From Gemmata massiliana (GTDB lineage Bacteria > Planctomycetota > Planctomycetia > Gemmatales > Gemmataceae), in contig HG799473.1 in assembly GCA_000531095.1 (NCBI GenBank), forward strand, positions 1-64,000: a DNA stretch of 64,000 nucleotides. The letters are read 5' to 3'. Shown here one piece after another: positions 1 through 64,000 of the stretch. The position numbers and the translations under genes are program-made. The notes beneath the pieces are model-generated. The model worked only from the letters and a program-made list of their open reading frames with translations. It was not told the origin of the DNA and did not search any database. Each line of letters begins with the position of its first letter. The stretch's first letter is position 1.

Positions 1-221
1 AGCTTTTTTTCGACCGCGTGGACGCGCTGTTGGACCGCATCAGCCAAGAGGTTCTTGGTCAACTCACGCCCTCGAGGTGCGGCCGCGTCTTCGCAGGCTC
101 CGAGAACGGCGCCGTCGGGAGCGGATAAGGCCAAGGCTCGAAGTTCCTCGTGGAGAGACAGGAATTGCCGAACAAGAGCTTCGCTGGCGGCAGGGATTTC
201 AATCGTGACAGTTGCGCTCAT
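1..221 (-). CDS. ISKra4-like transposase, first reading frame (partial, runs off left edge)
   Basis: The reverse strand encodes 73 residues starting MSATVTIEIP and is still open at base 1. It matches in length and pattern the first reading frame of the complete ISKra4-like element in this window (3652-3909): both have a short beta-like start, then GAVLGACED or GTVLEACET, then a basic Leu-rich stretch, then a Val-rich segment ending EKK. The match is weak residue by residue but regular along the whole length. The catalytic frame would lie left of the window. The start is the ATG at 221-219. No terminal inverted repeat was identified upstream of it. Confidence 0.6.
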   Translation of the reverse strand, partial: MSATVTIEIPAASEALVRQFLSLHEELRALALSAPDGAVLGACEDAAAPRGRELTKNLLADAVQQRVHAVEKK

Positions 222-427
222 CGAACGTCCATGTTCGCGGGATTAGGTCACCTCAATTACCCAGCTTACGGCAGCCGTACCAGAGAACTTGGCTACACCC
301 AATTTGGTCCGCACGAGCGCACGGCCCGGAAGCACGTTCGCGGCTGATTCGTTTTGAACACTTCGGGATCGCTCGGCTCAATTAACAGCACTTCGCTAGA
401 CAGTAGTTTCCAGGATTCTATGAGGTA

Positions 428-1735
428 TCAGGCGAGCACTCGGCTTGGGTTGTCGAGTTCGTGGTGTAATTCTCTCGGGCCATCCAACTCTCGAAGGAAG
501 TGCGAAAACTCCGTCCGTCGCGCCCACACGGCCCGCCGTACATCCCGTACCGACGGGTGGCTCTTCTTCCGGTTCCAGTCCGGGGCACTCCACCAGCGCC
601 CGACCTCCGGGCTCGCGTCCAATCGCCGCGACAGCAACCGCAACAGGGCCAACGCCACCATCTGAACCACGAACGCGCGCTCGACCGGGGCCTTGGTCCA
701 CGCCCGGCACTCCTCCATCCCCAACCGCTGCTTGTGGTCCCGGAACCCGTCCTCCTGCCGGAACCGCGCCGCGAACACCGCGACCACCTCGGCCGGCGTG
801 AGGGTGGCCGAGGTAGTAACCCGGAACCACGCACCGGCGTAGCCCTCCACCTCGAACACGAACACACGCACCGGCTCCGCCGCACCCGTCACCGACCACC
901 GACACGACCGCTCCTTGAACCGGAACGTCCGCTCCCGCCCGTACAGGTACACCGTTCCCGATTGCCACCGCGCGCCCCACCGCCCGTGGTCTTCCGGGGC
1001 CGGTAACCGCGCGCCCCACTTGCGCGGGCCCCCCGGACCGCGAGCCGGTGCCGACGGCACCGGCTTGTACAACCGGGCGTTGCACCTCAGCCGGGTGACC
1101 ACATCGATCCGCCGCCCGCTGCTCGTGTCCAGGCACGGGCGGATCACCGTCTGATTGGCATACGCCCCGTCGAACACGGCCAGAATCGGCACCGGGGAGT
1201 CGGCGTCCGCCTGCCGGAGCATGGCGACCGCCAGGTCGGTCTTCTTGGCGAAGGTCTCCCCGGGAGGGCGTTGCTTCTGGCGAAAGTAGAGCCGTGCCGT
1301 GTGCGGCAGGTAGGTCCACGGGGTGCCGGGCACCAGGTCGCCGGCGACCACCCAGTTGTGCGCCCGGACGGTGGGCGCCCGGTTGGGGCTGCGCCCGGCG
1401 GGCTCGTGGAACGTGCACACGCCCCAGACGGCCTTGCTCGTGCGGTGGCACGTGGTGTCGTCGAGTGCGACCGCACGGTAGCCGGCGAAGCGCGGCGACA
1501 GTTCGGCCTCGACGAGTCGCCGCGTCTGCCCCTCGACGCTCTCCTGGCGGAACGCGCCGTACTCGGCGAACCGCTCGACGACGCGCCACCGATCCTCCAG
1601 GCCCAGTGAGGTAAGGATCTGTGTGATGGTGTGTTCCTCGTCGGCGAGGACGGTGCCGGTGACCCACTGCGCGAACCGGGCGAAACCCGGTTGGGTGAAG
1701 ACCCATTCGAGGCCCTGCGCGCGAACAACGGTCAA
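428..1735 (-). CDS. IS4/IS701-like DDE transposase
   Basis: About 435 residues with the layout of a DDE transposase: an Asp pair near residues 92-93 (context AVALDDTTC), a second Asp near 189 (context LAVFDGAYAN) and a Glu near 328 inside RFRQEDGFRDHKQRLG, the typical last catalytic block with its following basic residues. This chemistry cuts and joins IS ends. The first possible start is a TTG at 1735, so the N-terminus may be slightly truncated or start inside. I could not define terminal inverted repeats or a target duplication. A plus-strand coding fragment begins right at the right edge, which suggests that the element landed in, or deleted into, another gene. Confidence 0.75.
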   Translation of the reverse strand: MTVVRAQGLEWVFTQPGFARFAQWVTGTVLADEEHTITQILTSLGLEDRWRVVERFAEYGAFRQESVEGQTRRLVEAELSPRFAGYRAVALDDTTCHRTSKAVWGVCTFHEPAGRSPNRAPTVRAHNWVVAGDLVPGTPWTYLPHTARLYFRQKQRPPGETFAKKTDLAVAMLRQADADSPVPILAVFDGAYANQTVIRPCLDTSSGRRIDVVTRLRCNARLYKPVPSAPARGPGGPRKWGARLPAPEDHGRWGARWQSGTVYLYGRERTFRFKERSCRWSVTGAAEPVRVFVFEVEGYAGAWFRVTTSATLTPAEVVAVFAARFRQEDGFRDHKQRLGMEECRAWTKAPVERAFVVQMVALALLRLLSRRLDASPEVGRWWSAPDWNRKKSHPSVRDVRRAVWARRTEFSHFLRELDGPRELHHELDNPSRVLA

Positions 1736-1935
1736 CTGATCTGCGTGTACGAGGTGAACCGGTACGCGGAGTATTGTTCGCTGGCCGTGCTGTACGACGC
1801 CGACAGCGGCGAGTGCTGGCGCTGCGACGCAGCCAACTGGCGCACCGACCCCGCAGTGGCGGCGAAATGGCGCGAGCGGTTCGCGCGTAGCCCGCGAGCA
1901 CCCGCACTTCCGGGTTTCGACCGCCCTCTTACCGG
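1732..1935 (+). pseudogene. Gene fragment next to the transposase, unknown family
   Basis: The plus strand reads an open stretch with protein-like composition (LICVYEVNRYAEYCS, then LYDADSGECWRCDAANW, then KWRERFARSP) immediately beyond the start of the transposase gene. It has no start codon of its own outside the IS and no clear end. The simplest reading is the 3' part of a gene interrupted by the IS. The left half was not found between 222 and 427. I do not recognise the family. Confidence 0.3.
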
Positions 1936-1964
1936 ACGCCCCCGCGCGGTAGAATGGGAGCGAA

Positions 1965-1980
1965 TTTCACCGCAGAGGGC
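1965..1980. repeat. TTTCACCGCAGAGGGC repeat arm
   Basis: Exact copy of the 16-bp arm that forms the palindromes at 6840-6932 and 18530-18611. Here only one arm is evident. It lies about 70 bp upstream of the start of a Gemmata-family gene. Confidence 0.7.
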
Positions 1981-2408
1981 ACGAGAGGGCGCAGAGGAAA
2001 GGCAAGAACGGGTTCCCCTCCCCTCCGCCTGGGAGCGGCTCACGAGGTGACCGATGACCGAAGCGGAATGGCTGGTGTGCAAAGATCCGAGGACGATGAT
2101 CGGAGTGGTACGGGAGAGAGCAGCAGAAAGGAAACTGAGGTTGCTCGCACTCGCTTGTTGCTGGCGCTTTGATTTGGTTGGTACCAATGGAATAGAGCCG
2201 CGCTGCGCGCATCCCGAAGTCGAGCGCCGCCGCCGCCACTACCCCCATGAAGTCGAGCACCGGCGCAGAGCCATCGCGGTCCTGGAACGCTGTATCGAAG
2301 GAACGGTAGACGAGCGCGAATTTGAGAGGGCATTGAGCGACGCGGCTAGTGACGGACACGGCGCAACTCGTGATCCTACCGACACCGTCGGGTACGCGGT
2401 AGACGCTG

Positions 2409-2416
2409 CGTCGAGG
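2409..2416. repeat. 8-bp target-site duplication, left copy
   Basis: CGTCGAGG at 2409-2416 is repeated at 3979-3986, directly flanking the ISKra4-like element. Joining the host gene across one copy restores its reading frame exactly, which confirms these as the insertion boundaries. Confidence 0.9.
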
Positions 2417-2617
2417 GGGTGGTGTTCGCTGAGCGAACGAGAACGAATGAAATAATCAGCCGGGGCGAACGAATCGGGCGGAGAGTAACGGGGCGAGCGT
2501 GTGGAGAGGGCGCACTTAGGGAGGGCGTATGGGGAGGGCTAACGAAAGAGATTACCCCGTTCGCTTCGGTGAGTCCAGTGCATTGAAATGAGAGGATGTC
2601 GCTGTAGATTTGGGCGG

Positions 2618-3655
2618 TTACGCCGCCGCCCAGAGCGCTTGCCAATCGGGTGTGTGGCTCAGGGCGCGGAGTTCGACCAGCGGGCCGATGTGTTCGGCCC
2701 GCCACCGCGCGCCCGTTCGCTTCAACCGCAAGTTCACCTCTTGCTTGATCGTTCCCTCCACCGCACCGCTGCCGATACTCTGCCCGCGTGCCAACCGCGG
2801 GGCGTAATCCAAGCGGGTCGGGTGCTTGGCCATGTACGCCGCCAGCCCCAGCAACGGAGCGGTCGAGACGTCGCTCGGTGCCGCCGCGAGCACCCCGGCC
2901 AGCCACCGCTCCAGACCGACTTTCCCCCCGGCCACCAACGCCGCACGACCGGCTCGCGCCTGCGCGTCCGCCGCGTCCCCGAAGGTGCCCTTCACCGCGT
3001 CCCCGACGTGTTCCAGGGCGTGATACACGTCCAGAACGCCTGCCGCCTGGGGCCAGTGGTCCGACGCCAGGTTCCAGATCCACTCGGCCCCGTCGCCCAG
3101 CACCGTCACATCGCGGGCGGTCGTCACGCCCAGCCGATCCGATTCCTCTCGCAGCCGGGTACCGAACGCGCCACACCCTTCGATCGCCGCACGCACCGTG
3201 CGAACGGTCGGGCCGGGCAAGGTGCGCGTGTCCCACTCCTCGGGAGTGGCCGACGCGCCCGCTTCTCGCTTGCAAAATAGGCCGACCTTCACGTCCCGCC
3301 AGCCGTCGCGCGTGTTCACCTTGCCCGCGTCGATCAGCACCTCCACCGCGCCTTTCGCGGTCGCGAACCGCCCCGCGTCGCCCCGGCCGGGGCGCGCGGC
3401 CGCCGCCCGCTTGGCCTGGGCGTGGGTCGCCTGACGAATCACCTCGTCGTCGACCTGCCAGCCGCAGAACTCCGCCACAACCTGTTGCGCCCGCGCGAAG
3501 GAGTGCTCGACGCCCGCCAGCACCAGCAACCGCGTCGCCTGCCGGGTGAGGAAGCCCTCGATCCCGAGGGCGTGGTCGGCTCGGAACGTGCCCCCGTGAC
3601 CTCGGCACCACGAGTACTCGCGGTCGAGTTGGACCGGCCCGAGGGCGGTCGTCAC
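2618..3655 (-). CDS. ISKra4-family transposase, catalytic frame
   Basis: 345 residues matching the ISKra4 (UPF0236-like) transposase type. Candidate DDE residues are Asp near 109 (VLIDAGKV), Asp near 188 (LGDGAEWIWN) and Glu near 300 (IGSGAVEGTIKQ), followed by the family's NLRLKRTGARW segment. The start is a GTG that overlaps the stop of the upstream frame (GTGA at 3655-3652), so the two frames are likely made by translational coupling or frameshifting. No internal stop or truncation is visible, so the element could be active or could have moved recently. Confidence 0.85.
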   Translation of the reverse strand: MTTALGPVQLDREYSWCRGHGGTFRADHALGIEGFLTRQATRLLVLAGVEHSFARAQQVVAEFCGWQVDDEVIRQATHAQAKRAAAARPGRGDAGRFATAKGAVEVLIDAGKVNTRDGWRDVKVGLFCKREAGASATPEEWDTRTLPGPTVRTVRAAIEGCGAFGTRLREESDRLGVTTARDVTVLGDGAEWIWNLASDHWPQAAGVLDVYHALEHVGDAVKGTFGDAADAQARAGRAALVAGGKVGLERWLAGVLAAAPSDVSTAPLLGLAAYMAKHPTRLDYAPRLARGQSIGSGAVEGTIKQEVNLRLKRTGARWRAEHIGPLVELRALSHTPDWQALWAAA

Positions 3656-3909
3656 CGTCCGGCGGTGTCGCCCTTTGGACCGCCACCCGGCGACTTTTTT
3701 TCCCGGTCGGCGCGAGCCTGGACGGTGGCCGCGAGGTTGTCACGGAGGAGCCGGCGACCGGTGCCCAATGCAAAGGTCTCGCAGGCCTCGAGTACGGTGC
3801 CGTGGGCGGCCGTCGTTCCCAACCGCCGCATCTCTTGGACGTAGGCGATGGCCCGTTCGAGTTCGATCCGCTCGGCGTCCGTGGTGTATTCGACGGTCAA
3901 CGTGGGCAT
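3652..3909 (-). CDS. ISKra4-family element, upstream frame
   Basis: 85 residues starting MPTLTVEYTT and ending in a Gly/Lys/Asp-rich tail. It is the N-terminal frame that precedes the catalytic frame in this IS type, and it overlaps that frame by 4 bp. It contains AYVQEMRRLG and TVLEACETFALG, which correspond to segments in the partial copy at the left edge of the window. Its start ATG is 69 bp inside the right end of the element. Its separate role is unknown; in related elements the two frames act as one transposase. Confidence 0.7.
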   Translation of the reverse strand: MPTLTVEYTTDAERIELERAIAYVQEMRRLGTTAAHGTVLEACETFALGTGRRLLRDNLAATVQARADREKKSPGGGPKGDTAGR

Positions 3910-4556
3910 CCTGCCACTCCATGAAATGGGGTGAAATAGAATAACCCCAAGCCGATGCCCAAATCTACAGCGACACCCCGTCGAGGTGCTTCGAGCATAT
4001 CAGTCGCGGCAATTGGGAATGGCTTGTCGAAGCGGCTAGTGAAGTGCCTGCGTATGACGCGCTTACACAGAGTGGCAATCCTGATTTGGCGATCCTCGCC
4101 ACTCTTTGGAGGACGCCTCAGACGAGGCCACGCCTTGAGAACTGGAGCCGCGACGAAGAGGTTGTTGCACGGTTGCCAGAATACATATCTGCTTTGGCTG
4201 TCGAGAAAAACAACCAATCCGACTGGCTCCGCGACATCTTCGGCAATCCCTTTCATCCGGTCGCCTTCTCCCCCTCGTGGCGCACCTCGACCGCCGTCGC
4301 GCTCGCCTCTCAGATGTACGAGTCGCGCGAGTTCGGCGCGATGCCGATCCTGGGCGACGCGCTCCAGGACACAGGGTGTGACAGCGCCGACATTTGGACC
4401 ACTGCCGCGGACCCGGGCCGCATGTGCGCGGGTGCTGGGTCGTCGATCTGGTGCTCGGCAAAGAGTAACCTTGCTCCTGGCATTCTGCACGGGCATGATG
4501 GTGGAAGATCCCGACCACTTCCGCCAACCCCTCGGTGTGCCGTGTCGAACGACGTG

Positions 4557-4799
4557 ATGCTGGTTGCGTACAAGGTGCTCTCGGCACTCACGGTCCTCGC
4601 CGGCGCGGGCGGAATGGGCCTGAGTTTCCTGTCGATGGCGTGCGCGGACCTGCCGAACATCGTCGCGGGGGGCGCGGGGTTCGTCGCGGGCGCGATCCTG
4701 GTCGGGGCCGGGTTGGTCGCGCTGGCGCTCTTCTCGCTGGTCCCCGCGGGACCGGCCCGCACCTCAATCCCGGAGGAGCTGTTACAGATCGAGAAGTAG
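4557..4799 (+). CDS. Small two-helix membrane protein
   Basis: 80 residues starting MLVAYKVLSA. There are two hydrophobic segments, roughly residues 5-28 and 36-62, joined by a short loop (CADLPNIV), with a polar C-terminus ending EELLQIEK. It would sit in a membrane with both ends on the same side. An in-frame GTG at 4542 is an alternative start. It lies 90 bp after the broken family gene and is convergent with the next gene. No known family was recognised. Base composition is like its neighbours. Confidence 0.55.
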   Translation: MLVAYKVLSALTVLAGAGGMGLSFLSMACADLPNIVAGGAGFVAGAILVGAGLVALALFSLVPAGPARTSIPEELLQIEK

Positions 4800-4832
4800 A
4801 CCGCGCCATCCGGGATCGTGCGTTGCCGCGCG

Positions 4833-5405
4833 CTACGCACTCTGAGGCGACATCGTCTCGACTCCGCTCTCGTTATCGCACACGGTTCCACCAAGAGTCC
4901 GGCGCAGGAACTCGACCAGGAACGCGCTCTCGTCGCGGGCCTGGCGCCAGTCGCGCCACAGGCGGAACGCGCCTACAACGGTCGCGAACAAAAGCGCGAG
5001 CAACAACCAACGACTGATTCGGGAAGAATCGTTGATCGCGATCACAACCTGCGCGTACAGGTTGGCCAAGACACTTACTGCAAAGACAGCCAGCGGCCCC
5101 CAGGACGAAACATCCCTCCCGATTCGGCCCCGGAACACGGTCACCGGTCCGCGCGCCTCGAACGTTCCCGAGAGGCACATCTGGAACGGGTTCGTGAAAT
5201 CGATCCGCTTCCACAGGCGCACGCGCCCGGACTCGACGCGCCCGTACACCGCTTTGGGCTCGTCCTCGAAGAACATCCGGTAGCTCCGGTTCGTGCCCGC
5301 GGTCAGGCGCGCGGTACACTCGTCCGGGGGCAGAGGGAACGTGAGTTCGACGCGGGCCATCGCCATCGTGCCTCGGTGCGTGCGCGACAGTATCAGGACC
5401 AGCAT
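4833..5405 (-). CDS. Hypothetical membrane protein
   Basis: About 190 residues. The N-terminal half is soluble and rich in charged and aromatic residues (YRMFFEDEPKAVYGRV, then LWKRIDFTNPFQM). The C-terminal half has two predicted membrane helices (around LAVFAVSVLANLYAQVVI and WLLLALLFATVVGAF), then a basic/acidic tail. The same layout, a beta-rich domain followed by two helices, is seen in many planctomycete proteins of unknown role. ATG codons at 5405 and, a little downstream, in MAMARVEL are both possible starts; the second gives a more usual N-terminus. Function unknown. Confidence 0.55.
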   Translation of the reverse strand: MLVLILSRTHRGTMAMARVELTFPLPPDECTARLTAGTNRSYRMFFEDEPKAVYGRVESGRVRLWKRIDFTNPFQMCLSGTFEARGPVTVFRGRIGRDVSSWGPLAVFAVSVLANLYAQVVIAINDSSRISRWLLLALLFATVVGAFRLWRDWRQARDESAFLVEFLRRTLGGTVCDNESGVETMSPQSA

Positions 5406-5462
5406 ACCGTCACGGACCTGTGGCTGCTACCCCTTGCCGAGACGGTTGGGACCGCGCGCCCA

Positions 5463-6719
5463 CTAAGGTTTCGCGCCGTCCACGGACACGAGTACGTCCT
5501 TATCGAGGTACACTACGTGGACGCGCTTCTTCGCCATTTGCACCGGGATCGGCCACGGCACGGTCACGGTTTCGGTGAAGTAAACCGAGCACTCCCAGTG
5601 CTGGTGCCGGATTCGGTGGCCCACTAATGGGGGCTGTTTCACCGTGTCGAGGCGCTCCAGGAGCTTCTCTTTCACGATTACGATGTCGCCGCGCGTCGCG
5701 CCGGGCGGCGCCTTCGGGAGTGCCCTGAGGACCTGGGCGTCCGTCGGGGGATCATTGGGCCAGAGCGCCCTTTCAGCCGCCTCCAGTTTCCTCTGTAGTT
5801 TCACGACCTCCCACTTGAGCCGCTCGTTCTCCTTCTTCAGCTTTTCCAGTGTTGGGTCGGCGGGAGCAGGAGGTGGATCGGCCCGGACCGTCGCTGGCCC
5901 TCCACCGATTCCGCCCGCGGCCCCTACGAACGCAGTGACCACCAGGGCCAGAAGAACGACTTTGGATTTGAGAACAATCATTGGTTTCCACATTCCTTGT
6001 GAAAGAGCGAGGACGGCCGGCGCGACAGCGCCCCGGGAACCGGCCGCGAACTCGACGGTCGCCGTGACCGTGGCCGTCGCGAGCCGCACGGAGACCGTCC
6101 CCGCGCCCAGAACCGGGAGCGCCACGCCACAAGCCGGGAGCCGCGCCCGGAGCCGCTCCTTCGCCCGCGCGAGCCGCGATTGCAGGGTTCCGACCGGGCA
6201 CCCGAGTTCGCGCGCCGCGTCCTCTTGTGCCCTGCCCTCCAGGTGACACAGGACGAACGCCGCGCGATAGGGTTCGGGGAGGCGCTCCACCTCGCGGTCG
6301 AGCGCCGCGCGCCAGTCCGCCCACTCGTTCGCGCCGCCGGCAACGGCTTCCGGCCGGGCCGCGTGCTGCTCCCGCGTGGTGCGGCGGTCCCGGTCCCGGT
6401 CGAGGCGCACGCTCACGCGCCGGGCGACGCGGTGGAGCCACCCGGCGAGGGCGTCCCCGGAGCGAACGGTGCGTGCGCGCCGGACCAGCGTGAGGAACGT
6501 GGCCTGGAACGCATCTTCGGCGTCCCCGGTCCGGCCCAGAACCCGGGCGCAGGTGCCGAGCACCATCGGGCCGTGGCGCCACACGAGCGTCTCGAACGCG
6601 AGCGCGTCCCGGTCCGCGGTGAAGCGCCGGAGCAGTTCGCCGTCGGTGAGTTGGGCCAGCCCGTCGCGTGCGACGACCCGGCCGAGGCGGTGTACGAGAC
6701 CCGGGAGCGAGTGACCCAC
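5463..6719 (-). CDS. ECF sigma factor with transmembrane and exported C-terminal extension
   Basis: 418 residues. Residues 1-200 are an ECF sigma-70: region 2 (DRDALAFETLVWRHG, then DAEDAFQATFLTLVRRA) and region 4 (LPEPYRAAFVLCHLEG, then GCPVGTLQSRLARAKERL). Then come a linker, a membrane helix near 250-275 (VVLLALVVTAFVGAAGG), a Pro/Ala linker, a coiled coil (LKKENERLKWEVVKLQRKLE) and a small C-terminal domain. Sigma factors fused to a membrane anchor and exported domain are known from planctomycetes. The fusion suggests that a signal is sensed outside and the sigma domain is held at the membrane, but this is inference. No separate anti-sigma gene is adjacent. Confidence 0.85.
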   Translation of the reverse strand: MGHSLPGLVHRLGRVVARDGLAQLTDGELLRRFTADRDALAFETLVWRHGPMVLGTCARVLGRTGDAEDAFQATFLTLVRRARTVRSGDALAGWLHRVARRVSVRLDRDRDRRTTREQHAARPEAVAGGANEWADWRAALDREVERLPEPYRAAFVLCHLEGRAQEDAARELGCPVGTLQSRLARAKERLRARLPACGVALPVLGAGTVSVRLATATVTATVEFAAGSRGAVAPAVLALSQGMWKPMIVLKSKVVLLALVVTAFVGAAGGIGGGPATVRADPPPAPADPTLEKLKKENERLKWEVVKLQRKLEAAERALWPNDPPTDAQVLRALPKAPPGATRGDIVIVKEKLLERLDTVKQPPLVGHRIRHQHWECSVYFTETVTVPWPIPVQMAKKRVHVVYLDKDVLVSVDGAKP

Positions 6720-6839
6720 GCGCGACCTCCGTTCCGCTGTAGCGTCTACCAGAATAGAGCCGGCCCGGGCGCCTCAGCGTCCCGGAATTCGGAAAAAGAT
6801 GATCTTACCGATGAAGGGAGAGTTTCACCGCGAAGAGTT

Positions 6840-6932
6840 TTTCACCGCAGAGGGCACGAGAGAGCGCGGAGAAAAAGAGGCAGACAAAAACCGAACCGTT
6901 CTTGCCTTTCCTCCGCGCCCTCTGCGGTGAAA
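6840..6932. repeat. Palindromic repeat, TTTCACCGCAGAGGGC type
   Basis: Arms TTTCACCGCAGAGGGC at 6840-6855 and the exact reverse complement at 6917-6932, with a loop of about 60 bases holding further partial complementarity. The same palindrome is at 18530-18611. Both copies lie directly beyond the 3' end of a Gemmata-family gene or remnant and share the next 40 bases. It may act as a terminator or be a REP-like element. Confidence 0.85.
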
Positions 6933-6943
6933 TCCTCGCACGA

Positions 6944-7033
6944 CTACTCACTGCCGAGCACCAGGTCCACGACTCAGCACCCGCGCACGTGCGGCCCCGA
7001 ACCGCGGCAGTGATCCAGCACGTCACTGTCAGC
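6944..7033 (-). pseudogene. Solo 3' remnant of the Gemmata paralog family
   Basis: Read on the minus strand, the last 29 codons of the family are present (SDVLDHCRGSGPHVRGC, stop, VVDLVLGSE, stop). The usual Trp after GC is a TGA stop. Nothing of the upstream 180 codons is left. The palindromic repeat follows at once. Confidence 0.75.
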
Positions 7034-7042
7034 CAAACTCCG

Positions 7043-8005
7043 TCAATACACCAGTTCCACGTAGGGGCGGTGCGGGGCATCCGGGTCGTCTCGGTGGTCC
7101 CAATCGATCGCTGCGGCGGCATCCATGATCCGCTTCGCCTCCGCCCACAACTGGGCCGTATCGGGCCTGAAGTACATCAATCCCAACTTCCCGGGTGGTG
7201 CGGCTTCGCTCCACCAGATGTACCACCGTCCGTTGCTTTGCCCCCACTGCGGCCTCGACTCGAGCAACCGCCGGGTTTTCGGCGCGCCGGGCGGGAGCGG
7301 CCGCGCTTGGGCCGCGCGCGCGGCGAGGTCCGGTGGGCCGGCCTTAACGGTGGCTTCGTCGGGGGCGGGGCCGGCCGGCACGGTTCTGACATCACCGTAC
7401 CGCGGGTACCCGACCGGGTTTCGCCACTCGAGATCCTCTCTAAAATTCCCGGTCGCGTCAAAGACCGTGCCCGCTTCGAGGTCCAGTAACCGGGCGGCGA
7501 GCCAGTCCGAGAGGGACGCCGCCCGTATCGGGCGCTCGTCGTAATGCTTCCCGTACTCGATGAGCTGGCCCGGCGGTCCGTCCCAAGCGCCCGCCGTATC
7601 GACACAGATGTAGCCCCGGTCTATGTCGATGATCGATACCCACTCGTCGCGCCACCACCAATACTGCTGGTCAATGAGCCGGTGCGCGGCCCGGTCCGAG
7701 CAGAACCACGGGTGCTGTTCGGCAACCGATTCCAGTGGCATGAGCCACCCGCCCGCGAAATTGTGCCAGAACACCCCCGCGGCGGACCGCGCACCGGGTT
7801 CGTCGTCCCAATCAACGAGCGGAGCACCGTTCTGCCACCGGTAAAGGGCTCGCACGTCAGCCGAGAGCCGCCGACCGAGTGCCCGCTCCGCAGTCGCCAG
7901 GTCCGTCTCGCCCACACCGGGCGGGCGATCGACTATGGCCTCCGGACGGTTCGCTCGGAGCCAGGTCTCAAGTCGCCCCAGGACCAACTCGATCGGTTCA
8001 GACAC
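7043..8005 (-). CDS. SMI1/KNR4 (SUKH) domain protein
   Basis: About 320 residues. The N-terminal half fits the SUKH/SMI1-KNR4 fold: GVGETDLATAERALGRRLSADVRALYRWQNGA, read in pieces as a helix followed by LYRWQNG, then WLMPLESV and the strand-rich part WVSIIDIDRGYICVD. The second half has a Pro/Ala linker and a WYIWWSEAAPP segment, which may be a separate small domain. SUKH proteins are often immunity proteins to polymorphic toxins, and planctomycetes carry many. The GTG start at 8005 has GGAGAG about 4 bases upstream; a longer start at 8044 is possible. No toxin gene was seen beside it. Confidence 0.75.
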   Translation of the reverse strand: MSEPIELVLGRLETWLRANRPEAIVDRPPGVGETDLATAERALGRRLSADVRALYRWQNGAPLVDWDDEPGARSAAGVFWHNFAGGWLMPLESVAEQHPWFCSDRAAHRLIDQQYWWWRDEWVSIIDIDRGYICVDTAGAWDGPPGQLIEYGKHYDERPIRAASLSDWLAARLLDLEAGTVFDATGNFREDLEWRNPVGYPRYGDVRTVPAGPAPDEATVKAGPPDLAARAAQARPLPPGAPKTRRLLESRPQWGQSNGRWYIWWSEAAPPGKLGLMYFRPDTAQLWAEAKRIMDAAAAIDWDHRDDPDAPHRPYVELVY

Positions 8006-8138
8006 ACGTGCTCTCCGGAGACGGAACGACAGAGCGTGCCGCAAACGAACAAATCGCAGCCGAGCGGCGAAAGAACGCCCGAGAACGCTCTAATTGCACG
8101 CACGTTGCGGTAATCCGGTACCGCGCTTCGACCTGATG

Positions 8139-8801
8139 CTATTCCTTCCCCAACACCAGATCAACGACCCAGCACCCGCGCACGTGCGGCCCCGAACCGC
8201 GGCAGTGGTCGAGCACCTCGGCGCTGTCACAGCCGGCGTCCTGGAGCGCATCTCCCAGAATGGGCATCGCGCCGAAGTCCCGCGCCTCGTACATCTGCGC
8301 CGCGAGCGCAACGGCGGTGGAGATGCGCCACGAAGGGGGGCAGGTGACCGGGCGGAAGAAGTTGCCGAAGTGGTCTCGAAGGAGGTCGCGCTGGGCCGCC
8401 TGGTTCTGTTCTTGTTCGCCCCACGAAGTGCAACGGGCGGCGGTGACCGCGTGACTGATGTACTTCCGGTCCGCTGCGGGCTGCAGGAGCGACATTGCGA
8501 CCGCCTGGACCGCGAAACCCACCGATGCCTCGATTCTCGGCCCGCCCGTCCAGTCGTGTCGGTCCAGCCACGTCGTGACCGTGTTCCACAACGTGTCCAC
8601 CTCCATTCCCCAGGCGCGACCATCCGAATATTGCTCCCCGTTCTCGATTGCCCGGTGACAGTATTCTTCAGGCAGAAGGTTCGACACGAGACGACAGCAC
8701 GCGCACACGAACAGTCGTTGCTTTCGCTCGCTCGTCTGATTGGCCACGAACCGCAGCATCGCTACCGGGTCGTCACACGCGAGCCATTCGGCTTCGGTCA
8801 T
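8139..8801 (-). CDS. Gemmata paralog family protein (MTEAEWLA / GCWVVDLVLGKE)
   Basis: 220 residues and intact. It starts MTEAEWLACDDPVAML, has a Cys pair (FVCACCRLV) near 50, a variable Ala-rich helical middle, and the family C-terminus: LLRDHFGNFFRP (near 140), QMYEARDFGAMPILGDALQDAG and HVRGCWVVDLVLGKE at the end. Other copies in this window are at 2054, 9321, 10073, 11904, 18623 and 62126. The N-terminal block resembles TIGR02996 of Gemmata. No enzyme motif or signal peptide is visible, so it is likely cytoplasmic. Upstream it has the conserved leader and a degenerate TTTCACCGCAGAG repeat. Confidence 0.8.
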   Translation of the reverse strand: MTEAEWLACDDPVAMLRFVANQTSERKQRLFVCACCRLVSNLLPEEYCHRAIENGEQYSDGRAWGMEVDTLWNTVTTWLDRHDWTGGPRIEASVGFAVQAVAMSLLQPAADRKYISHAVTAARCTSWGEQEQNQAAQRDLLRDHFGNFFRPVTCPPSWRISTAVALAAQMYEARDFGAMPILGDALQDAGCDSAEVLDHCRGSGPHVRGCWVVDLVLGKE

Positions 8802-8860
8802 CGGTCGCCCTCGTGAGCCGCTCCCGGCGCGACCGTTCCGGCGCCCGGTGCAAAGGTCCG
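8802..8860 (-). promoter_or_regulatory. Conserved leader of the Gemmata paralog genes
   Basis: Read on the minus strand, this leader has CACCGGGCGCCGGAACGGTC, then GGGAGCGGCTC, then GAGGGCGACCG up to the ATG. Very similar stretches precede the starts at 10892, 12534 and the remnant at 13282, and a shorter version precedes 2054. GAGG or GGAG near the end can serve as ribosome-binding site. It may carry promoter or RNA-structure signals, or it may simply be copied along with the gene. Confidence 0.5.
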
Positions 8861-8883
8861 AGGAAATCAGTCTGTAAAGACGT

Positions 8884-8990
8884 TTTCACCGCAGAGCACA
8901 CGAGAGCGCGGAGAAGAACACGAGCGGAACCGCGCAACCACCTTTGCTCTCCCTCCGCAATGAAATGCTCTTCGCGCTTCACCGCGGAGG
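8884..8990. repeat. Degenerate TTTCACCGCAGAG palindrome
   Basis: TTTTCACCGCAGAG begins at 8884 and decayed partners follow (CTCCGCAATGAAA, then CTTCACCGCGGAGG). It is the same repeat class as 6840-6932 but eroded. It lies about 80 bp upstream of the gene at 8139-8801. Confidence 0.55.
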
Positions 8991-8994
8991 CACG

Positions 8995-9086
8995 GCTAAC
9001 ATTGGCTAACATTCTGGGCCGACAGGGGCACGAACCTTCATTCCCCCCAGGGAAAACGCACCTCTCCCCGCGCGCCGGCTAACATT
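8995..9086. repeat. GCTAACATT double-motif repeat, copy A
   Basis: GCTAACATT occurs at 8995-9003 and 9005-9013 (10-bp spacing) and again at 9078-9086. The 64 bases between align with the same interval of copy B at 18289-18380 (shared ACGAACCTTCA or CCGAACCTTCA and CTCCCCGCG). A further shared block (CATCAATACCAGTAGTGAAAAT here) lies about 150 bp on. It sits on the 3' side of a family gene. Confidence 0.7.
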
Positions 9087-9320
9087 CGCGACACGAACCG
9101 CCCGATTCCCACCCGCGGAGCGAGCGGTTGACTTCCGGTGTACGCGCGCGTCTTCGTAGAAGGAGATCATTCCCACTCGGGACCACACTTGCGCGCACCG
9201 CTCCTCGCGGCATTATACCCACATCAAGAATACGCCATCAATACCAGTAGTGAAAATAAATACAAATTCCATTTTCGCACCCGCCGCCTGCGCACGGGAT
9301 GCGCCCGCGAATCCCGCGCG

Positions 9321-10070
9321 TTACTCCTGGCCGAGCACGAGGTCCACGACCCAGCACCCGCGCACGTGCGGGCCCTCGCTCCGGCAGTGATCGAGCACCT
9401 CGGCGCTCTCGCACCCCGCGTCCTGGAGCGCGTCCGCCAGGATCGGCATCCCACTGAACTCGCGCGTTTCGTACATCTGGAGTGCCACGGCGCGAGCGGT
9501 GGAGGTGCGCCATTTCCGAGAAAACGCGACGGGGCGAAACGGGTTCCCGAAGATGTCGCGCAGGAAGTCGGCTTGCACCGCGAGTTCGGTCGGGTCGGGC
9601 GGCAGCACCAGCCTCCCGATCAGGTCGACATTTGGTTCAAGTCCGCAGTCGGCCGCGCGGAGACAGGCCTTCGCGCTCCCCGCGGCGCGGTAAGCCAGCG
9701 CCGCCTGCGTGACCCTCTTTCTTGTGCAACTCCAAACTGCGCTGCTCCCGAATACGCGCGCTGCGGCCTGAAACTCGGCTGGCTGGTACGTCCAGGGCAC
9801 GCGCGTAACGGGATTGTTCACGCGACCGCCCTGGAGTCGCACCTGCCGCGCTCGCAACAGCGATTCGCGAAGCCCGGGCTCCGCGTGCAGTTCCAGGCAG
9901 TCGAGCGCGTCGGTGTCCGCGACATCCAGCACGTCCCCGACGCGGCGGCAGCACGCGATTGCGAACTGCCGGTACCTCTCGTCCGAGGCGGCCCGGCTGC
10001 GCGAGAGAGTGAACAGCACGTCGAGCATATCCGAAGGGTCTTCGCACGCCAGCCAGTCCGCTTCGGTCAT
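9321..10070 (-). CDS. Gemmata paralog family protein
   Basis: About 249 residues, intact, starting MTEADWLACEDPSDML. It has the Cys pair in FAIACCRRVGDVLD, a longer middle section than its sisters (including VPWTYQPAEFQAAARVF), and the conserved end FLRDIFGNPFRPVAFS, MPILADALQDAG, EVLDHCRSEGPHVRGCWV and a final GQE. The gene starts 2 bp after the stop of the upstream sister (10073-10892), so the two are a tandem pair, probably co-transcribed. Function unknown. The ATG at 10070 was chosen because every sister begins MTEAEW or similar; a longer frame exists but overlaps the upstream gene. Confidence 0.8.
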   Translation of the reverse strand: MTEADWLACEDPSDMLDVLFTLSRSRAASDERYRQFAIACCRRVGDVLDVADTDALDCLELHAEPGLRESLLRARQVRLQGGRVNNPVTRVPWTYQPAEFQAAARVFGSSAVWSCTRKRVTQAALAYRAAGSAKACLRAADCGLEPNVDLIGRLVLPPDPTELAVQADFLRDIFGNPFRPVAFSRKWRTSTARAVALQMYETREFSGMPILADALQDAGCESAEVLDHCRSEGPHVRGCWVVDLVLGQE

Positions 10071-10072
10071 CC

Positions 10073-10892
10073 TCACCCCTTGTCGAGCACCAAATCCACA
10101 ACCCAGCACCCGCGGACATGGACACCCGGCGCGCGACAGTGGTTCAGCACGTCCGTGTTATCGCACCCGGCGTCTTGGAGTGCGTCCCCCAGAATCGGCA
10201 TCGCGCCGAACTCGCGCGACTCGTACATCTGCTGCGCCAGCGCGACCGCGGTGGAGGTGCGAACTCCGTATAGCATACAGAATACGAGGCTATCGCGCCG
10301 AACTCGCGCGACTCGTACATCTGCTGCGCCAGCGCGACGCGGTGGAGGTGCGCCACACGGGGGAGAACGTGACGGAGCGAAAAGGATTACCGAACACCTC
10401 GCGGAACAGGGCGCATTGGGCCGCTTCCTCTGCCGCCCGCGCGCCGTGGTACGCGAAATTCTCGACGCGGCTCCGGTCCGAATCTTCACCGAACGGATCG
10501 AAGTCCGGCGGCCGCGTGCGCCCCGCGGCCGCGCACCCGACGGCTTCGGACGCGGCGGCGCAATTGATGATGGCCTGGCAGCACGGGTTCTCCTCATCAC
10601 ACGCGCACGCGGTAATCACCCGCTGGCGCGCGGCACCGACCTCCTCCCAGGTTCCGTGCCCTTCGATCAGGCGCTCGTATGCCTCCACCGCCTCGCGCCC
10701 GGGAGCTTCGATCAGGTGGAAGATGCGCCGCCAGCACGCTGCCGCGTGCAGGTAGGATTTCCGGTTCCACTGTAACAGGTTCTGGTGCGACGTCGGCGCG
10801 CGTCTCCCCGGGCGCGGGGCGCGCGTGAGCGCCTCCAGTTGTTCGGTCATGCGGCTCAGGTCTTCGCACGCGAGCCATTCGGTTTCGGTCAT
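10073..10892 (-). CDS. Gemmata paralog family protein, split by a linker artefact
   Basis: Starts MTETEWLACEDLSRM. The first frame runs to FREVFGNPFRSVTFSPVWRTST and is then knocked out of frame. The family end (TAVALAQQMYESREFGAM, then CWVVDLVLDKG) continues in another frame to 10073. The break coincides with a 61-bp direct duplication (10200-10261 and 10292-10352, the second lacking one base) on both sides of a loxP-like block at 10262-10293. Collapsing the duplication gives an uninterrupted gene of normal length. The gene is therefore probably intact in the genome. Family function is unknown. It has the conserved leader, and the start is the ATG at 10892. Confidence 0.75.
10262..10293. other. 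Degenerate loxP-like block, probable mate-pair linker
   Basis: Of 32 bases, 27 match loxP, including the GTATAGCATACA centre. It is flanked by a 61-bp duplication of the host gene. The 454 paired-end protocol uses a loxP linker, and residual linker in assemblies gives this kind of insertion. It should be treated as artefact, not biology. Confidence 0.7.
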
Positions 10893-11009
10893 CGGGCGCC
10901 CTCCGGAACCGCCTCCAGCATGATCGGGCGTGGCGACCGGTGCAAGCCCCGGCGCCCTTCGGTGATTGCGCCGCTTGCTCCGGCTGTGCGTTCGGGTATG
11001 CTGTGTTTT

Positions 11010-11284
11010 GTTCCCGTGGTCGGTTTAGCTCGTCGCTCTGCGACAGGCTGATGTTGCGTCAGCCGAGCACACTCCGCCACACGCACCGCGGGGAACACTG
11101 TTCCAGCACCGCTATCGAGCCGACGCCACCGGGTCGGTGTGCGTTCTGGAACAACCCCGGAATCGTGGTTCCGCACACCGACCCGGTGGCGTCGGCTCGG
11201 CGTTGCCGTGAGCGTTCCGCGCATCTCAGGTCGGGAAGTAAACACCGCGGGAACACCTCGGGCCAGGGATTGTTCCCTGGCCCG
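11010..11284 (+). ncRNA. Retron msr-msd-like structured RNA, copy 1
   Basis: An outer stem pairs GTTCCCGTGGT..GTTTA (11010-11027) with TAAACACCGCGGGAAC (11239-11254). Right after the 5' arm come GC and a small hairpin GTCGC-TCT-GCGAC, then a second hairpin GGCTGA-loop-TCAGCC whose loop holds GTTGCG. Then there is a perfect 28-bp inverted repeat (11116-11143 with 11172-11199). A GC-rich terminator-like hairpin follows (11259-11284). This order matches the retron plan: a1, branch G in TTAGC, msr hairpins, long msd hairpin, a2. Copy 2 at 12885-13096 keeps the outer parts but has a different long stem, so structure rather than sequence is conserved. No reverse transcriptase gene was seen in the window. 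The retron reading is inference. Confidence 0.55.
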
Positions 11285-11378
11285 GGTCGTTTCATGCAGA
11301 AGGAAATCGGCTAAAGCGGCTACTGTGCCGCGCGTCGGGCCGATCGGGTACGAGTGAGATCCCGCCGCCGAGCGCCCC

Positions 11379-11907
11379 TTACGAACCAGTGCGGCGCATG
11401 ACGTCCCAATTGTGGACGCTGATGCCGAGCACCGGGCTCACTCCCCGGTTCTTCGCTCTCGTGTGCCACGAACGCGATACCCGTTGGAGCGTTGGGGGAC
11501 CGCTCCGAATCCGGGTAGTACATCTCGTCGCCGGCGTCGTAGAACAACGGGAACAACGATAGTGCCTCCCGGAGCGGGCTACCGATCCCGATTCGCCCGA
11601 GCGCCCGCCCGCGGTACCCCTCGAACACCCAGATGCCATACAAGTCGCCGGGGGCATTGAAGTCGAAGCGAACCACATCCGCTCCGAAGTACACGGTCGT
11701 GTTTTCGGAGCCCGGCAGCGCGGGGTTCCGAACAACCAATATTCCGGTGTTCTGATCGATCGCACGTCTCAAAGGAAAACCCGGTTGGTACCCGACGTGG
11801 GTGGCCGCACGTAGTAACGCGCCGCACTCCGAAAGCCGAGTCCCGATCCGCTACCCGGCCGCGAAGAGCCCCGGGTACAGGTCCGCGTCCAAATCAATGA
11901 GTGTCAT
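11379..11907 (-). pseudogene. Hypothetical protein, broken frame
   Basis: Reads MTLIDLDADLYPGLFAAG, a TAG stop, then on in the same frame through RIGTRLSECGALL, PLRRAIDQNTGILVVRN, YFGADVVRFDF and LYGIWVFEGYRGRALG to IAFVAHESEEPG. A shift near the C run at 11443-11446 then leads to SPVLGISVHNWDVMRRTGS and a stop at 11379. Taking one C out restores that end. The ATG overlaps the stop of the upstream family gene (ATGA), so the two are translationally coupled. Family not recognised. The TAG may be a real mutation; the shift may be a homopolymer error. Confidence 0.5.
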
Positions 11908-12534
11908 CCGGCGAGCCTCCGGCTTGCATAGAACGCGCGCACGTGCGGCCCGTCACCGCGGCAGTGGTTCAGCACGTCGGTGTTGTCGCAGCCCGCGTCC
12001 TGGAGCGCGTCGGCCAGAATCGGCATCGCGCCGAACGCGCGCGACTCGTACATCTGCTGCGCGAGCGCAACGGCGGTGGACGTGCGCCATTCCGGGGGGG
12101 AAGGTGATGGGGCGGAACGGGTTCCCGAAGAGATCGCGGAGGAACGAGGTGCGAGCCGCGGTGACGTGGCGCTCGATGGCCCTCGACCCGTGCGGCAGAT
12201 CAATCAGTGGCGGACACGGGCGCCGTTCGGTGTACTCCACGACGAACTGTGCGAGTCGCGCGGCGTAGTCGACCGTCCTACTCAGCAGGTATTCGGATGA
12301 TTCCTCGTAGTAGCGCGCCTCCGCGCCGCCCGTTCTCGCCCATGCATGATCTCGGTCCGCGAACTCCTCAGCTACTCCGATGGCCTCGAGCGGGGACTCG
12401 CTCACGCGCAATCGCGAACAAAAGCGCCGGAGCGCGCAATCGTAGAGCGCGAGCTTACGGCCGCTCGCTCGGCCGCGGAGTGCGGTGAGCAGGTCGCGCG
12501 GTTCTTCGGACACCAGCCACTGGGCTTCGGTCAT
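11904..12534 (-). pseudogene. Gemmata paralog family gene with frameshift and altered C-terminus
   Basis: Starts MTEAQWLVSEEPRDLL and follows the family to SFLRDLFGNPFRPITF, where a run of seven Gs (12094-12100 on the plus strand) shifts the frame. One base fewer gives PEWRTSTAVALAQQMYESRA and MPILADALQDAGCDNTDVL. The last part differs from all sisters: after GPHVRA it reads FYASRRLAG and stops, instead of GCWVVDLVLGKE. The stop overlaps the start of the next gene (ATGA). So the frameshift may be a sequencing error, but the changed end is probably real, perhaps a deletion that fused the gene to its neighbour. Confidence 0.65.
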
Positions 12535-12693
12535 CGGGCGCCCTCTGGAGTCACTCCCGTGATGCCCGCTCCGGCGCCCGGGGCGAGCCCGCGGTTCACC
12601 AAAATAAATTAAACGATCTGGCTATCGTCAATTGGTTGTGCGATGATAAATGTGCCATGCCAGTTTCGGGACGCTCATCATAAGGGGACGGGC

Positions 12694-12876
12694 ATGACAG
12701 AGTACGAACGACTTTCTCTTCAACTCCAGGCGACCCTGGTGAGCGGACTGAGCCTCATGGTCGTTCAGTCGAAGTTGCAGTCCTCGGACGAGAACGCGGG
12801 GTACGTGCAACAAGTGCTGAACTGGCAGAGCCAAGTCGCGCGGGTGCTGGAAGGGCTCAAGTCGGTCCTCGGGTAG
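12694..12876 (+). CDS. Small hypothetical protein, 60 residues
   Basis: Starts MTEYERLSLQLQATLV at an ATG preceded by AAGGGGACGGGC, a fair ribosome-binding site. The protein is mostly predicted helix with heptad-like Leu/Val spacing (LVSGLSLMVVQSKLQ, then YVQQVLNWQSQVARVLEGL), so it may form a coiled coil or a small helical bundle. No membrane segment and no Cys. It ends 8 bp before the retron-like RNA copy 2 on the same strand, which makes a transcriptional link possible. Upstream is the conserved leader of the divergent family gene. I do not know the family. Confidence 0.6.
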   Translation: MTEYERLSLQLQATLVSGLSLMVVQSKLQSSDENAGYVQQVLNWQSQVARVLEGLKSVLG

Positions 12877-12884
12877 TAAACGGG

Positions 12885-13096
12885 GTTCCCGTGGTCGTGT
12901 TTAGCTCGTCGTAGAGCGATGGCGACGTTGCGCCGCCCGCGCACACTCTTGGGGAAAATCCGAAGTCTCGGGGCGAACCGTTGGTCCGTTCGAGTTTCGT
13001 ATGTGTTTGTGCTTCGGATTTCCTCCCAAAGTGGGTGCCAGGTCGGGAAGTAGACACCACGGGGACACCACGGGCCGGGGAGCGTTTCCCGGCCCG
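12885..13096 (+). ncRNA. Retron msr-msd-like structured RNA, copy 2
   Basis: Outer stem: GTTCCCGTGGTCGTGTTTA (12885-12903) with TAGACACCACGGGGAC (13051-13066). Then GC and a first hairpin CGTCG-TAGAG-CGATG, and a second hairpin GGCGAC..GCGCC again holding GTTGCG. A long imperfect stem of about 22 bp follows (12944-12965 with 13012-13033). GGTCGGGAAGTA precedes the 3' arm in both copies. A terminator-like hairpin CGGGCCGGG/CCCGGCCCG ends the element (13071-13096). Compared with copy 1, both small hairpins change by compensating pairs. It lies 8 bp after the small gene 12694-12876. Confidence 0.55.
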
Positions 13097-13156
13097 CTGT
13101 CGTTGAAATCGGATGGAGTGCTTTGTGACCGATCGTCGGGCCGTTAGCGAGACGGG

Positions 13157-13282
13157 TCAGACACGTCGCGTTCCACGAAGTGCCGCGGCGGTAACGAGTC
13201 CCGGAGTGCCGCCCGCGCCCTTACGAACGTGGCGGCGTAGCGTTTCCGGATCTTCGCGTGCGGGGCGCTCGACTTTGGTCAC
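13157..13282 (-). pseudogene. 5' remnant of the Gemmata paralog family
   Basis: A 41-codon frame starting MTKVERPAREDPETL, which lines up with MTEAEWLACEDPxxML. The bases upstream are the conserved family leader (GGGCGCCGGAACCGTCATGC, then GGGAGCCGCTCC and GGGCGCCCG). After about 15 codons the similarity ends. A decayed copy is the likely origin. Confidence 0.55.
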
Positions 13283-13344
13283 CGGGCGCCCCGGAGCGGC
13301 TCCCAGCATGACGGTTCCGGCGCCCGGGGCAAGTGCGAACGCGA

Positions 13345-14010
13345 TTACTTCTTCGGCCCCGGCCCGAGCGCGCGCTCGATCTCGGCGACCAGATCCTCGA
13401 CGATCGTGGGGGCGTCCTTGGTGTGCCGGGGCCGGGCCTGGTCGTCGTGCCACAGCACGCGCCCGTTCGCGTCCAACAGGTACAGGGTGGGGGACACCTC
13501 GTACCCGGGGTTGTAGGTCGCTCCCATGCGCGCCGAACTGTACGCGCCGAGCGCCGCGATGGACTCCAGGTCCGCGCCGTACCCGGCGGGCCACGGGACG
13601 TCGAGGGACGACACGAACTCCTCCACGCTCGGGCGCGCGACGTTCGTGAGGCTCACGAACGCGACCCCGCGCTCCTTGAACCGGTGGTACGCGCGGACCA
13701 GTCCCGGGGCCGTGGCGCGGCACCCGGGGCACCAGTGCGCCCAGATGTCCACGACGACCAGTCGGTGCCCGGTCCCGACGGCCGGGCCGTTCACCCAGCC
13801 CTCGGCCTTGAGCGCGGGCAACAGGGTGCCGGCCGGGAGCGGCTGGGCCGGGTACGTCCCGGGCGGGAGCGGGCCTCGCACGGAGCGCTCGGGGGCGTCC
13901 GGTGGGCGGAACGCCAGGAGTGCCGCGCCGGTGCCCGCGACCGTGACGACAACGAGCGCGCAAACAACAACCCGCGGGGGAACCCGCTTGTGCCAACCGG
14001 GGTTAAACAC
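13345..14010 (-). CDS. TlpA-like exported thioredoxin-fold protein
   Basis: 221 residues. A membrane anchor or signal sequence at 14-35 (VVVCALVVVTVAGTGAALLAF) is followed by a thioredoxin fold with the redox motif CPGC near residue 95 (VDIWAHWCPGCRATAPGLV), the strand GVAFVSLTN, and a cis-Pro region VSPTLYLLDANGRVLW. It would act outside the cytoplasmic membrane, reducing disulfides or supporting cytochrome maturation. The CPGC pair differs from the CGPC of thioredoxin and is common in TlpA-like proteins. No cytochrome maturation genes are adjacent, so the partner is unknown. It starts at the ATG at 14010. Confidence 0.8.
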   Translation of the reverse strand: MFNPGWHKRVPPRVVVCALVVVTVAGTGAALLAFRPPDAPERSVRGPLPPGTYPAQPLPAGTLLPALKAEGWVNGPAVGTGHRLVVVDIWAHWCPGCRATAPGLVRAYHRFKERGVAFVSLTNVARPSVEEFVSSLDVPWPAGYGADLESIAALGAYSSARMGATYNPGYEVSPTLYLLDANGRVLWHDDQARPRHTKDAPTIVEDLVAEIERALGPGPKK

Positions 14011-14449
14011 GAGAGCCTCCGAGCCGTTGAACTGCGCGTACTGGCGGGCGGCGCTGAAACGAGACCCTCATTGGTATCGACTCCTGGCGGCCGCGGCCGC
14101 TGAGTTCGTGATGAGAGTGTTAAGCGATTTTCACAAGAAATGGCTGTTCCGGTTCGTGATCCCGGAAGGGCCGGCCCTAACGAAGTGCGGCGCCGACAGT
14201 TGGAGTCACTGGCGCGTATGAGTGTGATACTGCTTGTGGGGACGAATTGGGGCGTTTTATCTTTGATATTGTGTCACGGTTCTCCGGGCCGCGAGTTGCA
14301 GCCACAGCCGGAAAACCGCGACACGAATGCGACACATGATATTTTAATGAATCGCGATCGTTTTGATTTGATTGATTTCTGCGGCCGATTTTGTGTGGGC
14401 GGGCGCCCGCCGTTCGTCACTGCCGGCCACATGGCGCCCGCAACTCGGC
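14011..14449. other. Intergenic, no gene recognised
   Basis: About 440 bp between the TlpA-like gene and the small lipoprotein gene. It has a lower-GC patch near 14240-14400. I see no convincing coding frame, hairpin terminator or repeat here. Confidence 0.4.
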
Positions 14450-14614
14450 CTACTTCTTCGGTCCCCCTTTTCCGCCGCGCTCCTTATCGCCCTGGGACTT
14501 ACTCTGGTTCATGATGTCCTTCACCTGGGCGTCGCTCAACTTCGGCTGGGTCGGTTCGCTCGAGCCGCACCCCGTTGCGATCACCAACAGGCCCGCGATC
14601 ACAAGAACTCGCAT
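14450..14614 (-). CDS. Small lipoprotein, 54 residues
   Basis: MRVLVIAGLLVIATGCGSSE is a lipoprotein signal peptide with lipobox ATGC, so the mature protein starts at Cys16 and is lipid-anchored. The rest is short and charged: KLSDAQVKDIMNQSKS, then GDKERGGKGGPKK. It lies 103 bp downstream of the DUF1559 gene on the same strand and is probably co-transcribed. Small lipoproteins after DUF1559 genes are frequent in planctomycetes, but their role is not known. ATG at 14614. Confidence 0.75.
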   Translation of the reverse strand: MRVLVIAGLLVIATGCGSSEPTQPKLSDAQVKDIMNQSKSQGDKERGGKGGPKK

Positions 14615-14717
14615 GAATCCGTGTCTCCGTTATCTGTGTGGTTTGGTGTGTTTGGGTTGTGTCGCCCGACGGGGGCGCTTCGCCGCCGCGCGCCCGTCAG
14701 GGAAATCAGGCGCGCAG

Positions 14718-15701
14718 TTAGTCGAGGCTGCCGCCGACCTCGCCGCCCGCGCGGCTGCCGTAGGACATCCAGGTGTCCTGATCGACCGCGTCGCGCACGA
14801 ACCGCACGCTCCCGTCGGCCATACACACGTTGGCCCCGCCGGTGTGGTAGCTGCTGGCGGGCACCACGATGGCCCACCAGTCGCCGGGGCGCCAGCACGG
14901 GGCGTTCGGCGGGAGCAGGTGGTTGTACCAGGTGCGCCACGGGGAGCCCTCCACATACGGGTACCCCTTGTAGCTCCACGCCGGGTTCCAGCCCCCGGCC
15001 AGCGACGCGGTTTTGTAGTCCCGCGACAGGAGCTCGGCCCGGCCCGCCTGGAGCTGTGCCCAGGTCAGGTTCTGGTACGGCTGGCTGGTGGTGGTCTCGA
15101 AGCAGTCGCCGTTCTTCTTGCCCCCGCCCCCGCCGGACAGGTACCCGGCCGTGACCTCCGCGTAGAGCGCGGTGTTGCTGGTGCCGTCGGTGACGCCCTC
15201 GATCTTGCGCCCCGTGTTCAGCAGGTCGTCGAACATCCCGTCCTTGCCGCTGCGGTCGTACCAGATCCCGGAGTTCCCGTGGTAGCTGGTGAGGCCCATC
15301 GGCTCGGAGGTGCCCGGCTTCCCGAGAACCTGCGGGTCCGAGGGGCACATGAGGCTCTTGATCCGGTTGCTCGTGGCGGTCACGTTCGCCGCGTCGCCGT
15401 ACCACGGCTGGGTGTAGTTGTAGATTTTGGCGATGTTGTCCTGCTCGAAGTACGGGAGCAGGCGGCTCAGGTCGTTGTTGTTGTAGGCGATGCCGGTGGC
15501 CCAGGCCCCGTCCGGGAACTTGCCGTTGGCCGACACGAAGTTGTGGGACGCGAGCCCCACCTGCTTCAGGTTGTTGCTGCACGACATCCGCGCCGCCGCG
15601 TCGCGCACCTTTTGCACGGCGGGGAGCAGGAGCCCGATCAGGATCGCGATAATGGCGATGACGACGAGTAACTCGATCAACGTGAACCCGCGACGGCGCA
15701 T
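14718..15701 (-). CDS. DUF1559 pseudopilin-like protein
   Basis: 327 residues. The N-terminus is a type IV pilin-like prepilin sequence, [19 protein letters not shown], cleaved after Gly and followed by a hydrophobic helix and the family block [21 protein letters not shown]. The C-terminal half carries the DUF1559 features, including [18 protein letters not shown]. Planctomycetes have dozens of such proteins. They are presumed to be exported by type II secretion or pilus-type machinery and to sit in the cell envelope; exact roles are unknown. The gene heads a likely two-gene unit with the small lipoprotein. ATG at 15701, with CCGGAG-type spacing upstream. Confidence 0.85.
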
Positions 15702-15727
15702 GGCCGCACCTCCGGAGAGGACATGAT

Positions 15728-16056
15728 GTGGTGTTCGCTGAGCGAACGAGAACGAATGAAATAATCAGCCGGGGCGAACGAATCGGGCGGAGAGTAACGG
15801 GGCGAGCGTGTGGAGAGGGCGCACTTAGGGAGGGCGTATGGGGAGGGCTAACGAAAGAGATTACCCCGTTCGCTTCGGTGAGTCCAGTGCATTGAAATGA
15901 GAGGATGTCGCTGTAGATTTGGGCGGTTACGCCGCCGCCCACGAGTTACTCGATCGACGTGTGGCTCAGCGAGCGGAGTTCGACCAGCCGGCCGACGTCC
16001 TCGGCCCGCCACCGAGCGCCCGTTCGCTACAACCACAAGCACACTCTACTTGATCG
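15728..16056 (-). mobile_element. ISKra4 element remnant (left end)
   Basis: From 15728 to about 15941 it is nearly identical to 2419-2632 of the complete element, including the extra left flank and the TGTCGCTGTAGATTTGGG motif. It then stays recognisable, with changes, to about 16056 (matching to 2752, the last codons of the transposase). The rest of the element is missing. Confidence 0.85.
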
Positions 16057-16190
16057 GCCGGGGCGAACGAATCGGGCGGAGAGTAACGGGGCGAGCGTGT
16101 GGAGAGGGCGCACTTAGGGAGGGCGTATGGGGAGGGCTAACGAAAGAGATTACCCCGTTCGCTCCGGTGAGTCCAGTGCATTGAAATGAG
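16057..16190 (-). repeat. Solo copy of the ISKra4 left-flank segment
   Basis: 134 bp matching 2459-2591 with a single visible change. It stops just before the TGTCGCTGTAG end motif, so it is the flank without the IS core. It directly follows the remnant at 15728-16056. Confidence 0.8.
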
Positions 16191-16197
16191 AAAGCGA

Positions 16198-16259
16198 GTC
16201 TCTCACTCATTGTCGCGCGGCACCAGTCGTGCTGTGCCGCGCGACAATGAGTGGGAGAC
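16198..16259. terminator. 26-bp stem hairpin downstream of sigma factor gene
   Basis: Arms at 16198-16223 and 16234-16259 pair over 26 bp with one mismatch; the loop is CAGTCGTGCT. There is no T run. It lies 70 bp beyond the stop of the sigma-factor gene at 16329, so it could end that transcript, or it could be a mobile palindrome. Confidence 0.55.
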
Positions 16260-16328
16260 TGATGGAAATGGGTCGTACAGCCGAGCGGCGCGTGTTGACG
16301 GCGCATGCGGTTCGGGCAACTTGCTCGG

Positions 16329-18146
16329 TCAGTCGGATTTGAACTTCGCGAGCGCCGTGAGGTTCCGCACCGTAACGACCACGTAGTATTCCTCGCCCGA
16401 TTTCAGCTTGCGCGGATCGAGCGCGTAATCCGAGTAGTCGGTGACCGAGCGCTCGGTCTTCGGCAGGTGCGTGGTGTGGATCGCGAGCGGGAGGTGCACC
16501 AGCGCCCCGTTCACCTGTACCCCGTCCTTGTCGAGGACCGCGTAGCGGTACTCGTCGGAGGCGAACGACTGGTCCGCCGTTCCGGGGTGCTCGAACCGTA
16601 TGCCGATGCCCTTTTTCGTATCGGCTTGAACCCGGAGCATCGCGTCGAGGCGCGCCGGTTCGGGGGCGTCCCCGACTTCCAGTTCCAGCTTCCCGGTCGC
16701 GAGCTTGCTCAGTGCGGGGGCGATCTGCAAGCCCCCGCTCGACGAGTTGCCGAGCACCCGTTCGTACTGGAAGCCGATCTTCCCGCGCCCCACGAAGAGC
16801 GGGGGCTCCTCCGTCGCGCCCCGCCCCCGGCCGCCCACGGGCCGCAGCTCGTACCGCCACCCGGGTGCGCCCGCGCGCTTGGCACCGCCGGCCATTCGCG
16901 ATTCGAGTTCGACCTCTTCGCCCGGTTTCAAACTCACGTTCACCGGTCCGTGCATCCCCAGAACCGCGAGCCCGGCTTGCCGAAACTCCTTGCCGTCGGC
17001 CCCGATCGTGGTGGGCGGGGTTTCGTCCAGGAACTGTCGGATGTACTGGAATCTCACCGTTTCCTTGCTGGTGTTGCGGACCCGCACGAATAGGGTGATC
17101 GTTTCGCCGTAGGAATAGCTCCGCTTCCCGTCCGGGAGGATACTCAGACCGGCTTGCAGGCCACCGACCTCCGGCCCCCACGCCGTGAGCGGCTCCTTCT
17201 CCCGCTTCGGTGGCGGCGCCGTTGGGTACCCCGCCGCGGGCGGGTTCTCTCGGACCGCACCGGGGCGCTCGTCTCCGGCTGTGGCTCCCGGGTGGTTCAG
17301 GAGCGTCGCGCCGGTTGCCAGCGCGCCCAAAACCAGCGCGAGCGCGACGGCGGTTTTCAGTTTGATGGTGGTCATGGATTTCAGCACTCCGTCTGCGAGG
17401 GCCGAGACCGCACCGGGGACCGTTCCGTTGGCCCCGGCGCAAACACGTGTGACGACCAGCGTCGAAGCGGTCACCGCTTCGGGCACGCGGGCCGACGCGG
17501 TACTTTTCGCGAGCAGGGCGACGAGTGCGCCGCCCGAAAGCGCGACCCCGCGCTGGGCGAGGCGCGCGGCCAACATGCCCCGGGCGCGTGCGAGCCGGCT
17601 GGCGACCGTCCCCTCCGGCAGCCCGGTGTCTCGGGCGGCTTCTTTGCGCGTTCTCCCTTCCAGATCACAGAGAACCAAGACGCTCCGGTACGTGTCCGGC
17701 AGGCGGCTCAGTTCCTGATCGAGCACGGGCCACAAATCACCCCAGGTCTCGCGCTCGATCGCCACCGGTTCCGGACCCTCCGTTGGCGGGCGTTCGCGCC
17801 CGGTTCGCTTCGCGGCGGTGGCCCGCGCCTTCCGCGCCGTCTGGTAGGCGACTCCGTAGAGCCAGTTGGCGAGCAGCTCCGGTGCGGCGATCGCCGGTGC
17901 GCGGCGCACAAGAACGAGGAACGTGGCCTGGAACGCATCTTCGGCGTCGTGGTAGCGGCGGAGCACCCGGCGGCACACGCCCCACACCATCGGTCCGTGG
18001 CGCCGGACGAGGGCCGCGATCGCAGACTCACTGCGGTGGGCGACGAAATCTTTGAGGAGCTGCTCGTCGGGCAATTCTCCCTCGCCCCCCGCGCACGCGG
18101 TGCGCCGGAGGCGGTGGAGGATGCCGGCGAGCGGGTCGGTTGCCAT
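16329..18146 (-). CDS. ECF sigma factor with large exported C-terminal domain
   Basis: 605 residues. Residues 1-190 are an ECF sigma-70 (DAEDAFQATFLVLVRRAP in region 2; LPDTYRSVLVLCDLEG and GLPEGTVASRLARARG in region 4). A membrane helix follows near 267-285 (TAVALALVLGALATGATLL). The remaining ~300 residues are exported and beta-rich, with segments such as SYGETITLFVRVRNTSKETV and KLKSGEEYYVVVTVRN, suggesting immunoglobulin-like folds. As with the 5463-6719 gene, this is a planctomycete-type fusion of a sigma factor to an outside domain; regulation by proteolysis or stress is likely but unproven. No anti-sigma gene is near. Confidence 0.85.
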   Translation of the reverse strand: MATDPLAGILHRLRRTACAGGEGELPDEQLLKDFVAHRSESAIAALVRRHGPMVWGVCRRVLRRYHDAEDAFQATFLVLVRRAPAIAAPELLANWLYGVAYQTARKARATAAKRTGRERPPTEGPEPVAIERETWGDLWPVLDQELSRLPDTYRSVLVLCDLEGRTRKEAARDTGLPEGTVASRLARARGMLAARLAQRGVALSGGALVALLAKSTASARVPEAVTASTLVVTRVCAGANGTVPGAVSALADGVLKSMTTIKLKTAVALALVLGALATGATLLNHPGATAGDERPGAVRENPPAAGYPTAPPPKREKEPLTAWGPEVGGLQAGLSILPDGKRSYSYGETITLFVRVRNTSKETVRFQYIRQFLDETPPTTIGADGKEFRQAGLAVLGMHGPVNVSLKPGEEVELESRMAGGAKRAGAPGWRYELRPVGGRGRGATEEPPLFVGRGKIGFQYERVLGNSSSGGLQIAPALSKLATGKLELEVGDAPEPARLDAMLRVQADTKKGIGIRFEHPGTADQSFASDEYRYAVLDKDGVQVNGALVHLPLAIHTTHLPKTERSVTDYSDYALDPRKLKSGEEYYVVVTVRNLTALAKFKSD

Positions 18147-18288
18147 GCCCTTCCCTTGTGGGCTCCGAGGGGCCGTCTACCACTACCACTACTACTACCC
18201 GCACCCGGCCCGTTGATCCCGGATTCCGGAAAACGAACGGCTCTTGCGTTCTCCCGTCACGTCCCGGCAGTGGAACGGCTTTTAGGCC

Positions 18289-18380
18289 GCTAACATTTGC
18301 TAACATCCCGGGACCGCGGGCACCCGAACCTTCAATTTCGCCTGGGGAAACTCCATTTTCTCCCCGCGGCTGCTAACATC
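18289..18380. repeat. GCTAACATT double-motif repeat, copy B
   Basis: GCTAACATT at 18289-18297 and GCTAACATC at 18299-18307 (10-bp spacing), with a third GCTAACATC at 18372-18380. The inner 64 bases resemble copy A. ACATCAAGACCACTAGTGAAAATA lies about 100 bp further on, in two pieces like copy A. It sits on the 3' side of a family gene. Confidence 0.7.
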
Positions 18381-18529
18381 CGCATCAATCCCCTGGCCCT
18401 TCGCACCGACACGGGGTATTGCACGATCCACACGCGCGCAGTAGCCCGTGTCGGGCATTGTACACGAATGGCGATTGCGACATCAAGACCACTAGTGAAA
18501 ATATGGGCAATATTTTTAGACTGAAGAGA

Positions 18530-18611
18530 TTTCACCGCAGAGGGCGCGGAGAGCGCAGAGAAGAAACGCAATTGGTTTTCTCCGCGCGCTCTCGTGCCCT
18601 CTGCGGTGAAA
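18530..18611. repeat. Palindromic repeat, TTTCACCGCAGAGGGC type
   Basis: Exact 16-bp arms at 18530-18545 and 18596-18611, with further pairing inside (GCGGAGAGCGC with GCGCGCTCTC). It directly follows the 3' end of the family gene at 18623, exactly as at 6840-6932. Confidence 0.85.
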
Positions 18612-18622
18612 CCTCTTCGCGA

Positions 18623-19262
18623 CTACTCTCTGCCGAGCACGAGATCGACGACCCAGCACCCGCGCACATGGGCACCCGGCTCCCGGCAGTGCGCCAGGAG
18701 CGCTTCATCGGCGCACCCGGCGTCCTGGAGGGCGTCTGCCAGAATCGGCATCGCGGAGAAGTCCTGCGAGTCGTACATCTGCTGAGCTAGGGGCCAGGGC
18801 GGTGGAGGCGCCCCACTCGGGGAGGAAGGTGGCGGGGTGAAACGGGTTCCCGAAGATGTCGCGGACCAGAGCCGCCTGCGCAGCCCTTTCTTCCAGATCT
18901 TCCCGACTGTGATACCACGATGCGAGTTCGGACGCAAAAACCCCACAGTACGTTGCGGCGAGGCCCGCCGTGTCAAGCACAAGCGCGGCACACCCCGATG
19001 CCAATTTTGACTTCACATGACTGTCGCCGAATTGCACATCGGACGCCTTCGTCCGTGCTAAAAGCACTTCTTCTTCTGCGCACAATCCATCCGCTAGCCG
19101 TTCGGCGACCTCGACAGCATTCCGAAACCACTTGTTCTTCAACTTGGTCCAGACGCGCCTACAGCACGCGACTGCGAAAAGTCGAGCCTTTCGGTCACTC
19201 GGTGTGGTGCGGACGATTATCAGTGTCGGCTCGCCGCACGCCAGCCATTCCGCTTCGGTCAT
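18623..19262 (-). CDS. Gemmata paralog family protein, apparent frameshift
   Basis: Starts MTEAEWLACGEPTLII, has the Cys pair FAVACCRRVW, a variable middle and ALVRDIFGNPFHPATFLPEW. At a run of four Gs (18789-18792, plus strand) the frame shifts; with three Gs it would read TALALAQQMYDSQDF, MPILADALQDAG and HVRGCWVVDLVLGRE to the stop at 18623. The single-base length change in a homopolymer suggests a sequencing error. Its start overlaps the stop of the upstream gene 19259-19660 by 4 bp, so the two are a coupled operon. Function unknown. Confidence 0.75.
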
Positions 19263-19660
19263 CGAGTTCCCTCCGCGGGGAGCCAACCAAGCGCCCCGCA
19301 CTCCGAGCACAACAGCTTACCCTCTGCAAAGATCGGAGAGGTGCGACAGAAGCAATCGACCGCATCGGTAGGGCGCGTCGGAATCAGCTCCAGTAATTCC
19401 GGGTACCGCCGCGCCCCCCAAACCAGGGCCATCAGCACGTTGCTCCGATCGGTGTGAACCGTGCCCACGTCCGGCTGGTCGTACTCCTCGCCGACAACCA
19501 CGACCGCGCCATTCGGCCGCAGGTAGTAATCCGCCCACATGCTCCCGCCGATGTGGAGCGCTCGTAAGCGGGCACTGTGGGTACGCGCCGGATCGAGTTG
19601 AGCCGGGGGCAGACCAGCGATTAAACGCGAGACGATCTCTTCGGCCCGTTGCGACCACAT
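19259..19660 (-). CDS. Hypothetical protein with zinc-ribbon-like C-terminus
   Basis: 133 residues starting MWSQRAEEIVSRLIAGL. The middle is WADYYLRPNGAVVVVGEEYD, typical of a small alpha/beta protein. The end has four Cys (VDCFCRTSPIF, then LLCSECGALGW) that could bind zinc. It overlaps the family gene downstream by 4 bp (ATGA), so both are probably translated together; this is the clearest partner relation of any family member here. No signal peptide or membrane segment. I do not recognise the family. Start is the ATG at 19660. Confidence 0.6.
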   Translation of the reverse strand: MWSQRAEEIVSRLIAGLPPAQLDPARTHSARLRALHIGGSMWADYYLRPNGAVVVVGEEYDQPDVGTVHTDRSNVLMALVWGARRYPELLELIPTRPTDAVDCFCRTSPIFAEGKLLCSECGALGWLPAEGTR

Positions 19661-19678
19661 TTGCCCCTCCCGCTTCGA

Positions 19679-20103
19679 TCAGCAGTGGAAGATGAAGCAC
19701 TTCGGGAGGGCTTTTCGCAGCTTCCCCACAGCGGCGTCGGTCGCCTTTGTTTCGCACAGGGCGAGTGAGGCGAGGGCTTTGAGTTTGGCCAGTTCCTGGA
19801 GGCCGGTATCCGTTATCTCTGTGCCGGCCAGGTCGAGGCCGAAGGGGACATCGGGAGCCGGCAACTTCGGCACGATGCCGTCCTTCCATTTGGCGAACCG
19901 GAACGCGGGGATCGCGCCTGCTTCGGGCTTCTCAACAAAGATCAAGGCGCCAGACGTTTCGGTCTTCATCCACCCGACCGCGGCTCCCGCGTCCTTCCAC
20001 GCTTTGACGACGACGTCGGGCAGCGGCTTGGGTAGGTCTTTCTTGTCGTCGGCGAAGCCCACGTGCCCGTGACCAGAACCAGCGCGAACGACAACGCACG
20101 CAT
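19679..20103 (-). CDS. Exported leucine-rich-repeat-like protein, apparent frameshift
   Basis: The main frame (19679-20062) reads DVVVKAWKDAGAAVGWMK, then FGLDLAGTEITDTGLQELAKL and ETKATDAAVGKLRKALPKC, matching the GTxITDxGLxxL repeats common in planctomycete LRR proteins. A signal peptide MRALSFALVLVTGTW starts at the ATG at 20103 but in another frame; one extra base in the C runs near 20058-20067 would join it to GFADDKKDLPK. So this is probably one exported protein of about 140 residues. Role unknown; LRR proteins usually bind other proteins. Confidence 0.6.
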
Positions 20104-20388
20104 GACGAGCCCTCTTGATGTGCCTCCGGTAGCAATTCTATCAGGGTGAGTCCTTCGGACCGGGCTCTTCCACGACTCTGCTTCGCTGCGGTTGGGGCGC
20201 CTTCGACCCGCTCCGATCTCTCGCGCAGAACTGCCCGGGTCGATCCGAAACGGGCGGCCCTGTGTGGGCGAAGGGGTTCGGGCGAACGGCCGGTGTGAGC
20301 CGGCCGGTGGAAACCTCCTCCCGCTCGTCACCACGAGGTTCAGTGATCGCCCGGTGTGAGCCGGGCAGCGCGATATGAAAGCAAAAAC

Positions 20389-20552
20389 ATTTTCCGACAG
20401 GATTAACCGGATCAACCGGATAATACTGAAACACGCACCCGCTCGTTAGCACTCGCGGTTCGCCTGAAGTCTTCTTGGCGAACCGCGAGTGCTAACGAGC
20501 GGGTGGAATTACGTATTTGAATCCTGTCGATCCTGTTAATCCTGTCAAAATT
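20389..20552. repeat. Large nested palindrome (inner 28-bp perfect stem)
   Basis: Inner arms at 20437-20464 and 20477-20504 are perfect complements over 28 bp (core GGCGAACCGCGAGTGCTAAC), loop 12 bp. Outer arms also pair: TTTTCCGACAGGATTAACCG on the left and the GATCCTGTTAATCCTGTC block on the right. A decayed half copy, GGCGAACCGCGCGTGTTCAC, is at about 20593. Such sequences are dispersed repeats in planctomycetes. Confidence 0.8.
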
Positions 20553-20662
20553 CTTCTGCATTAGAGACCGGCACCGGCCGGTTACCATCCCCGGGCGAAC
20601 CGCGCGTGTTCACGAGCGGATAAAGGCCCTTACCCACTCGTTCACCCAATATGCACTGGCGT

Positions 20663-20869
20663 TCATCCCACCAGGCACTCGTCCTGCTGGCGCTGCGCCG
20701 GAACCGGACTTTCCAGCGATTCCAGGGAAGACGAGCGCGTTGCGACCGCGGTCGTTGCGACGCGGGCCGGGGACGTTTTGTAGTGCGTGACGTACAGGGT
20801 CGCCCCGACGAACGTCAGCCCGCCGACGAGGTTGCCGAGCACGGTCGGGATCTCGTTCCGTGACGTGAA
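20663..20869 (-). pseudogene. Possible formate/nitrite transporter C-terminal remnant
   Basis: The minus strand reads SRNEIPTVLGNLVGGLTFVG, then ATLYVTHYKTSPAR and a tail. The pattern NxIPxxLGNxxGG followed by a hydrophobic helix is typical of the last membrane segment of FNT-family channels. No sensible FNT sequence was found upstream in any frame (20870-21240), so only a fragment remains. The call rests on this short match. Confidence 0.4.
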
Positions 20870-21327
20870 AGGCGTCGTCGGGGCGGGGCAGCAGCAGGTA
20901 CGGGTCGTGCGAGCCCGCGTCGGAGCGTTCCACCTGTGCCTGGGGACGTTTACGGTGACCGAGGCGTGGACCCGGAACCGGGCCGAGAACGAATTGATCG
21001 AGCATCGATCCGCGATGCCCGTGGGACGATGAATCACGACGGCCGAGTCACGCAGACAAGCGCCGCGCGTGGCGCCGGGAGTTGCTGGGAAACGAAATCC
21101 GGGCCGCTCTGGGGTTGGGGCGACCGAGCCAGAATTACATGCCGCTGTAGAACGCCTGCTCAACTTGGCGGCCTGATTGTGATGATGTCACGCCAAGTGC
21201 AGCTTGGTGACAGAAGCTTCACCTTTGACGCCTCATGAACCAAGCAACGACAGCCTATTCGTGGCGCTGCCTGGAGTGGCCCCAAAACAGGCCCGAACGC
21301 ACGTCGCTTTTTACGAACGGTCGCGCA
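20870..21327. other. Intergenic, no gene recognised
   Basis: About 460 bp with open frames on both strands but none with protein-like composition or a recognisable motif. It probably contains decayed sequence of the transporter remnant next to it. Confidence 0.4.
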
Positions 21328-22116
21328 TCAACCCATCGGCGGGTGATCCTTCCCCGGAATTTGGGGTGGCGCGAGTGTCCCCTTGCTCCCGTGAACCAGG
21401 GTGACCAGGTCGGGCGCTCCCACCGGTGTCGGGAGCGCGAACAACTCCCCGAACATGTACCCGCAACGGGCGCCGTGGTACCCGTTCGTCGAGCGGATCA
21501 GGTGCTCGACGCGGGCAAACCGCGCCGCATCGAATTGCGACTCGTAAGCCTTCACCGCCGCAATTTTCAGGTCGATCGTGTCGCTGATGTCCACGACGAA
21601 CTGACTGTGCCACTGGCGCTGTTCGGCGTCGAACGGGAACGGAACGTACACGAGGTGCGGCACGCGGTACGGTGCGGTCCCGGCGAACCGGTCGTCCCAC
21701 TTGGTGAGCTGCGAGTAGAATCGGGCGGCTTCACCGATCAGCCCGCCCTGCAGGTGGTCCGGCGACGCGGCCGGGGTGCGCCCGGCCGCGATGATGATGA
21801 TCCCGGGGCGGTACCGGCGGAACTGCGTCGCGAGCGCGAACCGTGCTTCGGGGCCGTCCATCAGCACGCGGTTCGGCAACTCGACGTTGATCCGCACCGG
21901 CACGTTCAGGATGCGCCGCGCGTCCTCGGCCTCCTTTTTCCGCGTTTCGAGCGAGCCGCGCGGGGTCGGCTCCCCGCTCGTGAGGTCAAAAATGCCGACC
22001 TTGTAGCCCTGTTTCACCAGTTTCGCGAGCGTCCCCCCGCACAGGATCTCCAGGTCGTCGGGGTGCGGGGCAACGGCGATCACATCGAGCGATTCCGGCA
22101 ACGGGTCTTCGGCCAC
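21328..22116 (-). CDS. PIG-L/LmbE family deacetylase
   Basis: About 262 residues. APHPDDLEILCGGTLAKL near the start is the zinc-binding HPDD signature of GlcNAc-PI/LmbE deacetylases; later HLQGGLIGEAARFYSQL gives a likely further zinc ligand. Family members remove acetyl groups from GlcNAc conjugates, for instance in bacillithiol and mycothiol synthesis, but the substrate here is not shown by context. The GTG at 22116 (MAEDPLPESLDVIAV) puts the motif at the usual N-terminal position and has CGGAG upstream; a longer ATG start at 22188 is possible. Divergent from the PLP enzyme gene. Confidence 0.8.
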   Translation of the reverse strand: MAEDPLPESLDVIAVAPHPDDLEILCGGTLAKLVKQGYKVGIFDLTSGEPTPRGSLETRKKEAEDARRILNVPVRINVELPNRVLMDGPEARFALATQFRRYRPGIIIIAAGRTPAASPDHLQGGLIGEAARFYSQLTKWDDRFAGTAPYRVPHLVYVPFPFDAEQRQWHSQFVVDISDTIDLKIAAVKAYESQFDAARFARVEHLIRSTNGYHGARCGYMFGELFALPTPVGAPDLVTLVHGSKGTLAPPQIPGKDHPPMG

Positions 22117-22294
22117 GGTACGTTCTCCGCGAAGTAATGTGAACACGGAAGTGAGTGTAGTGAGGAATACCCGCGCGGGGCGCGCCACTTTCAGACAGGC
22201 TCATTCCGAGATACACAGTGAAGGAGAATACCTTCGAGGGCGGTCCTTCGGGTCTACGGACTCGGAGAACGTCGCGCTCAAATCGGAGAACCGC

Positions 22295-23380
22295 ATGACG
22301 CCAGCCGTCGACCTGTACCCGGAACTCGACACCCCGCTAGCCCTGATCGACCTCGACACGGTCGACCGGAACGCGGCCGCCATGCGTGCCCTCGCTCGCG
22401 AACGCGGCGTCGACGTGCGGGTCCACTTCAAGTCGCTCAAGTGCGGCGGGCTAGCTAAATACCTGATGGCCGCCGGGTTCGACACGTTTCTGTGCGCCAA
22501 GCTGAACGAAGCCGAAGTGCTGGTTGACGCTGGGGTCAAAGACGTGCTGGTGGCCAATCAAGTCGTCGGCCCGGTAAAGGCCCGGCGCCTGGCAGCACTT
22601 GCAGCGCGTGCCACCGTGTCCGTGTGCGTGGACGACGCGGAGAACGTGGACGAACTGGCTGCGGCTGCGGCGGAAGTCGGATCGACAATCGGGGTGCTGG
22701 TCGAGGTGGACGTTGGTCAGCGCCGCTGTGGGGTCGATCCCGGGGAGCCTGCTGTGGCTCTTGCTCGACACATCCTCAAGCACGCCCCGGCGCTCCGCTT
22801 CTTCGGACTACAGGGGTACGCCGGGCACATCCAGATGCTCCCCGATCTCGCAGAACGAACCGCTCAATGTCGGGCCGGGTTACAGTTGCTGGTCGACACC
22901 CGGCGCGCACTGGAAGCGGCCGGCATTCCCGTCGCGGTCGTCACGGGCGCGGGTACCGGAACCGCCGACGCCGCAGCCGGATTCTCGGGGCTAACCGAGA
23001 TCCAGCCCGGGTCGTTCGTGCTCATGGACGCGGCCTACCACGCCGCGTGCCCGACATATGGGTGCGCGCTGTCGATCCTGACAACCGTAGTGAGCCGACG
23101 CGACGAGCGCTACGTGCTGGATGCCGGGAGCAAGGCGATCTCGAAGGACTTCGGCACACCGGTCATTAAGGGTTACCCGACCGATCGAGTAATTGCGGTA
23201 AACGAGGAGCACACGATTGTGGCTCCGGGCGCTGGCGCGGTGGTGCAGGTCGGGAACCGGCGCGAGGTGCTGCCGGCTCACTGCTGTGCGACGATGAACC
23301 TGCACCGGTCGTGTGTCGCGGTGCGCGGCGGGAAGGTGGAAGCTGTTTGGGCGATCGAGGCCAGCGGACGATACGATTGA
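22295..23380 (+). CDS. PLP enzyme, D-threonine aldolase / D-serine dehydratase type
   Basis: About 361 residues. The N-terminal alanine-racemase-like barrel has the likely PLP lysine in VHFKSLKCGGLAKYL, with TPLALIDLDTVDRNAAAMR before it, and the phosphate-binding VVTGAGTGT near 226. The C-terminal domain ends with LPAHCCATMNLH, where His and Cys fit the metal site known from D-serine dehydratase and D-threonine aldolase. These enzymes cleave or dehydrate D-hydroxy amino acids. Which substrate is used cannot be told from sequence alone. The ATG at 22295 begins MTPAVDLYPELDTPLA, the usual family start. Confidence 0.8.
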   Translation: MTPAVDLYPELDTPLALIDLDTVDRNAAAMRALARERGVDVRVHFKSLKCGGLAKYLMAAGFDTFLCAKLNEAEVLVDAGVKDVLVANQVVGPVKARRLAALAARATVSVCVDDAENVDELAAAAAEVGSTIGVLVEVDVGQRRCGVDPGEPAVALARHILKHAPALRFFGLQGYAGHIQMLPDLAERTAQCRAGLQLLVDTRRALEAAGIPVAVVTGAGTGTADAAAGFSGLTEIQPGSFVLMDAAYHAACPTYGCALSILTTVVSRRDERYVLDAGSKAISKDFGTPVIKGYPTDRVIAVNEEHTIVAPGAGAVVQVGNRREVLPAHCCATMNLHRSCVAVRGGKVEAVWAIEASGRYD

Positions 23381-23459
23381 CGCCGAGGCGCATTAGAGCC
23401 TCGACTGAAAGCCCATTACTTCGTGGACAGGAGGAGAAATACTCTCCCCCGCCCGTTCG

Positions 23460-25376
<1,917 letters not shown>

Positions 25377-25469
25377 GGTTCACTCTTGGCGAAGAGTAAG
25401 GGGTGAAGCGACGAAGGAGCGAGCGGGTACACGAGAGGCCCGGCGCGGGATAGCGCGGTTCTCCGAGCG

Positions 25470-25511
25470 AGGTGAAGGGTGAACGTCTCTTCGCCCGTTC
25501 GCCCTTCACCT
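25470..25511. terminator. Hairpin between sdhC and sdhA
   Basis: AGGTGAAGGGTGAACG (25470-25485) pairs with CGTTCGCCCTTCACCT (25496-25511), 16 bp with one wobble. It lies in the 155-bp gap between sdhC and sdhA and may lower read-through or stabilise the sdhC message. Confidence 0.55.
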
Positions 25512-25531
25512 CTGCGCCCCTTCTCTTCAAA

Positions 25532-26320
25532 TCAAAGGGTCTTGTACAGCGGCGGGGCGGCGCCGGCCCAAACGCCGATCACGATCCCGAGGTTGCCCAC
25601 CAGGATGGTCAGCGCGACCGCGATCCCCAGCACGCGGATCAGCGGGGCGAACCGGCTGTTCTTCAGCCCGAGCGTCTGGAACGCGCTCTGCACGCCGTGG
25701 ATCAGGTGAACGAACAGCACGAGCTGCGCCACGATGTACAGCACGGCCAGCGCCGGCGTCGTGAACCCGGCCACGACCATGCTGTACACGTCGTGCCGCC
25801 CCTGTTTGTCCTTCAGGTCGAGGACGTTCATGACCTTCCCGGGCTCCGTTTCCACCGATTGCAGCCCCAGCACCGTGAAGTGGGCGAGGTGGAACAGGAC
25901 GAACAGCCCCACCACCACTCCGCTCCAGATCATCGTGCGGCTGGAAACGGTGGCCTGGACGCTGCCCGGGTACGAGTACCCGACCGGGCGCGCGGCCCGC
26001 GACCGCAGCTTCAACCGGATCGCGAGCGTGATGTGTAACAGGAAGATCGCGAGCAGCCCGGCACGCGCGATCCAGAGAAGGGCGCCCAGGCTGTGCGTGA
26101 GGAAGTATGCATAACTGTTGATCGCGTCCGGCCCCTGAAACACCTTCAGGTTCCCGAGCATATGGAAGACGCTGAACCCGACCAACCCCAGGCCGGTGAG
26201 TGCGACGATAACCTTCGCACCGACACTGGAATCGAAGAACGCCCACAAAAACGGGGTGGCTCGGCGGTCGGCTTTCGGGGCCGACGGCCCCTTCGGGTGG
26301 CGGACGGTAGTGGAGGACAT
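25532..26320 (-). CDS. sdhC: Succinate dehydrogenase cytochrome b subunit
   Basis: About 262 residues with five predicted membrane helices (for example VGAKVIVALTGLGLVGFSVF, ALLWIARAGLLAIFLLHITL and MIWSGVVVGLFVLFHLAHF). His residues in these helices (FHMLGNL, LHITLA, FHLAHF, LIHGVQ) fit the diheme cytochrome b558 of type B succinate:quinone reductases. It anchors SdhA/SdhB and reduces quinone. The gene is 155 bp upstream of sdhA on the same strand. The start ATG at 26320 begins MSSTTVRHPKGP; a GTG two codons earlier is possible. The N-terminal 30 residues are charged and probably cytoplasmic. Confidence 0.85.
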   Translation of the reverse strand: MSSTTVRHPKGPSAPKADRRATPFLWAFFDSSVGAKVIVALTGLGLVGFSVFHMLGNLKVFQGPDAINSYAYFLTHSLGALLWIARAGLLAIFLLHITLAIRLKLRSRAARPVGYSYPGSVQATVSSRTMIWSGVVVGLFVLFHLAHFTVLGLQSVETEPGKVMNVLDLKDKQGRHDVYSMVVAGFTTPALAVLYIVAQLVLFVHLIHGVQSAFQTLGLKNSRFAPLIRVLGIAVALTILVGNLGIVIGVWAGAAPPLYKTL

Positions 26321-26445
26321 CGGCACCTGCGTCTCGCGTGTTCGGGGACGGCTACTCCTATTCTAGCGCCGCCACCCGAACCGGCGACGTGATTTGCCGG
26401 GCGCACTGCATCCGAGCAGGTGCCCCCGCAATCACGGCCCGCACA

Positions 26446-27441
26446 TCAGCGCACACCGATCCGCAGGAGCACCTTGCCGCCTTTACCGGGTGTAGCGGCA
26501 TGTTCGACCGCCTTGCGCACGTCCTCGAGCGGGTAGGTGGCCGCGAACTGCGTTTGCAACACGCCCTCGTTCATTAGCTCGCGCATCCGGCGGAACAGCT
26601 TCAGCATCGTGAGGATGCGCTGTTTTTTAGCCCACGCGCCGAGCCAGAATCCCTCCACACTCAGATCGTTCCCGATGAAGTACCGCGGGTGAACCGAAAT
26701 GGGCTCGTCCGAGAGCGAACCGAACAGCAGGCACCGCCCGCCGTGCCCCAGCGCCGCGATCACTTGCGCCCCCGTTTCTCCACCCACGGGATCGATCGCG
26801 TACCGCACGCCGTCGGGGATCAGTTTCCGCACCTGCTCCGGGATCGGCCCGTCCGATTCAACAATCACTTGGTCCGCACCGAGCTTCTTCAGTTCCTCGA
26901 CTTGCTCGCGCCGGCGCACCACGTTGATCGTGCGGAACGCGAACTTGTGCCCGAGCCGGATCACCATTTTCCCGAGTTCGCCGCCCGCCGCGCTCTGGAG
27001 CAACCACGCACCGCGCGTGACTTTCAGTACGTCCTGCGTCATCGCCAGCGCGGTCGCCGGGTTCACGAAGAACGACGCAGCCTGCTCGTCGCTCATTTCG
27101 TCCGGGACCGGGATCACCTGGCGCGCGGACGTGACGGTGTACTCGGCCCAGTTGCCGATCCGGTCGTTAATCACGGCAACGCGCTTGCCCTTGCGGAGCC
27201 ACGCGAGCACCCCGCCGCCGGTCGCCTCCACCACGCCCACTCCCTCAAACCCGGGCGTCGCGGGGAATTGTGGTTTGAGGCCGTACTTCCCCCCGATGTA
27301 CATGAGATCGGACGGGTTCACGGGGCTGGCGAGCATGCGCACCAGCACCTCACCGCGCCGGGGTTGCGGAGCCGGAACGTCGTCTTCGAGGCGCAATACT
27401 TCGGCCGGCGGGCCGACCCGATCGAACACAACACGTTTCAC
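26446..27441 (-). CDS. MDR-type zinc-free dehydrogenase / quinone oxidoreductase
   Basis: 331 residues. N-terminal GroES-like domain (EVLVRMLASPVNPSDLMYIG, then PATPGFEGVGVVEATGG), then the NAD(P)-binding Rossmann part (LLQSAAGGELGKMVIRLG) and the catalytic-domain end with YPLEDVRKAVEHA. The Cys/His zinc ligands of alcohol dehydrogenase are absent. This fits medium-chain reductases such as quinone oxidoreductases and trans-2-enoyl-CoA reductase (MECR-like; PSDLMYIGGKYG resembles that group). Substrate not shown by context. It is divergent from the cardiolipin synthase gene, and the start is the ATG at 27441. Confidence 0.8.
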   Translation of the reverse strand: MKRVVFDRVGPPAEVLRLEDDVPAPQPRRGEVLVRMLASPVNPSDLMYIGGKYGLKPQFPATPGFEGVGVVEATGGGVLAWLRKGKRVAVINDRIGNWAEYTVTSARQVIPVPDEMSDEQAASFFVNPATALAMTQDVLKVTRGAWLLQSAAGGELGKMVIRLGHKFAFRTINVVRRREQVEELKKLGADQVIVESDGPIPEQVRKLIPDGVRYAIDPVGGETGAQVIAALGHGGRCLLFGSLSDEPISVHPRYFIGNDLSVEGFWLGAWAKKQRILTMLKLFRRMRELMNEGVLQTQFAATYPLEDVRKAVEHAATPGKGGKVLLRIGVR

Positions 27442-27549
27442 AGCACTTCCTCAACTGAGCGGGGCTTGCGATGATACATCAGTATCTATCCGGGTGCGGT
27501 TGTGAAGGCTCCGAACGAACCGTACTCGCTCGAACTGAAGAAAGCGCGC

Positions 27550-28995
27550 ATGTCTCTTTCCGACTTCCTCGTGACGTTTTGGCAGGACATCGCCGGGTGG
27601 CTGGTGCTGGCCGAAGTGCTGCTGACCGTCGGCACGCTGCTCGCGGTGATGCACATCAAGCGCGAGCCGATGTCGGCGATCGCGTGGTCGCTCACAGTGC
27701 TGCTGGTGCCGTTCTTCGGCGCGTTCCTGTTCTTGGTGTTCGGCTACCAGACCGTTCACCGCCGGTTGCGCCGGCGCCGGGAGCGGAGCCGGGTGTACAA
27801 GACGTTTACTGCGCGCACCGGTGGGCCCTCCGCGGGCGTGCCGCCCGAATGGGACGTACTCGCCAAGTTGGGGCACCACGGCGACGGGTTCCCGGTGACG
27901 GGAGGGAACGCCATCGCTCTGTACCACGAAGGCAATGCGGCGTTCGAGGCGATGCTCGAAGCGATCGAATCGGCCCGGCACCACGTCCACGCGCAGTTCT
28001 TCATTTGCCACTCAGACGACACCGGGAAGCGGTTCATTGACGCGCTGCGTGCATGCGCGAAGCGCGGGGTGGAGGTGCGGTTCCTGGTGGACTGGGTGGG
28101 GTCATACGGGCTGTCGTCGCGCTTGCTCCGGGAACTCAAAGCCGACGGCGGGCAGGTCGCGTCGTTCCTGCCGCTCGTGAACCCGCTCCGGGTGAACTTG
28201 CGTAACCACCGCAAGATCCTCGTTGTGGACGGGCACACCGGGTTCGCGGGCGGGCTGAATATCGGCGACGAGTACCTCAGCAAGTGCCCGACGTTCGGCT
28301 ACTGGCGCGATACACACTTCCGCGTCGCAGGACCGGCGGTCGAGGGGCTCCAGCACACGTTCCTCGACGACTGGTACTTCACTACTAACGAGGCCGTGAA
28401 GGGCGGCGCGTACTTCCCCGCATCCAACGAAAAGAGCGCACCGGGAACCGTACTCGCGCAAGTGGTCGCGTCCGGTCCGGACGCAGAATACAAGGCGATC
28501 CGCGAGACCTACGTCGCGGCCATCCTGCGTGCGCGCAAGCGCGTGTGGATCGCCAGCCCGTACTTCGTGCCCGACGCGGGGCTTCGCGACGCGCTCCTGC
28601 TTGCGGCTCGTTCTGGGGTGGATGTGCGACTGTTGGGGCTGTGCCGCCCGGACAAGTGGCTCCCATTCCTGGCAGCCCGATACTACTGGACCGACATGCT
28701 CGCGGCGGGCGTGAAGGTGTATCAGTACACCCGCGGGATGCTCCACAGCAAGTTGGTGATAGTCGACGACGAATGGGCGTCCGTGGGCTCCGCGAACACC
28801 GACAACCGCAGCCTGCTCCTCAACTTCGAGTGCAACGTTCAGTTCTTCGATACGGGTGTTGTGAAGGGATTGGAAGAAGCGTACCTGATAGACCTGGAGT
28901 GGTCTTTGCGGCTCGATCCCGAGGTGTACGCGACTCGCCCATTTGTCGGGCGCCTCGCGGAGAATGCGTGCCGGCTGTTTTCACCGGTGTTGTGA
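27550..28995 (+). CDS. cls: Cardiolipin synthase (phospholipase D family)
   Basis: About 481 residues. Two N-terminal membrane helices (WLVLAEVLLTVGTLLAVMHI and AWSLTVLLVPFFGAFLFLVF) and two PLD domains with HKD motifs: NHRKILVVDGHTGFAGGLN and LHSKLVIVDDEWASVGSAN. It joins two phosphatidylglycerol molecules into cardiolipin at the cytoplasmic membrane. The ATG at 27550 (MSLSDFLV) puts the helices at the usual distance; a GTG at 27502 would add 16 residues. The C-terminal SPVL end is normal for the family. A tandem octamer repeat begins directly at its stop codon. Confidence 0.88.
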   Translation: MSLSDFLVTFWQDIAGWLVLAEVLLTVGTLLAVMHIKREPMSAIAWSLTVLLVPFFGAFLFLVFGYQTVHRRLRRRRERSRVYKTFTARTGGPSAGVPPEWDVLAKLGHHGDGFPVTGGNAIALYHEGNAAFEAMLEAIESARHHVHAQFFICHSDDTGKRFIDALRACAKRGVEVRFLVDWVGSYGLSSRLLRELKADGGQVASFLPLVNPLRVNLRNHRKILVVDGHTGFAGGLNIGDEYLSKCPTFGYWRDTHFRVAGPAVEGLQHTFLDDWYFTTNEAVKGGAYFPASNEKSAPGTVLAQVVASGPDAEYKAIRETYVAAILRARKRVWIASPYFVPDAGLRDALLLAARSGVDVRLLGLCRPDKWLPFLAARYYWTDMLAAGVKVYQYTRGMLHSKLVIVDDEWASVGSANTDNRSLLLNFECNVQFFDTGVVKGLEEAYLIDLEWSLRLDPEVYATRPFVGRLAENACRLFSPVL

Positions 28996-29000
28996 GTTCC

Positions 29001-29072
29001 AGAGCTCCAGAGCTCCAGAGTTCCAGAGCTCCAGAGCTCCAGAGCTCCAGAGCTCCAGAGTTCCAGAGCTCC
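29001..29072. repeat. Tandem array of nine AGAGCTCC octamers
   Basis: Nine perfect-length octamers, AGAGCTCC except the third and eighth, which are AGAGTTCC. A degenerate unit overlaps the stop codon of the gene before it. Further on (29130-29172) related GGAACTCTGG and CTTGAAACT words occur in inverted sense. It is not CRISPR: the units have no spacers. Confidence 0.9.
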
Positions 29073-29168
29073 ACGTTCGTGGCAGTGCCATCGCATCGGC
29101 ACCGTTGCTGGCGGATGCGGGCTGTGCCTGTTTGGAACTCTGGAACTTGAAACTCTGAAACTTGAAAC

Positions 29169-30119
29169 TTAACTACAGACCCGATTGCGCCCCGTGCGCT
29201 TGGCCTCGTACAGTTTCTGGTCGGCCGTTTGGCGCAGGTCGATCGCTGTGGCGTTGTCGTCCCCCATCGTGACCGCAAGGCCGATGCTAACTGTGAGGTT
29301 GACAGGCGTAGTCTCGAACCGGAACTGGTGCTCGGCCACCGCTTCGCGGATGCGTTCGGCGACTTGCAGTGCCCCGTCCAAAGTCGTTTCAACGAGCACG
29401 ACAACGAACTCTTCGCCCCCCGAGCGGGCAAACAAGTCTTCCTGGCGCACGATCCCGCGAACCACGCCGGCCAGTTCGCGCAGCACGAAGTCGCCGCACA
29501 GGTGGCCCAGGTTGTCGTTGATCGTCTTGAACTTGTCGATGTCGATGGCCAGCACCGAGAGCGGCCGGTGGTGCCGCTGGGACCGCACGACCTCGCGATC
29601 CAGGAACTCGTCCAGGTAGCGCTGGTTGTGGATCTGCGTCAGCCCATCGAGGATCGTGAGCCGGTAAATCTCTTCGTGGTACTCGGCCTCGATGTTCCCG
29701 CCGGCCAAGTAGCGGTACAGGCAGTTCCCAACCCGCAGGTAGTCACCATCCTTGAGTAACCGGGCAGTATCCAGTTGCTTATCGTTAACAAATGTACCAT
29801 TCGTGCTGTTCTGATCGGACACGTGGTATCCGTCGGCGGCCGGTTCGATCAGCGCGTGTCGGCGGGAGACGGAGTGATCGGTGAGTCGGATGTCGCTGTC
29901 TTCCCCGCGCCCGAGAACCAGCGGCCGGTCCGTGAGCGGGTACCGGCACCCCATCGTCGGCCCGGTCGGGTAAATGTGGACCAAACACGCTTCGCGCTTA
30001 GCTGTAAATAGTTTCTTCGGCGCGGAAACCCACGTCTCGGTCACCTTCTCAGCAATAATGCGCCCGGACGACGACATTTGTGATGATGGTCTGGGAGTGG
30101 GTTGTTCAGCCACTAGCAC
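29169..30119 (-). CDS. FHA-GGDEF diguanylate cyclase
   Basis: 316 residues. An FHA domain (VLGRGEDSDIRLTDHSVSRR, then NSTNGTFVN) at about 68-120 would bind a phosphothreonine partner. A GGDEF domain follows (SVLAIDIDKFKTINDNLGH and ARSGGEEFVVVL); GGEEF is the catalytic motif, and RQED five residues before it is the canonical product-inhibition site. So it should make cyclic di-GMP, be feedback-inhibited, and be controlled by a Ser/Thr kinase pathway. No membrane segment. The start ATG at 30119 is one of several; the FHA domain is complete with any of them. Confidence 0.9.
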   Translation of the reverse strand: MLVAEQPTPRPSSQMSSSGRIIAEKVTETWVSAPKKLFTAKREACLVHIYPTGPTMGCRYPLTDRPLVLGRGEDSDIRLTDHSVSRRHALIEPAADGYHVSDQNSTNGTFVNDKQLDTARLLKDGDYLRVGNCLYRYLAGGNIEAEYHEEIYRLTILDGLTQIHNQRYLDEFLDREVVRSQRHHRPLSVLAIDIDKFKTINDNLGHLCGDFVLRELAGVVRGIVRQEDLFARSGGEEFVVVLVETTLDGALQVAERIREAVAEHQFRFETTPVNLTVSIGLAVTMGDDNATAIDLRQTADQKLYEAKRTGRNRVCS

Positions 30120-30230
30120 AATAGTAGGTCACAGAATCGGGACGAGTCAAACGTGCCCGATTCTTCCGCTCAATTTGCCCCTCCCCCCGCGCAAATCATC
30201 AGATACGCATTTTCGCACGGACGCGAATAG

Positions 30231-32027
30231 TTATTGTCGCGGCATAACTGATGGCACGATGCCGTTGATCTTCGCCCGCGGCTTCGTCAAATCCACGAGA
30301 ATCGGTTCTCGCGTCACAATCTCCTTCACGTTCCCTGCTGCGTCGCGTGCGGTGGCCTTCAGGTACACACGAGCGGGTACGCCCACCGGCACGCGCCAGG
30401 CGTACTGTCCGCTGTTCGCCAAGCGTTTCGCGACCGAGGCTTCGCGTGCGTTAGCCTGAATCACCGGCTCGTTCCCGTTGGTCGCGATCGACTTCCACGG
30501 GCCGGTCGCGGAGTCGCTCCACTCCAGGGTGATCGGGTCGTCACCGAAGTTACGGTCGCTCGCCTTCCACTGAATGACGAGTGTGTCCAGGGCGTTCGGA
30601 TCGGAAACCGGCGCGAACAGTTCGAGTTGCGGCGGGGTCACGTCGAGCACCACGCGCATGTCCGGCGCGTCTCCCGCGACCGGCTCGCGCTCGCTCAACC
30701 CAGCGCCGCTCACGGGCACCAGTCGGAACCCGTAAGTTCCTTCGACTTGCGGGTTCTCCTTCGCGTCGAGTACCACGCCAACCGAGCCACCCTTCCCGTC
30801 GTGCTGGCTCCACTTGCTCCACGAGCGCCCGTCGTCGCGCGTTACCCACAAATCGACGCGGCTGATCCCGGACGGGCCGCGCTGTTCGAGGTTAAAGCCG
30901 AGGTCGAACTTCGGGTAGTTGATGACCTGGGCGCGCGTCAATTCGACCGTCGGGCTCCCACCGCCGTTCCACCCGCCGGCCGGGATCGCGCTCCCACTCG
31001 CGAGCGGTACGGCCCGCGGGTCAACAGTCGGGAGCGGTTGCGCCCCTCCAGTCGATTGACCGGATAACGCCGGACTCCCCTGAAAAGGCGGCTGGCTGGG
31101 GAGCGGTTGGCTCCCGGTCAGCGGTGGGTTTCCAGTCGGCGGATTGGTGTTGGACACGACGTTGCTCGGAAGCGGCCCGCCGATGGGCTGATCCGGCTTG
31201 AACACCGGCGCGGGCGGTTGCGGTGTGAATGGGGCGGGACCAATTGGCGCGGCAGGGCCGCCCGCAGAAGGAACCAGACCGAGACCGGTCGGCCCTGTCG
31301 GAATGAGGCCCATCGGCGGCGGAGGTGGGAGCGGTCCCGCGCCCACGTTCCCCGAACCCGCGGGCGGTGCGGGCGAAATCGGCGTTTCCTTCAGGCTGAC
31401 CGAGGCGTTCGCGTTAGGCACCGGGAAGTCGTGGGTGATCTCGGTCACGTTCTTGGCGACGTCCACGGCCGTGATCTTCACCGTCACGCCGTCGCTGATC
31501 CCGCTCGGGAACCGCACCCCGTTGCGCGCGGTGGCCGGGAGCGTCACGTCCTGCCAGAGCGCGTTCGGGTTGTTCGCGGCGCGGAACTGGACCTTCGTTT
31601 TCGTGTCGTCGGGGAACTTGTCGTCCACGCTCCACTCGACGACGATCTCGTCGCCGGTGCGTCTGGCGTTGGTCACGCGGACTTGCGGAGCGGTGGTATC
31701 GACCACCATCTTCAGGTCCGGCGGGTCGCTCGTCAGCTCGGCCGGGTCTTTGTTCCCCTTCAGGTCCACGATCTGCATTTTGAACCAGTACACGCCGTCG
31801 TCCTTCGCGACGAACACGAAGGAGTCCTTGTCCGGCGTGACGAACCCGTCCTGGTACCACGTGTTCTCGCCGTTGCGGGCGACGTAGAGGGCGACGTGCC
31901 GGATCGACTTACGGTCCTTCTTGTAGTCGATGGGCAGTTTGATGCTCCGCGAGTTCATCGCGTGGTAGTCGGCGCCGAGGGGCTGACCCATCGTGAGCCC
32001 GATCAGGGCGGCTGCGGCGAACGTCAT
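30231..32027 (-). CDS. Exported protein with beta-sandwich repeats and Pro-rich linker
   Basis: 598 residues. N-terminal hydrophobic signal (MTFAAAALIGLTMG), then strand-rich domains containing VALYVARNGENTWYQDG and VRVTNARRTGDEIVVEWSV, then a long Pro/Gly linker near 215-330, then similar domains with VDLWVTRDDGRSWSKWS and ITLEWSDSATGPWKSI. These look like fibronectin- or immunoglobulin-like modules that measure or bind something outside the cell. The repeat pattern DTTAPQVRV and DVTPPQLEL marks module boundaries. No catalytic motif. Planctomycetes have many such exported proteins. Function not known. Confidence 0.7.
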   Translation of the reverse strand: MTFAAAALIGLTMGQPLGADYHAMNSRSIKLPIDYKKDRKSIRHVALYVARNGENTWYQDGFVTPDKDSFVFVAKDDGVYWFKMQIVDLKGNKDPAELTSDPPDLKMVVDTTAPQVRVTNARRTGDEIVVEWSVDDKFPDDTKTKVQFRAANNPNALWQDVTLPATARNGVRFPSGISDGVTVKITAVDVAKNVTEITHDFPVPNANASVSLKETPISPAPPAGSGNVGAGPLPPPPPMGLIPTGPTGLGLVPSAGGPAAPIGPAPFTPQPPAPVFKPDQPIGGPLPSNVVSNTNPPTGNPPLTGSQPLPSQPPFQGSPALSGQSTGGAQPLPTVDPRAVPLASGSAIPAGGWNGGGSPTVELTRAQVINYPKFDLGFNLEQRGPSGISRVDLWVTRDDGRSWSKWSQHDGKGGSVGVVLDAKENPQVEGTYGFRLVPVSGAGLSEREPVAGDAPDMRVVLDVTPPQLELFAPVSDPNALDTLVIQWKASDRNFGDDPITLEWSDSATGPWKSIATNGNEPVIQANAREASVAKRLANSGQYAWRVPVGVPARVYLKATARDAAGNVKEIVTREPILVDLTKPRAKINGIVPSVMPRQ

Positions 32028-32270
32028 GACTCGTCATCCCCGGCGTGCGGAACGGAGTACCCGCGGGGCGCGGGCCGTATCGGATGTATCGGCCTTACCG
32101 GTAAAAGAATTCAGTATTTCGCGATACTTATCGGAATTCATTCAAGTTGAAACTGCGCCCTCCCGGGAAGAAAGCCCCTCCGGGCACGAGTTGCCAAATA
32201 CGATAAATTGGCGTGTTTGCTCGCCACTTTTGGGGCGAGACGAGACGGGGCTTTTGTGAGGCCGGATGCG

Positions 32271-33044
32271 ATGACCTCGGACGAATTGCGGCAACTTCTG
32301 GAAAGCGTGCGGACCGGCGCGATCGACGTGGCCGACGCGACCGTTCAACTGGGGCGCGCGTCGGTCGCGGAGTTGAGCTTCGCCACGCTCGACCTCGATC
32401 GCCAGCAGCGGTGCGGGTTCCCGGAAGTAATATTCGCGGAGGGGAAAACGGCGGAGTGGGTGGAGGGGGCGGTTCGGCGACTCTCGGAAGCAGGACAGAA
32501 CTGTTTCGTAACGCGCGTGAGCACGGAACAGTCCGCACACCTCGCGGTTCATTTCCCGCACGCGGACCAGGACCGACTCGCGCGCACGTTCTGGTTGCCC
32601 ATCGCGGGAGAGCGCCCGGCGCCCGCGGGCAAAGTGTTCGTCGTGACCGCGGGCACGAGTGACCTGCCAGTCGCACAAGAAGCGCTCGTGACGGCGCGGG
32701 TCATGGGCGCGGGGGTGGAACTCATCGTGGACGTGGGGGTGGCCGGGTTGCACCGCATCCTGCGCCAGCGCGAGCGGCTCGCGTCCGCGGACGTGGTGAT
32801 CGTGGTCGCGGGGATGGACGGGGCGCTACCGAGCGTGGTCGGCGGACTGGTCGATTGCCCGGTGATCGCGTGCCCGACGAGCATCGGCTACGGGGCCGCG
32901 TTCGGCGGCGTCGCGGCACTGCTCACGATGCTGAACAGCTGCTCGGCCGGTGTGTGTACGGTGAACATCGATGCGGGCTTCAAGGCGGGCTACGTGGCAG
33001 CCCGCTTCACAAAGCGCCTTCAAATGCGAAACGCCCGGGAGTAA
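32271..33044 (+). CDS. larB: LarB-like nickel-pincer cofactor biosynthesis protein
   Basis: About 257 residues. The C-terminal half resembles the PurE/AIR carboxylase fold, as in LarB: KVFVVTAGTSDLPVAQEAL, DVVIVVAGMDGALPSVVGG, VIACPTSIGYGAAFGGVAAL and LNSCSAGVCTVNIDAGFKAG. The N-terminal part (RCGFPEVIFAEGKT) also matches the family. LarB carboxylates and hydrolyses nicotinic acid adenine dinucleotide in the first step of making the nickel-pincer cofactor of lactate racemase. larC, larE and larA are not adjacent. The ATG at 32271 was chosen because it begins MTSDELRQLLESV, the usual start. Confidence 0.88.
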   Translation: MTSDELRQLLESVRTGAIDVADATVQLGRASVAELSFATLDLDRQQRCGFPEVIFAEGKTAEWVEGAVRRLSEAGQNCFVTRVSTEQSAHLAVHFPHADQDRLARTFWLPIAGERPAPAGKVFVVTAGTSDLPVAQEALVTARVMGAGVELIVDVGVAGLHRILRQRERLASADVVIVVAGMDGALPSVVGGLVDCPVIACPTSIGYGAAFGGVAALLTMLNSCSAGVCTVNIDAGFKAGYVAARFTKRLQMRNARE

Positions 33045-33736
33045 CCGGGCGATTTGCGGCACATGTCAGAACCCACTCTTACCTGGGAGCGCGGTGGATG
33101 CACCAGACGGTGCGCTCGGTGGCGCGAGTGGCGGAGCGATCGGTTTGGAGGCTGTTTGGGTAGTTGAGCCACAGAAGGCGTATTGGCGGCGGCAGTCGGA
33201 GCATCCGGCGGCGGCGGCGGGAGAGGCACATCAACTAGCGATGGAGTGTTCGTGCTCAGAGCGGCATGTTTCTGCTGAACCGAGTTCGAGTTCGGATTCG
33301 CGCTCCCGACCCCACCGGCTGGCGGTTCCACGCTCGGCATAAAGCTCGGTTGTGCCGGTGCGCCGATCGTTCCCGGGCTGCCGGGTTGAGCCGACGGGTT
33401 GCTAAAGTTCGAGGGCAAGCCGGTCTGAGGTGGGCTGGAAAGCGTGTTCACACCGCTGCTGCCAACCCGCGATGGAATCGCGCCACCCGTTTGTTGGATG
33501 CCGCTCCCGTTGCCGTAAGCCGAACCGAAACCGGGCGAACCACCCGTCTTGGAGATGGACTGACTACCCGGCGGGATCAGGGGTGTTCCCGTAAGCCCCG
33601 GAGAGGGTTGTTTGGTAGGGAGCTTGTCCTTCTTATCCTTGTCGGTGTTCATGCACCCGACGAGCCCGGTGCAAAGCACCATCCCCAGCCCGGCCGCCGC
33701 GACCCGCAGCCACCGCCCGCGCGTTCCTTGCGCCAT
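33020..33736 (-). CDS. Proline/serine-rich lipoprotein
   Basis: About 238 residues. The signal peptide ends in lipobox LVGC (VAAAGLGMVLCTGLVGC), so it is lipid-anchored. The mature part is a low-complexity Gly/Pro/Ser/Asn chain (QPSPGLTGTPLIPPGSQSIS, PLPPPPPDAPTAAANTP), probably unstructured. The last ~50 residues are Arg-rich and unlike the rest, which may mean a frameshift near 33180. The 3' end overlaps the convergent larB-like gene by 25 bp. Start ATG at 33736 (MAQGTRGRWLR). Function unknown; perhaps a wall- or envelope-spanning linker. Confidence 0.6.
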   Translation of the reverse strand: MAQGTRGRWLRVAAAGLGMVLCTGLVGCMNTDKDKKDKLPTKQPSPGLTGTPLIPPGSQSISKTGGSPGFGSAYGNGSGIQQTGGAIPSRVGSSGVNTLSSPPQTGLPSNFSNPSAQPGSPGTIGAPAQPSFMPSVEPPAGGVGSANPNSNSVQQKHAALSTNTPSLVDVPLPPPPPDAPTAAANTPSVAQLPKQPPNRSLRHSRHRAHRLVHPPRSQVRVGSDMCRKSPGYSRAFRI

Positions 33737-34070
33737 GTTTCCGTCCCCCGAACTCGACCGGAACTGGTTCCACCTCGCGACGTCCATGCCGCCCGGTTGG
33801 GACTCGTTCGTCTCGTTGGGGCAATAGCGGTGGTCCGGAGCGGAATCAAGCCGACCCGCGGAACCACTGAGTACGAACGCGATATACAGGAATACTTGCC
33901 ACCGTGCCCGTTAAAGTAGTGAGGTCTACGTCTCACGAACTGCCGGCGCTCGCGCACATTTTTCAGTATCGCGGTGCGTTTTCTGCGATTCCCCGTTCTT
34001 GTTCCCGCGTCGGGACCACTACTATGGGGAAAGGTCGCCGTTGCTCTCCTGAAAACCCGCTGCACGAACC
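33737..34070. other. Intergenic, no gene recognised
   Basis: About 330 bp between divergent genes. It should contain promoters for both the lipoprotein gene and the DUF1549/DUF1553 gene, but I cannot point to specific boxes. Confidence 0.4.
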
Positions 34071-35978
34071 ATGCGATCACTGTTAGCGCTCGCCTCTCTC
34101 GCGATCTGTGCCGGGCCGGGCCTGGCGCAGCCGGACAAGAAAACGGACTTCGCACACGACATCGTTCCGATCCTCAAAGCGAAGTGCGCGAAGTGCCACA
34201 CGAACAGCACTTATAAGGGCGGTGTGTCGTTCGATACGCGCGAGGAGCTACTGAAATCGAAGGCCGCGGTGCCGGGGAAATCGGCCGCGAGCGAGATTAT
34301 CAAGCTCGTCACGTCTACCGATAAGGACACGCGGATGCCCCCGCAGAGCGATCCCCTGAGCGCGAAGGAAGTCGGGGCGCTGACGAAGTGGATCGACGAC
34401 GGCTTACCGTGGGAGCCGGGATTCAGCTTCAAACCCGTCACTTACGTCGCGCCGCTCAAGCCTCGGAAGGTCGCACTCCCGCCCGCGAAACCGGGGCGCG
34501 AGCACCCGATCGACCGTATCATCGATACCTACTTCGCCAAGAACAAAGTTCCCGCGCCAGAACCGCTCGACGACGCCGCGTTCGCCCGGCGCGTCTACTT
34601 CGACCTGATCGGGCTCCCGCCGGCGGCCGGGGAACTGGAAGCGTTCGTGACGAGCAAGAGCGCCAACAAGCGTACCGAGCTGGTGAACAAGTTGCTCGCG
34701 GAAGACCGCTCTTATACGGACCACTGGCTCGCGTTCTGGAACGATGCGCTCCGCAACGAATATCGCGGTACTGGGTACATCGACGGCGGGCGCAAGCAGA
34801 TCACCGCGTGGCTGTACAAGTCGCTCCTGGAAAACAAGCCCTACGACAAGTTCACGCGCGAGCTGATTAGCCCGAACCCGAGTTCCGAGGGCTTCGTCAA
34901 GGGCATCAAGTGGCGCGGCGAAGTGAACGCCAGCCAAATCGTGGAACTCCAGTTCTCCCAGAACATCGGGCAGGTGTTCTTCGGCGCGAATCTCAAGTGT
35001 GCGTCGTGCCACGACAGCTTCATCGACTCGTGGAAACTCGACGACGCCTACGGGTTGGCCGCTGTGATTGCGGACAAGCCGCTCACGGTCCACCGGTGCG
35101 ACAAGCCGATCGGCCGGACCGCGAGCGCGAAGTTCCTGTTCCCGGAACTCGGCTCCATCGACGCGACCGCCCCCAAAGCCAAACGCCTCGAACAGCTTGC
35201 CGCCCTGGTCACGCACCCGGACAACGGGCGATTCACCCGCACGATGGCCAACAGAATTTGGCACCGGCTGATGGGGCACGGGATCGTTCACCCGGTCGAC
35301 GTGATGGGCAACAAGCCGTGGAGCGAAGACCTCCTCGATTACCTCGCAGTCTACTTCGCGGAGAACGGCTACGACCTCAAAAAGCTGATGGCGCACATCG
35401 CGACCTCGCAGACGTACCAGGCGAAAGCGGTGCCGCTCGAAAAGGAGATCATCGGCGACGGTTTCGTGTTCCGCGGACCGGAACTAAAACGCCTCAGTGC
35501 GGAGCAATTCACCGACGCGATCTGGATGCTGACCGACACAGCGCCCGCGAAGCAATCGGCCGCGTTCCCGGGCGCGCTTCCGCCCTTCCCGACCGGCGCG
35601 CCAAAGGAGCGGCAATTTGTCCGCACCACGCTGGTGGATTGCGACCCACTCATGCGCTCGCTCGGGCGCCCCAACCGCGAGCAAGTGGTCACGACGCGCC
35701 CGGACCAGTTGTCCACGCTCCAGGCGCTGGACCTTGCGAACGGCCAGATCCTCACGACCACGCTCGAACGCGGCGCGGCCAACATCCTGAACGCGAACGC
35801 AAAACTGTCGCCCGACGAACTCGCGGATTGGGTCTTCCTGCGGGCGCTCGCGCGAAAGCCGAATGCAAACGAGCGCGCCGCGGCGAAATCACTCCTGGGC
35901 GCGAAGCCGACGCCCGAGAGCGTCGCCGACCTGCTGTGGGTCGTCGTGATGCTGCCCGAATTCCAACTCGTCCGCTGA
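34071..35978 (+). CDS. DUF1549/DUF1553 protein with N-terminal cytochrome-like domain
   Basis: 635 residues. Signal peptide MRSLLALASLAICAGPGLA, then a planctomycete cytochrome C-like domain with CAKCH near 43 and a possible distal Met in TRMPPQSDP. DUF1549 follows (ARRVYFDLIGLPPAAGELEAF, in pieces, and LLAEDRSYTDHWLAFWNDAL), then DUF1553 (ANRIWHRLMGHGIVHPVD, DYLAVYFAENGYDLKKLM). A second CASCH heme-binding motif is near 306. In planctomycetes these proteins pair with a DUF1501 protein, as here, 11 bp downstream. The pair is thought to act in the periplasm, perhaps on polysaccharides, but the reaction is not known. Confidence 0.9.
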   Translation: MRSLLALASLAICAGPGLAQPDKKTDFAHDIVPILKAKCAKCHTNSTYKGGVSFDTREELLKSKAAVPGKSAASEIIKLVTSTDKDTRMPPQSDPLSAKEVGALTKWIDDGLPWEPGFSFKPVTYVAPLKPRKVALPPAKPGREHPIDRIIDTYFAKNKVPAPEPLDDAAFARRVYFDLIGLPPAAGELEAFVTSKSANKRTELVNKLLAEDRSYTDHWLAFWNDALRNEYRGTGYIDGGRKQITAWLYKSLLENKPYDKFTRELISPNPSSEGFVKGIKWRGEVNASQIVELQFSQNIGQVFFGANLKCASCHDSFIDSWKLDDAYGLAAVIADKPLTVHRCDKPIGRTASAKFLFPELGSIDATAPKAKRLEQLAALVTHPDNGRFTRTMANRIWHRLMGHGIVHPVDVMGNKPWSEDLLDYLAVYFAENGYDLKKLMAHIATSQTYQAKAVPLEKEIIGDGFVFRGPELKRLSAEQFTDAIWMLTDTAPAKQSAAFPGALPPFPTGAPKERQFVRTTLVDCDPLMRSLGRPNREQVVTTRPDQLSTLQALDLANGQILTTTLERGAANILNANAKLSPDELADWVFLRALARKPNANERAAAKSLLGAKPTPESVADLLWVVVMLPEFQLVR

Positions 35979-35989
35979 CGGAGGCCGAC

Positions 35990-37426
35990 ATGACCACACG
36001 CGAACTCTCTCGTCGCGAATACCTGCGTGCCATGACCGCGGCCGGCCTCGCGACCATCGCAAGCGGCGAACCACGTTTGTGCGCTGCGGACCCGGTCGCG
36101 CACCCCAAGCCCACCGCCGATACGTGCATTCTCCTCTGGATGGCCGGCGGAATGGGGGCGCCGGACACATTCGATCCGAAGCGCTACACCAAGTTCGAGG
36201 TCGGCGTCCCGGTCGACAAGATCCTGTCCACGTTCCCGGCCATCGACACGGTCGTGGACAACATCAAGTTCACCGAGGGACTGGAACACATCGCGAAGGT
36301 GATCGACCGCGGCGCGCTCATCCGGTCGCACGTGGTCGCGGACCTGGGCAACATCCTGCACTCGCGCCACCAGTACCACTGGCACACCGGGTACGTCCCG
36401 CCGCAAACGGTCGCGTGCCCGCACATCGGGGCGTGGATGGCCCGCGTGCTCGGCCCGCGCAACTCCGCCATTCCGCCGTTCATCAACATCGGGCAGCGGC
36501 TCGAAGGGCACGGCGAATCGGAAGAACTGAAGGCGTTCACCACGGGCGGGTTCTTCGGCACCGAGTTCGGGCCGTTCAACCTCCCCTTCCCCGATGACGC
36601 CGTAAACGCGGTCCGGCCGCCCAAGGGCATGACACCCGAACGCTTCTCCGCGCGCCACGAGAAATTCAAGGAACTGCTAAAAGCCTCGCCCGTGGGCGAG
36701 ATGGCCAGCGACCACCACCACGAGTCGATGCTCAAGTCCGTCGAGAACGCGCACCGACTGCTCACGAGCAAGGAGCGCGACGCCTTCGACATCACCAAAG
36801 AGCCGAAGGCGAGTTACGACAAGTACAACACCGGGCGATTCGGGTTGGGGTGCCTGCTCGCCCGGCGCCTAGCAGAGTCCGGGGCGCGTTTCATCGAGGT
36901 GACGACCGAGTACGTGCCGTTCCTCCACTGGGACACGCACGAGAACGGCCACACCACTTACACTCGCATGAAGAAGGAAATCGACCGCCCCATCGCCCAA
37001 CTGATCCTCGATCTGGAACAGCGCGCGATGCTCGACCGCACGCTCGTCGTACTGGCGAGCGAGTTCAGCCGGGACATGATGATCGAGGGCGTACCGGGCA
37101 GCACGGCGAAGGATCAGTCCCTCGCGAAAGCCGAAAAACTCGGTGAACTGAAGCACTACGGACTGCACCGGCACTTCACCGGCTCCGGGTCGGTGCTGAT
37201 GTTCGGCGGCGGGATCAAGAAGGGCCTACTGTACGGCGAAACGGCCGCGGAACGACCGCTCGTCACGACGAAGAACCCGGTCAGTATTCGCGACCTGCAC
37301 GCGACCATCTTCCACGCGATGGGGATCTCGCCAAAGACTGCGTTTGACGTCGAGAAGCGCCCGTTCTACGCGACCGAAGACGGTAAGGGGAAACCCGTCA
37401 TGGACCTGTTCGCGCGCGGGAAGTGA
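35990..37426 (+). CDS. DUF1501 family exported protein
   Basis: 478 residues. An N-terminal twin-Arg-like sequence, LSRREYLRAMTAAGLATIAS, suggests Tat export. The DUF1501 features follow: CILLWMAGGMGAPDTFDPK near 45, LGCLLARRLAESGARFIEVT, THENGHTTYTRMKKEIDRP, TLVVLASEFSRDM and MFGGGIKKGLLYGET. The fold is sulfatase/alkaline phosphatase-like. It starts 11 bp after the DUF1549/DUF1553 gene and is surely in the same operon. The partner relation is well known in planctomycetes, while the substrate is not. Start ATG at 35990, preceded by ACGGAGGCCGAC. Confidence 0.92.
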   Translation: MTTRELSRREYLRAMTAAGLATIASGEPRLCAADPVAHPKPTADTCILLWMAGGMGAPDTFDPKRYTKFEVGVPVDKILSTFPAIDTVVDNIKFTEGLEHIAKVIDRGALIRSHVVADLGNILHSRHQYHWHTGYVPPQTVACPHIGAWMARVLGPRNSAIPPFINIGQRLEGHGESEELKAFTTGGFFGTEFGPFNLPFPDDAVNAVRPPKGMTPERFSARHEKFKELLKASPVGEMASDHHHESMLKSVENAHRLLTSKERDAFDITKEPKASYDKYNTGRFGLGCLLARRLAESGARFIEVTTEYVPFLHWDTHENGHTTYTRMKKEIDRPIAQLILDLEQRAMLDRTLVVLASEFSRDMMIEGVPGSTAKDQSLAKAEKLGELKHYGLHRHFTGSGSVLMFGGGIKKGLLYGETAAERPLVTTKNPVSIRDLHATIFHAMGISPKTAFDVEKRPFYATEDGKGKPVMDLFARGK

Positions 37427-37434
37427 TTCACCGA

Positions 37435-37537
37435 CCCAACGGCTTGGTGAACCCCGCGCAAGGGCGGTGGGTGTGGCTTATTGCTGGGTTGGAAGAGACC
37501 CGCCGCCCTTGCGGGCGGGGTTCACCAAGCCGTTGGG
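37435..37537. terminator. Large hairpin after the DUF1501 gene
   Basis: CCCAACGGCTTGGTGAACCC... (37435-37457) pairs perfectly with 37515-37537 over 23 bp, and the pairing extends inward with AAGGGCGG and CCGCCCTT. It may end the operon or be a dispersed palindrome; there is no T run. Confidence 0.7.
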
Positions 37538-37728
37538 CTGCCAGGAAGCCATCGACACGGGTGCCCCGACAGGACAGAGACTGTCCGTGAATCCCGCCCT
37601 TGCGGGCGACGGGTTGCTCGACTGTCACTTCCCTACAAAAGTCTGTATCTCCCACGAATAGACACCCGATCAGCCCGCCGGGGCGGATAATGGAAGTGCC
37701 GCGCACAGTTACCAACCGGTATAATCCC

Positions 37729-38418
37729 ATGCGAGCCGCGCTGATGTGGGCTGTTCCGCTCGTGCTGGTTGTCGCCTATTTGCTGATCGCAAAAGTCATT
37801 ACCCGCGAACCACCAATGGCATCGGAAAACTTCCCAGTCCTCGATCCCGACGACATCGGCGCAACGCCAGCCGCTCCCGCGACCACCGAAGTGGCCACCT
37901 TCGGGTCCGGGTGCTTCTGGTGTACCGAGGCCGTGTTCTTACAGATGAAGGGTGTGCAGAAGGTCGTGTCCGGCTACAGCGGCGGGCACGTTCCCAACCC
38001 GACCTACGAGCAGATCTGCTCCGGGCGCACCGGGCACGCGGAAGTGGTTCAGGTCACGTTCGACCCGTCCGTGGTATCGTTCGCGGAGCTGCTCGAAGTG
38101 TTCTGGCGGTCGCACGACCCGACCACGCTGAACCGGCAAGGGCACGACGTCGGCACGCAGTACCGGTCCGCCGTCTTCTACCACTCCGAACAGCAGAAGC
38201 GGCTCGCCGAGCGGTACAAGGCGAAGATCGACGCGGCGGGCGTGTTCTCGGCTCCGATTGTCACCCAAATCGTGCCGTTCACCGAGTTCTTCTCCGCGGA
38301 AGCCTACCACCAGGACTACTACGCTAACAACACGCAGCAACCGTACTGCCGCGCGGTCATCGACCCCAAGGTCGAGAAACTGCGCAAAGTGTTTCACGAC
38401 CGGCTGAAGGGCGAGTAA
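37729..38418 (+). CDS. msrA: Peptide methionine-S-sulfoxide reductase, membrane-anchored
   Basis: 229 residues. An N-terminal membrane helix (MRAALMWAVPLVLVVAYLLI) precedes the MsrA domain. The catalytic GCFWCTEAVF is near residue 62, followed by GYSGGHVPNPTYEQICSG, TGHAEVVQVTFDP and the end YHQDYYANN. It reduces Met-S-sulfoxide in proteins. The helix means that it works outside the cytoplasmic membrane, which is less common for MsrA. It starts 300 bp after the DUF1501 operon and 50 bp before the XRE gene. ATG at 37729 was chosen because the helix begins there; an upstream in-frame start would add 13 residues. Confidence 0.92.
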   Translation: MRAALMWAVPLVLVVAYLLIAKVITREPPMASENFPVLDPDDIGATPAAPATTEVATFGSGCFWCTEAVFLQMKGVQKVVSGYSGGHVPNPTYEQICSGRTGHAEVVQVTFDPSVVSFAELLEVFWRSHDPTTLNRQGHDVGTQYRSAVFYHSEQQKRLAERYKAKIDAAGVFSAPIVTQIVPFTEFFSAEAYHQDYYANNTQQPYCRAVIDPKVEKLRKVFHDRLKGE

Positions 38419-38468
38419 CGTTTGGTTTTCCGGAGAAACGCGGAACAGAAAGCAAACGCGAGGTGACG

Positions 38469-38780
38469 ATGACCCTGGCGAAGAAGAAAACGACGCCCGC
38501 GTTCCGGGCGCGCCTCCGACAGTTGCGGGACGCGGTCGGGATCTCCCAGGTACGAACCGCCAAGATCGTGGGCGTTCACATCGCGACGTACATGCGCTGG
38601 GAGCGCCTCGGCGAAACCGAACCGACGTTCTCGCAACTGTGCGTGCTGGCCGACACGTTCGGGGTCACACTGAACGACTTCGTGACCGAGGCTCCGCCGG
38701 CCGAAACACCCGAACCGGAACCGGTGGCCAAAGCACCCAAGAAAAAGCCCGCCCCGAAGAAGGCAAAGGGCAAGAAGTAG
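38469..38780 (+). CDS. XRE-family HTH regulator with Lys/Pro-rich tail
   Basis: About 103 residues. The helix-turn-helix lies near 15-65: FRARLRQLRDAVGISQVRTA, VGVHIATYMRWERLG and FSQLCVLADTFGVTLNDFV. The last 30 residues are a Pro/Lys-rich tail (KAPKKKPAPKKAKGKK) that could add non-specific DNA binding. The start ATG at 38469 has GAGGTG upstream; a GTG two codons earlier is possible. It lies 50 bp after msrA on the same strand and is convergent with the antiporter gene, whose 3' end is 16 bp away. Target genes unknown. Confidence 0.8.
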   Translation: MTLAKKKTTPAFRARLRQLRDAVGISQVRTAKIVGVHIATYMRWERLGETEPTFSQLCVLADTFGVTLNDFVTEAPPAETPEPEPVAKAPKKKPAPKKAKGKK

Positions 38781-38796
38781 CTCCGCAAACCAACCG

Positions 38797-40542
38797 TTAG
38801 CCTTTCTTCTCCTCGGGGGTCGTGTCGCCGAACAAATCGGCCCGAACCCGTTCACGTTCGCGGTCGATCTGCTCGGGCGCTGCACCGAGTTCCCGAAGCA
38901 CGGATTCGGTCATCGCCAGAGCCACCTCTCCCTCCCCCGCGAACACCTCGTCCGCGCCGGCCTTCCGCAAATCGGCGCGCTCGCGCAAATAGGCCGACCG
39001 CGCTAGCACCCGAATCGCCGGGTTCAGTTCGCGTGCCAGTCGAACCACTTCCTCCGCGCCCTTCAGTCCGGATGCACTGAGGATCAGGCTCCCGGCCTGG
39101 TCCAAGCCCGCTTCTTTCAGCGTATCCTGGCGCGCGGCGTCGCCGTACACCGCCGCGATGCCTTCGGAACGCAGCCGCCGGACCGTTTCCAGGTTCATTT
39201 CGATGATCGTGGGTACGATCCCGTTCTCCTTGAGGAGCCGGGCCAGCGTGCGCCCGACCGGGCCGTACCCGATGACCACTGCCCGGTAGCGCGGGTCCGA
39301 TTCCTCCGGCAGCACGGGATTGGTCCCACCGGGTCCGCGTCGGCGCGAGTTCAACAGGTGCCACAACCGCGGACGAGCTGCGGCCCACGCTTCGATCGGC
39401 CCAACAGCACGATAGAGGAGCGGGTTAACCGAGATCGAGACGATCGCCGCCGCAACCAGCGCGCTCGTGGCCTCGTCGGGCAACACCTTCAGCTTGGTAC
39501 CGAGCGCGGCCAGGATGAACGAGAACTCGCCGATCTGCCCGAGCGCCACGGCCACGGCGATCGCGATCCGCACCGGGTACCCGAGGAGCAGAACGATACC
39601 AATGGCCGCGAGCGGTTTACCGATCATGACGACCGCGAGCGTCGCCAGCACTACCAGCGGGGCGTCGATCAAGTAGTGCGGGTCGAACAGCATCCCGACC
39701 GAAACGAAGAACAGCACCGCGAACGCATCGCGCATCGGGAGCGCGTCGGACGCGGCCCGGAGGCTGAAGTCGCTCCGCCCCACGATCATCCCCGCGAGGA
39801 ACGCACCGAGGGCCATCGACACGCCGAACAGCATCGAAGAGCCGACCGCGATCCCCAGCGCCACAACGAGCACGGTCAGGGTAAACAGTTCGCGCGACCC
39901 GGTATCGGCCACCCGGTTCAGGAGCCACGGAATGACGCGCCCGCCGACTGGCATAGCAACGGCGATCAGCAAGCCGATTTTGACCACCGCCAGTCCAACC
40001 GCGAGTGCGAGTCCGCCTTCCGAGTTCCCAAATAGGGGCGGGAGCAGAACCAACACGAGCACGGTGAAGATGTCCTCGACGACCAGCCACCCGATCGCGA
40101 TGTGCCCCGTCGGAGTGTGAAGCTCGTTGGCATCCGATAGCACCCGCGTCAGCACCACGGTACTCGCAACCGACAGCGCCAACCCGAACACCACACCGGC
40201 CGAAGCCCCCCACCCCAGCGCTAGCGCCACAACCGCCCCCAGCACGGTTGCCACCAAACTTTGAACGATCGCACCAGGAAGCGCGATCCGGCGGACCGCG
40301 AGTAACTCATCGAAGTGGAAGTGAAGCCCGACTCCGAACATGAGCAAGATGACCCCGATTTCGGCCATCTGCTCGGCCAGGTGTTTATCCGCGACGAAGC
40401 CGGGCGTGTGCGGCCCGACCACGATACCAGCCAGTAAGTAACCGACGATGGGAGAGAGGCCGATCCGGTGTGTGACGTAGCCGAACGCCAGCGCTACAGT
40501 GAGCCCGAAGGTCAGAGTGAGTATCAATTCCGTGTCGTGCAT
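38797..40542 (-). CDS. Kef-type monovalent cation:proton antiporter with TrkA-N domain
   Basis: 581 residues. About 12-13 membrane helices in the first 400 (LTFGLTVALAFGYVTHRIGL, then IVGYLLAGIVVGPHTPGFVA, in pieces; LGAFLAGMIVGRSDFSLRAA), typical of the CPA2 family. The C-terminal TrkA-N (RCK) domain has the nucleotide-binding AVVIGYGPVGRTLARLLKENG. This is the YbaL/KefB type and should exchange K+ or Na+ for protons under ligand control. The ATG at 40542 begins MHDTELILTLTFG; frames further upstream are too polar to be the protein start. A 620-bp gap precedes the next gene. Confidence 0.88.
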   Translation of the reverse strand: MHDTELILTLTFGLTVALAFGYVTHRIGLSPIVGYLLAGIVVGPHTPGFVADKHLAEQMAEIGVILLMFGVGLHFHFDELLAVRRIALPGAIVQSLVATVLGAVVALALGWGASAGVVFGLALSVASTVVLTRVLSDANELHTPTGHIAIGWLVVEDIFTVLVLVLLPPLFGNSEGGLALAVGLAVVKIGLLIAVAMPVGGRVIPWLLNRVADTGSRELFTLTVLVVALGIAVGSSMLFGVSMALGAFLAGMIVGRSDFSLRAASDALPMRDAFAVLFFVSVGMLFDPHYLIDAPLVVLATLAVVMIGKPLAAIGIVLLLGYPVRIAIAVAVALGQIGEFSFILAALGTKLKVLPDEATSALVAAAIVSISVNPLLYRAVGPIEAWAAARPRLWHLLNSRRRGPGGTNPVLPEESDPRYRAVVIGYGPVGRTLARLLKENGIVPTIIEMNLETVRRLRSEGIAAVYGDAARQDTLKEAGLDQAGSLILSASGLKGAEEVVRLARELNPAIRVLARSAYLRERADLRKAGADEVFAGEGEVALAMTESVLRELGAAPEQIDRERERVRADLFGDTTPEEKKG

Positions 40543-41160
40543 AGGCCCACGTGTACCGTATGGCAAAACGAATGTGTATCGGAAACCGATCCCGACATGG
40601 GACCAAATCCTGGCCGCGCTGTCCAAATGCTGAACACACGAATCTGCCCTTAATAACCGGGGATTCGCCCAGCGGCACTCGAAATTAAGCCGTAAACAGC
40701 CAGAATTCGCGGCCCGTAACGCACTAGTGCAAACGAGTTGCCGACCCTCAAAAGAGTGCAAAATACTGAACCGGATAGCGCCCCTCTGAGCACCACCCGG
40801 TTCGTGGCGCAACCGACAACCGTACCGCCAATTGAAGCCGCCTGTTCATCGCGGCACCCGAATTGCTCGTGTATCCCTCTAATGCCGGCAGAGCGCAGCA
40901 TGCCCGGACGAAATGTTTGGTAAGTTCGCGAAGCCAAATATGACACGTGAGGCTTCGCGTCAACAAAGTATCACATTCGGCCGCACTTTGCGTGCAACCG
41001 CAACTACCGATTAATCAACACCTTCGGCGAATATCGGCGCGGGAATCTTCATCCGCGCTTGGCAACACGAACCCCGCGAGGTAAAACGGTACCGGGCTTT
41101 GGAAGGCCCGTCGCCCCTCCCGACGGACCCTTCACATGGATCGTGACGGGCCGGACGTTA
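40543..41160. other. Intergenic, no gene recognised
   Basis: About 620 bp between divergent genes. It holds no coding frame with protein-like composition. It must contain promoters for both flanking genes. Confidence 0.4.
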
Positions 41161-42270
41161 ATGAGGACGCCACCCATGGCGCGTCGAAGCGCCGACCCCG
41201 AGAGTACCAGCACGAAAACGTCTTCCGGTTTACGCAGGTCGGACCGATTCTTGCTCGGTCTCAACTCGTTCGATCGGGTCGTTTTCGTCTCCCACGTTCA
41301 ACCGGACCCGGACAGCCTGGGCAGCATGTTGGGCCTGGCCCACCTGGTCGAAACCCGCCTCGGTAAGCCCACCCTCATCACCCGCGACGGTCTCATCAGC
41401 CGGGCCGAGAACCGGGCACTCGTCGATGTTCTCAACCTCGAACTCGTACCCGTCGAAGACGTCGCGTGGGGGCAGAACGATGCGGTCGTGATGGTGGACA
41501 GCCAACCCCGCACCGGGCGCCACACGTTCCCCGATTCGGTCCCTCTGTTCGCGGTCATCGACCACCACGACACCCCCGGCGACCTCGAAGGCGTCACGTT
41601 CACCGACATCCGCGCCACGCACGGCGCGACCTGCACGCTCGTCACCAAGTACCTGCTCGAACAGGGCGTGACGATCCCGGAACGGGTCGCGACCGCCCTG
41701 CTCTACGGCATCGAGACGGAAGTCACGGGGTACCCGCGCGAGGCCAGCCCCGCGGACGACGCGGCGCTCATCGTCCTGTACCCGATCGCGGACAAGGACG
41801 TGATCGCGCAGATCCGCAACGCCCGGCTCCCGCACAGCTACTTCGAGTGTACCCTCCAGGCGATGCAAAGTTCGTTCATTTACGACCGCCTGCTGCTGAG
41901 CTGGGTGAACCCGCTCCCGCTACCGGAACAAGCGGCCGAAGTCGTGGACTTCATGATCCGCTTCGATCAGGTGGATTACGCGGTGTGCGGCGGCGTGTAC
42001 GAAGACTCCCTCATCCTCTCCGTGCGCGCCTCGATCGAGAACGCACGCGCGGGCGAGATCTTGCGCCAGGTTGTGGGCAAACTCGGACGCGCCGGCGGGC
42101 ACGACCGGCGCGCGGGCGGGAGCATCCCGCTTTCGAGCACCGCGCCCAGCGCCATTGAGGACATCCAGGCCGAACTCCGGCGCCGGTTCCTCAAGGCGCT
42201 CAAGATCGAGGACACGCGCGGCCAGCGCCTCGTCCCGCTCCGCGACATGCTCCAGAACTTGCAGTCGTAA
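41161..42270 (+). CDS. DHH-family phosphoesterase (NrnA-like)
   Basis: About 369 residues. DHH domain motifs: SHVQPDPDSLGSMLGLAHL, VMVDSQPRTG and VIDHHDTPGD. The DHHA1 end is GKLGRAGGHDRRAGGSIPL. This is the layout of bifunctional oligoribonuclease/PAP phosphatase NrnA and related nanoRNases, which degrade 2-5-nt RNAs or pAp using manganese. The start is uncertain: ATG at 41161 (MRTPPMARRSADP) or 41176. A basic N-terminal extension of ~35 residues precedes the fold. It lies 144 bp before the LRR gene on the same strand. No partner suggests a special role. Confidence 0.85.
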   Translation: MRTPPMARRSADPESTSTKTSSGLRRSDRFLLGLNSFDRVVFVSHVQPDPDSLGSMLGLAHLVETRLGKPTLITRDGLISRAENRALVDVLNLELVPVEDVAWGQNDAVVMVDSQPRTGRHTFPDSVPLFAVIDHHDTPGDLEGVTFTDIRATHGATCTLVTKYLLEQGVTIPERVATALLYGIETEVTGYPREASPADDAALIVLYPIADKDVIAQIRNARLPHSYFECTLQAMQSSFIYDRLLLSWVNPLPLPEQAAEVVDFMIRFDQVDYAVCGGVYEDSLILSVRASIENARAGEILRQVVGKLGRAGGHDRRAGGSIPLSSTAPSAIEDIQAELRRRFLKALKIEDTRGQRLVPLRDMLQNLQS

Positions 42271-42413
42271 ATTCCGAGATGGGTTCGTCCCGATCGCCCC
42301 GGTGACGCTTAATTTTGAACTCGAACCCGACTCGGTGCCGGCAAACCGCACATCCCCGAACGACCGGGCTTCCCTCGCGCCCGGTCGTTCGCCTCTTGTC
42401 GGGAGGTCCATCC

Positions 42414-43097
42414 GTGAGACACGCACTCGTACTCGGGTTGACCGCGTCGCTAATCACTCTTGCCCCGAGCGCCCCTGTCCCGCCGCGCGACGAGCGAAAG
42501 GAACAAGAACAGGCCCTCGAAGTCATCAAAAAACTCGGGGGCGAAGTGTTGTTCGATTACCAACAAGCGGACCCGACCAAACCGAACGTATTTGATCCCA
42601 AAGCTACGCCAGAAAGACCCGACGCATTCCACCGGGTCGTCCAGGTCGGCCTACGAAAAACGAAAGTGACGAACGACGACCTCACCGTCCTGCGGCTTCT
42701 ACCCCATCTCAAGAACGTCGACCTGAGCGAAACCCAGATAACGAGTAAGGGCCTCGCACACCTCAGTTCACTGAAAGACCTCCGCGTACTCGCGCTTTGG
42801 AAAACGCACGTCGACGATGAGGGTTTAGCGCACCTCAAGGGGCTTACGAAACTCTGGCAGTTGATTCTCGACGAAACCAAAATTACGGACGAGGGGCTCC
42901 AGCACCTCAAAGATCTCACCGAATTAGAAGAGTGGCTCGGGTTAGCGGGCACGAAAGTGACGGACGACGGGCTCAAGAACCTAGAAAAGCTCACCAAACT
43001 GCGATCCCTGAACCTGCGTCAAACGGGGGTCACGGACCAGGGTGCGAAAAAGTTACGGGCCGCTTTGCCCAAAACAAACATCTCGGTCGGCCCGTAA
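42414..43097 (+). CDS. Exported leucine-rich-repeat protein
   Basis: 227 residues starting at a GTG (MRHALVLGLTASLITLAPS) with GGGAGG 8 bp upstream. Signal peptide to about residue 20, then a charged region (ERKEQEQALEVIKKLGGE), then about six LRR units of the type TKVTDDGLKNLEKLTKLRSL. Such TxITDxGLxxLxxLxxL repeats are typical of Gemmata and other planctomycetes. LRR surfaces usually bind proteins, and this one would act outside the membrane. No catalytic domain. Spaced 58 bp from the SppA gene, with the same direction. Confidence 0.8.
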   Translation: MRHALVLGLTASLITLAPSAPVPPRDERKEQEQALEVIKKLGGEVLFDYQQADPTKPNVFDPKATPERPDAFHRVVQVGLRKTKVTNDDLTVLRLLPHLKNVDLSETQITSKGLAHLSSLKDLRVLALWKTHVDDEGLAHLKGLTKLWQLILDETKITDEGLQHLKDLTELEEWLGLAGTKVTDDGLKNLEKLTKLRSLNLRQTGVTDQGAKKLRAALPKTNISVGP

Positions 43098-43155
43098 TCA
43101 CTGTTTGCCGCCCCAAAGAACCATCGCCCTTACCCGAATAGCCGAACACTCCCAC

Positions 43156-44307
43156 ATGTCTACCCCCGCACCCACACCGAGCGCTCCACCCGCGAAGTCC
43201 ACTTTGCGGAGCGGATGTTTGCTCCCGGTGGCGGTGCTGTTCTTTCTGCTCTCGGTCCTCGTCAACGTCGTGTTCCTGCTCGGCTACACGGGCGCAATCA
43301 GCGACCCGTTGGCCGAAACGCCCGATACCCTCAACGAGCAGTTTTACCTCGGGGACACCCACGCACGCGACAAGGTCGCGATCGTCCGCGTGAGCGGGGT
43401 CATTACCGACGGCGGGATCGCGTACCCGGTTCAGCAACTCCGTGCGGCGGCCGCGGACCGGCACGTCAAAGTCGTGGTTCTGCGCGTCGACAGCCCCGGT
43501 GGAACCGTCACCGCGAGCGAAGAACTCTACCAGTGCATCCTGAACTTGCGGGACAACACCGGGCGCCGATTCCCCGGCACCGGTCCCAAACCGGTCTCGG
43601 TGTCGATGGGCGGACTGGCGACCTCCGGCGGGTACTACATCGCCACCGCCGGGAACCCAATCGTCGCAGAGAAGACGACCATTACTGGCTCCATCGGCGT
43701 GTTCGCCGCGTTACCCAACGTCGCGGGGTGGGCGCACAAGAACGGTGTGAAACTCGAACTCGTGAAGGCCGGCGGCATCAAAGCGAGCGGGTCGTTTTTC
43801 CACGACCTCGGGCCGGAAGAACGGCAAACGTGGCAGGACACCGTTGATAACGCCTACGACGAGTTCCTCAAAACGATCGCGGCCGGCCGACCGGGACTTA
43901 ACCCGGATGCTCTTCAGCACGAACCCGTGATCCAGCGCGTGGTGCAAGAGCGCGACGAGAAGGGGAACCCGAAACTCGTAAACGGCAAAACGGTCGATGT
44001 GAAATACACCCGCGTTCGGGCTGACGGGGGAACGTTCACCGCGCAACAGGCCCATCAGTTCAAATTGATCGACGGAATCGAGGATCTGCCCAACGCGATC
44101 CGCAACGCGGCCGTCCGCGCCGGGCTGTCGAGCTTCAAGGCGATCGTGTACGAGCGCCCCCAAGGGTTGGTCGAAAAGCTAACGGGCGTGAAGGTTCAAG
44201 GGCGCGGGGGTGCGTTCGAGATTCCGGACGTTAGCGCCAACTTGACACCGCGTCTCTGGTACCTTGCGCCCACCGCCGACGCCGGATTGCTTGCCCCGAA
44301 TCCGTAA
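43156..44307 (+). CDS. sppA: Signal peptide peptidase SppA, S49 family
   Basis: 383 residues. Membrane helix near 22-44 (LPVAVLFFLLSVLVNVVFLL), then the S49 protease: VAIVRVSGVITDGG, VVVLRVDSPGGTVTASEELY and GGLATSGGYYIATAGNP, where Ser in ATSGGYY is the usual nucleophile, then TTITGSIGVFAALPN. It degrades cleaved signal peptides in the membrane. A C-terminal part with DVKYTRVRADGGTFTAQQAH follows, shorter than the duplicated E. coli form. ATG at 43156. It lies 58 bp after the LRR gene. The following 470 bp hold no gene. Confidence 0.9.
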   Translation: MSTPAPTPSAPPAKSTLRSGCLLPVAVLFFLLSVLVNVVFLLGYTGAISDPLAETPDTLNEQFYLGDTHARDKVAIVRVSGVITDGGIAYPVQQLRAAAADRHVKVVVLRVDSPGGTVTASEELYQCILNLRDNTGRRFPGTGPKPVSVSMGGLATSGGYYIATAGNPIVAEKTTITGSIGVFAALPNVAGWAHKNGVKLELVKAGGIKASGSFFHDLGPEERQTWQDTVDNAYDEFLKTIAAGRPGLNPDALQHEPVIQRVVQERDEKGNPKLVNGKTVDVKYTRVRADGGTFTAQQAHQFKLIDGIEDLPNAIRNAAVRAGLSSFKAIVYERPQGLVEKLTGVKVQGRGGAFEIPDVSANLTPRLWYLAPTADAGLLAPNP

Positions 44308-44775
44308 TCCACTACAGCGATCTGCTCAATTCTTGGACACTTGTCGTTCTTTTGGCCGGCCTAATCACATTGGACAGTTGGTTGCCATCCACAAAATGGG
44401 TCGCGTTTTGGCTGGCCCTGAATTTGGGTGCTATCATTCGCACAACACTCACAGCGCCAACGAAATATCGCCTTCCTCGTCTGAAATCCTGAAACTGTTT
44501 GCGGTTGACGACGATCTTATTAGTAGTAAGCCGCGTCGCTTCAGCAGTCTCGGCACGCTCTGTGCAGGAAAATTTCGCTCCAGCCTACCCTTCCGGGGCG
44601 GTTTAGTGAAAGATGCACCGGGTAAGCCGCCTATAGTACTTGTCGTCGGGAAAATAGAACTGCAACGGGGCGATTTTGCTTCGGGAATTTCTAGATCCCG
44701 TTGAATCGAATTTAACCCAATAGGCTCCAACGGTTATGGCCGAACGGATGCTGAGGACCTGGGAGGTACACCACA
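44308..44775. other. Intergenic, no gene recognised
   Basis: About 470 bp of somewhat lower GC than its surroundings. Open frames are short and lack protein-like composition. Probably the promoter region of the zinc-finger gene. Confidence 0.4.
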
Positions 44776-45240
44776 ATGGCCCGCCAAGATGCTCTCCTGA
44801 GACTGCATAAGAGCTTGATCGCCCGGCGCACCGAACTCCGGAAGCGGCTCGGGCTCGAACTTGAAGAACTTGCACACATCAAGCACTCCTCCGCTTCGGG
44901 CGACGCGGCGGACGCGGCGTTCGACGCGAGTGGGGAAGAAATTTCTTCGACGCTTGCCGAACTCGAAGCGAAAGAGTTGGCCCAAATTGAACGCGCCCTC
45001 CGGCGCCTCAAGGCCGGCACCTACGGCAAGTGCGAAGTGTGTGCGATCAAGATCCCCGTCGCCCGGCTCAACGCGCTGCCGTTCAGCACGCTGTGCGTGA
45101 AGTGCCAACGGGAAATGGAACTCGACGGCGGTTGGGCCGCCGACCACGTCGGCACCGACTGGGGCCGGATCTCGGACGGCAACCCGATGGAAGACCGCGA
45201 GTTCCGGCTCGCCGACATCGAAAGTGATCTCGGCAAGTAA
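44776..45240 (+). CDS. DksA/TraR-type C4 zinc-finger protein
   Basis: 154 residues. A coiled-coil N-terminal half (LLRLHKSLIARRTELRKRLG) is followed by the DksA/TraR zinc finger YGKCEVCAIKIPVARLNAL, then LCVKCQREMEL, with spacing C-x2-C-x17-C-x2-C. Such proteins bind RNA polymerase in the secondary channel and adjust rRNA and stress-gene transcription. The acidic pair expected at the coiled-coil tip is present as DAADAAFDASGEEI, so a DksA-like role is plausible. The terminator at 45264-45296 follows. ATG at 44776, with GGGAGG upstream. Confidence 0.88.
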   Translation: MARQDALLRLHKSLIARRTELRKRLGLELEELAHIKHSSASGDAADAAFDASGEEISSTLAELEAKELAQIERALRRLKAGTYGKCEVCAIKIPVARLNALPFSTLCVKCQREMELDGGWAADHVGTDWGRISDGNPMEDREFRLADIESDLGK

Positions 45241-45263
45241 CGCCGTTTAGACGGATTACACCG

Positions 45264-45296
45264 AGTCCGCGGCCTTTACAGACTGCGGGCTTTTTT
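45264..45296 (+). terminator. Rho-independent terminator
   Basis: AGTCCGC pairs with GCGGGCT (7 bp, one wobble) and is followed by a run of six Ts at 45291-45296. It lies 24 bp after the stop of the zinc-finger gene. Confidence 0.8.
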
Positions 45297-45449
45297 CGTT
45301 TTGTGCCTGGAGCAATTCGCCGATTGCGCAGTTTCGCCCGGAGGGTGCTCGCGCGCCGGGAGTGCGGGAGAGTAAAGTGGAAGCGGTTGAACGGGCTCGG
45401 GTGCCCCAAGCGCCCCGCGCCGGGCCAGTTTTCACTCAAGGCGGACGTC

Positions 45450-46580
45450 ATGCGCAGGCAACTGCTACTCGTGGTCGGGTTTATGGCGTGCTCGTTCCTC
45501 GGTGGGCTGGCGGCCGAGTCTCTGGTGCGCGGAGGGAGCGCGTCGGCAGAGCCCGGTCGAGTGCTGGCGCCGATGGACACGACGAACGGGGCAGGCCTTC
45601 CCCACGATCGATTCCAGGCTGTCATTCAGCAAATCAGCCGATCTGTCGTGGCCGTGGACGCGGTAAAGCCTGCCTCCCCCGGTGCGAGCAAGTCGGACCC
45701 GGTTGAGGAATCCGGCTCCGGCGTGATTGTGAAATTCCCCGGTACGAACGGTGTGGTCGTCGTCACGAACTACCACGTCGTGGGTGCGGCCTCGCCCGGG
45801 AAGGTGTACGTCACGCTCTCGGACGGCCGGATCGTGCAGCCGGCGCGGATCTGGGGCGACCCGGAATCGGACCTCTCGCTGCTGAACATTGACGATACCA
45901 GCCTCCCCGCCGCTGAACTCGCGGACAGCGCCCGCGTGAAGCGCGGACAGTGGGTGCTCGCGTTCGGCAGCCCGTTCGGGCTGAACCAGACGGTGACGCA
46001 CGGAATCATCTCCGCGACCGACCGCGGGCAGATTTCACTCGGTTCGACGATCCGCATCAAAGAGTTCCTGCAAACCGACGCCGCGATCAACCCGGGGTCC
46101 AGTGGCGGGCCGCTGGTCGATCTCGACGGGCGCGTGGTCGGCATCAACACCGCGATCGCGTCGAAAAGCGGGAACAACAGCGGAGTGTCGTTCAGCATTC
46201 CGGCGAACTTGGTGAAGCGGATCGGGAGCCAGCTCATCGAAAAGGGTGCGGTGACACGCGGGTACCTCGGCGTTCAGCTCGCGAGCGCGATCGAACCAGC
46301 GGAGGCTCTGCGGCTCGGCTTGAACCGCGTGAGCGGCGCATTGGTGGAGATCGTTCACCCGAACACGCCCGCGGCGGCGGCCGGGTTTCGAGTGGGCGAC
46401 GTGGTTCTGCGGATCGAAGACGTGGACCTGCGCGACGAGAACCACCTCATCAACGTCGTGTCCGCACTGCCCCCCGGTCAGAAGGTCAAACTAACCGTGT
46501 GGCGCGACCGGAAGGCCCTGGAAGTGGAAGTCGTCGTGGGTGACCACGGTGGTCAAAAGGTTCGGGCGAACAAACCGTAA
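45450..46580 (+). CDS. HtrA/DegQ-type serine protease
   Basis: 376 residues. A signal peptide or membrane anchor at 5-25 (LLLVVGFMACSFLGGLAAE), then a trypsin-like domain with the triad His (VTNYHVVGAA), Asp (DPESDLSLLN) and Ser (NPGSSGGPLVDLDG), then one PDZ domain (GYLGVQLAS.., NTPAAAAGFRVGDVVLRIED). It degrades or refolds damaged envelope proteins. One PDZ makes it DegS-like in layout, although the family is broad. The ATG at 45450 has GGCGGA upstream. A hairpin at 46608-46629 follows. Confidence 0.9.
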   Translation: MRRQLLLVVGFMACSFLGGLAAESLVRGGSASAEPGRVLAPMDTTNGAGLPHDRFQAVIQQISRSVVAVDAVKPASPGASKSDPVEESGSGVIVKFPGTNGVVVVTNYHVVGAASPGKVYVTLSDGRIVQPARIWGDPESDLSLLNIDDTSLPAAELADSARVKRGQWVLAFGSPFGLNQTVTHGIISATDRGQISLGSTIRIKEFLQTDAAINPGSSGGPLVDLDGRVVGINTAIASKSGNNSGVSFSIPANLVKRIGSQLIEKGAVTRGYLGVQLASAIEPAEALRLGLNRVSGALVEIVHPNTPAAAAGFRVGDVVLRIEDVDLRDENHLINVVSALPPGQKVKLTVWRDRKALEVEVVVGDHGGQKVRANKP

Positions 46581-46607
46581 GCGGGCCGCACTGTACCAAC
46601 GAAAAAA

Positions 46608-46629
46608 GGGCCGCCATTCGTGGCGGCCC
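46608..46629 (-). terminator. Rho-independent terminator (minus strand)
   Basis: GGGCCGCCA/TGGCGGCCC, 9-bp perfect stem with TTCG loop. On the minus strand the stem is followed by TTTTTTCG, so it ends the transcript of the small gene 46712-46819. It may also act weakly for the protease gene. Confidence 0.85.
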
Positions 46630-46711
46630 TCAGCGTTTGTTCGGTCACGAGTCCAAGCGAATCGATCGGAGTGAGCGTTCTGCGCGGGTGTCTAGCGGTG
46701 GGGTACGGGAC

Positions 46712-46819
46712 TTACTCTTCGTCCTTGCGGTTGTTACGCAGGAACAGCATCAGTCCGATCAGCACCAACAGGGCGACGAACATCGCACCCATCGTGTACC
46801 AGCTGCTCAAAAAATCCAT
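46712..46819 (-). CDS. Tiny membrane protein, 35 residues
   Basis: MDFLSSWYTMGAMFVALLVL, then IGLMLFLRNNRKDEE. One helix fills the middle and the tail is charged. The ATG at 46819 is preceded by AAAGGGAACCG, a good ribosome-binding site. A clean Rho-independent terminator follows 80 bp on. These three signs make a real gene likely despite its size. No known family. It may be a subunit or regulator of a membrane complex. Confidence 0.6.
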   Translation of the reverse strand: MDFLSSWYTMGAMFVALLVLIGLMLFLRNNRKDEE

Positions 46820-47112
46820 GATCGGTTCCCTTTGGTTAAGCCCGTTTTGGGCGGCCAAGATAAACAGCGGGCGCGGTTTCGACACGCACAAATTTCGGAC
46901 GACCCGTCCGCCGGGCTGTTAAAATCAAACGTGTTCTACTCGCCGGTTCGATCCGCTGCAAGCGGCCCCGCAAAAATCTTTCATTTCTCAGCATTACGAA
47001 CTACTTGCCACCGGCCCCCCCGCGGGCGAAGATGAACCGTTGCCCGCCACGGCATTGTGGCAACTGTTAGAATTTTTGACATCAAGACATCTCCATCTCC
47101 CCCCAGAAACAG

Positions 47113-50100
47113 GTGAAGGCGCCGATGAACGCGACCGGTCTGGAACGGGTCCGCAGTGGCAACCTCCTGTACACCGACGACGTGGGCCGCGACGCCTGCG
47201 GGATCGGCGGCATCGCCGCCCGGGACGGGAAACCGTCCGCGGAACTGCTCCGAAAAGCCGTCGGCGCGCTCAAAGCGATGGAGCACCGCGGGGGCGTGTG
47301 CGGCGACGCGGGCGACGGGGCCGGGCTGCTGTTCGCGACCCCGCAGGCCTTCTTCAAAGAAGAGGCGAAGCGCCTCCGATTCGACGGCGCGCGCGACCTG
47401 CGCCCGGAAGACACGATCGCGGTCGGGGCGCTGTTCATCTTCGAGTCCGATCCCGCGCGTGCGGACGCGGCCCGCACTCTGGTGCGAGAGGCGCTCGCCG
47501 GCGGCCCGGTGAAGTTCCTCGGGTTCCGCCCGGTCCCCGTCAACGACGATGTGTTGCCGGCCAAGGCGCGGGCGACGCGCCCGACCGTAATCGAGCACGT
47601 GCTGTTCAAAGTCGAAGGTGACACGACCGCGGCCGACCGGTGGCTCGTGCGGGCGCGCCTCGAAGTGCGCGAGCGCCTCGCGAGCGCCAAACTCGCGGCC
47701 TACGTCGTGTCGCTCTCGGCGACGCTCGTGGGCTACAAGGGGCTGATGACGAGCGGCCAGCTCGCAGACTTCTACAAGGACTTCACGAGCCCCGGGTTCG
47801 AGACGGGCGTCGCCACGTTCCACCGCCGGTACAGCACGAACACGTTCCCGAACTGGACGCTCGCGCAACCGTTCCGACTCACCTGTCACAACGGCGAGAT
47901 CAACACGATCCGCACCACCCGCAACGCGGTGTCCGCGTTCGCGCGCGGGCTGCAACCGCCGCTCCCGGGCGGCGACCTGCTGACACCCAAGATGAGCGAC
48001 TCGGCCAGCCTCGACGAGTGGGTCGAGTACCTGATGCGCGAGCAGAACTGGAGCCTCCTGCGCGCGCTGCGGCTCTCCGTGCCGCCCGTGTGGGACACCG
48101 AAGCCGACGTGTGGGGGCAAGAGGCGTTCGACCTCTTCACCTACTACCGGCGCGCGTTCGGGAGCCTCGCCGCGTGGGACGGCCCCGCGGGTATCATCGG
48201 GACTGATGGGCGCATGCTCGTCGGGCTGGTGGACCGCATGGGGCTGCGCCCGGTGCGCTGGTGCTCGGACAGCCGAGGGTGGCTGTACATCGGCAGCGAG
48301 TCCGGGGTGTTCGGCCTCGACACGACCACGATCGTCGCGAGCGGGCAGCTCCAGCCGGGGCAGATGATCGCCCTCGACACCGAAACCGGCGAGCGCCTCG
48401 ACAGTTACCAGATCATGGCCCGCGTAGTAACCGAAGCACAGAGCGAACTCGGCGACGTGCGCGACCTGAACCGTCGGCAAATCATCATCCCCGAAGGGTT
48501 CGACTACACGCGGCAAACGGACGACACCGTGGGCGCGATGCTCACCGACCGCTCGTGGTCCCTGGACCACTTGCTCCAGGCCGCGGGCTGGGACTTCGAC
48601 CGCGCGGTGTTCGTGCGCGAAATGGCGAAGCTCAAGAAGGAGCCGCTGTCGAGCATGGGCCACGACCGCGTGCTGACCGTGTTCAGCGCGCACCACCCCA
48701 CGCTGTTCAAGTACCTGCAACAGACGTTCGCCGAAGTAACCAACCCGCCCATCGACCCGTACCGCGAGGGCGGGGCGATGTCGCTGACGACCTACCTCGG
48801 GCGCGGGCCAAAGAGTTCCGAGTTCCACGTTCCAGGTTCCAAGCTCCAGAGCGGCCAGGATAGTTCCTCCGAATTTGGAACGTGGAACTCGGAACCTGGA
48901 ACTTTGCCCGTGAGACAAATGGAGCTCCCCTCCCCCGTCATCTCGGACGCGATCGTCGAGGAGATCCGACAGAACGAGGTGCTCGGCTTCAAACTGCTCG
49001 ACGCGACGTTCCCGCTCCAGGGCGGCACGGACGCGCTGCGATCGAGCCTCGTCGCGCTCCAGAGCGCGGCGGAGAAGGCCGTTCACGACGGGTACCACGT
49101 GCTCTGCCTCTCCGATAAGGAAGCGTGCAAGCGCGGGATCTTCCCGATCCCGTCGCTGCTCGCGCTCGGCGCGGTCCACCAGTACCAGTGCCGTCAGGGG
49201 TTGCGCGACAAGTGCAGCCTCATCGTGCAGGCCGGCGACATCCAAGAGGGCCACGACATCTGCTGTCTGGTCGCGTTCGGCGCGGACGCGGTCCACCCGT
49301 ACCTGATGCTGCGTCTGGTGAAGGACGGGCTGACGTTCAAAGACCCGGACTCGAAGCAGGAACTCAAGATCGACGCGCGCGAAGCGCTGGAGAACCTGTT
49401 CGCGGCGCTCGAAGACACGATCAAGAAGGTGATTTCCAAGATGGGAATCACCACCATCGAGGGGTATCGCGGCGCGCAACTGTTCGAGGCTGTCGGGTTC
49501 GGCCCGGACCTCATGGCGTTCCTCGGCGAGTTCCCGAGTCGCTTGGGCGGCATCGGGTTCGCGGAACTGGTGGACGACGCCCAGTGGCGCGTGCAGCAGG
49601 CCGAGAAGATGACCGTGCTGGGCCGCAATCGCGACTATCATGCTTTTAATGCGAAGGTGCGAATGGCCCTCCGCGACGCGGTGAAGGAGGCCCACCCGGA
49701 ACCCGAACAGGGTGGCGGGGAGATGGCCTACACCGCCCCGCCGGGCGACGACAACCCCGGCGCGTCCCAGCGCGTCGCCGACAAGTTCGTCAAGTTCACG
49801 GACATGGTGAACACCCGCGTGCCCACGGTGCTGCGCGACCTGTTCTCGGTCGAGCCGGTCGCGCAACACACGCCCCTCGCGGACGTTCAAGCCGCCGGCC
49901 CGATGATCGCGGACCACTTCCGCGGCGCCGCGATGAGCCACGGCGCGCTCACGGGGGCGTCGCACATGACGATCGCCGCGGCCGTGAACGAACTCGGCGC
50001 GACGAGTAACTCGGGCGAGGGCGGCGAGGCCCGCTGGCGCAACGACCTCCCGGAGCGGGCTTACGGCGCGTTCTGGGAGAAGGTCCGCGCCCAGCGCGTC

Positions 50101-51898
50101 GCGCACCCGGAGATCTACACCCTGGATGGCGACATCGCGAAGAGCCGGTTCCGCAGTCGCATCCGGCAGATCGCGTCCGGCCGGTTCGGGGTGGACGCCG
50201 AGTACCTGGTGAACGCGGACGAGATCTCGATCAAGATGGCGCAGGGCGCGAAGCCCGGCGAGGGCGGTCAGTTGATGGGCAAGAAGGTGACCACCGAGAT
50301 CGCGGAGATCCGGTTCGCCAAGCCCGGTACGGACCTCATCAGCCCGCCGCCGCACCACGACATCTACAGCATCGAAGACCTCGCGCAGCTCATCTACGAC
50401 CTGAAGGCGGTGAAGCCCGGTATTCCGGTGTCGGTGAAGCTGGTCGCGGTGGAGAACATCGGGACCATCGCGGTCGGCGTGGCGAAGGCCGGGGCCGACA
50501 TCATCGAGATCGACGGCATTGATGGCGGCACCGGCGCCGCGATGGTGTCGAGCAAGGAGCACGCCGGGCTGCCGAGCGAGATGGGCCTCGCCGAAGCGCA
50601 CCAGGCGCTCGTGGTGAATGGGCTGCGCACGAGCGTGAAACTCCGGGTCGGGGGCGGGATCAAGAACGGGCAGGACGTCATCAAGTACGCCCTGTTCGGC
50701 GCGGACGAGTTCAGCTTCGGCCAGGGATTGATGGTGTCCGTCGGGTGCATCGTGTGCAAGTCGTGCCACATCCCGAACTGCCCGACCGGGATCACGGGTA
50801 GCCCGGAGATCTTCAAGGGGCACCCGGAGCACACGAAGGCGTACCTGCACGCGGTCGCACACGAAGTCCGGGTGCTGTTGTCCCGCATGGGGTTCAAGCA
50901 CATCTCCGAGATCACCGGGCGCTCGGACCTGTTGATCCCGCGCACGGACCTCAAGGAGAAGCACCCGCGCGCCGCGCTCTTGAACCTCGCGAAGTTCATC
51001 CAGCCCGACATGGCCCTGTCGCGGCTCGCCGAAACGCACCCGCAGACGCCCCCCGGCCGCGGGCTGTGCGACATCACCGGGTCGCTCAACGACCGACTGT
51101 TCGCTGCGGCGTTCGACGCGATCGACACCGCCCAGAACGCGGACCTCGTGTTCCGGGTGCGCAACTCGGACCGCGCGGTAGGGGCGACGGTGGCGGGGCA
51201 GATCGCGAAGCTGTACGGCCGCGAGGGGATACCGAACCACCGCAAGATCAAGGCCCGGCTCGAAGGCGAAGCGGGCCAGAGCTTCGGCGCGTGGTGCATC
51301 AACGGCCTCGACCTGGAGCTGCGCGGGTTCGCCCAGGACGTCGTATAACTTCGTATAATGTATGCTATACGAAGTTATGACGCTGGACTACACCGTCAGC
51401 ACTTACGGCGGCGAGATCCAGAGCGTGGCCGGCAACAACGTGGGCTACGGGGCCACGGGCGGCACCATCTTCGTCGGCGGGCGCGCCGGGCACCGGCTCG
51501 GCATCCGCAACTCGGGCGCGACGATCGTGGCCGAGGCCGCGGGTAAGTATGCGTGCGAGTACATGACACGCGGGAAGGTGCTCATCCTGGGGCCGGTCGA
51601 GAACGAGATCGGGTCCGGGATGACCGGCGGTGAGCTGTTCATCTTCGACCCGAAGACGGACGTCCCCGCGAAGCTGCACGGCAAGAGCGTGACCGTGATC
51701 GATTGTGCCCACGTCGATTACGAGTGGATGCACCCGCTGCTGCACCAGTACTTCGCGCGGACCGGGAGCCGTCAGGCCGAGTACCTGCTGAAGAACTGGG
51801 CCGACGTGCGCCGCGGTCGCCGGTTGCGAAAGGTGCTGCCGCTCGCGGTGGCGCGCGCGATGGAAGACCTCAAAACGGCCGGCACCAACGCAGGCTGA
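47113..51898 (+). CDS. gltB: Glutamate synthase, large subunit (frame broken by loxP artefact)
   Basis: The first part (47113-51348) covers the N-terminal glutaminase (Cys in RDACGIGGIAARDGK; NGEINTIRTTRNAV), the central domain (PSPVISDAIVEEIRQN), the FMN/synthase domain (EIDGIDGGTGAAMVSS) and the 3Fe-4S Cys cluster GCIVCKSCHIPNCPTGI. A 34-bp exact loxP site at 51345-51378 puts a TAA in frame. Removing it joins GFAQDVV to TLDYTVSTYGGEIQ and the C-terminal GXGXG-type domain (NNVGYGATGGTIFVGG) to the stop at 51898, about 1583 residues in all, normal for the family. It makes two glutamates from glutamine and 2-oxoglutarate, with GltD, which is not adjacent. A palindrome at 48815-48895 adds a short in-frame insertion. 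GTG start at 47113; ATG at 47125 is possible. Confidence 0.92.
48815..48895. repeat. Inverted repeat inserted in-frame in gltB
   Basis: GTTCCGAGTTCCACGTTCC (48815-48833) pairs perfectly with 48877-48895. It codes for SSEFHVPGSKLQSGQDSSSE and onward, a low-complexity stretch that replaces the short GNLL..ETPEHAR-like linker seen in other GltB. Words such as AGCTCCAGAG link it to the octamer array at 29001-29072. Confidence 0.8.
51345..51378. other. Exact loxP site, probable mate-pair linker
   Basis: Two 13-bp arms ATAACTTCGTATA and TATACGAAGTTAT flank the 8-bp spacer ATGTATGC: an exact loxP. The bases TCGT before it match the 454 paired-end linker, and GACG after it is one base from it. It interrupts gltB and its removal restores the frame. 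It should be treated as residual sequencing linker. Confidence 0.9.
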
Positions 51899-52384
51899 TC
51901 GATCCCGCGCCCGGTTCGTGTGTTCGCCATCGAATCGGGCGATTGAAACGATGATTTGTGGCCCTCAATCTCCGTGCGCCGCGCTCGAAAACGGGTGCGC
52001 GCACGGGGGCTAACAATTGCTAACGTTTCCCGATCCAAACACCCAACCGGACCCGATAAACTCATCTAACCTATTGTCATTTCAGAATTTCCGGCATCGC
52101 TTCTCATTTTCAGCAGCCGCGCCAATTGCTAACAATCACTAACATTCCCGTGGTTTGAAGTCGTGTTTGGAGCCCCTCGACACCCGCAATCACTCACATC
52201 ACTCCAGTATTGAACGGTGCCAATATTCCGCCAACACACCATATTTAATCAATTGTATACTAGTGGACGAATTTTGCAACCAGTTCCAACCTGAAAACAC
52301 GAATTTGTTGCGGAGATTTGTTTCGGGAATGGCGCAGCGAGGGGGGCTTTCGACCCCCTCGCTGCGGTGACCGTTCTGGTGAGG
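51899..52384. other. Intergenic with GCTAACAAT repeat
   Basis: About 490 bp. It contains repeat copy C (52009-52146). Outside that I see no coding frame or terminator. The right part (52150-52330) is AT-rich compared with the rest of the window. Confidence 0.5.
52009..52146. repeat. GCTAACAAT double-motif repeat, copy C
   Basis: Two pairs: GCTAACAAT/GCTAACGTT at 52009-52017 and 52019-52027, and GCTAACAAT/ACTAACATT at 52128-52136 and 52138-52146. Both pairs have the 10-bp spacing of copies A and B. The sequence between is more diverged. Confidence 0.6.
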
Positions 52385-53284
52385 CTATTTCAGCGGAAAC
52401 GTGCTTTCGTCGTGCTCTTCGGTTTCGGCGGTCGATTCGTTCGGCAAGTCAGTGAGAATGTTGTCGGTCCACCATTCCGGGGGAGGTCCGTCCCACATCG
52501 GCCCGAACACGGTCGGAGGTACCGGCGTGTCGTCCGTCCACTTCTCTTTTTCAGCCAATCGAGTTAGCCGGTCAAAGTCACGTGCAGGTGCCGCAAGGTG
52601 GCCGATCGTGCCCAACGTGACAACTCGACACAAGCTGTGCATAGCCGCGTCCGCAGCAGCAGCAGCACCGCGGACAGTGGCCGTGTCTGCGGCAACGACA
52701 TCTGCAGCGTAGCGAGCGGCCGTGGCGTGAGATGCTGCATACGTTGCGGCGTCTGCATCGGCAACGGTATCCACGGCGTAACGGGCTGCGGCCGCAGCGT
52801 AGGTGGTAGCGTCGTTCCCAGTGCGAGCCGTTGAAACGTCGGCCGCAGCCCGAGCGATGGCGTAGACACCGGCACGGGCGTCATCAATGTCGGCACCTTC
52901 TGCAACACGCACAGCGCGGTCCAGCGTTTGCAGATGCTGTTTTGGTACATTGACCCAAAACTTGTTTACGATCGGAAGCACACGACGAGCACAGCGAGCC
53001 GCAAACGCCACGCGCGCCCAACGAGGCAGTTTTGCGATCTCCTCCGCGCCCGGAAGCAAAAAGCGATCTGGGTCAGTCACAGGCTTAGGTGCCCAACCCG
53101 CCGTAACCACTAATTCGGCTTCTGCCATCGCAGCGTGGTATGCACGAGGATCGTTCCACGCTTCGTCCAATCGTTGAAGATCGGCATCGGAAATAGGTGG
53201 TGGCACTCGTCCCGTCGCGAGCCCCGCTGTTACGCAGCCCTCATACGTCTCGTCACTGTAACTGGGATTTTCAAGCTTGCTCAT
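52385..53284 (-). CDS. Alanine-rich hypothetical protein
   Basis: 299 residues. The N-terminal half is mixed (DEAWNDPRAYHAAMAEAELV, LPRWARVAFAARCARRVLPI). The middle (about 145-225) is a very Ala-rich helical region (TYAAAAARYAVDTVADADAA, then TYAASHATAARYAADVV). The end is acidic with WTDNILTDLPNES. The LPRWARVAFAARCARRVLPI part and the Ala-rich repeats resemble Imm-5-like proteins of planctomycetes, but only loosely. Its start overlaps the stop of the GNAT gene by 4 bp (ATGA), so the two are translated together. Function unknown. Confidence 0.6.
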   Translation of the reverse strand: MSKLENPSYSDETYEGCVTAGLATGRVPPPISDADLQRLDEAWNDPRAYHAAMAEAELVVTAGWAPKPVTDPDRFLLPGAEEIAKLPRWARVAFAARCARRVLPIVNKFWVNVPKQHLQTLDRAVRVAEGADIDDARAGVYAIARAAADVSTARTGNDATTYAAAAARYAVDTVADADAATYAASHATAARYAADVVAADTATVRGAAAAADAAMHSLCRVVTLGTIGHLAAPARDFDRLTRLAEKEKWTDDTPVPPTVFGPMWDGPPPEWWTDNILTDLPNESTAETEEHDESTFPLK

Positions 53285-53949
53285 GCAGAGAGCTCCATCA
53301 CGGTGAGTTGCCGCGCGGCAACACCATCAGGATACTCGAAGTACACGAGATCTTGGTAGTTCGGATCGGGACCGATTCGGGTCATCCCGCACCGCCCCAC
53401 GTAGAACGCCTCGGCTTGTGGCAGACCGTGTAAACCGACTCGACCACCGGCTGCAGCACCAAGACTCATTCGGATCGCCTCACCAATCAACAGCGTACCA
53501 ACACGGGTGAACCGCGGAACGCGCACAGCCGGTGCGTTTCGATCCTGTGGCACCCGGTAATTCCACGGCGCAACTTCCACATAATCGACGTACAAAACCC
53601 ACGCATTCGGGGTAAGAACCGACGTCCGAAGGAGGTTCTCGACTGCCATCACTCCTTGTATCTGCCCCTCACATTCAACAGTGACAAGGCTGTGCCGGCG
53701 GGATCGGGGCTCGGCCTTGTCCGTCCATTGCCAATGAGCGCTCTCTAGCGTCTCGCCGTGCGCCCGGAGTTCTGCTGCCAGTTCTTCACGGGCACGTTCC
53801 CACTGCCGCTCGATTACTCCGAGGGAGTCAGACGTTGCTGGAAACCCGCGTGTGAGGGTAACCGGGACGTACCCCGGTGGCGGGAGGTAAGTACCGACCA
53901 GCCGCGGAGGCGGATTGAATGGACGCGGAGGGTTCGGCGACGGGTTCAT
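53281..53949 (-). CDS. GNAT-like acetyltransferase
   Basis: About 222 residues. A Pro-rich start (MNPSPNPPRPFNPPPRL) is followed by a helical part (IERQWERAREELAAELRAHG). The second half looks like a GNAT fold: GVMAVENLLRTS, WVLYVDYVEVAPWNYRVP, RVGTLLIGEAIRMSL in place of the acetyl-CoA loop, and GLPQAEAFYVGRCGMTRIG. It would acetylate a small molecule or protein; the target is not known. It is the first gene of a pair with 52385-53284 (4-bp overlap). The ATG at 53949 was chosen because the frame before it, up to 54138, is of doubtful composition. Confidence 0.6.
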   Translation of the reverse strand: MNPSPNPPRPFNPPPRLVGTYLPPPGYVPVTLTRGFPATSDSLGVIERQWERAREELAAELRAHGETLESAHWQWTDKAEPRSRRHSLVTVECEGQIQGVMAVENLLRTSVLTPNAWVLYVDYVEVAPWNYRVPQDRNAPAVRVPRFTRVGTLLIGEAIRMSLGAAAGGRVGLHGLPQAEAFYVGRCGMTRIGPDPNYQDLVYFEYPDGVAARQLTVMELSA

Positions 53950-54237
53950 GGGCAGGAATTCCGACCTTCGCTGGAACGGTCTCTGAAGACGTTTTACCGA
54001 TGGTCGGCGCGCATCGCAAGATAATGCATCCGATTGCACCGCCCGTTGGGAGAATCCCGGAGCCTTGACCTTCTCATGAATGAGTCTGGCGAACTGTTCG
54101 AGGAACTCGAAATATTCCGTTCCCGCGATCTCCTTCACGCGGCGTGCCGAAGCTCACATAAAGTAAACCGTATCTGACCAATGGGAAGTTCCGCGCTTCC
54201 TGGCGCCGCTTCACAGTTGAACCCGCAGGAGCAGAGC

Positions 54238-54558
54238 ATGGACGTCTTCCGATTTGTGAAACGCGCGATGAAGAGCAACGACCCGACCCGCCGGTATATG
54301 CTCGTGACGGGCGACGGTACCCGGGCCGGGGACATTGAAGTGCTCCCACCGGCACATGGCACAGTTCGGCTCGATGTAGTTCTGCGCCCGGTTTTGTCCG
54401 ATGCCGCGCGAGAAGACGCCCTGAACACGACCCGCCGGTTCCTGGACGAACTGGCCGGCGGATGGGGCGTGCAGTTGGACGAAGAATCGGGCGCGAGCGG
54501 GTTGGAGGAACAGCCGGACGGGAACTTCCGAGTCCAGATCGAGTACCGCGCCATTTGA
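54238..54558 (+). CDS. Small hypothetical protein
   Basis: 106 residues starting MDVFRFVKRAMKSNDPTRRY. It has alternating strands and helices (YMLVTGDGTRAGDIEVL, TVRLDVVLRPVLSD, NTTRRFLDELAGGWGVQLDE). No Cys, signal peptide or membrane helix. The ATG at 54238 has AGGAGC upstream. It ends 79 bp before selO on the same strand. It may be a small regulator or an orphan. I do not recognise the family. Confidence 0.55.
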   Translation: MDVFRFVKRAMKSNDPTRRYMLVTGDGTRAGDIEVLPPAHGTVRLDVVLRPVLSDAAREDALNTTRRFLDELAGGWGVQLDEESGASGLEEQPDGNFRVQIEYRAI

Positions 54559-54636
54559 CCGATACACGTCCCGACGAACCCATTCCCTGCGTGCAACTAT
54601 CTACAATTGGATGGCGTACTTCGCGGGAGAAACGGA

Positions 54637-56109
54637 ATGGGCGGCTCGACGGCACCAGGTGAACATCACGCCTCCACAAACTGGCGGTTCGACAACACGT
54701 ATTCGCGACTACCGGACGCGCTCTTTGCCGCGGCAGAGCCGGTCCAAGTACGGGAGCCGCGTGTAGCGATTCTGAACCACAAATTGGCGGCTGAACTCGG
54801 CCTCGATCTCGGCGCGTTGGGGGAAGAAACCGCTGCGGCGCTGTTCGCGGGCCAAGACCTGCCGCCCGGCTCCAAACCCATTGCACAGGCTTACGCCGGG
54901 CACCAGTACGGCGGGTTCACCATGCTCGGTGACGGCCGCGCCATCCTAATCGGCGAGCACCGCACGCCGTCGGGGGCGCTTGTCGACGTCCAGTTGAAGG
55001 GGCCTGGGCGCACGCGGTTCTCGCGCGGCGGGGACGGGCGTGCGGCGCTCGGACCGATGCTCCGCGAGTACATCATCAGCGAGGCGATGGCGGCTCTGGG
55101 CGTCCCCACGACGCGGAGCCTAGCCGTCGTCACCACCGGTGAGCCGGTTTACCGGACGACTCCGCTAAAGGGAGCCGTCCTAACTCGTGTGGCCGCGAGT
55201 CACATCCGCGTCGGCACGTTCGAGTACGCGGCCCGCCGGAACCAGGAACTCTTACGGGCACTGGCCGACTACACTATTGAGCGGCACTACCCGGAACTGG
55301 CTGGCGCGCCGCAAAAGTACCTTGCGTTCTTCCGCGCGGTCGCGGATCGGCAGGCCGCGCTCGTTGCTCGCTGGATGCTCATCGGGTTCGTTCACGGGGT
55401 GATGAACACCGACAACGTGGCGATCTCCGGGGAGACGATCGACTACGGCCCGTGTGCGTTCATGAACGCCTACGATCCCGCGACAGTGTTCAGCTCGATC
55501 GATAGCGGCGGCCGCTACGCATACGGAAACCAGCCCAACATCACACAATGGAACCTGGCCCGGTTCGCCGAAACTCTGTTGCCACTCATCGATTCCGATC
55601 CTCAGAAATCGATCCCCGCAGCCACGGAAGTGCTGGAAGAGTTCCCAGCCGTCTTCGAGCGATACTGGCTCGACGGGATGCGGAAGAAACTCGGTCTCCG
55701 AACCGCCGAGACTGCGGACGCCGAGTTGATTCAGGAGTTGCTCGGCTGGATGCAGAAGGCCCGCGCGGACTACACCAACACGTTCCGGGATCTGTCCTCG
55801 ATGGCAGAACCAGTCGGCGCGCCGTACCAAGACGCGGATTTCCGCACGTGGTACGCGCGGTGGCAGGAGCGGCTCGGCGATCAGAAGAACGAAGCGGTCG
55901 CGCTGATGCGAACCGTGAACCCCGTCGTCATCCCGCGGAACCACCGGGTCGAGGAGGCACTGGCAGCAGCCGAAGAGCGCGACGACCTGTCGGTGCTGCA
56001 CCGGCTACTCGACGTACTGGCGACGCCGTATGACGAGCGACCCGAGCACGCCCAGTACCGAGAACCGCCTACCGACGAGTCCGGCTACCGGACGTTCTGC
56101 GGAACGTAG
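54637..56109 (+). CDS. selO: SelO/YdiU family protein AMPylator
   Basis: 490 residues, normal length. Motifs: QAYAGHQYGGFTMLGDGRAI, KGPGRTRFSRGGDGRAALGP, GFVHGVMNTDNVAISGETI and DYGPCAFMNAYDP, all typical of the SelO pseudokinase-like fold. SelO transfers AMP to protein side chains and helps in the oxidative-stress response. The C-terminal end (ESGYRTFCGT) carries a Cys near the terminus; in many SelO proteins this is selenocysteine in a CUSS motif, and here there is a single Cys in FCGT. The ATG at 54637 (MGGSTAPGEHHAS) was chosen because of GGGAGAAACGG upstream. Confidence 0.93.
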   Translation: MGGSTAPGEHHASTNWRFDNTYSRLPDALFAAAEPVQVREPRVAILNHKLAAELGLDLGALGEETAAALFAGQDLPPGSKPIAQAYAGHQYGGFTMLGDGRAILIGEHRTPSGALVDVQLKGPGRTRFSRGGDGRAALGPMLREYIISEAMAALGVPTTRSLAVVTTGEPVYRTTPLKGAVLTRVAASHIRVGTFEYAARRNQELLRALADYTIERHYPELAGAPQKYLAFFRAVADRQAALVARWMLIGFVHGVMNTDNVAISGETIDYGPCAFMNAYDPATVFSSIDSGGRYAYGNQPNITQWNLARFAETLLPLIDSDPQKSIPAATEVLEEFPAVFERYWLDGMRKKLGLRTAETADAELIQELLGWMQKARADYTNTFRDLSSMAEPVGAPYQDADFRTWYARWQERLGDQKNEAVALMRTVNPVVIPRNHRVEEALAAAEERDDLSVLHRLLDVLATPYDERPEHAQYREPPTDESGYRTFCGT

Positions 56110-56135
56110 TGCGAACCACGAACGATCGTGCCCGC

Positions 56136-56339
56136 TCACTCACCGGAATCACGTGGCTCGAACTGCGCCGTCGATGCAGGTTCGTCCCCGGTGCGATACC
56201 CGTCGCACCGCACCATCGGCTGGCGCGGGTACTTGGGGTATTCGGGGTTCGAGGCGGCTAATTGGCAGAGCAAGAAGCGCGACCGCACGGTGCGAACCTC
56301 TCGCATGTTCGCGCACGATTCACAAAGACTCGGGGTCAC
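56136..56339 (-). CDS. Small C4 zinc-ribbon-like protein
   Basis: 67 residues from a GTG: MTPSLCESCANMREVRTVRS, then RFLLCQLAASNPEYPKYPRQ, then PMVRCDGYRTGD. Four Cys with spacing C-x2-C-x15-C-x19-C look like a zinc site. Small planctomycete proteins of this shape (CxxC, RSRFLLC, FPKYPxQPVxRC) occur widely as hypothetical proteins, and this agrees in every position. It is convergent with selO, with 26 bp between. Function unknown; nucleic-acid or protein binding is possible. Confidence 0.6.
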   Translation of the reverse strand: MTPSLCESCANMREVRTVRSRFLLCQLAASNPEYPKYPRQPMVRCDGYRTGDEPASTAQFEPRDSGE

Positions 56340-56397
56340 GGCTCGTACTCGCAAAAGAACCGAATAGCTCAGGCGCCTGGGATCTCTACCAACTCGT

Positions 56398-57321
56398 TCA
56401 CTCGCCCACTCGAATCGCACCGAGTCCGACGATCGCGATCGCCGGAAGATCCTTCAGTTCCATGTTCGGTCCCAGGAACTCGGGGAACCCGACGCGAGGT
56501 TTCCGCTTCCCGACGATCGTGAGTTTGGTGCGCCCGTCACCCCGGAAGTGCTCGGACGCCCCGAACAGGCGCTCGATCAGTTGCCGGTACGCCCAGTCCG
56601 CTCCGCGTGTCTCCCGGAGTGCCGTGTAGTCCACCGTTTTCACGCGCGTCTTCCCCTCATCCGGGAACCCGGTCACGAACACCGCTTCCTTGTCCGATCG
56701 GAACTGGAGCTTGGTGGGCATAAAGGTGTCCCCCTCCGACCGCACGGTCCACCGGTCCTTATCGGCCGTCAGGTTGTCGGCGAGCGCGAACACGTTGTCC
56801 CATGTCGCCGGAAACACGCGCCGGTCCCAGTCAACGGGCAGCTTCCCGTCCTTTGGCTCGCCGCCACGAATCCCATTGGGATACGCAAAAACGACGGCTA
56901 CCTTTTCGATCCCTTTTTCGGTGTCGAGGATCTCTTCCGGGTCGTAGCCGATGGCCGACAACGTACCGAGCAGATCGCGCCCGTTCGCCGCGTCCGGGAC
57001 GGTCAGGAACACGAACGGCCGGGCGCCTATCCAACTGCCGGGCTTGAGATTCGTTCCGTCGAGTGCCTGCCGACGGGAGAGCACCCGAAGGTACACACCG
57101 GAAACCTTCGCGGCGTCCGGCTCGACCGGTTTCTGGTTGGGGTCGAGGAGACTCCGAACATAGGGCCGGAGTACGATCGGTACGTCACGCGGATCGGCCG
57201 GATGGAGGAGCTTGCGCGCGGGCGCACCGGTAACGGGTCGGGCGGGTACGTCGGGCTGCGAACGGACCGTACCAGCGAACACCGCGAGGCAGAGGGCGAC
57301 CACGAGAGGCGTTCGGGCCAT
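56398..57321 (-). CDS. Exported hypothetical protein
   Basis: 307 residues starting MARTPLVVALCLAVFAGTVRS, a signal peptide. The mature part is strand-rich with LHPADPRDVPIVLRPYVRSL, FVFLTVPDAANGRDLLGTLS and EEILDTEKGIEKVAVVFAYP. The end (LPAIAIVGLGAIRVGE) is hydrophobic but too short for a helix. No catalytic motif. The gene is divergent from the esterase gene at 57499; the 178-bp gap must hold both promoters. Likely a periplasmic protein of a family limited to planctomycetes. Start ATG at 57321. Confidence 0.65.
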   Translation of the reverse strand: MARTPLVVALCLAVFAGTVRSQPDVPARPVTGAPARKLLHPADPRDVPIVLRPYVRSLLDPNQKPVEPDAAKVSGVYLRVLSRRQALDGTNLKPGSWIGARPFVFLTVPDAANGRDLLGTLSAIGYDPEEILDTEKGIEKVAVVFAYPNGIRGGEPKDGKLPVDWDRRVFPATWDNVFALADNLTADKDRWTVRSEGDTFMPTKLQFRSDKEAVFVTGFPDEGKTRVKTVDYTALRETRGADWAYRQLIERLFGASEHFRGDGRTKLTIVGKRKPRVGFPEFLGPNMELKDLPAIAIVGLGAIRVGE

Positions 57322-57498
57322 TGCTTCTTCTCCGGGCCGTTGCGCGAAGCGAGTGTCGTGACGAGCAGGTATTAGACCCCAGTGTTTCGTGTGAGGCAAC
57401 TCGTTGCGCCCTGTCGCAGTTCGACCCGTGCCGTGGTATTGTTGGCGGTGCCGTTACCCGGTAGCCTCCGATCATCCTCTCCTCGTTGTAGGGCCGCT

Positions 57499-59691
57499 AT
57501 GCATCGTTTGCCGAACCGACCGTTGTATCCGCTCGCGTGCTTCTTCTGGCTCGTAACGATAAGTTCCTTGGCCGGAGCCGAACCCGCCTCACTGACCGTT
57601 GTGACACCCAAACCCAACCAGGTGCTTCAACGCACCGGTTTCGATCCCGTCGCAGCCGCGAAAGAGAAGCCCGGTCATTTGGCGCTCGGGTTCGCCGATG
57701 TTGCCCTACGCCTGAACCCGGTCAGTGCTCCGGAACGCGCGATCTGGGAATACAGTGTGGTGCAATTAACCGGTGCGACCGGGCGCGACGTGCCGTGGAC
57801 CAAGCTGGACGTCCGGGCCGAGAGCACCGGGCCAACGGCCACGGCCCGCGTGCCGGCCGGCGGATGGTACCGGCTCGAAATCCGGTGCCGACAAGCCGAA
57901 GTCGTAACGCACCGGGGCGCGGTCGAGCCGCTCGGCGTGGGCGAGGTGTTCGTGGTCGCCGGCCAGTCGTATGCGACCAACTGTAACGACGAGAAACTGA
58001 CCGTAACCGACCCGCAAAAGCGCGTCGTCGCCTGGAACGCCGCGAAGAGCACGTGGGGCGTGGCGAACGATCCACAGCCGGTCCCGGACAGCAGCACGGA
58101 CGGCTCGATCTGGCCGCCGGTGGGCGACGCTCTGGTCAAAGAGTTCGGTGTCCCGGTCGCGTTCGCCAATGTCGCCGTCGGAGCGACCGCGACTTCGCAG
58201 TGGGCGCCCGACGGGGTGCTTCACCGGCGCCTCGTCGAAACGGGGAAGGCGCTGGGCACGTTTCGGGCGGTGCTGTGGCAGCAGGGCGAATCAGACGTGA
58301 TCGCCAAGACTATCACCGAGAAGTATGTCGCGAACGTGCGCGCGATTCGGCACGCGGCGGCCACCGCGTGGGGTATTCAGCCGCCGTGGTTACTGGCGAA
58401 ATCGACACACCACCCGACCGTGTACACCGACCCCGAGGGCGAATCGCGTATCCGCAAGGCGATCGACGAACTGGTCGCTCGACCCGGCTTCCAGTCCGGC
58501 CCGGACACGGACACGTTGACCGGGAAGCACCGCGGCGGGGCCGGATCGCGCCGGCACTTCAGCGCGTTGGGTCAAGTGAAGGCGGCGGAGATGTGGGCCG
58601 ATGTGCTGAAGAAGAACCTGCTCACCCCACGCAAAGTGGAAGAAACGCTGGCGGACCTACACTTGCTCGCGCCCGCGTGGACCTCGTCGGTCGTTCACCG
58701 CGAAAGTAGCGTTCTGCTTCAAACGAAGGACGAGGGACCGATCACGGCCCGGCTCGCGTTCCCGGCCGCCGAGATTCTGGAGATCGCGACGGCCGATCGC
58801 CGACACCGGTTCGACCGCGACGCAGTAACGCTCTCGAAGGACGGATTGACGCTGACCTTCACGAAGAGCGCTCCCGTCGAACCGATTCCGGCCCGCACGC
58901 TGTTCGTGCCCAAAGGTTCGCCGCAGAGCTACGCGGCGCGCGTCGGGCACCCGAACGAATCGCTCATGTACCACCCGGGGCGCTGGTTCCACGACCGCAA
59001 CGTGGAAATCACCTATCGGCGCCGCGACGAGAAAATCGCGAGCGACGCGATCGTGGGCAGCCTGCCGAAGACGGCTGCTCGTTTGAAAGCGGGCGAGTCG
59101 TTCACGCTCGGTATCAGCGGCGACAGCATCTCCACCGGGGCGGACGCTTCGGTGGTGTCCAACGCGGCCCCGTTCCAGCCCGGGTTCGCGGAACTCGTGA
59201 CGGCACAGTTGCAGGCGCGTTTCGATTGCCGGATCACGCTCAAGAACCGGGCGGTCGGCGGGTGGAGCGTGGCAAACGGGGTCCAGGATCTCGACAAGCT
59301 ACTGGCCGAGAAACCGAACCTGATCGTGGTCGCTTACGGCATGAACGACGTGGGGCGGCGCGACCCGAAGTGGTTCGGCGAACAGACCCGCACGATCCTC
59401 GACCGGATCAAGGCCGCCGACAAGGACATCGAGGTCATTCTGGTCGCATCAATGCTGGGCCACGGCGAGTGGACCGCGACCCCGCGCGACATGTTCGCGA
59501 AATACCGCGACGTGCTGAAGGGCATGACCGGCCCCGGTGTCGCGCTCGCGGACCTGACCACCGTCTGGGAACTGATGCTCAAGAACAAGCACGACCTGGA
59601 CCTGACCGGCAACGGACTGAACCACCCCAACGACTTCGGGCACCGGCTCTACGCGCAGGCGATCCTCGCGGTGCTAACCGAGCGCAAATAG
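57499..59691 (+). CDS. Sialate O-acetylesterase/SGNH hydrolase fusion, exported
   Basis: 730 residues. Signal peptide (CFFWLVTISSLAGA). The first part is a SASA-type esterase with FVVAGQSYATNCNDE, AVLWQQGESDVIAKTI and SRRHFSALGQVKAAEMW. The second is an SGNH/GDSL hydrolase with LGISGDSISTGADASVV, LIVVAYGMNDVGRRDP and NGLNHPNDFGHRLYAQ (Ser, Gly, Asn, His blocks all visible). So one protein carries two esterase units, likely removing acetyl groups from plant or algal polysaccharides outside the membrane. ATG at 57499 was chosen for the signal peptide. The terminator hairpin at 59712-59775 follows. Confidence 0.85.
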   Translation: MHRLPNRPLYPLACFFWLVTISSLAGAEPASLTVVTPKPNQVLQRTGFDPVAAAKEKPGHLALGFADVALRLNPVSAPERAIWEYSVVQLTGATGRDVPWTKLDVRAESTGPTATARVPAGGWYRLEIRCRQAEVVTHRGAVEPLGVGEVFVVAGQSYATNCNDEKLTVTDPQKRVVAWNAAKSTWGVANDPQPVPDSSTDGSIWPPVGDALVKEFGVPVAFANVAVGATATSQWAPDGVLHRRLVETGKALGTFRAVLWQQGESDVIAKTITEKYVANVRAIRHAAATAWGIQPPWLLAKSTHHPTVYTDPEGESRIRKAIDELVARPGFQSGPDTDTLTGKHRGGAGSRRHFSALGQVKAAEMWADVLKKNLLTPRKVEETLADLHLLAPAWTSSVVHRESSVLLQTKDEGPITARLAFPAAEILEIATADRRHRFDRDAVTLSKDGLTLTFTKSAPVEPIPARTLFVPKGSPQSYAARVGHPNESLMYHPGRWFHDRNVEITYRRRDEKIASDAIVGSLPKTAARLKAGESFTLGISGDSISTGADASVVSNAAPFQPGFAELVTAQLQARFDCRITLKNRAVGGWSVANGVQDLDKLLAEKPNLIVVAYGMNDVGRRDPKWFGEQTRTILDRIKAADKDIEVILVASMLGHGEWTATPRDMFAKYRDVLKGMTGPGVALADLTTVWELMLKNKHDLDLTGNGLNHPNDFGHRLYAQAILAVLTERK

Positions 59692-59711
59692 CCCCCTATT
59701 AGCTCACTTCT

Positions 59712-59775
59712 GTTGATGCGAACCGGCGTTGGTTGCACCCAAACCTAGGCGCGACCAACGCCGGTTCGCATCAAC
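59712..59775. terminator. Bidirectional hairpin between convergent genes
   Basis: GTTGATGCGAACCGGCGTTGGT (22 bp, split here as GTTGATGCGAAC and CGGCGTTGGT) at 59712-59733 pairs perfectly with 59754-59775. It lies between the convergent esterase and beta-helix genes and probably ends both transcripts. Confidence 0.75.
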
Positions 59776-59781
59776 TCTCGA

Positions 59782-61869
59782 CTACTTGACTGACAACCCG
59801 TCCAGCCAGAGAGTGAACGGGTCGCCGCCGAATGAGTCCATCCCGATCCCGATCGCCTTCACCTGATTGGGAGCGAACTTGCCCTCGTCCGCAATCTCCC
59901 AGCCGTTCGTCGCGGTGAGCGGGATGCGGAGCCGCTGCCACAACCACCGGGCCTCGCTCTCGCCGCCCGATAGCAAGTTCCGACCCTTGGGCTTGATGAC
60001 GCGCTTCCCCTCCGGCCCGAACAGCGTTACCACCGGGCCGACGTCCTGCCAGCCCGGGAGGTTGGGATTCCGGTACTTGACCCACACGCGCAACTCGGAC
60101 TTCGCCGACCAATCCCAGGTCGCGTCCTTCGCCTTCGGGTACACGGCCGTCGCATAGGCGCCGGGGTACGGGTCCGGCCGGAGCCGCAGCGCGAACCCGC
60201 CGGCCACAGCATCGCTATCGTCGGCGAAATGCAATCGCCCTTTCTTTTCCGGGTCGCCAGCGAACTCGTAACCCCAGTTCCCGGAGTCGCCCTCGGTGCC
60301 GATTTCTTCCTCCCCAGCCGCCGATACGACCACGTCCCGGAACCCGATGTCGGCCAGCGTGCCATTATCGACCGTCAGCCCCACGCGGTACACCCCCGGT
60401 TCGGCGAACGTGTGCTCGACGGCCGCGCCCGACTTAATGCGCCCCGCCAGATCCCAGCGGAACCCGAGTTTTCCTCCGAGCGGGTCGCGACTGGCCGCGG
60501 CGCTGAACCGAACCGGCTTACCGGCCACAGCCCGCGTCGGTCCCTCCAGGTGTGCCGAGGGCGCGCGAGTCACGGTCGGGTCGCCGCGCACTTCCCGCAA
60601 GTCGGCCACGTCCTCGAAGAAACTGCCCTTGGCGTTCTTCTCGAAGGTGTTGTTAGCCAGATACACGTCGGTCGCGTACTGGCCGTAAACGCCCCACTCG
60701 TTGTCGTGCGACCGATTGTTCTGAATCACCCAGTGCCGGATGCGCCAGTCCTTGCCCTTCGAGCCCAGGTCGCCCCGGAACACGATGCCCCCACCGCCGT
60801 TGTGGTGGACGTGGTTGCCGTCCAGAACGAAGTGACTGCCGGGGCCGTTGGCACAGACGATCCCTCCGTGCTTGAAGCCCGGTTCGGGCGCCTGGTGGTA
60901 CCCCGTCGCCAGCCCGTTGTAAGCCGCCTCGTTGCCGATCAGCCGGGTGTGGTCACTTCCGCCCAGCCAGAACCCGTAGCTGCCGTGGTTGGCCTTGTTG
61001 CGAATGTAGGTGTTGCCCGGTGACCAACTCTCGATGCAGTTGTTGTTGGCGTAGCTCGTGTCGTTCTCGACGAACACGTTCCCGCGCGACACCCACCCGT
61101 TGAGCACGCGGATAAAGATCCCGTCCCCGCCGTGGGTGACGTCGTTGCGATACCAGTAGTTGTCGTCGGCCCCCGTTTCGATCAGCACACCGGTGCTGTC
61201 GCGTGCGTGGACCTCGCCCTTGGCCCGGTCAATGCGAATGCCGTAGGAGAGGTTATTGTTCAGGAACCGGTTGCGGGACGAGTGCCACAGCTTCGCGCAG
61301 ACGTTCGAGCAGTGGGAGAAATCGTTATCACTGACGAGGTTGTCGTCGCAGTCGGTCAGGTGAAGGCCGTCCCACACTCGGTTCGCCCGGTTCTTCGTGA
61401 ACGTCGAGTGAGACACGCGGGTGAGAACGATACCACCGCGTGCGGGCAGTTCACCCCAACCGTGCGCCATGTTGTGGTAGTTGTCGGAGAAGTCGCACCC
61501 CTCGACGCGCAACGCGGTCGCGTCGGTGGCCCACAGACCGGTCGCGAACCCCTTCACCTTGAGGTTCTTGATCGTGACGTTCGTGGCGCCCTCGATCCGA
61601 ACGGCGATCCCGCCCCCTTCGAGCGATTTCGGGTTCCCCACTTCACCGCCGCCGACCAAAGTGGCTCCGTTACCATCAATGGTGACGTGCGACGCGGTGA
61701 CGACGAGCCGGGCGTTAAGGGTCGCGCCCTTATCGAGCGCGATGTCCTTCGTCACAACGATTTCCTTCACCGCGTTCGGCTCTTTAGCCGCGGGTGGGTC
61801 AGCGGTCAGCGGAGAGAGGGAGACCAACAGTAGCAGTAGGGGTACGGGAATCGCGAGTGAAACACGCAT
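59782..61869 (-). CDS. Exported right-handed parallel beta-helix protein with PKD-like domain
   Basis: 695 residues. Signal peptide (LAIPVPLLLLLVSLSPLTAD). Residues 40-450 are beta-helix (NosD/PbH1-like) repeats: VTIKNLKVKGFATGLWATDA, LRVEGCDFSDNYHNMAHGW, NRANRVWDGLHLTDCDDNLV and similar. A PKD-like domain follows (SAAASRDPLGGKLGFRWDLA), then a C-terminal jelly-roll-like region (KSELRVWVKYRNPNLPGWQD). The beta-helix probably binds or cuts a polysaccharide, and the PKD and C-terminal domains suggest carbohydrate contact. No catalytic residues can be assigned. ATG at 61869. Convergent with the esterase gene, so a shared substrate is possible. Confidence 0.82.
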   Translation of the reverse strand: MRVSLAIPVPLLLLLVSLSPLTADPPAAKEPNAVKEIVVTKDIALDKGATLNARLVVTASHVTIDGNGATLVGGGEVGNPKSLEGGGIAVRIEGATNVTIKNLKVKGFATGLWATDATALRVEGCDFSDNYHNMAHGWGELPARGGIVLTRVSHSTFTKNRANRVWDGLHLTDCDDNLVSDNDFSHCSNVCAKLWHSSRNRFLNNNLSYGIRIDRAKGEVHARDSTGVLIETGADDNYWYRNDVTHGGDGIFIRVLNGWVSRGNVFVENDTSYANNNCIESWSPGNTYIRNKANHGSYGFWLGGSDHTRLIGNEAAYNGLATGYHQAPEPGFKHGGIVCANGPGSHFVLDGNHVHHNGGGGIVFRGDLGSKGKDWRIRHWVIQNNRSHDNEWGVYGQYATDVYLANNTFEKNAKGSFFEDVADLREVRGDPTVTRAPSAHLEGPTRAVAGKPVRFSAAASRDPLGGKLGFRWDLAGRIKSGAAVEHTFAEPGVYRVGLTVDNGTLADIGFRDVVVSAAGEEEIGTEGDSGNWGYEFAGDPEKKGRLHFADDSDAVAGGFALRLRPDPYPGAYATAVYPKAKDATWDWSAKSELRVWVKYRNPNLPGWQDVGPVVTLFGPEGKRVIKPKGRNLLSGGESEARWLWQRLRIPLTATNGWEIADEGKFAPNQVKAIGIGMDSFGGDPFTLWLDGLSVK

Positions 61870-62125
61870 CGGACAGGCTCCTCCGAGGTTCGTGTGGGCA
61901 GCTCAGTGTTTAGAGTTGCGATCAGTCGGGTAGGAAGAGTAAACAGCGGGCGAACACGATCACGACGATCGAGTCGGGTGGGAGTGAGGAATACAGGTGC
62001 GTTCGAGTGAAGTAATTGTAGCAACTGTGCCCGAATAAAGCGTCCGGCTGAATCGCGCAGCGTCCACTGACACGCACTTGCACCAGAAACGGGATCGGTC
62101 ACGCGAGAAACGAGAGGGCCGACCA

Positions 62126-62791
62126 ATGACCGAAGCGGAATGGCTAACAAGCGATTACCCAGACAGGATGCTAACGTTTCTCCGCGGAAAAGTAACGCAG
62201 CGCAAACTCAGGTTGTTTGGGATCGTCTGCTGCCGAGGTACTGTGGATGAAGTCACGGATCGCAGATACCAGCCAGCCTTAGCTCTTGCAGAGCGGTTCG
62301 CCGATGGCTTCGTGACTCAGAGTGAGCGACGGAAGAAGTACGCCTTACTCACCTCAGACGGCTATACTCCGGAGGTATGCGTGGCGTCAGTTTTCCACGG
62401 CCACGCCTTCGTTGCAGCCCGTGAAGCGGCTAAATGGGCTTTGGTGGTAGCCGGAGTCGTAGCAGATGATCTCGCGCGAACTCAAGACGAGCGCCTCCCT
62501 GCCACACAGCGGGCACACGCTCAAGAGGCAGCGCGACAAACTGACCTTATCCGCGACATCTTCGGGAACCCCTTCCACCCCGTAACGTTCTCCCCTTCGT
62601 GGCGCACGTCCACCGCAGTCGCACTCGCGTCCCAAATGTACGAGTCGCGTGACTTCGGCGCGATGCCGATTCTGGCGGATGCGCTTCAGGACTCGGGCTG
62701 CGACAATACCGACATTCTTGACCACTGCCGCGGTCCCGGAGCACACGTCCGGGGGTGCTGGGTGGTCGACCTTGTACTCGGGAAGGAGTGA
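62126..62791 (+). CDS. Gemmata paralog family protein, intact
   Basis: 221 residues. It begins MTEAEWLTSDYPDRMLTFL, has FGIVCCRGTVDEVTD, a variable Ala-rich middle (AAREAAKWALVVAGVVADD), then LIRDIFGNPFHPVTFSPSW, MYESRDFGAMPILADALQD and HVRGCWVVDLVLGKE. It is the only family member in the right half of the window and the only undamaged one on the plus strand. Leader and TTTCACCGC repeats are missing here, although GAGAGGGCCGACC precedes the ATG. Function unknown. The next gene is convergent. Confidence 0.8.
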   Translation: MTEAEWLTSDYPDRMLTFLRGKVTQRKLRLFGIVCCRGTVDEVTDRRYQPALALAERFADGFVTQSERRKKYALLTSDGYTPEVCVASVFHGHAFVAAREAAKWALVVAGVVADDLARTQDERLPATQRAHAQEAARQTDLIRDIFGNPFHPVTFSPSWRTSTAVALASQMYESRDFGAMPILADALQDSGCDNTDILDHCRGPGAHVRGCWVVDLVLGKE

Positions 62792-62841
62792 CGTCAGGCG
62801 CGGAACAGTAACCGACAACACCTTCGATCCGCACCGCCAGT

Positions 62842-63423
62842 TCACGCGCGGCGAATACGACGGAGCAATCCGAAGACGGACAACCCGACCCCGGTCAGGA
62901 CCAGCGTGCTCGGTTCGGGCACGCCCGGCGGTGCGGGGACGGGAATCCGCGTTTCGGTGACGTTCGTATCGGGCTTGTGGTCCTTCGAGCGGATATTGTG
63001 GCCGACGAACACCCCGTCCTCACTGGCCCCGGACAGCGACGTGACCCAGAACTCCCCCAATTGGACCCGGCCCGCAGGAATCGTCGGCCCGGTGTACGTC
63101 CAAACGAGGTTCTCGACGGTGGGATCATCGGGGACGTTGATGTACGGCAGCGACGGCCCGGTCATCGGGGTGGAAAGCGTCCAACCGGCCGGTGCACCCG
63201 AGGCACCCGAAACGAGTCCGTTGAAGTCGTAGATGGTGAAGTAGTTGCCGGCCTGAAGCGCGGTGTCGCTGGGCAGCGTGACGGAGTAAGCCCAACGGAA
63301 CTTCCCACTTTCCGGAGTGACGGTCACGGCCACCGGGAGCAGGCCCGCGCGAGCGGAGGGAGCGGTGAACGCGGTCAAAACGACTAGCGCGAACCCGAAC
63401 GCCATAGGGCGAGGGAACAACAT
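62842..63423 (-). CDS. PEP-CTERM anchored exported protein
   Basis: 193 residues. Signal peptide (MAFGFALVVLTAFTAPSARA, from residue 7). The mature part is strand-rich with FRWAYSVTLPSDTALQAGNY and VENLVWTYTGPTIPAGRVQL. The C-terminus is a PEP-CTERM signal: VPEPSTLVLTGVGLSVFGLL followed by RRIRRA, the usual motif, helix and basic tail. Such proteins are processed by exosortase and sorted to the outer envelope. No enzymatic motif is seen. ATG at 63423. Convergent with the family gene at 62126. Confidence 0.88.
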   Translation of the reverse strand: MLFPRPMAFGFALVVLTAFTAPSARAGLLPVAVTVTPESGKFRWAYSVTLPSDTALQAGNYFTIYDFNGLVSGASGAPAGWTLSTPMTGPSLPYINVPDDPTVENLVWTYTGPTIPAGRVQLGEFWVTSLSGASEDGVFVGHNIRSKDHKPDTNVTETRIPVPAPPGVPEPSTLVLTGVGLSVFGLLRRIRRA

Positions 63424-63636
63424 AAGGTGCCTCTACTTGGGGTGAATGTGCCGAGTTTGGCGCTCGTGTGAAAAAAAATCAACTGCAACTTTGTAGCGCC
63501 CGGATACGAGCGGAATAGGCTGTGGGCCGCGGAGTTGCTCACCGGTAGGTGGCATCTCAAGTACAGATGCTCGGGACTCGGGAAGTTGTCGGAGGTGCTA
63601 TTGCGGAGAGGTCACAGAAAGCGCGCCACGGACCGG

Positions 63637-64000
63637 TCAGTAGGCCGGGCGGGTGACCGGCCCCTCGTCGCTCAACAGCCCGTGGAAGTCCGCAGCATAC
63701 AGGACGTGCCGGACGTCACGTGACTTCCCGTCCACCGCGATCGTGCGGTTCATTAACCGGACCCCGTGGCTGTAGTCGACGTACTTCTCCCCGTGGACGA
63801 TGGTAAGCGGTTGGATCGGCTTCCCGTCCGCCTTGTGCCACCCGTAGATGGCGACCCGGTTCGGCTTCTCGGCCAGCCGGTTCGATACCACGACGTCCTT
63901 TTTGGTACCTGCGACCAGCGCGCCGAGCTTCTGGCCCGCTCGCTGTTCCTCAATGAGCGCGTTGTGTCGGGCGAACGTCGCAGAAGACTCCCGGTCCTCG
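63637..64000 (-). CDS. Hypothetical protein, partial (runs off right edge)
   Basis: The minus strand is open from base 64000 to the TGA ending at 63637, 120 codons: SSATFARHNALIEEQRAGQK, then GALVAGTKKDVVVSNRLAEK, then RVAIYGWHKADGKPIQPL, HGEKYVDYSHGVRLMNRTIA, and HVLYAADFHGLLSDEGPVTR. Its start lies outside the window. Some planctomycete proteins of unknown function share the GALVAGxKKDVV and HGVRLM pattern. No catalytic assignment is possible from this part. Confidence 0.65.
   Translation of the reverse strand, partial: EDRESSATFARHNALIEEQRAGQKLGALVAGTKKDVVVSNRLAEKPNRVAIYGWHKADGKPIQPLTIVHGEKYVDYSHGVRLMNRTIAVDGKSRDVRHVLYAADFHGLLSDEGPVTRPAY

What the first reader, a model, noticed from the sequence alone, without database searches (positions are those of the whole stretch)
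11010..13096. Two solo retron msr-msd-like RNAs without a reverse transcriptase
Seen: two elements (11010-11284 and 12885-13096) share a closing stem (GTTCCCGTGGT..GTTTA with TAAACACC..GGGAAC), TTTAGC right after its 5' arm, two small hairpins (the second with GTTGCG in the loop), a long central hairpin and GGTCGGGAAGTA before the 3' arm, plus a GC-rich 3' hairpin. The small hairpins differ by compensating pairs, and the long hairpin is unrelated in sequence (28-bp perfect in one, ~22-bp imperfect in the other). Known: retron RNAs have this order (a1, branch G in TTAGC, msr, msd, a2). Solo msDNA-like repeats without RT have been described in myxobacteria. Inference: a retron-derived, RT-less repeat family in Gemmataceae, possibly copied in trans. 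This is the strongest candidate for an undescribed system here.
Basis: partly seen in the sequence, partly recalled or inferred. Interest (0 to 1): 0.87.

Follow-up and report, generated by a model that had tools for sequence, protein, structure and literature searches.

The report
Many variable retron RNAs, one transcriptase
The two elements belong to a family of structured RNAs, about thirty in this genome, that appear to be templates for one distant retron reverse transcriptase; most carry a different but perfectly paired 28-base-pair stem, as if the bacterium kept a set of interchangeable DNA probes.

Summary
Element 1 is one of 31 model-detected copies in this 9.27-Mb Gemmataceae genome. 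Model R1, built from own-genome copies, hits 30 of 95 family genomes.

The elements are not RT-less at genome scale. Their partner is a type XIII retron operon (HEAT-ARM, HEAT-ARM, SWIM, RT), with one copy just upstream of it. In the family 29 genomes have both RNA and RT, 1 only RNA, 2 only RT, 63 neither. Of 18 genomes I picked for having this RT, 18 have the RNA (14 not seen before). In Nannocystis poenicansa and Minicystis rosea the RNA lies megabases from the RT, so supply in trans is plausible.

The new part is the stem. Paralogous stems are unrelated in sequence yet paired. At orthologous loci they are near-identical, with compensated changes, or replaced wholesale. They are enriched in internal palindromes. 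The SWIM protein is predicted to carry a sliding-clamp fold.

Best reading: trans-acting retron templates making a repertoire of msDNA probes. Reverse transcription and probe function are inferred, not shown.

The parts
10975..11002 (+). promoter-like TTGCTC - 16 nt - TATGCT upstream of element 1
   Evidence: sequence; a loose motif of this kind is found in the 63 nt upstream of 25 of 29 own-genome copies versus 0-5 of 29 in six control windows (motif chosen after seeing the sequences, position not fixed)
11010..11020 (+). element 1, a1 (5' arm of closing stem)
11024..11029 (+). TTTAGC; G11028 is the candidate priming (branch) guanosine
   Evidence: TTAGC invariant in the 28-copy alignment and the T before it in 90% or more; TAGC invariant in 28 RNAs from several phyla; AGC priming motif per PMC6868368 (passages)
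11028..11068 (+). msr domain: enclosing stem GCTC/GAGC, hairpin 1 (11032-11044), hairpin 2 (11046-11064)
   Evidence: covariation, 98.6% of cells paired, 0 of 500 shuffles
11087..11111 (+). 5' strand of the conserved msd base helix (approximate limits)
   Evidence: consensus fold with both-side changes
11116..11143 (+). variable stem, arm 1 (28 nt)
11144..11171 (+). conserved apical cap (CTGGAACAACCCCG..ATCGTGGTTC)
11172..11199 (+). variable stem, arm 2, 100% complementary to arm 1
11200..11226 (+). 3' strand of the base helix (approximate limits)
11227..11254 (+). conserved tail CAGGTCGGGAAGT and a2 (11239-11254)
11260..11283 (+). terminator-like GC hairpin
   Evidence: perfect hairpin of 7 bp or more downstream of 25 of 29 own copies versus 2 of 29 in a control window
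12885..12895 (+). element 2, a1
12900..12905 (+). element 2, TTTAGC; candidate priming G 12904
12939..13038 (+). element 2, long imperfect hairpin (arms 12939-12965 and 13012-13038); its stem sequence resembles that of copy L028 in opposite orientation
13039..13066 (+). element 2, conserved tail and a2
   Evidence: 84% identical to element 1 over 58 nt
13072..13096 (+). element 2, terminator-like GC hairpin

Best explanation
The two elements are trans-acting template RNAs (msr-msd) of a type XIII retron. SHOWN by sequence comparison: they belong to one conserved RNA family; that family tracks one RT and its operon (two HEAT-ARM proteins, a SWIM protein with a predicted clamp fold, RT_XIII); most own-genome copies have promoter-like and terminator-like sequences; regular copies share a frame (a1/a2, branch-G motif, two msr hairpins, base helix, apical cap) and differ in a stem of about 28 bp that stays paired, is replaced as a cassette at otherwise conserved loci, and is rich in internal palindromes. 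INFERRED: (1) each copy is transcribed separately and primed and reverse transcribed in trans by the single RT_XIII (about 0.8); (2) this gives a mixed pool of msDNAs with a common handle and different duplex stems, held by the clamp-fold SWIM and HEAT-ARM proteins (about 0.5); (3) the palindromic stems are recognition sites for sequence-specific DNA-binding or DNA-modifying proteins, most likely of phages or other invaders, so that binding or modification of one probe triggers the shared complex (about 0.35); (4) stems are reshuffled between loci by recombination, possibly with msDNA as donor (about 0.4).
For: Co-occurrence in 95 family genomes: 29 both, 1 RNA only, 2 RT only, 63 neither; Fisher p = 6e-21, genomes not phylogenetically independent. 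Two same-genus genomes lack both. The L035-type RT is not matched: six genomes with it have no RNA hit. 18 of 18 RT_XIII genomes carry the RNA; 14 were new. RNA upstream of HEAT1 in 10 of these 18 (in one, divergently), within 1 kb of the RT in 2, and near neither within about 1.5 kb in 6. The complete chromosomes of Nannocystis poenicansa and Minicystis rosea have RNA and RT about 3.4 and 1.9 Mb apart. RT alignment keeps NAxxH and VTG (motif names recalled). Consensus fold of 28 RNAs: 47 of 66 pairs with both-side changes. Eleven orthologous pairs with a kept stem: 334 base pairs, 6 changed, 4 of them compensated; other stems wholly replaced between conserved flanks. Palindrome score of 70 stems 5.27 versus 3.52 sd 0.12 column-dealt, 0 of 300; mirror-repeat control flat. 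Clamp fold Z 14.8, rmsd 2.7 A over 214 residues. msDNA stems as sensors of phage proteins are reported for Kva2 (PMC13405049, passages) and for Eco8 and Ec86 (PMC13158370, part 1 of 2).
Against: No transcript, msDNA or phage data. RNA without a full RT_XIII ortholog in G032, RT without RNA in G029 and G030 (fragmented assemblies). Stems gave no match: exact 20-22-mers of four stems are in 0 IMG/VR contigs, one of them also in 0 genome contigs; two stem palindromes occur exactly in the own genome only in their own element, and their 15 one-mismatch sites all lie over open frames of 128 aa or more. No catalytic effector was identified in the operon. In the own genome HEAT2 reads in two frames, so this strain's operon may be damaged or misassembled. 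Palindromes and perfect arms could come from mutation bias rather than selection. Not every stem is regular: 18 of 108 parsed sequences failed the stem filter, among them disrupted copies, window element 2's stem type (L028) and at least one spurious hit (L155).
Confidence: 0.7

Rival explanations
1. Non-autonomous selfish repeats: the RT_XIII copies these RNAs and the copies spread by retrotransposition or recombination, like a bacterial SINE, with no benefit to the host.
For: 7 to 37 dispersed copies in 17 of 19 same-genus genomes, only 1-6 elsewhere; disrupted copies (L008 first copy, L023, L024, L033); copies sit at rearrangement points, for example L010 whose two flanks match two neighbouring G009 copies. 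Partial msDNA-like copies in Nannocystis exedens are named as likely retrotransposed in two titles of the reference list of PMC6868368.
Against: Promoter-like and terminator-like sequences on 25 of 29 copies each, covariation, compensated stem changes and stems kept in length but exchanged in sequence point to selection on function. One copy is tied to the operon in 10 of 18 genomes of several phyla.
Confidence: 0.2
2. Perfect and palindromic stems are a by-product of mutation: template switching at inverted repeats (quasi-palindrome correction) homogenises the arms, and the stem is only a spacer or grip of fixed length, for example for the clamp-fold protein.
For: Stem length is nearly constant (about 28 bp) while sequence is free; inverted repeats are enriched at every spacer 0-12, not at one spacing as for a single protein; clamp folds encircle duplexes without regard to sequence (fold; property: general knowledge).
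Against: Kept stems differ less than their flanks (10 changed bases in 668, versus aligned flanks mostly 89-96% identical, two at 68 and 77%); but these pairs were selected for having kept the stem. When stems differ otherwise they are wholly replaced; drift would give intermediates.
Confidence: 0.35
3. Ordinary structured sRNAs or DNA-level palindromic elements unrelated to reverse transcription.
For: No Rfam family matches; no expression data.
Against: Invariant AGC after a1, retron-like two-hairpin msr, near-perfect tracking of RT_XIII, RNA within 1 kb of the RT in two distant genomes.
Confidence: 0.06

Closest known systems
Type XIII retron (PADLOC RT_XIII, HEAT-ARM_XIII, SWIM_XIII; classification of Mestre 2020, paper not held)
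   Same: Same RT, HEAT-ARM and SWIM proteins by profile; RNA family present in 18 of 18 RT_XIII genomes tested.
   Different: RNA lies upstream of a 12-kb operon or far away in most genomes looked at, rarely beside the RT; in the window's genus it is amplified to 7-37 copies in 17 of 19 genomes, with different stems. Whether Mestre 2020 described this RNA could not be checked.
msDNA-like repeats of Nannocystis exedens (Lampson and Rice 1997; Lampson 2002; only titles seen in a reference list)
   Same: Chromosomal msDNA-like copies; N. exedens DSM 71 itself carries RT_XIII (L332) and two copies of this RNA.
   Different: The titles speak of repetitive or partial, possibly retrotransposed copies; here most copies are complete units with exchanged stems. 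Whether they are the same repeats was not tested.
Retron-Eco1/Ec86, Eco8 and Kva2
   Same: a1/a2, priming G, recognition loop in the second msr hairpin (UUU with a free first base for Eco1, PMC11754653 passages; here GUU), msDNA stem as sensor (PMC13405049, PMC13158370).
   Different: Described with one template per RT and one stem.
Diversity-generating retroelements and CRISPR arrays (analogy only)
   Same: Variable sequence inside a constant frame, RT-linked (DGR) or in a repertoire (CRISPR).
   Different: Not searched for here: template/variable repeat pairs, adenine mutagenesis. Copies are dispersed, not arrays; no match outside the family was found for the few stems tested.

Membership tests
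Retron ncRNA (msr-msd) | a1/a2 closing stem with AGC-type priming guanosine just after a1 | tested here: met
   motif per PMC6868368
Retron ncRNA (msr-msd) | msr stem-loops followed by msd hairpin, supported by covariation | tested here: met
Retron ncRNA (msr-msd) | cognate retron RT in the genome | tested here: met
   29 of 30 RNA-bearing family genomes; 18 of 18 (chosen for the RT)
Classical retron cassette | RT gene in the same cassette as the msr-msd | tested here: not met
   window copies: no RT hit of the own genome is on their contig (RT hits are on C2, C5, C7, C8; window is C12). Of 18 genomes 10 have the RNA upstream of HEAT1, 2 within 1 kb of the RT, 6 near neither. The window copies are therefore called trans-acting templates, not retron cassettes
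Retron | branched msDNA with 2'-5' link | not testable with these tools
   needs nucleic acid extraction or sequencing
Retron RT | NAxxH and VTG motifs and YADD catalytic box | tested here: met
   alignment of 8 RTs; motif names recalled
Type XIII retron | RT_XIII with HEAT-ARM_XIII and SWIM_XIII neighbours | tested here: met
   PADLOC 534 bits for the own RT; 1135, 2040 and 627 bits for the Limnoglobus operon proteins; operon order by tblastn, own genome included
Rfam RNA family | match above gathering score | tested here: not met
   0 matches in the window; five matches at E up to 10 over 10900-13200, all far below gathering scores
Sliding clamp fold (SWIM_XIII residues 47-353) | structural match to PCNA/9-1-1 clamps | tested here: met
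   AF2 mean pLDDT 82; Foldseek 3.5e-7; Z 14.8, rmsd 2.7 A, 214 residues. Fold of a predicted model only; function not tested

The most novel reading that the evidence does not exclude
A reverse-transcriptase immune repertoire: one type XIII RT complex is programmed in trans by dozens of RNA loci, each giving an msDNA with the same handle and a different palindromic duplex that acts as a probe or bait for a different sequence-specific DNA-binding or DNA-modifying protein; the stems are swapped between loci as cassettes, so the repertoire changes faster than the genome.
Probability: 0.27. Interest if true: 0.97.

Novelty: new variant of a known kind. Interest (0 to 1): 0.88.

Why it matters
In the papers seen here retrons are one RT with one RNA in one cassette. 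A retron that serves tens of unlinked RNAs with interchangeable stems would change that picture, give the type XIII system a template and a testable logic, and offer a natural multiplexed ssDNA producer for biotechnology. It also makes an open question testable: what msDNA stem sequence is for.

Tried and rejected
Rejected: (1) 'no RT in the genome'. (2) tRNA/attachment-site origin of one stem (L021 resembles a T-arm): own-genome matches of its hairpin outside the RNA family are short or imperfect, and ARAGORN found no tRNA at the two sites I fetched. (3) Host operator origin: two stem palindromes searched with one mismatch, exact hits only in their own element; 8 and 7 one-mismatch sites versus 2 and 0 for the reversed pattern, all 15 over open frames of 128 aa or more in some frame; inconclusive, two stems only. 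(4) Viral origin: exact 20-22-mers of four stems, 0 hits in IMG/VR; one of them 0 hits in genome contigs, which may leave out near relatives. (5) RT L035 type as partner: absent from many RNA-bearing genomes, present in six without RNA hit. (6) RNA within 10 kb of the RT as a rule: R1 finds it in 3 of 80 RT loci at E below 0.001; a loop-plus-arms scan confirmed two, not the third (L340, opposite strand); the 10-kb flank is too short for the usual 12-kb distance. Two weak phylum hits (G134, G136, E 0.0035) were not verified. Insertion sites and target duplications were not tested. The HEAT1 model (pTM 0.50) was not searched.

Counts to read with care: family searches use stricter filters and score 40 candidates per genome, so copy numbers are lower bounds. 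RT orthologs were called at 60% identity or more over most of the protein, a gap seen in the list (61%, then 46%); a 111-residue fragment in G005 (66%) was left out. The 18 genomes were picked by me from 80 loci; four were already known positives. The parser gave 108 distinct sequences, at least one spurious (L155); 90 passed the stem filter, which then used 69 stems; one search used 70 with a slightly different filter, in which at least one near-duplicate pair (L005/L204) slipped through (seen). The 11 kept-stem pairs were selected by me. For alignment A5 three RNAs could not be cut out (L360, L306, L264) and I left out three of the 31 that could (L250 and second copies in L092 and L220). The promoter motif was written after seeing the sequences.

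Papers: PMC6868368, PMC8867640, PMC11754653 and PMC13405049 were seen as passages; PMC12548924 was searched for six terms without a hit; PMC13158370 part 1 of 2; others only as search listings. Mestre 2020 and a 2021 review are not held. I found nothing in print on this family with searches of open-licence papers; that is a limited library.
Full report
1. Observation. Element 1 folds far better than shuffled sequence (z -11.4), element 2 moderately (z -3.4). Neither matches Rfam at gathering score. BLAST with element 1 gives 39 places in the own genome, self-matches and fragments included. An alignment of 28 heads shows an invariant TTAGC (the T before it in 90% or more), a hairpin 1 that varies with compensation (five of five pairs changed on both sides in some copies) and a hairpin 2 with an invariant GTTGCG in its loop; 98.6% of cells pair, 0 of 500 shuffles reach this.

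2. Distribution. Covariance model R1 (110 nt of the 5' half) finds 31 copies in the own genome (element 2 is not among them), and hits in 30 of 95 family genomes; in the window's genus 17 of 19 genomes have 7 to 37 copies, in other genera 1 to 6 where present. In 392 genomes drawn over the phylum, outside the own genome there are two clear hits (E 1.4e-13, 2.5e-8) and two weak, unverified ones.

3. The partner. The own genome has six RVT_1 proteins: a group II intron-like one, a DRT9 type and four retron types; all four of the latter score best against PADLOC RT_XIII (519, 355, 534 and 165 bits). The one with 534 bits (449 aa) has orthologs of 61% identity or more in 31 of 95 family genomes, 29 of which carry the RNA; the single RNA-only genome is G032, the RT-only genomes G029 and G030; p = 6e-21, with the caveat that genomes share ancestry. 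Two genomes of the same genus lack both. An RNA copy lies about 12 kb upstream of this RT on the same strand in 15 genomes read off the lists (G000, G006, G011, G013, G015, G016, G022, G045, G047, G051, G087, G088, G089, G092, G094). The space is filled by one operon: HEAT-ARM (about 1100 aa, with a sub-threshold BRCT match), HEAT-ARM (about 2100 aa), SWIM (about 615 aa, sub-threshold WGR and SWIM matches), RT. PADLOC scores are 1135, 2040 and 627 bits for the first three in Limnoglobus. This is the type XIII retron set.

4. Test outside the family. A search with an alignment of six RT_XIII sequences kept 80 loci from Planctomycetota, Myxococcota, Acidobacteriota, Gammaproteobacteria and others. 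In 18 genomes picked from these, R1 found the RNA in 18 (best E 1e-22 to 9e-6), one or two copies each; 14 were not known positives. The RNA is upstream of HEAT1 in 10 (divergent in one), within 1 kb after the RT in 2, and near neither within the roughly 1.5 kb held on each side in 6. On the complete chromosomes of Nannocystis poenicansa and Minicystis rosea, RNA and RT are about 3.4 and 1.9 Mb apart. Candidatus Uabimicrobium has the RNA 92 bp after the RT and the full operon. So the template need not be linked to the RT.

5. Common frame. An alignment of 28 full elements, 11 of them from the genomes outside the window's family by name or unassigned, gives 66 consensus pairs, 47 with changes on both sides: a1/a2, the TAGC motif, two msr hairpins, a base helix, the variable stem, and a conserved apical hairpin (AACCnCG..CGnGGTT). 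Own-genome copies have a promoter-like motif upstream in 25 of 29 (controls 0 to 5 of 29) and a perfect hairpin downstream in 25 of 29 (control 2 of 29), so most look like independent transcription units.

6. The variable stem. Of 108 distinct parsed sequences 90 have a stem of 27 bp or more with at most three mismatches, and paralogous stems are unrelated apart from a few shared ones. Orthologous loci in related genomes show two states. Either the stem is kept: in 11 such pairs chosen by me, 334 base pairs, 6 changed, 4 of them compensated on both sides, 1 G-C to G-T and 1 restored. Or it is replaced entirely while everything around stays: L011/L192 (flanks 92 and 96%, head 97%), L025/L217, L028/L200, L021/L207 (one flank) and others. 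Of the eight G000/G009 pairs in which both flanks match at 85% or more, five keep the stem and three have it replaced (my count). The same stem also appears at different loci (L006, L012 and L211; L011 and one L220 copy; L202 and L213), so stems travel between loci.

7. Palindromes. Stems contain internal inverted repeats far above chance: score 5.27 for 70 stems versus 3.52 (sd 0.12) when letters are dealt anew per position, 0 of 300; mirror repeats show no excess; 11 stems from other lineages show 4.50 versus 3.47 (sd 0.27), 0 of 300. Dinucleotide shuffles agree: 5.25 versus 4.19 (sd 0.12) for 69 stems, 21 of 69 at score 6 or more versus 6.5 on average and 13 at most in 200 shuffle sets. The excess exists at all spacers 0-12. 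Such dyads are what dimeric DNA-binding proteins, methyltransferases and nucleases recognise (general knowledge), but mutation bias at inverted repeats is not excluded.

8. Proteins. The SWIM protein model (mean pLDDT 82) matches PCNA and 9-1-1 clamps over residues 47-353 (Foldseek E 3.5e-7; Z 14.8, rmsd 2.7 A over 214 residues). A clamp would fit a duplex stem of fixed length; this is inference. No catalytic effector was recognised. HEAT1 was modelled with lower confidence (pTM 0.50) and not searched.

9. Mechanism. Shown: one RNA family, one RT operon, exchangeable stems. Inferred: reverse transcription in trans into a pool of msDNAs. Literature seen here says that msDNA stems are sensors: a phage helix-turn-helix protein binds the Kva2 stem (PMC13405049, passages); phage SSB acts on Eco8 msDNA and a phage methyltransferase on the Ec86 stem (PMC13158370, part 1). 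[quoted passage not shown] A set of different palindromic stems on one handle would extend the sensor idea to a repertoire. Against: no match of any tested stem to viral or host sequence (few stems tested), and no expression data.

10. Verdict. Whether the RNA was already described in the type XIII literature could not be checked.

Noticed in passing
L178:11714-13558 (Limnoglobus roseus) and orthologs: SWIM_XIII protein of type XIII retrons is predicted to contain a PCNA/9-1-1-like sliding-clamp fold (Z 14.8); one literature search for retron with sliding clamp or PCNA listed nothing on it among the 10 shown.
   Followed up: partly
L176 about 8428-8459 (G000:C8): The second HEAT-ARM gene of the own genome reads in two frames, while G009 and G011 give one alignment each; frameshift or assembly error. 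Described only.
   Followed up: no
window 12885-13066 and L028: Element 2 and copy L028 share a different, longer, imperfect stem (GAGTTTCGTATnTGTTT) in opposite orientation; the G009 ortholog of L028 has an ordinary 28-bp stem. A second stem class or an inserted hairpin.
   Followed up: partly
window 12695-12877: A 60-codon open frame (MTEYERLSLQLQ...) ends 7 nt before element 2; it may be co-transcribed with it.
   Followed up: no
window 8139-12534, minus strand: Several paralogous open frames starting MTEAEWLACDDP, MTEADWLACEDP, MTETEWLACEDL or MTEAQWLVSEEP lie around the two elements, with short duplicated blocks (for example near 10220-10345).
   Followed up: no
L038 (G000:C7:431437-432117): The own genome also encodes a DRT9-type reverse transcriptase (PADLOC Drt9, 548 bits) and a group II intron-like RT (L034).
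   Followed up: no
L345/L363, L349/L365, L362/L368, L111/L114: In Limnoglobus, Nannocystis, Thiolinea and G088 the RNA is a tandem pair of copies roughly 330-360 bp apart.
   Followed up: no
L347, L349, L350: Three Nannocystis species share the same stem sequence in one copy, unlike Gemmata, so stem turnover may differ between lineages.
   Followed up: no
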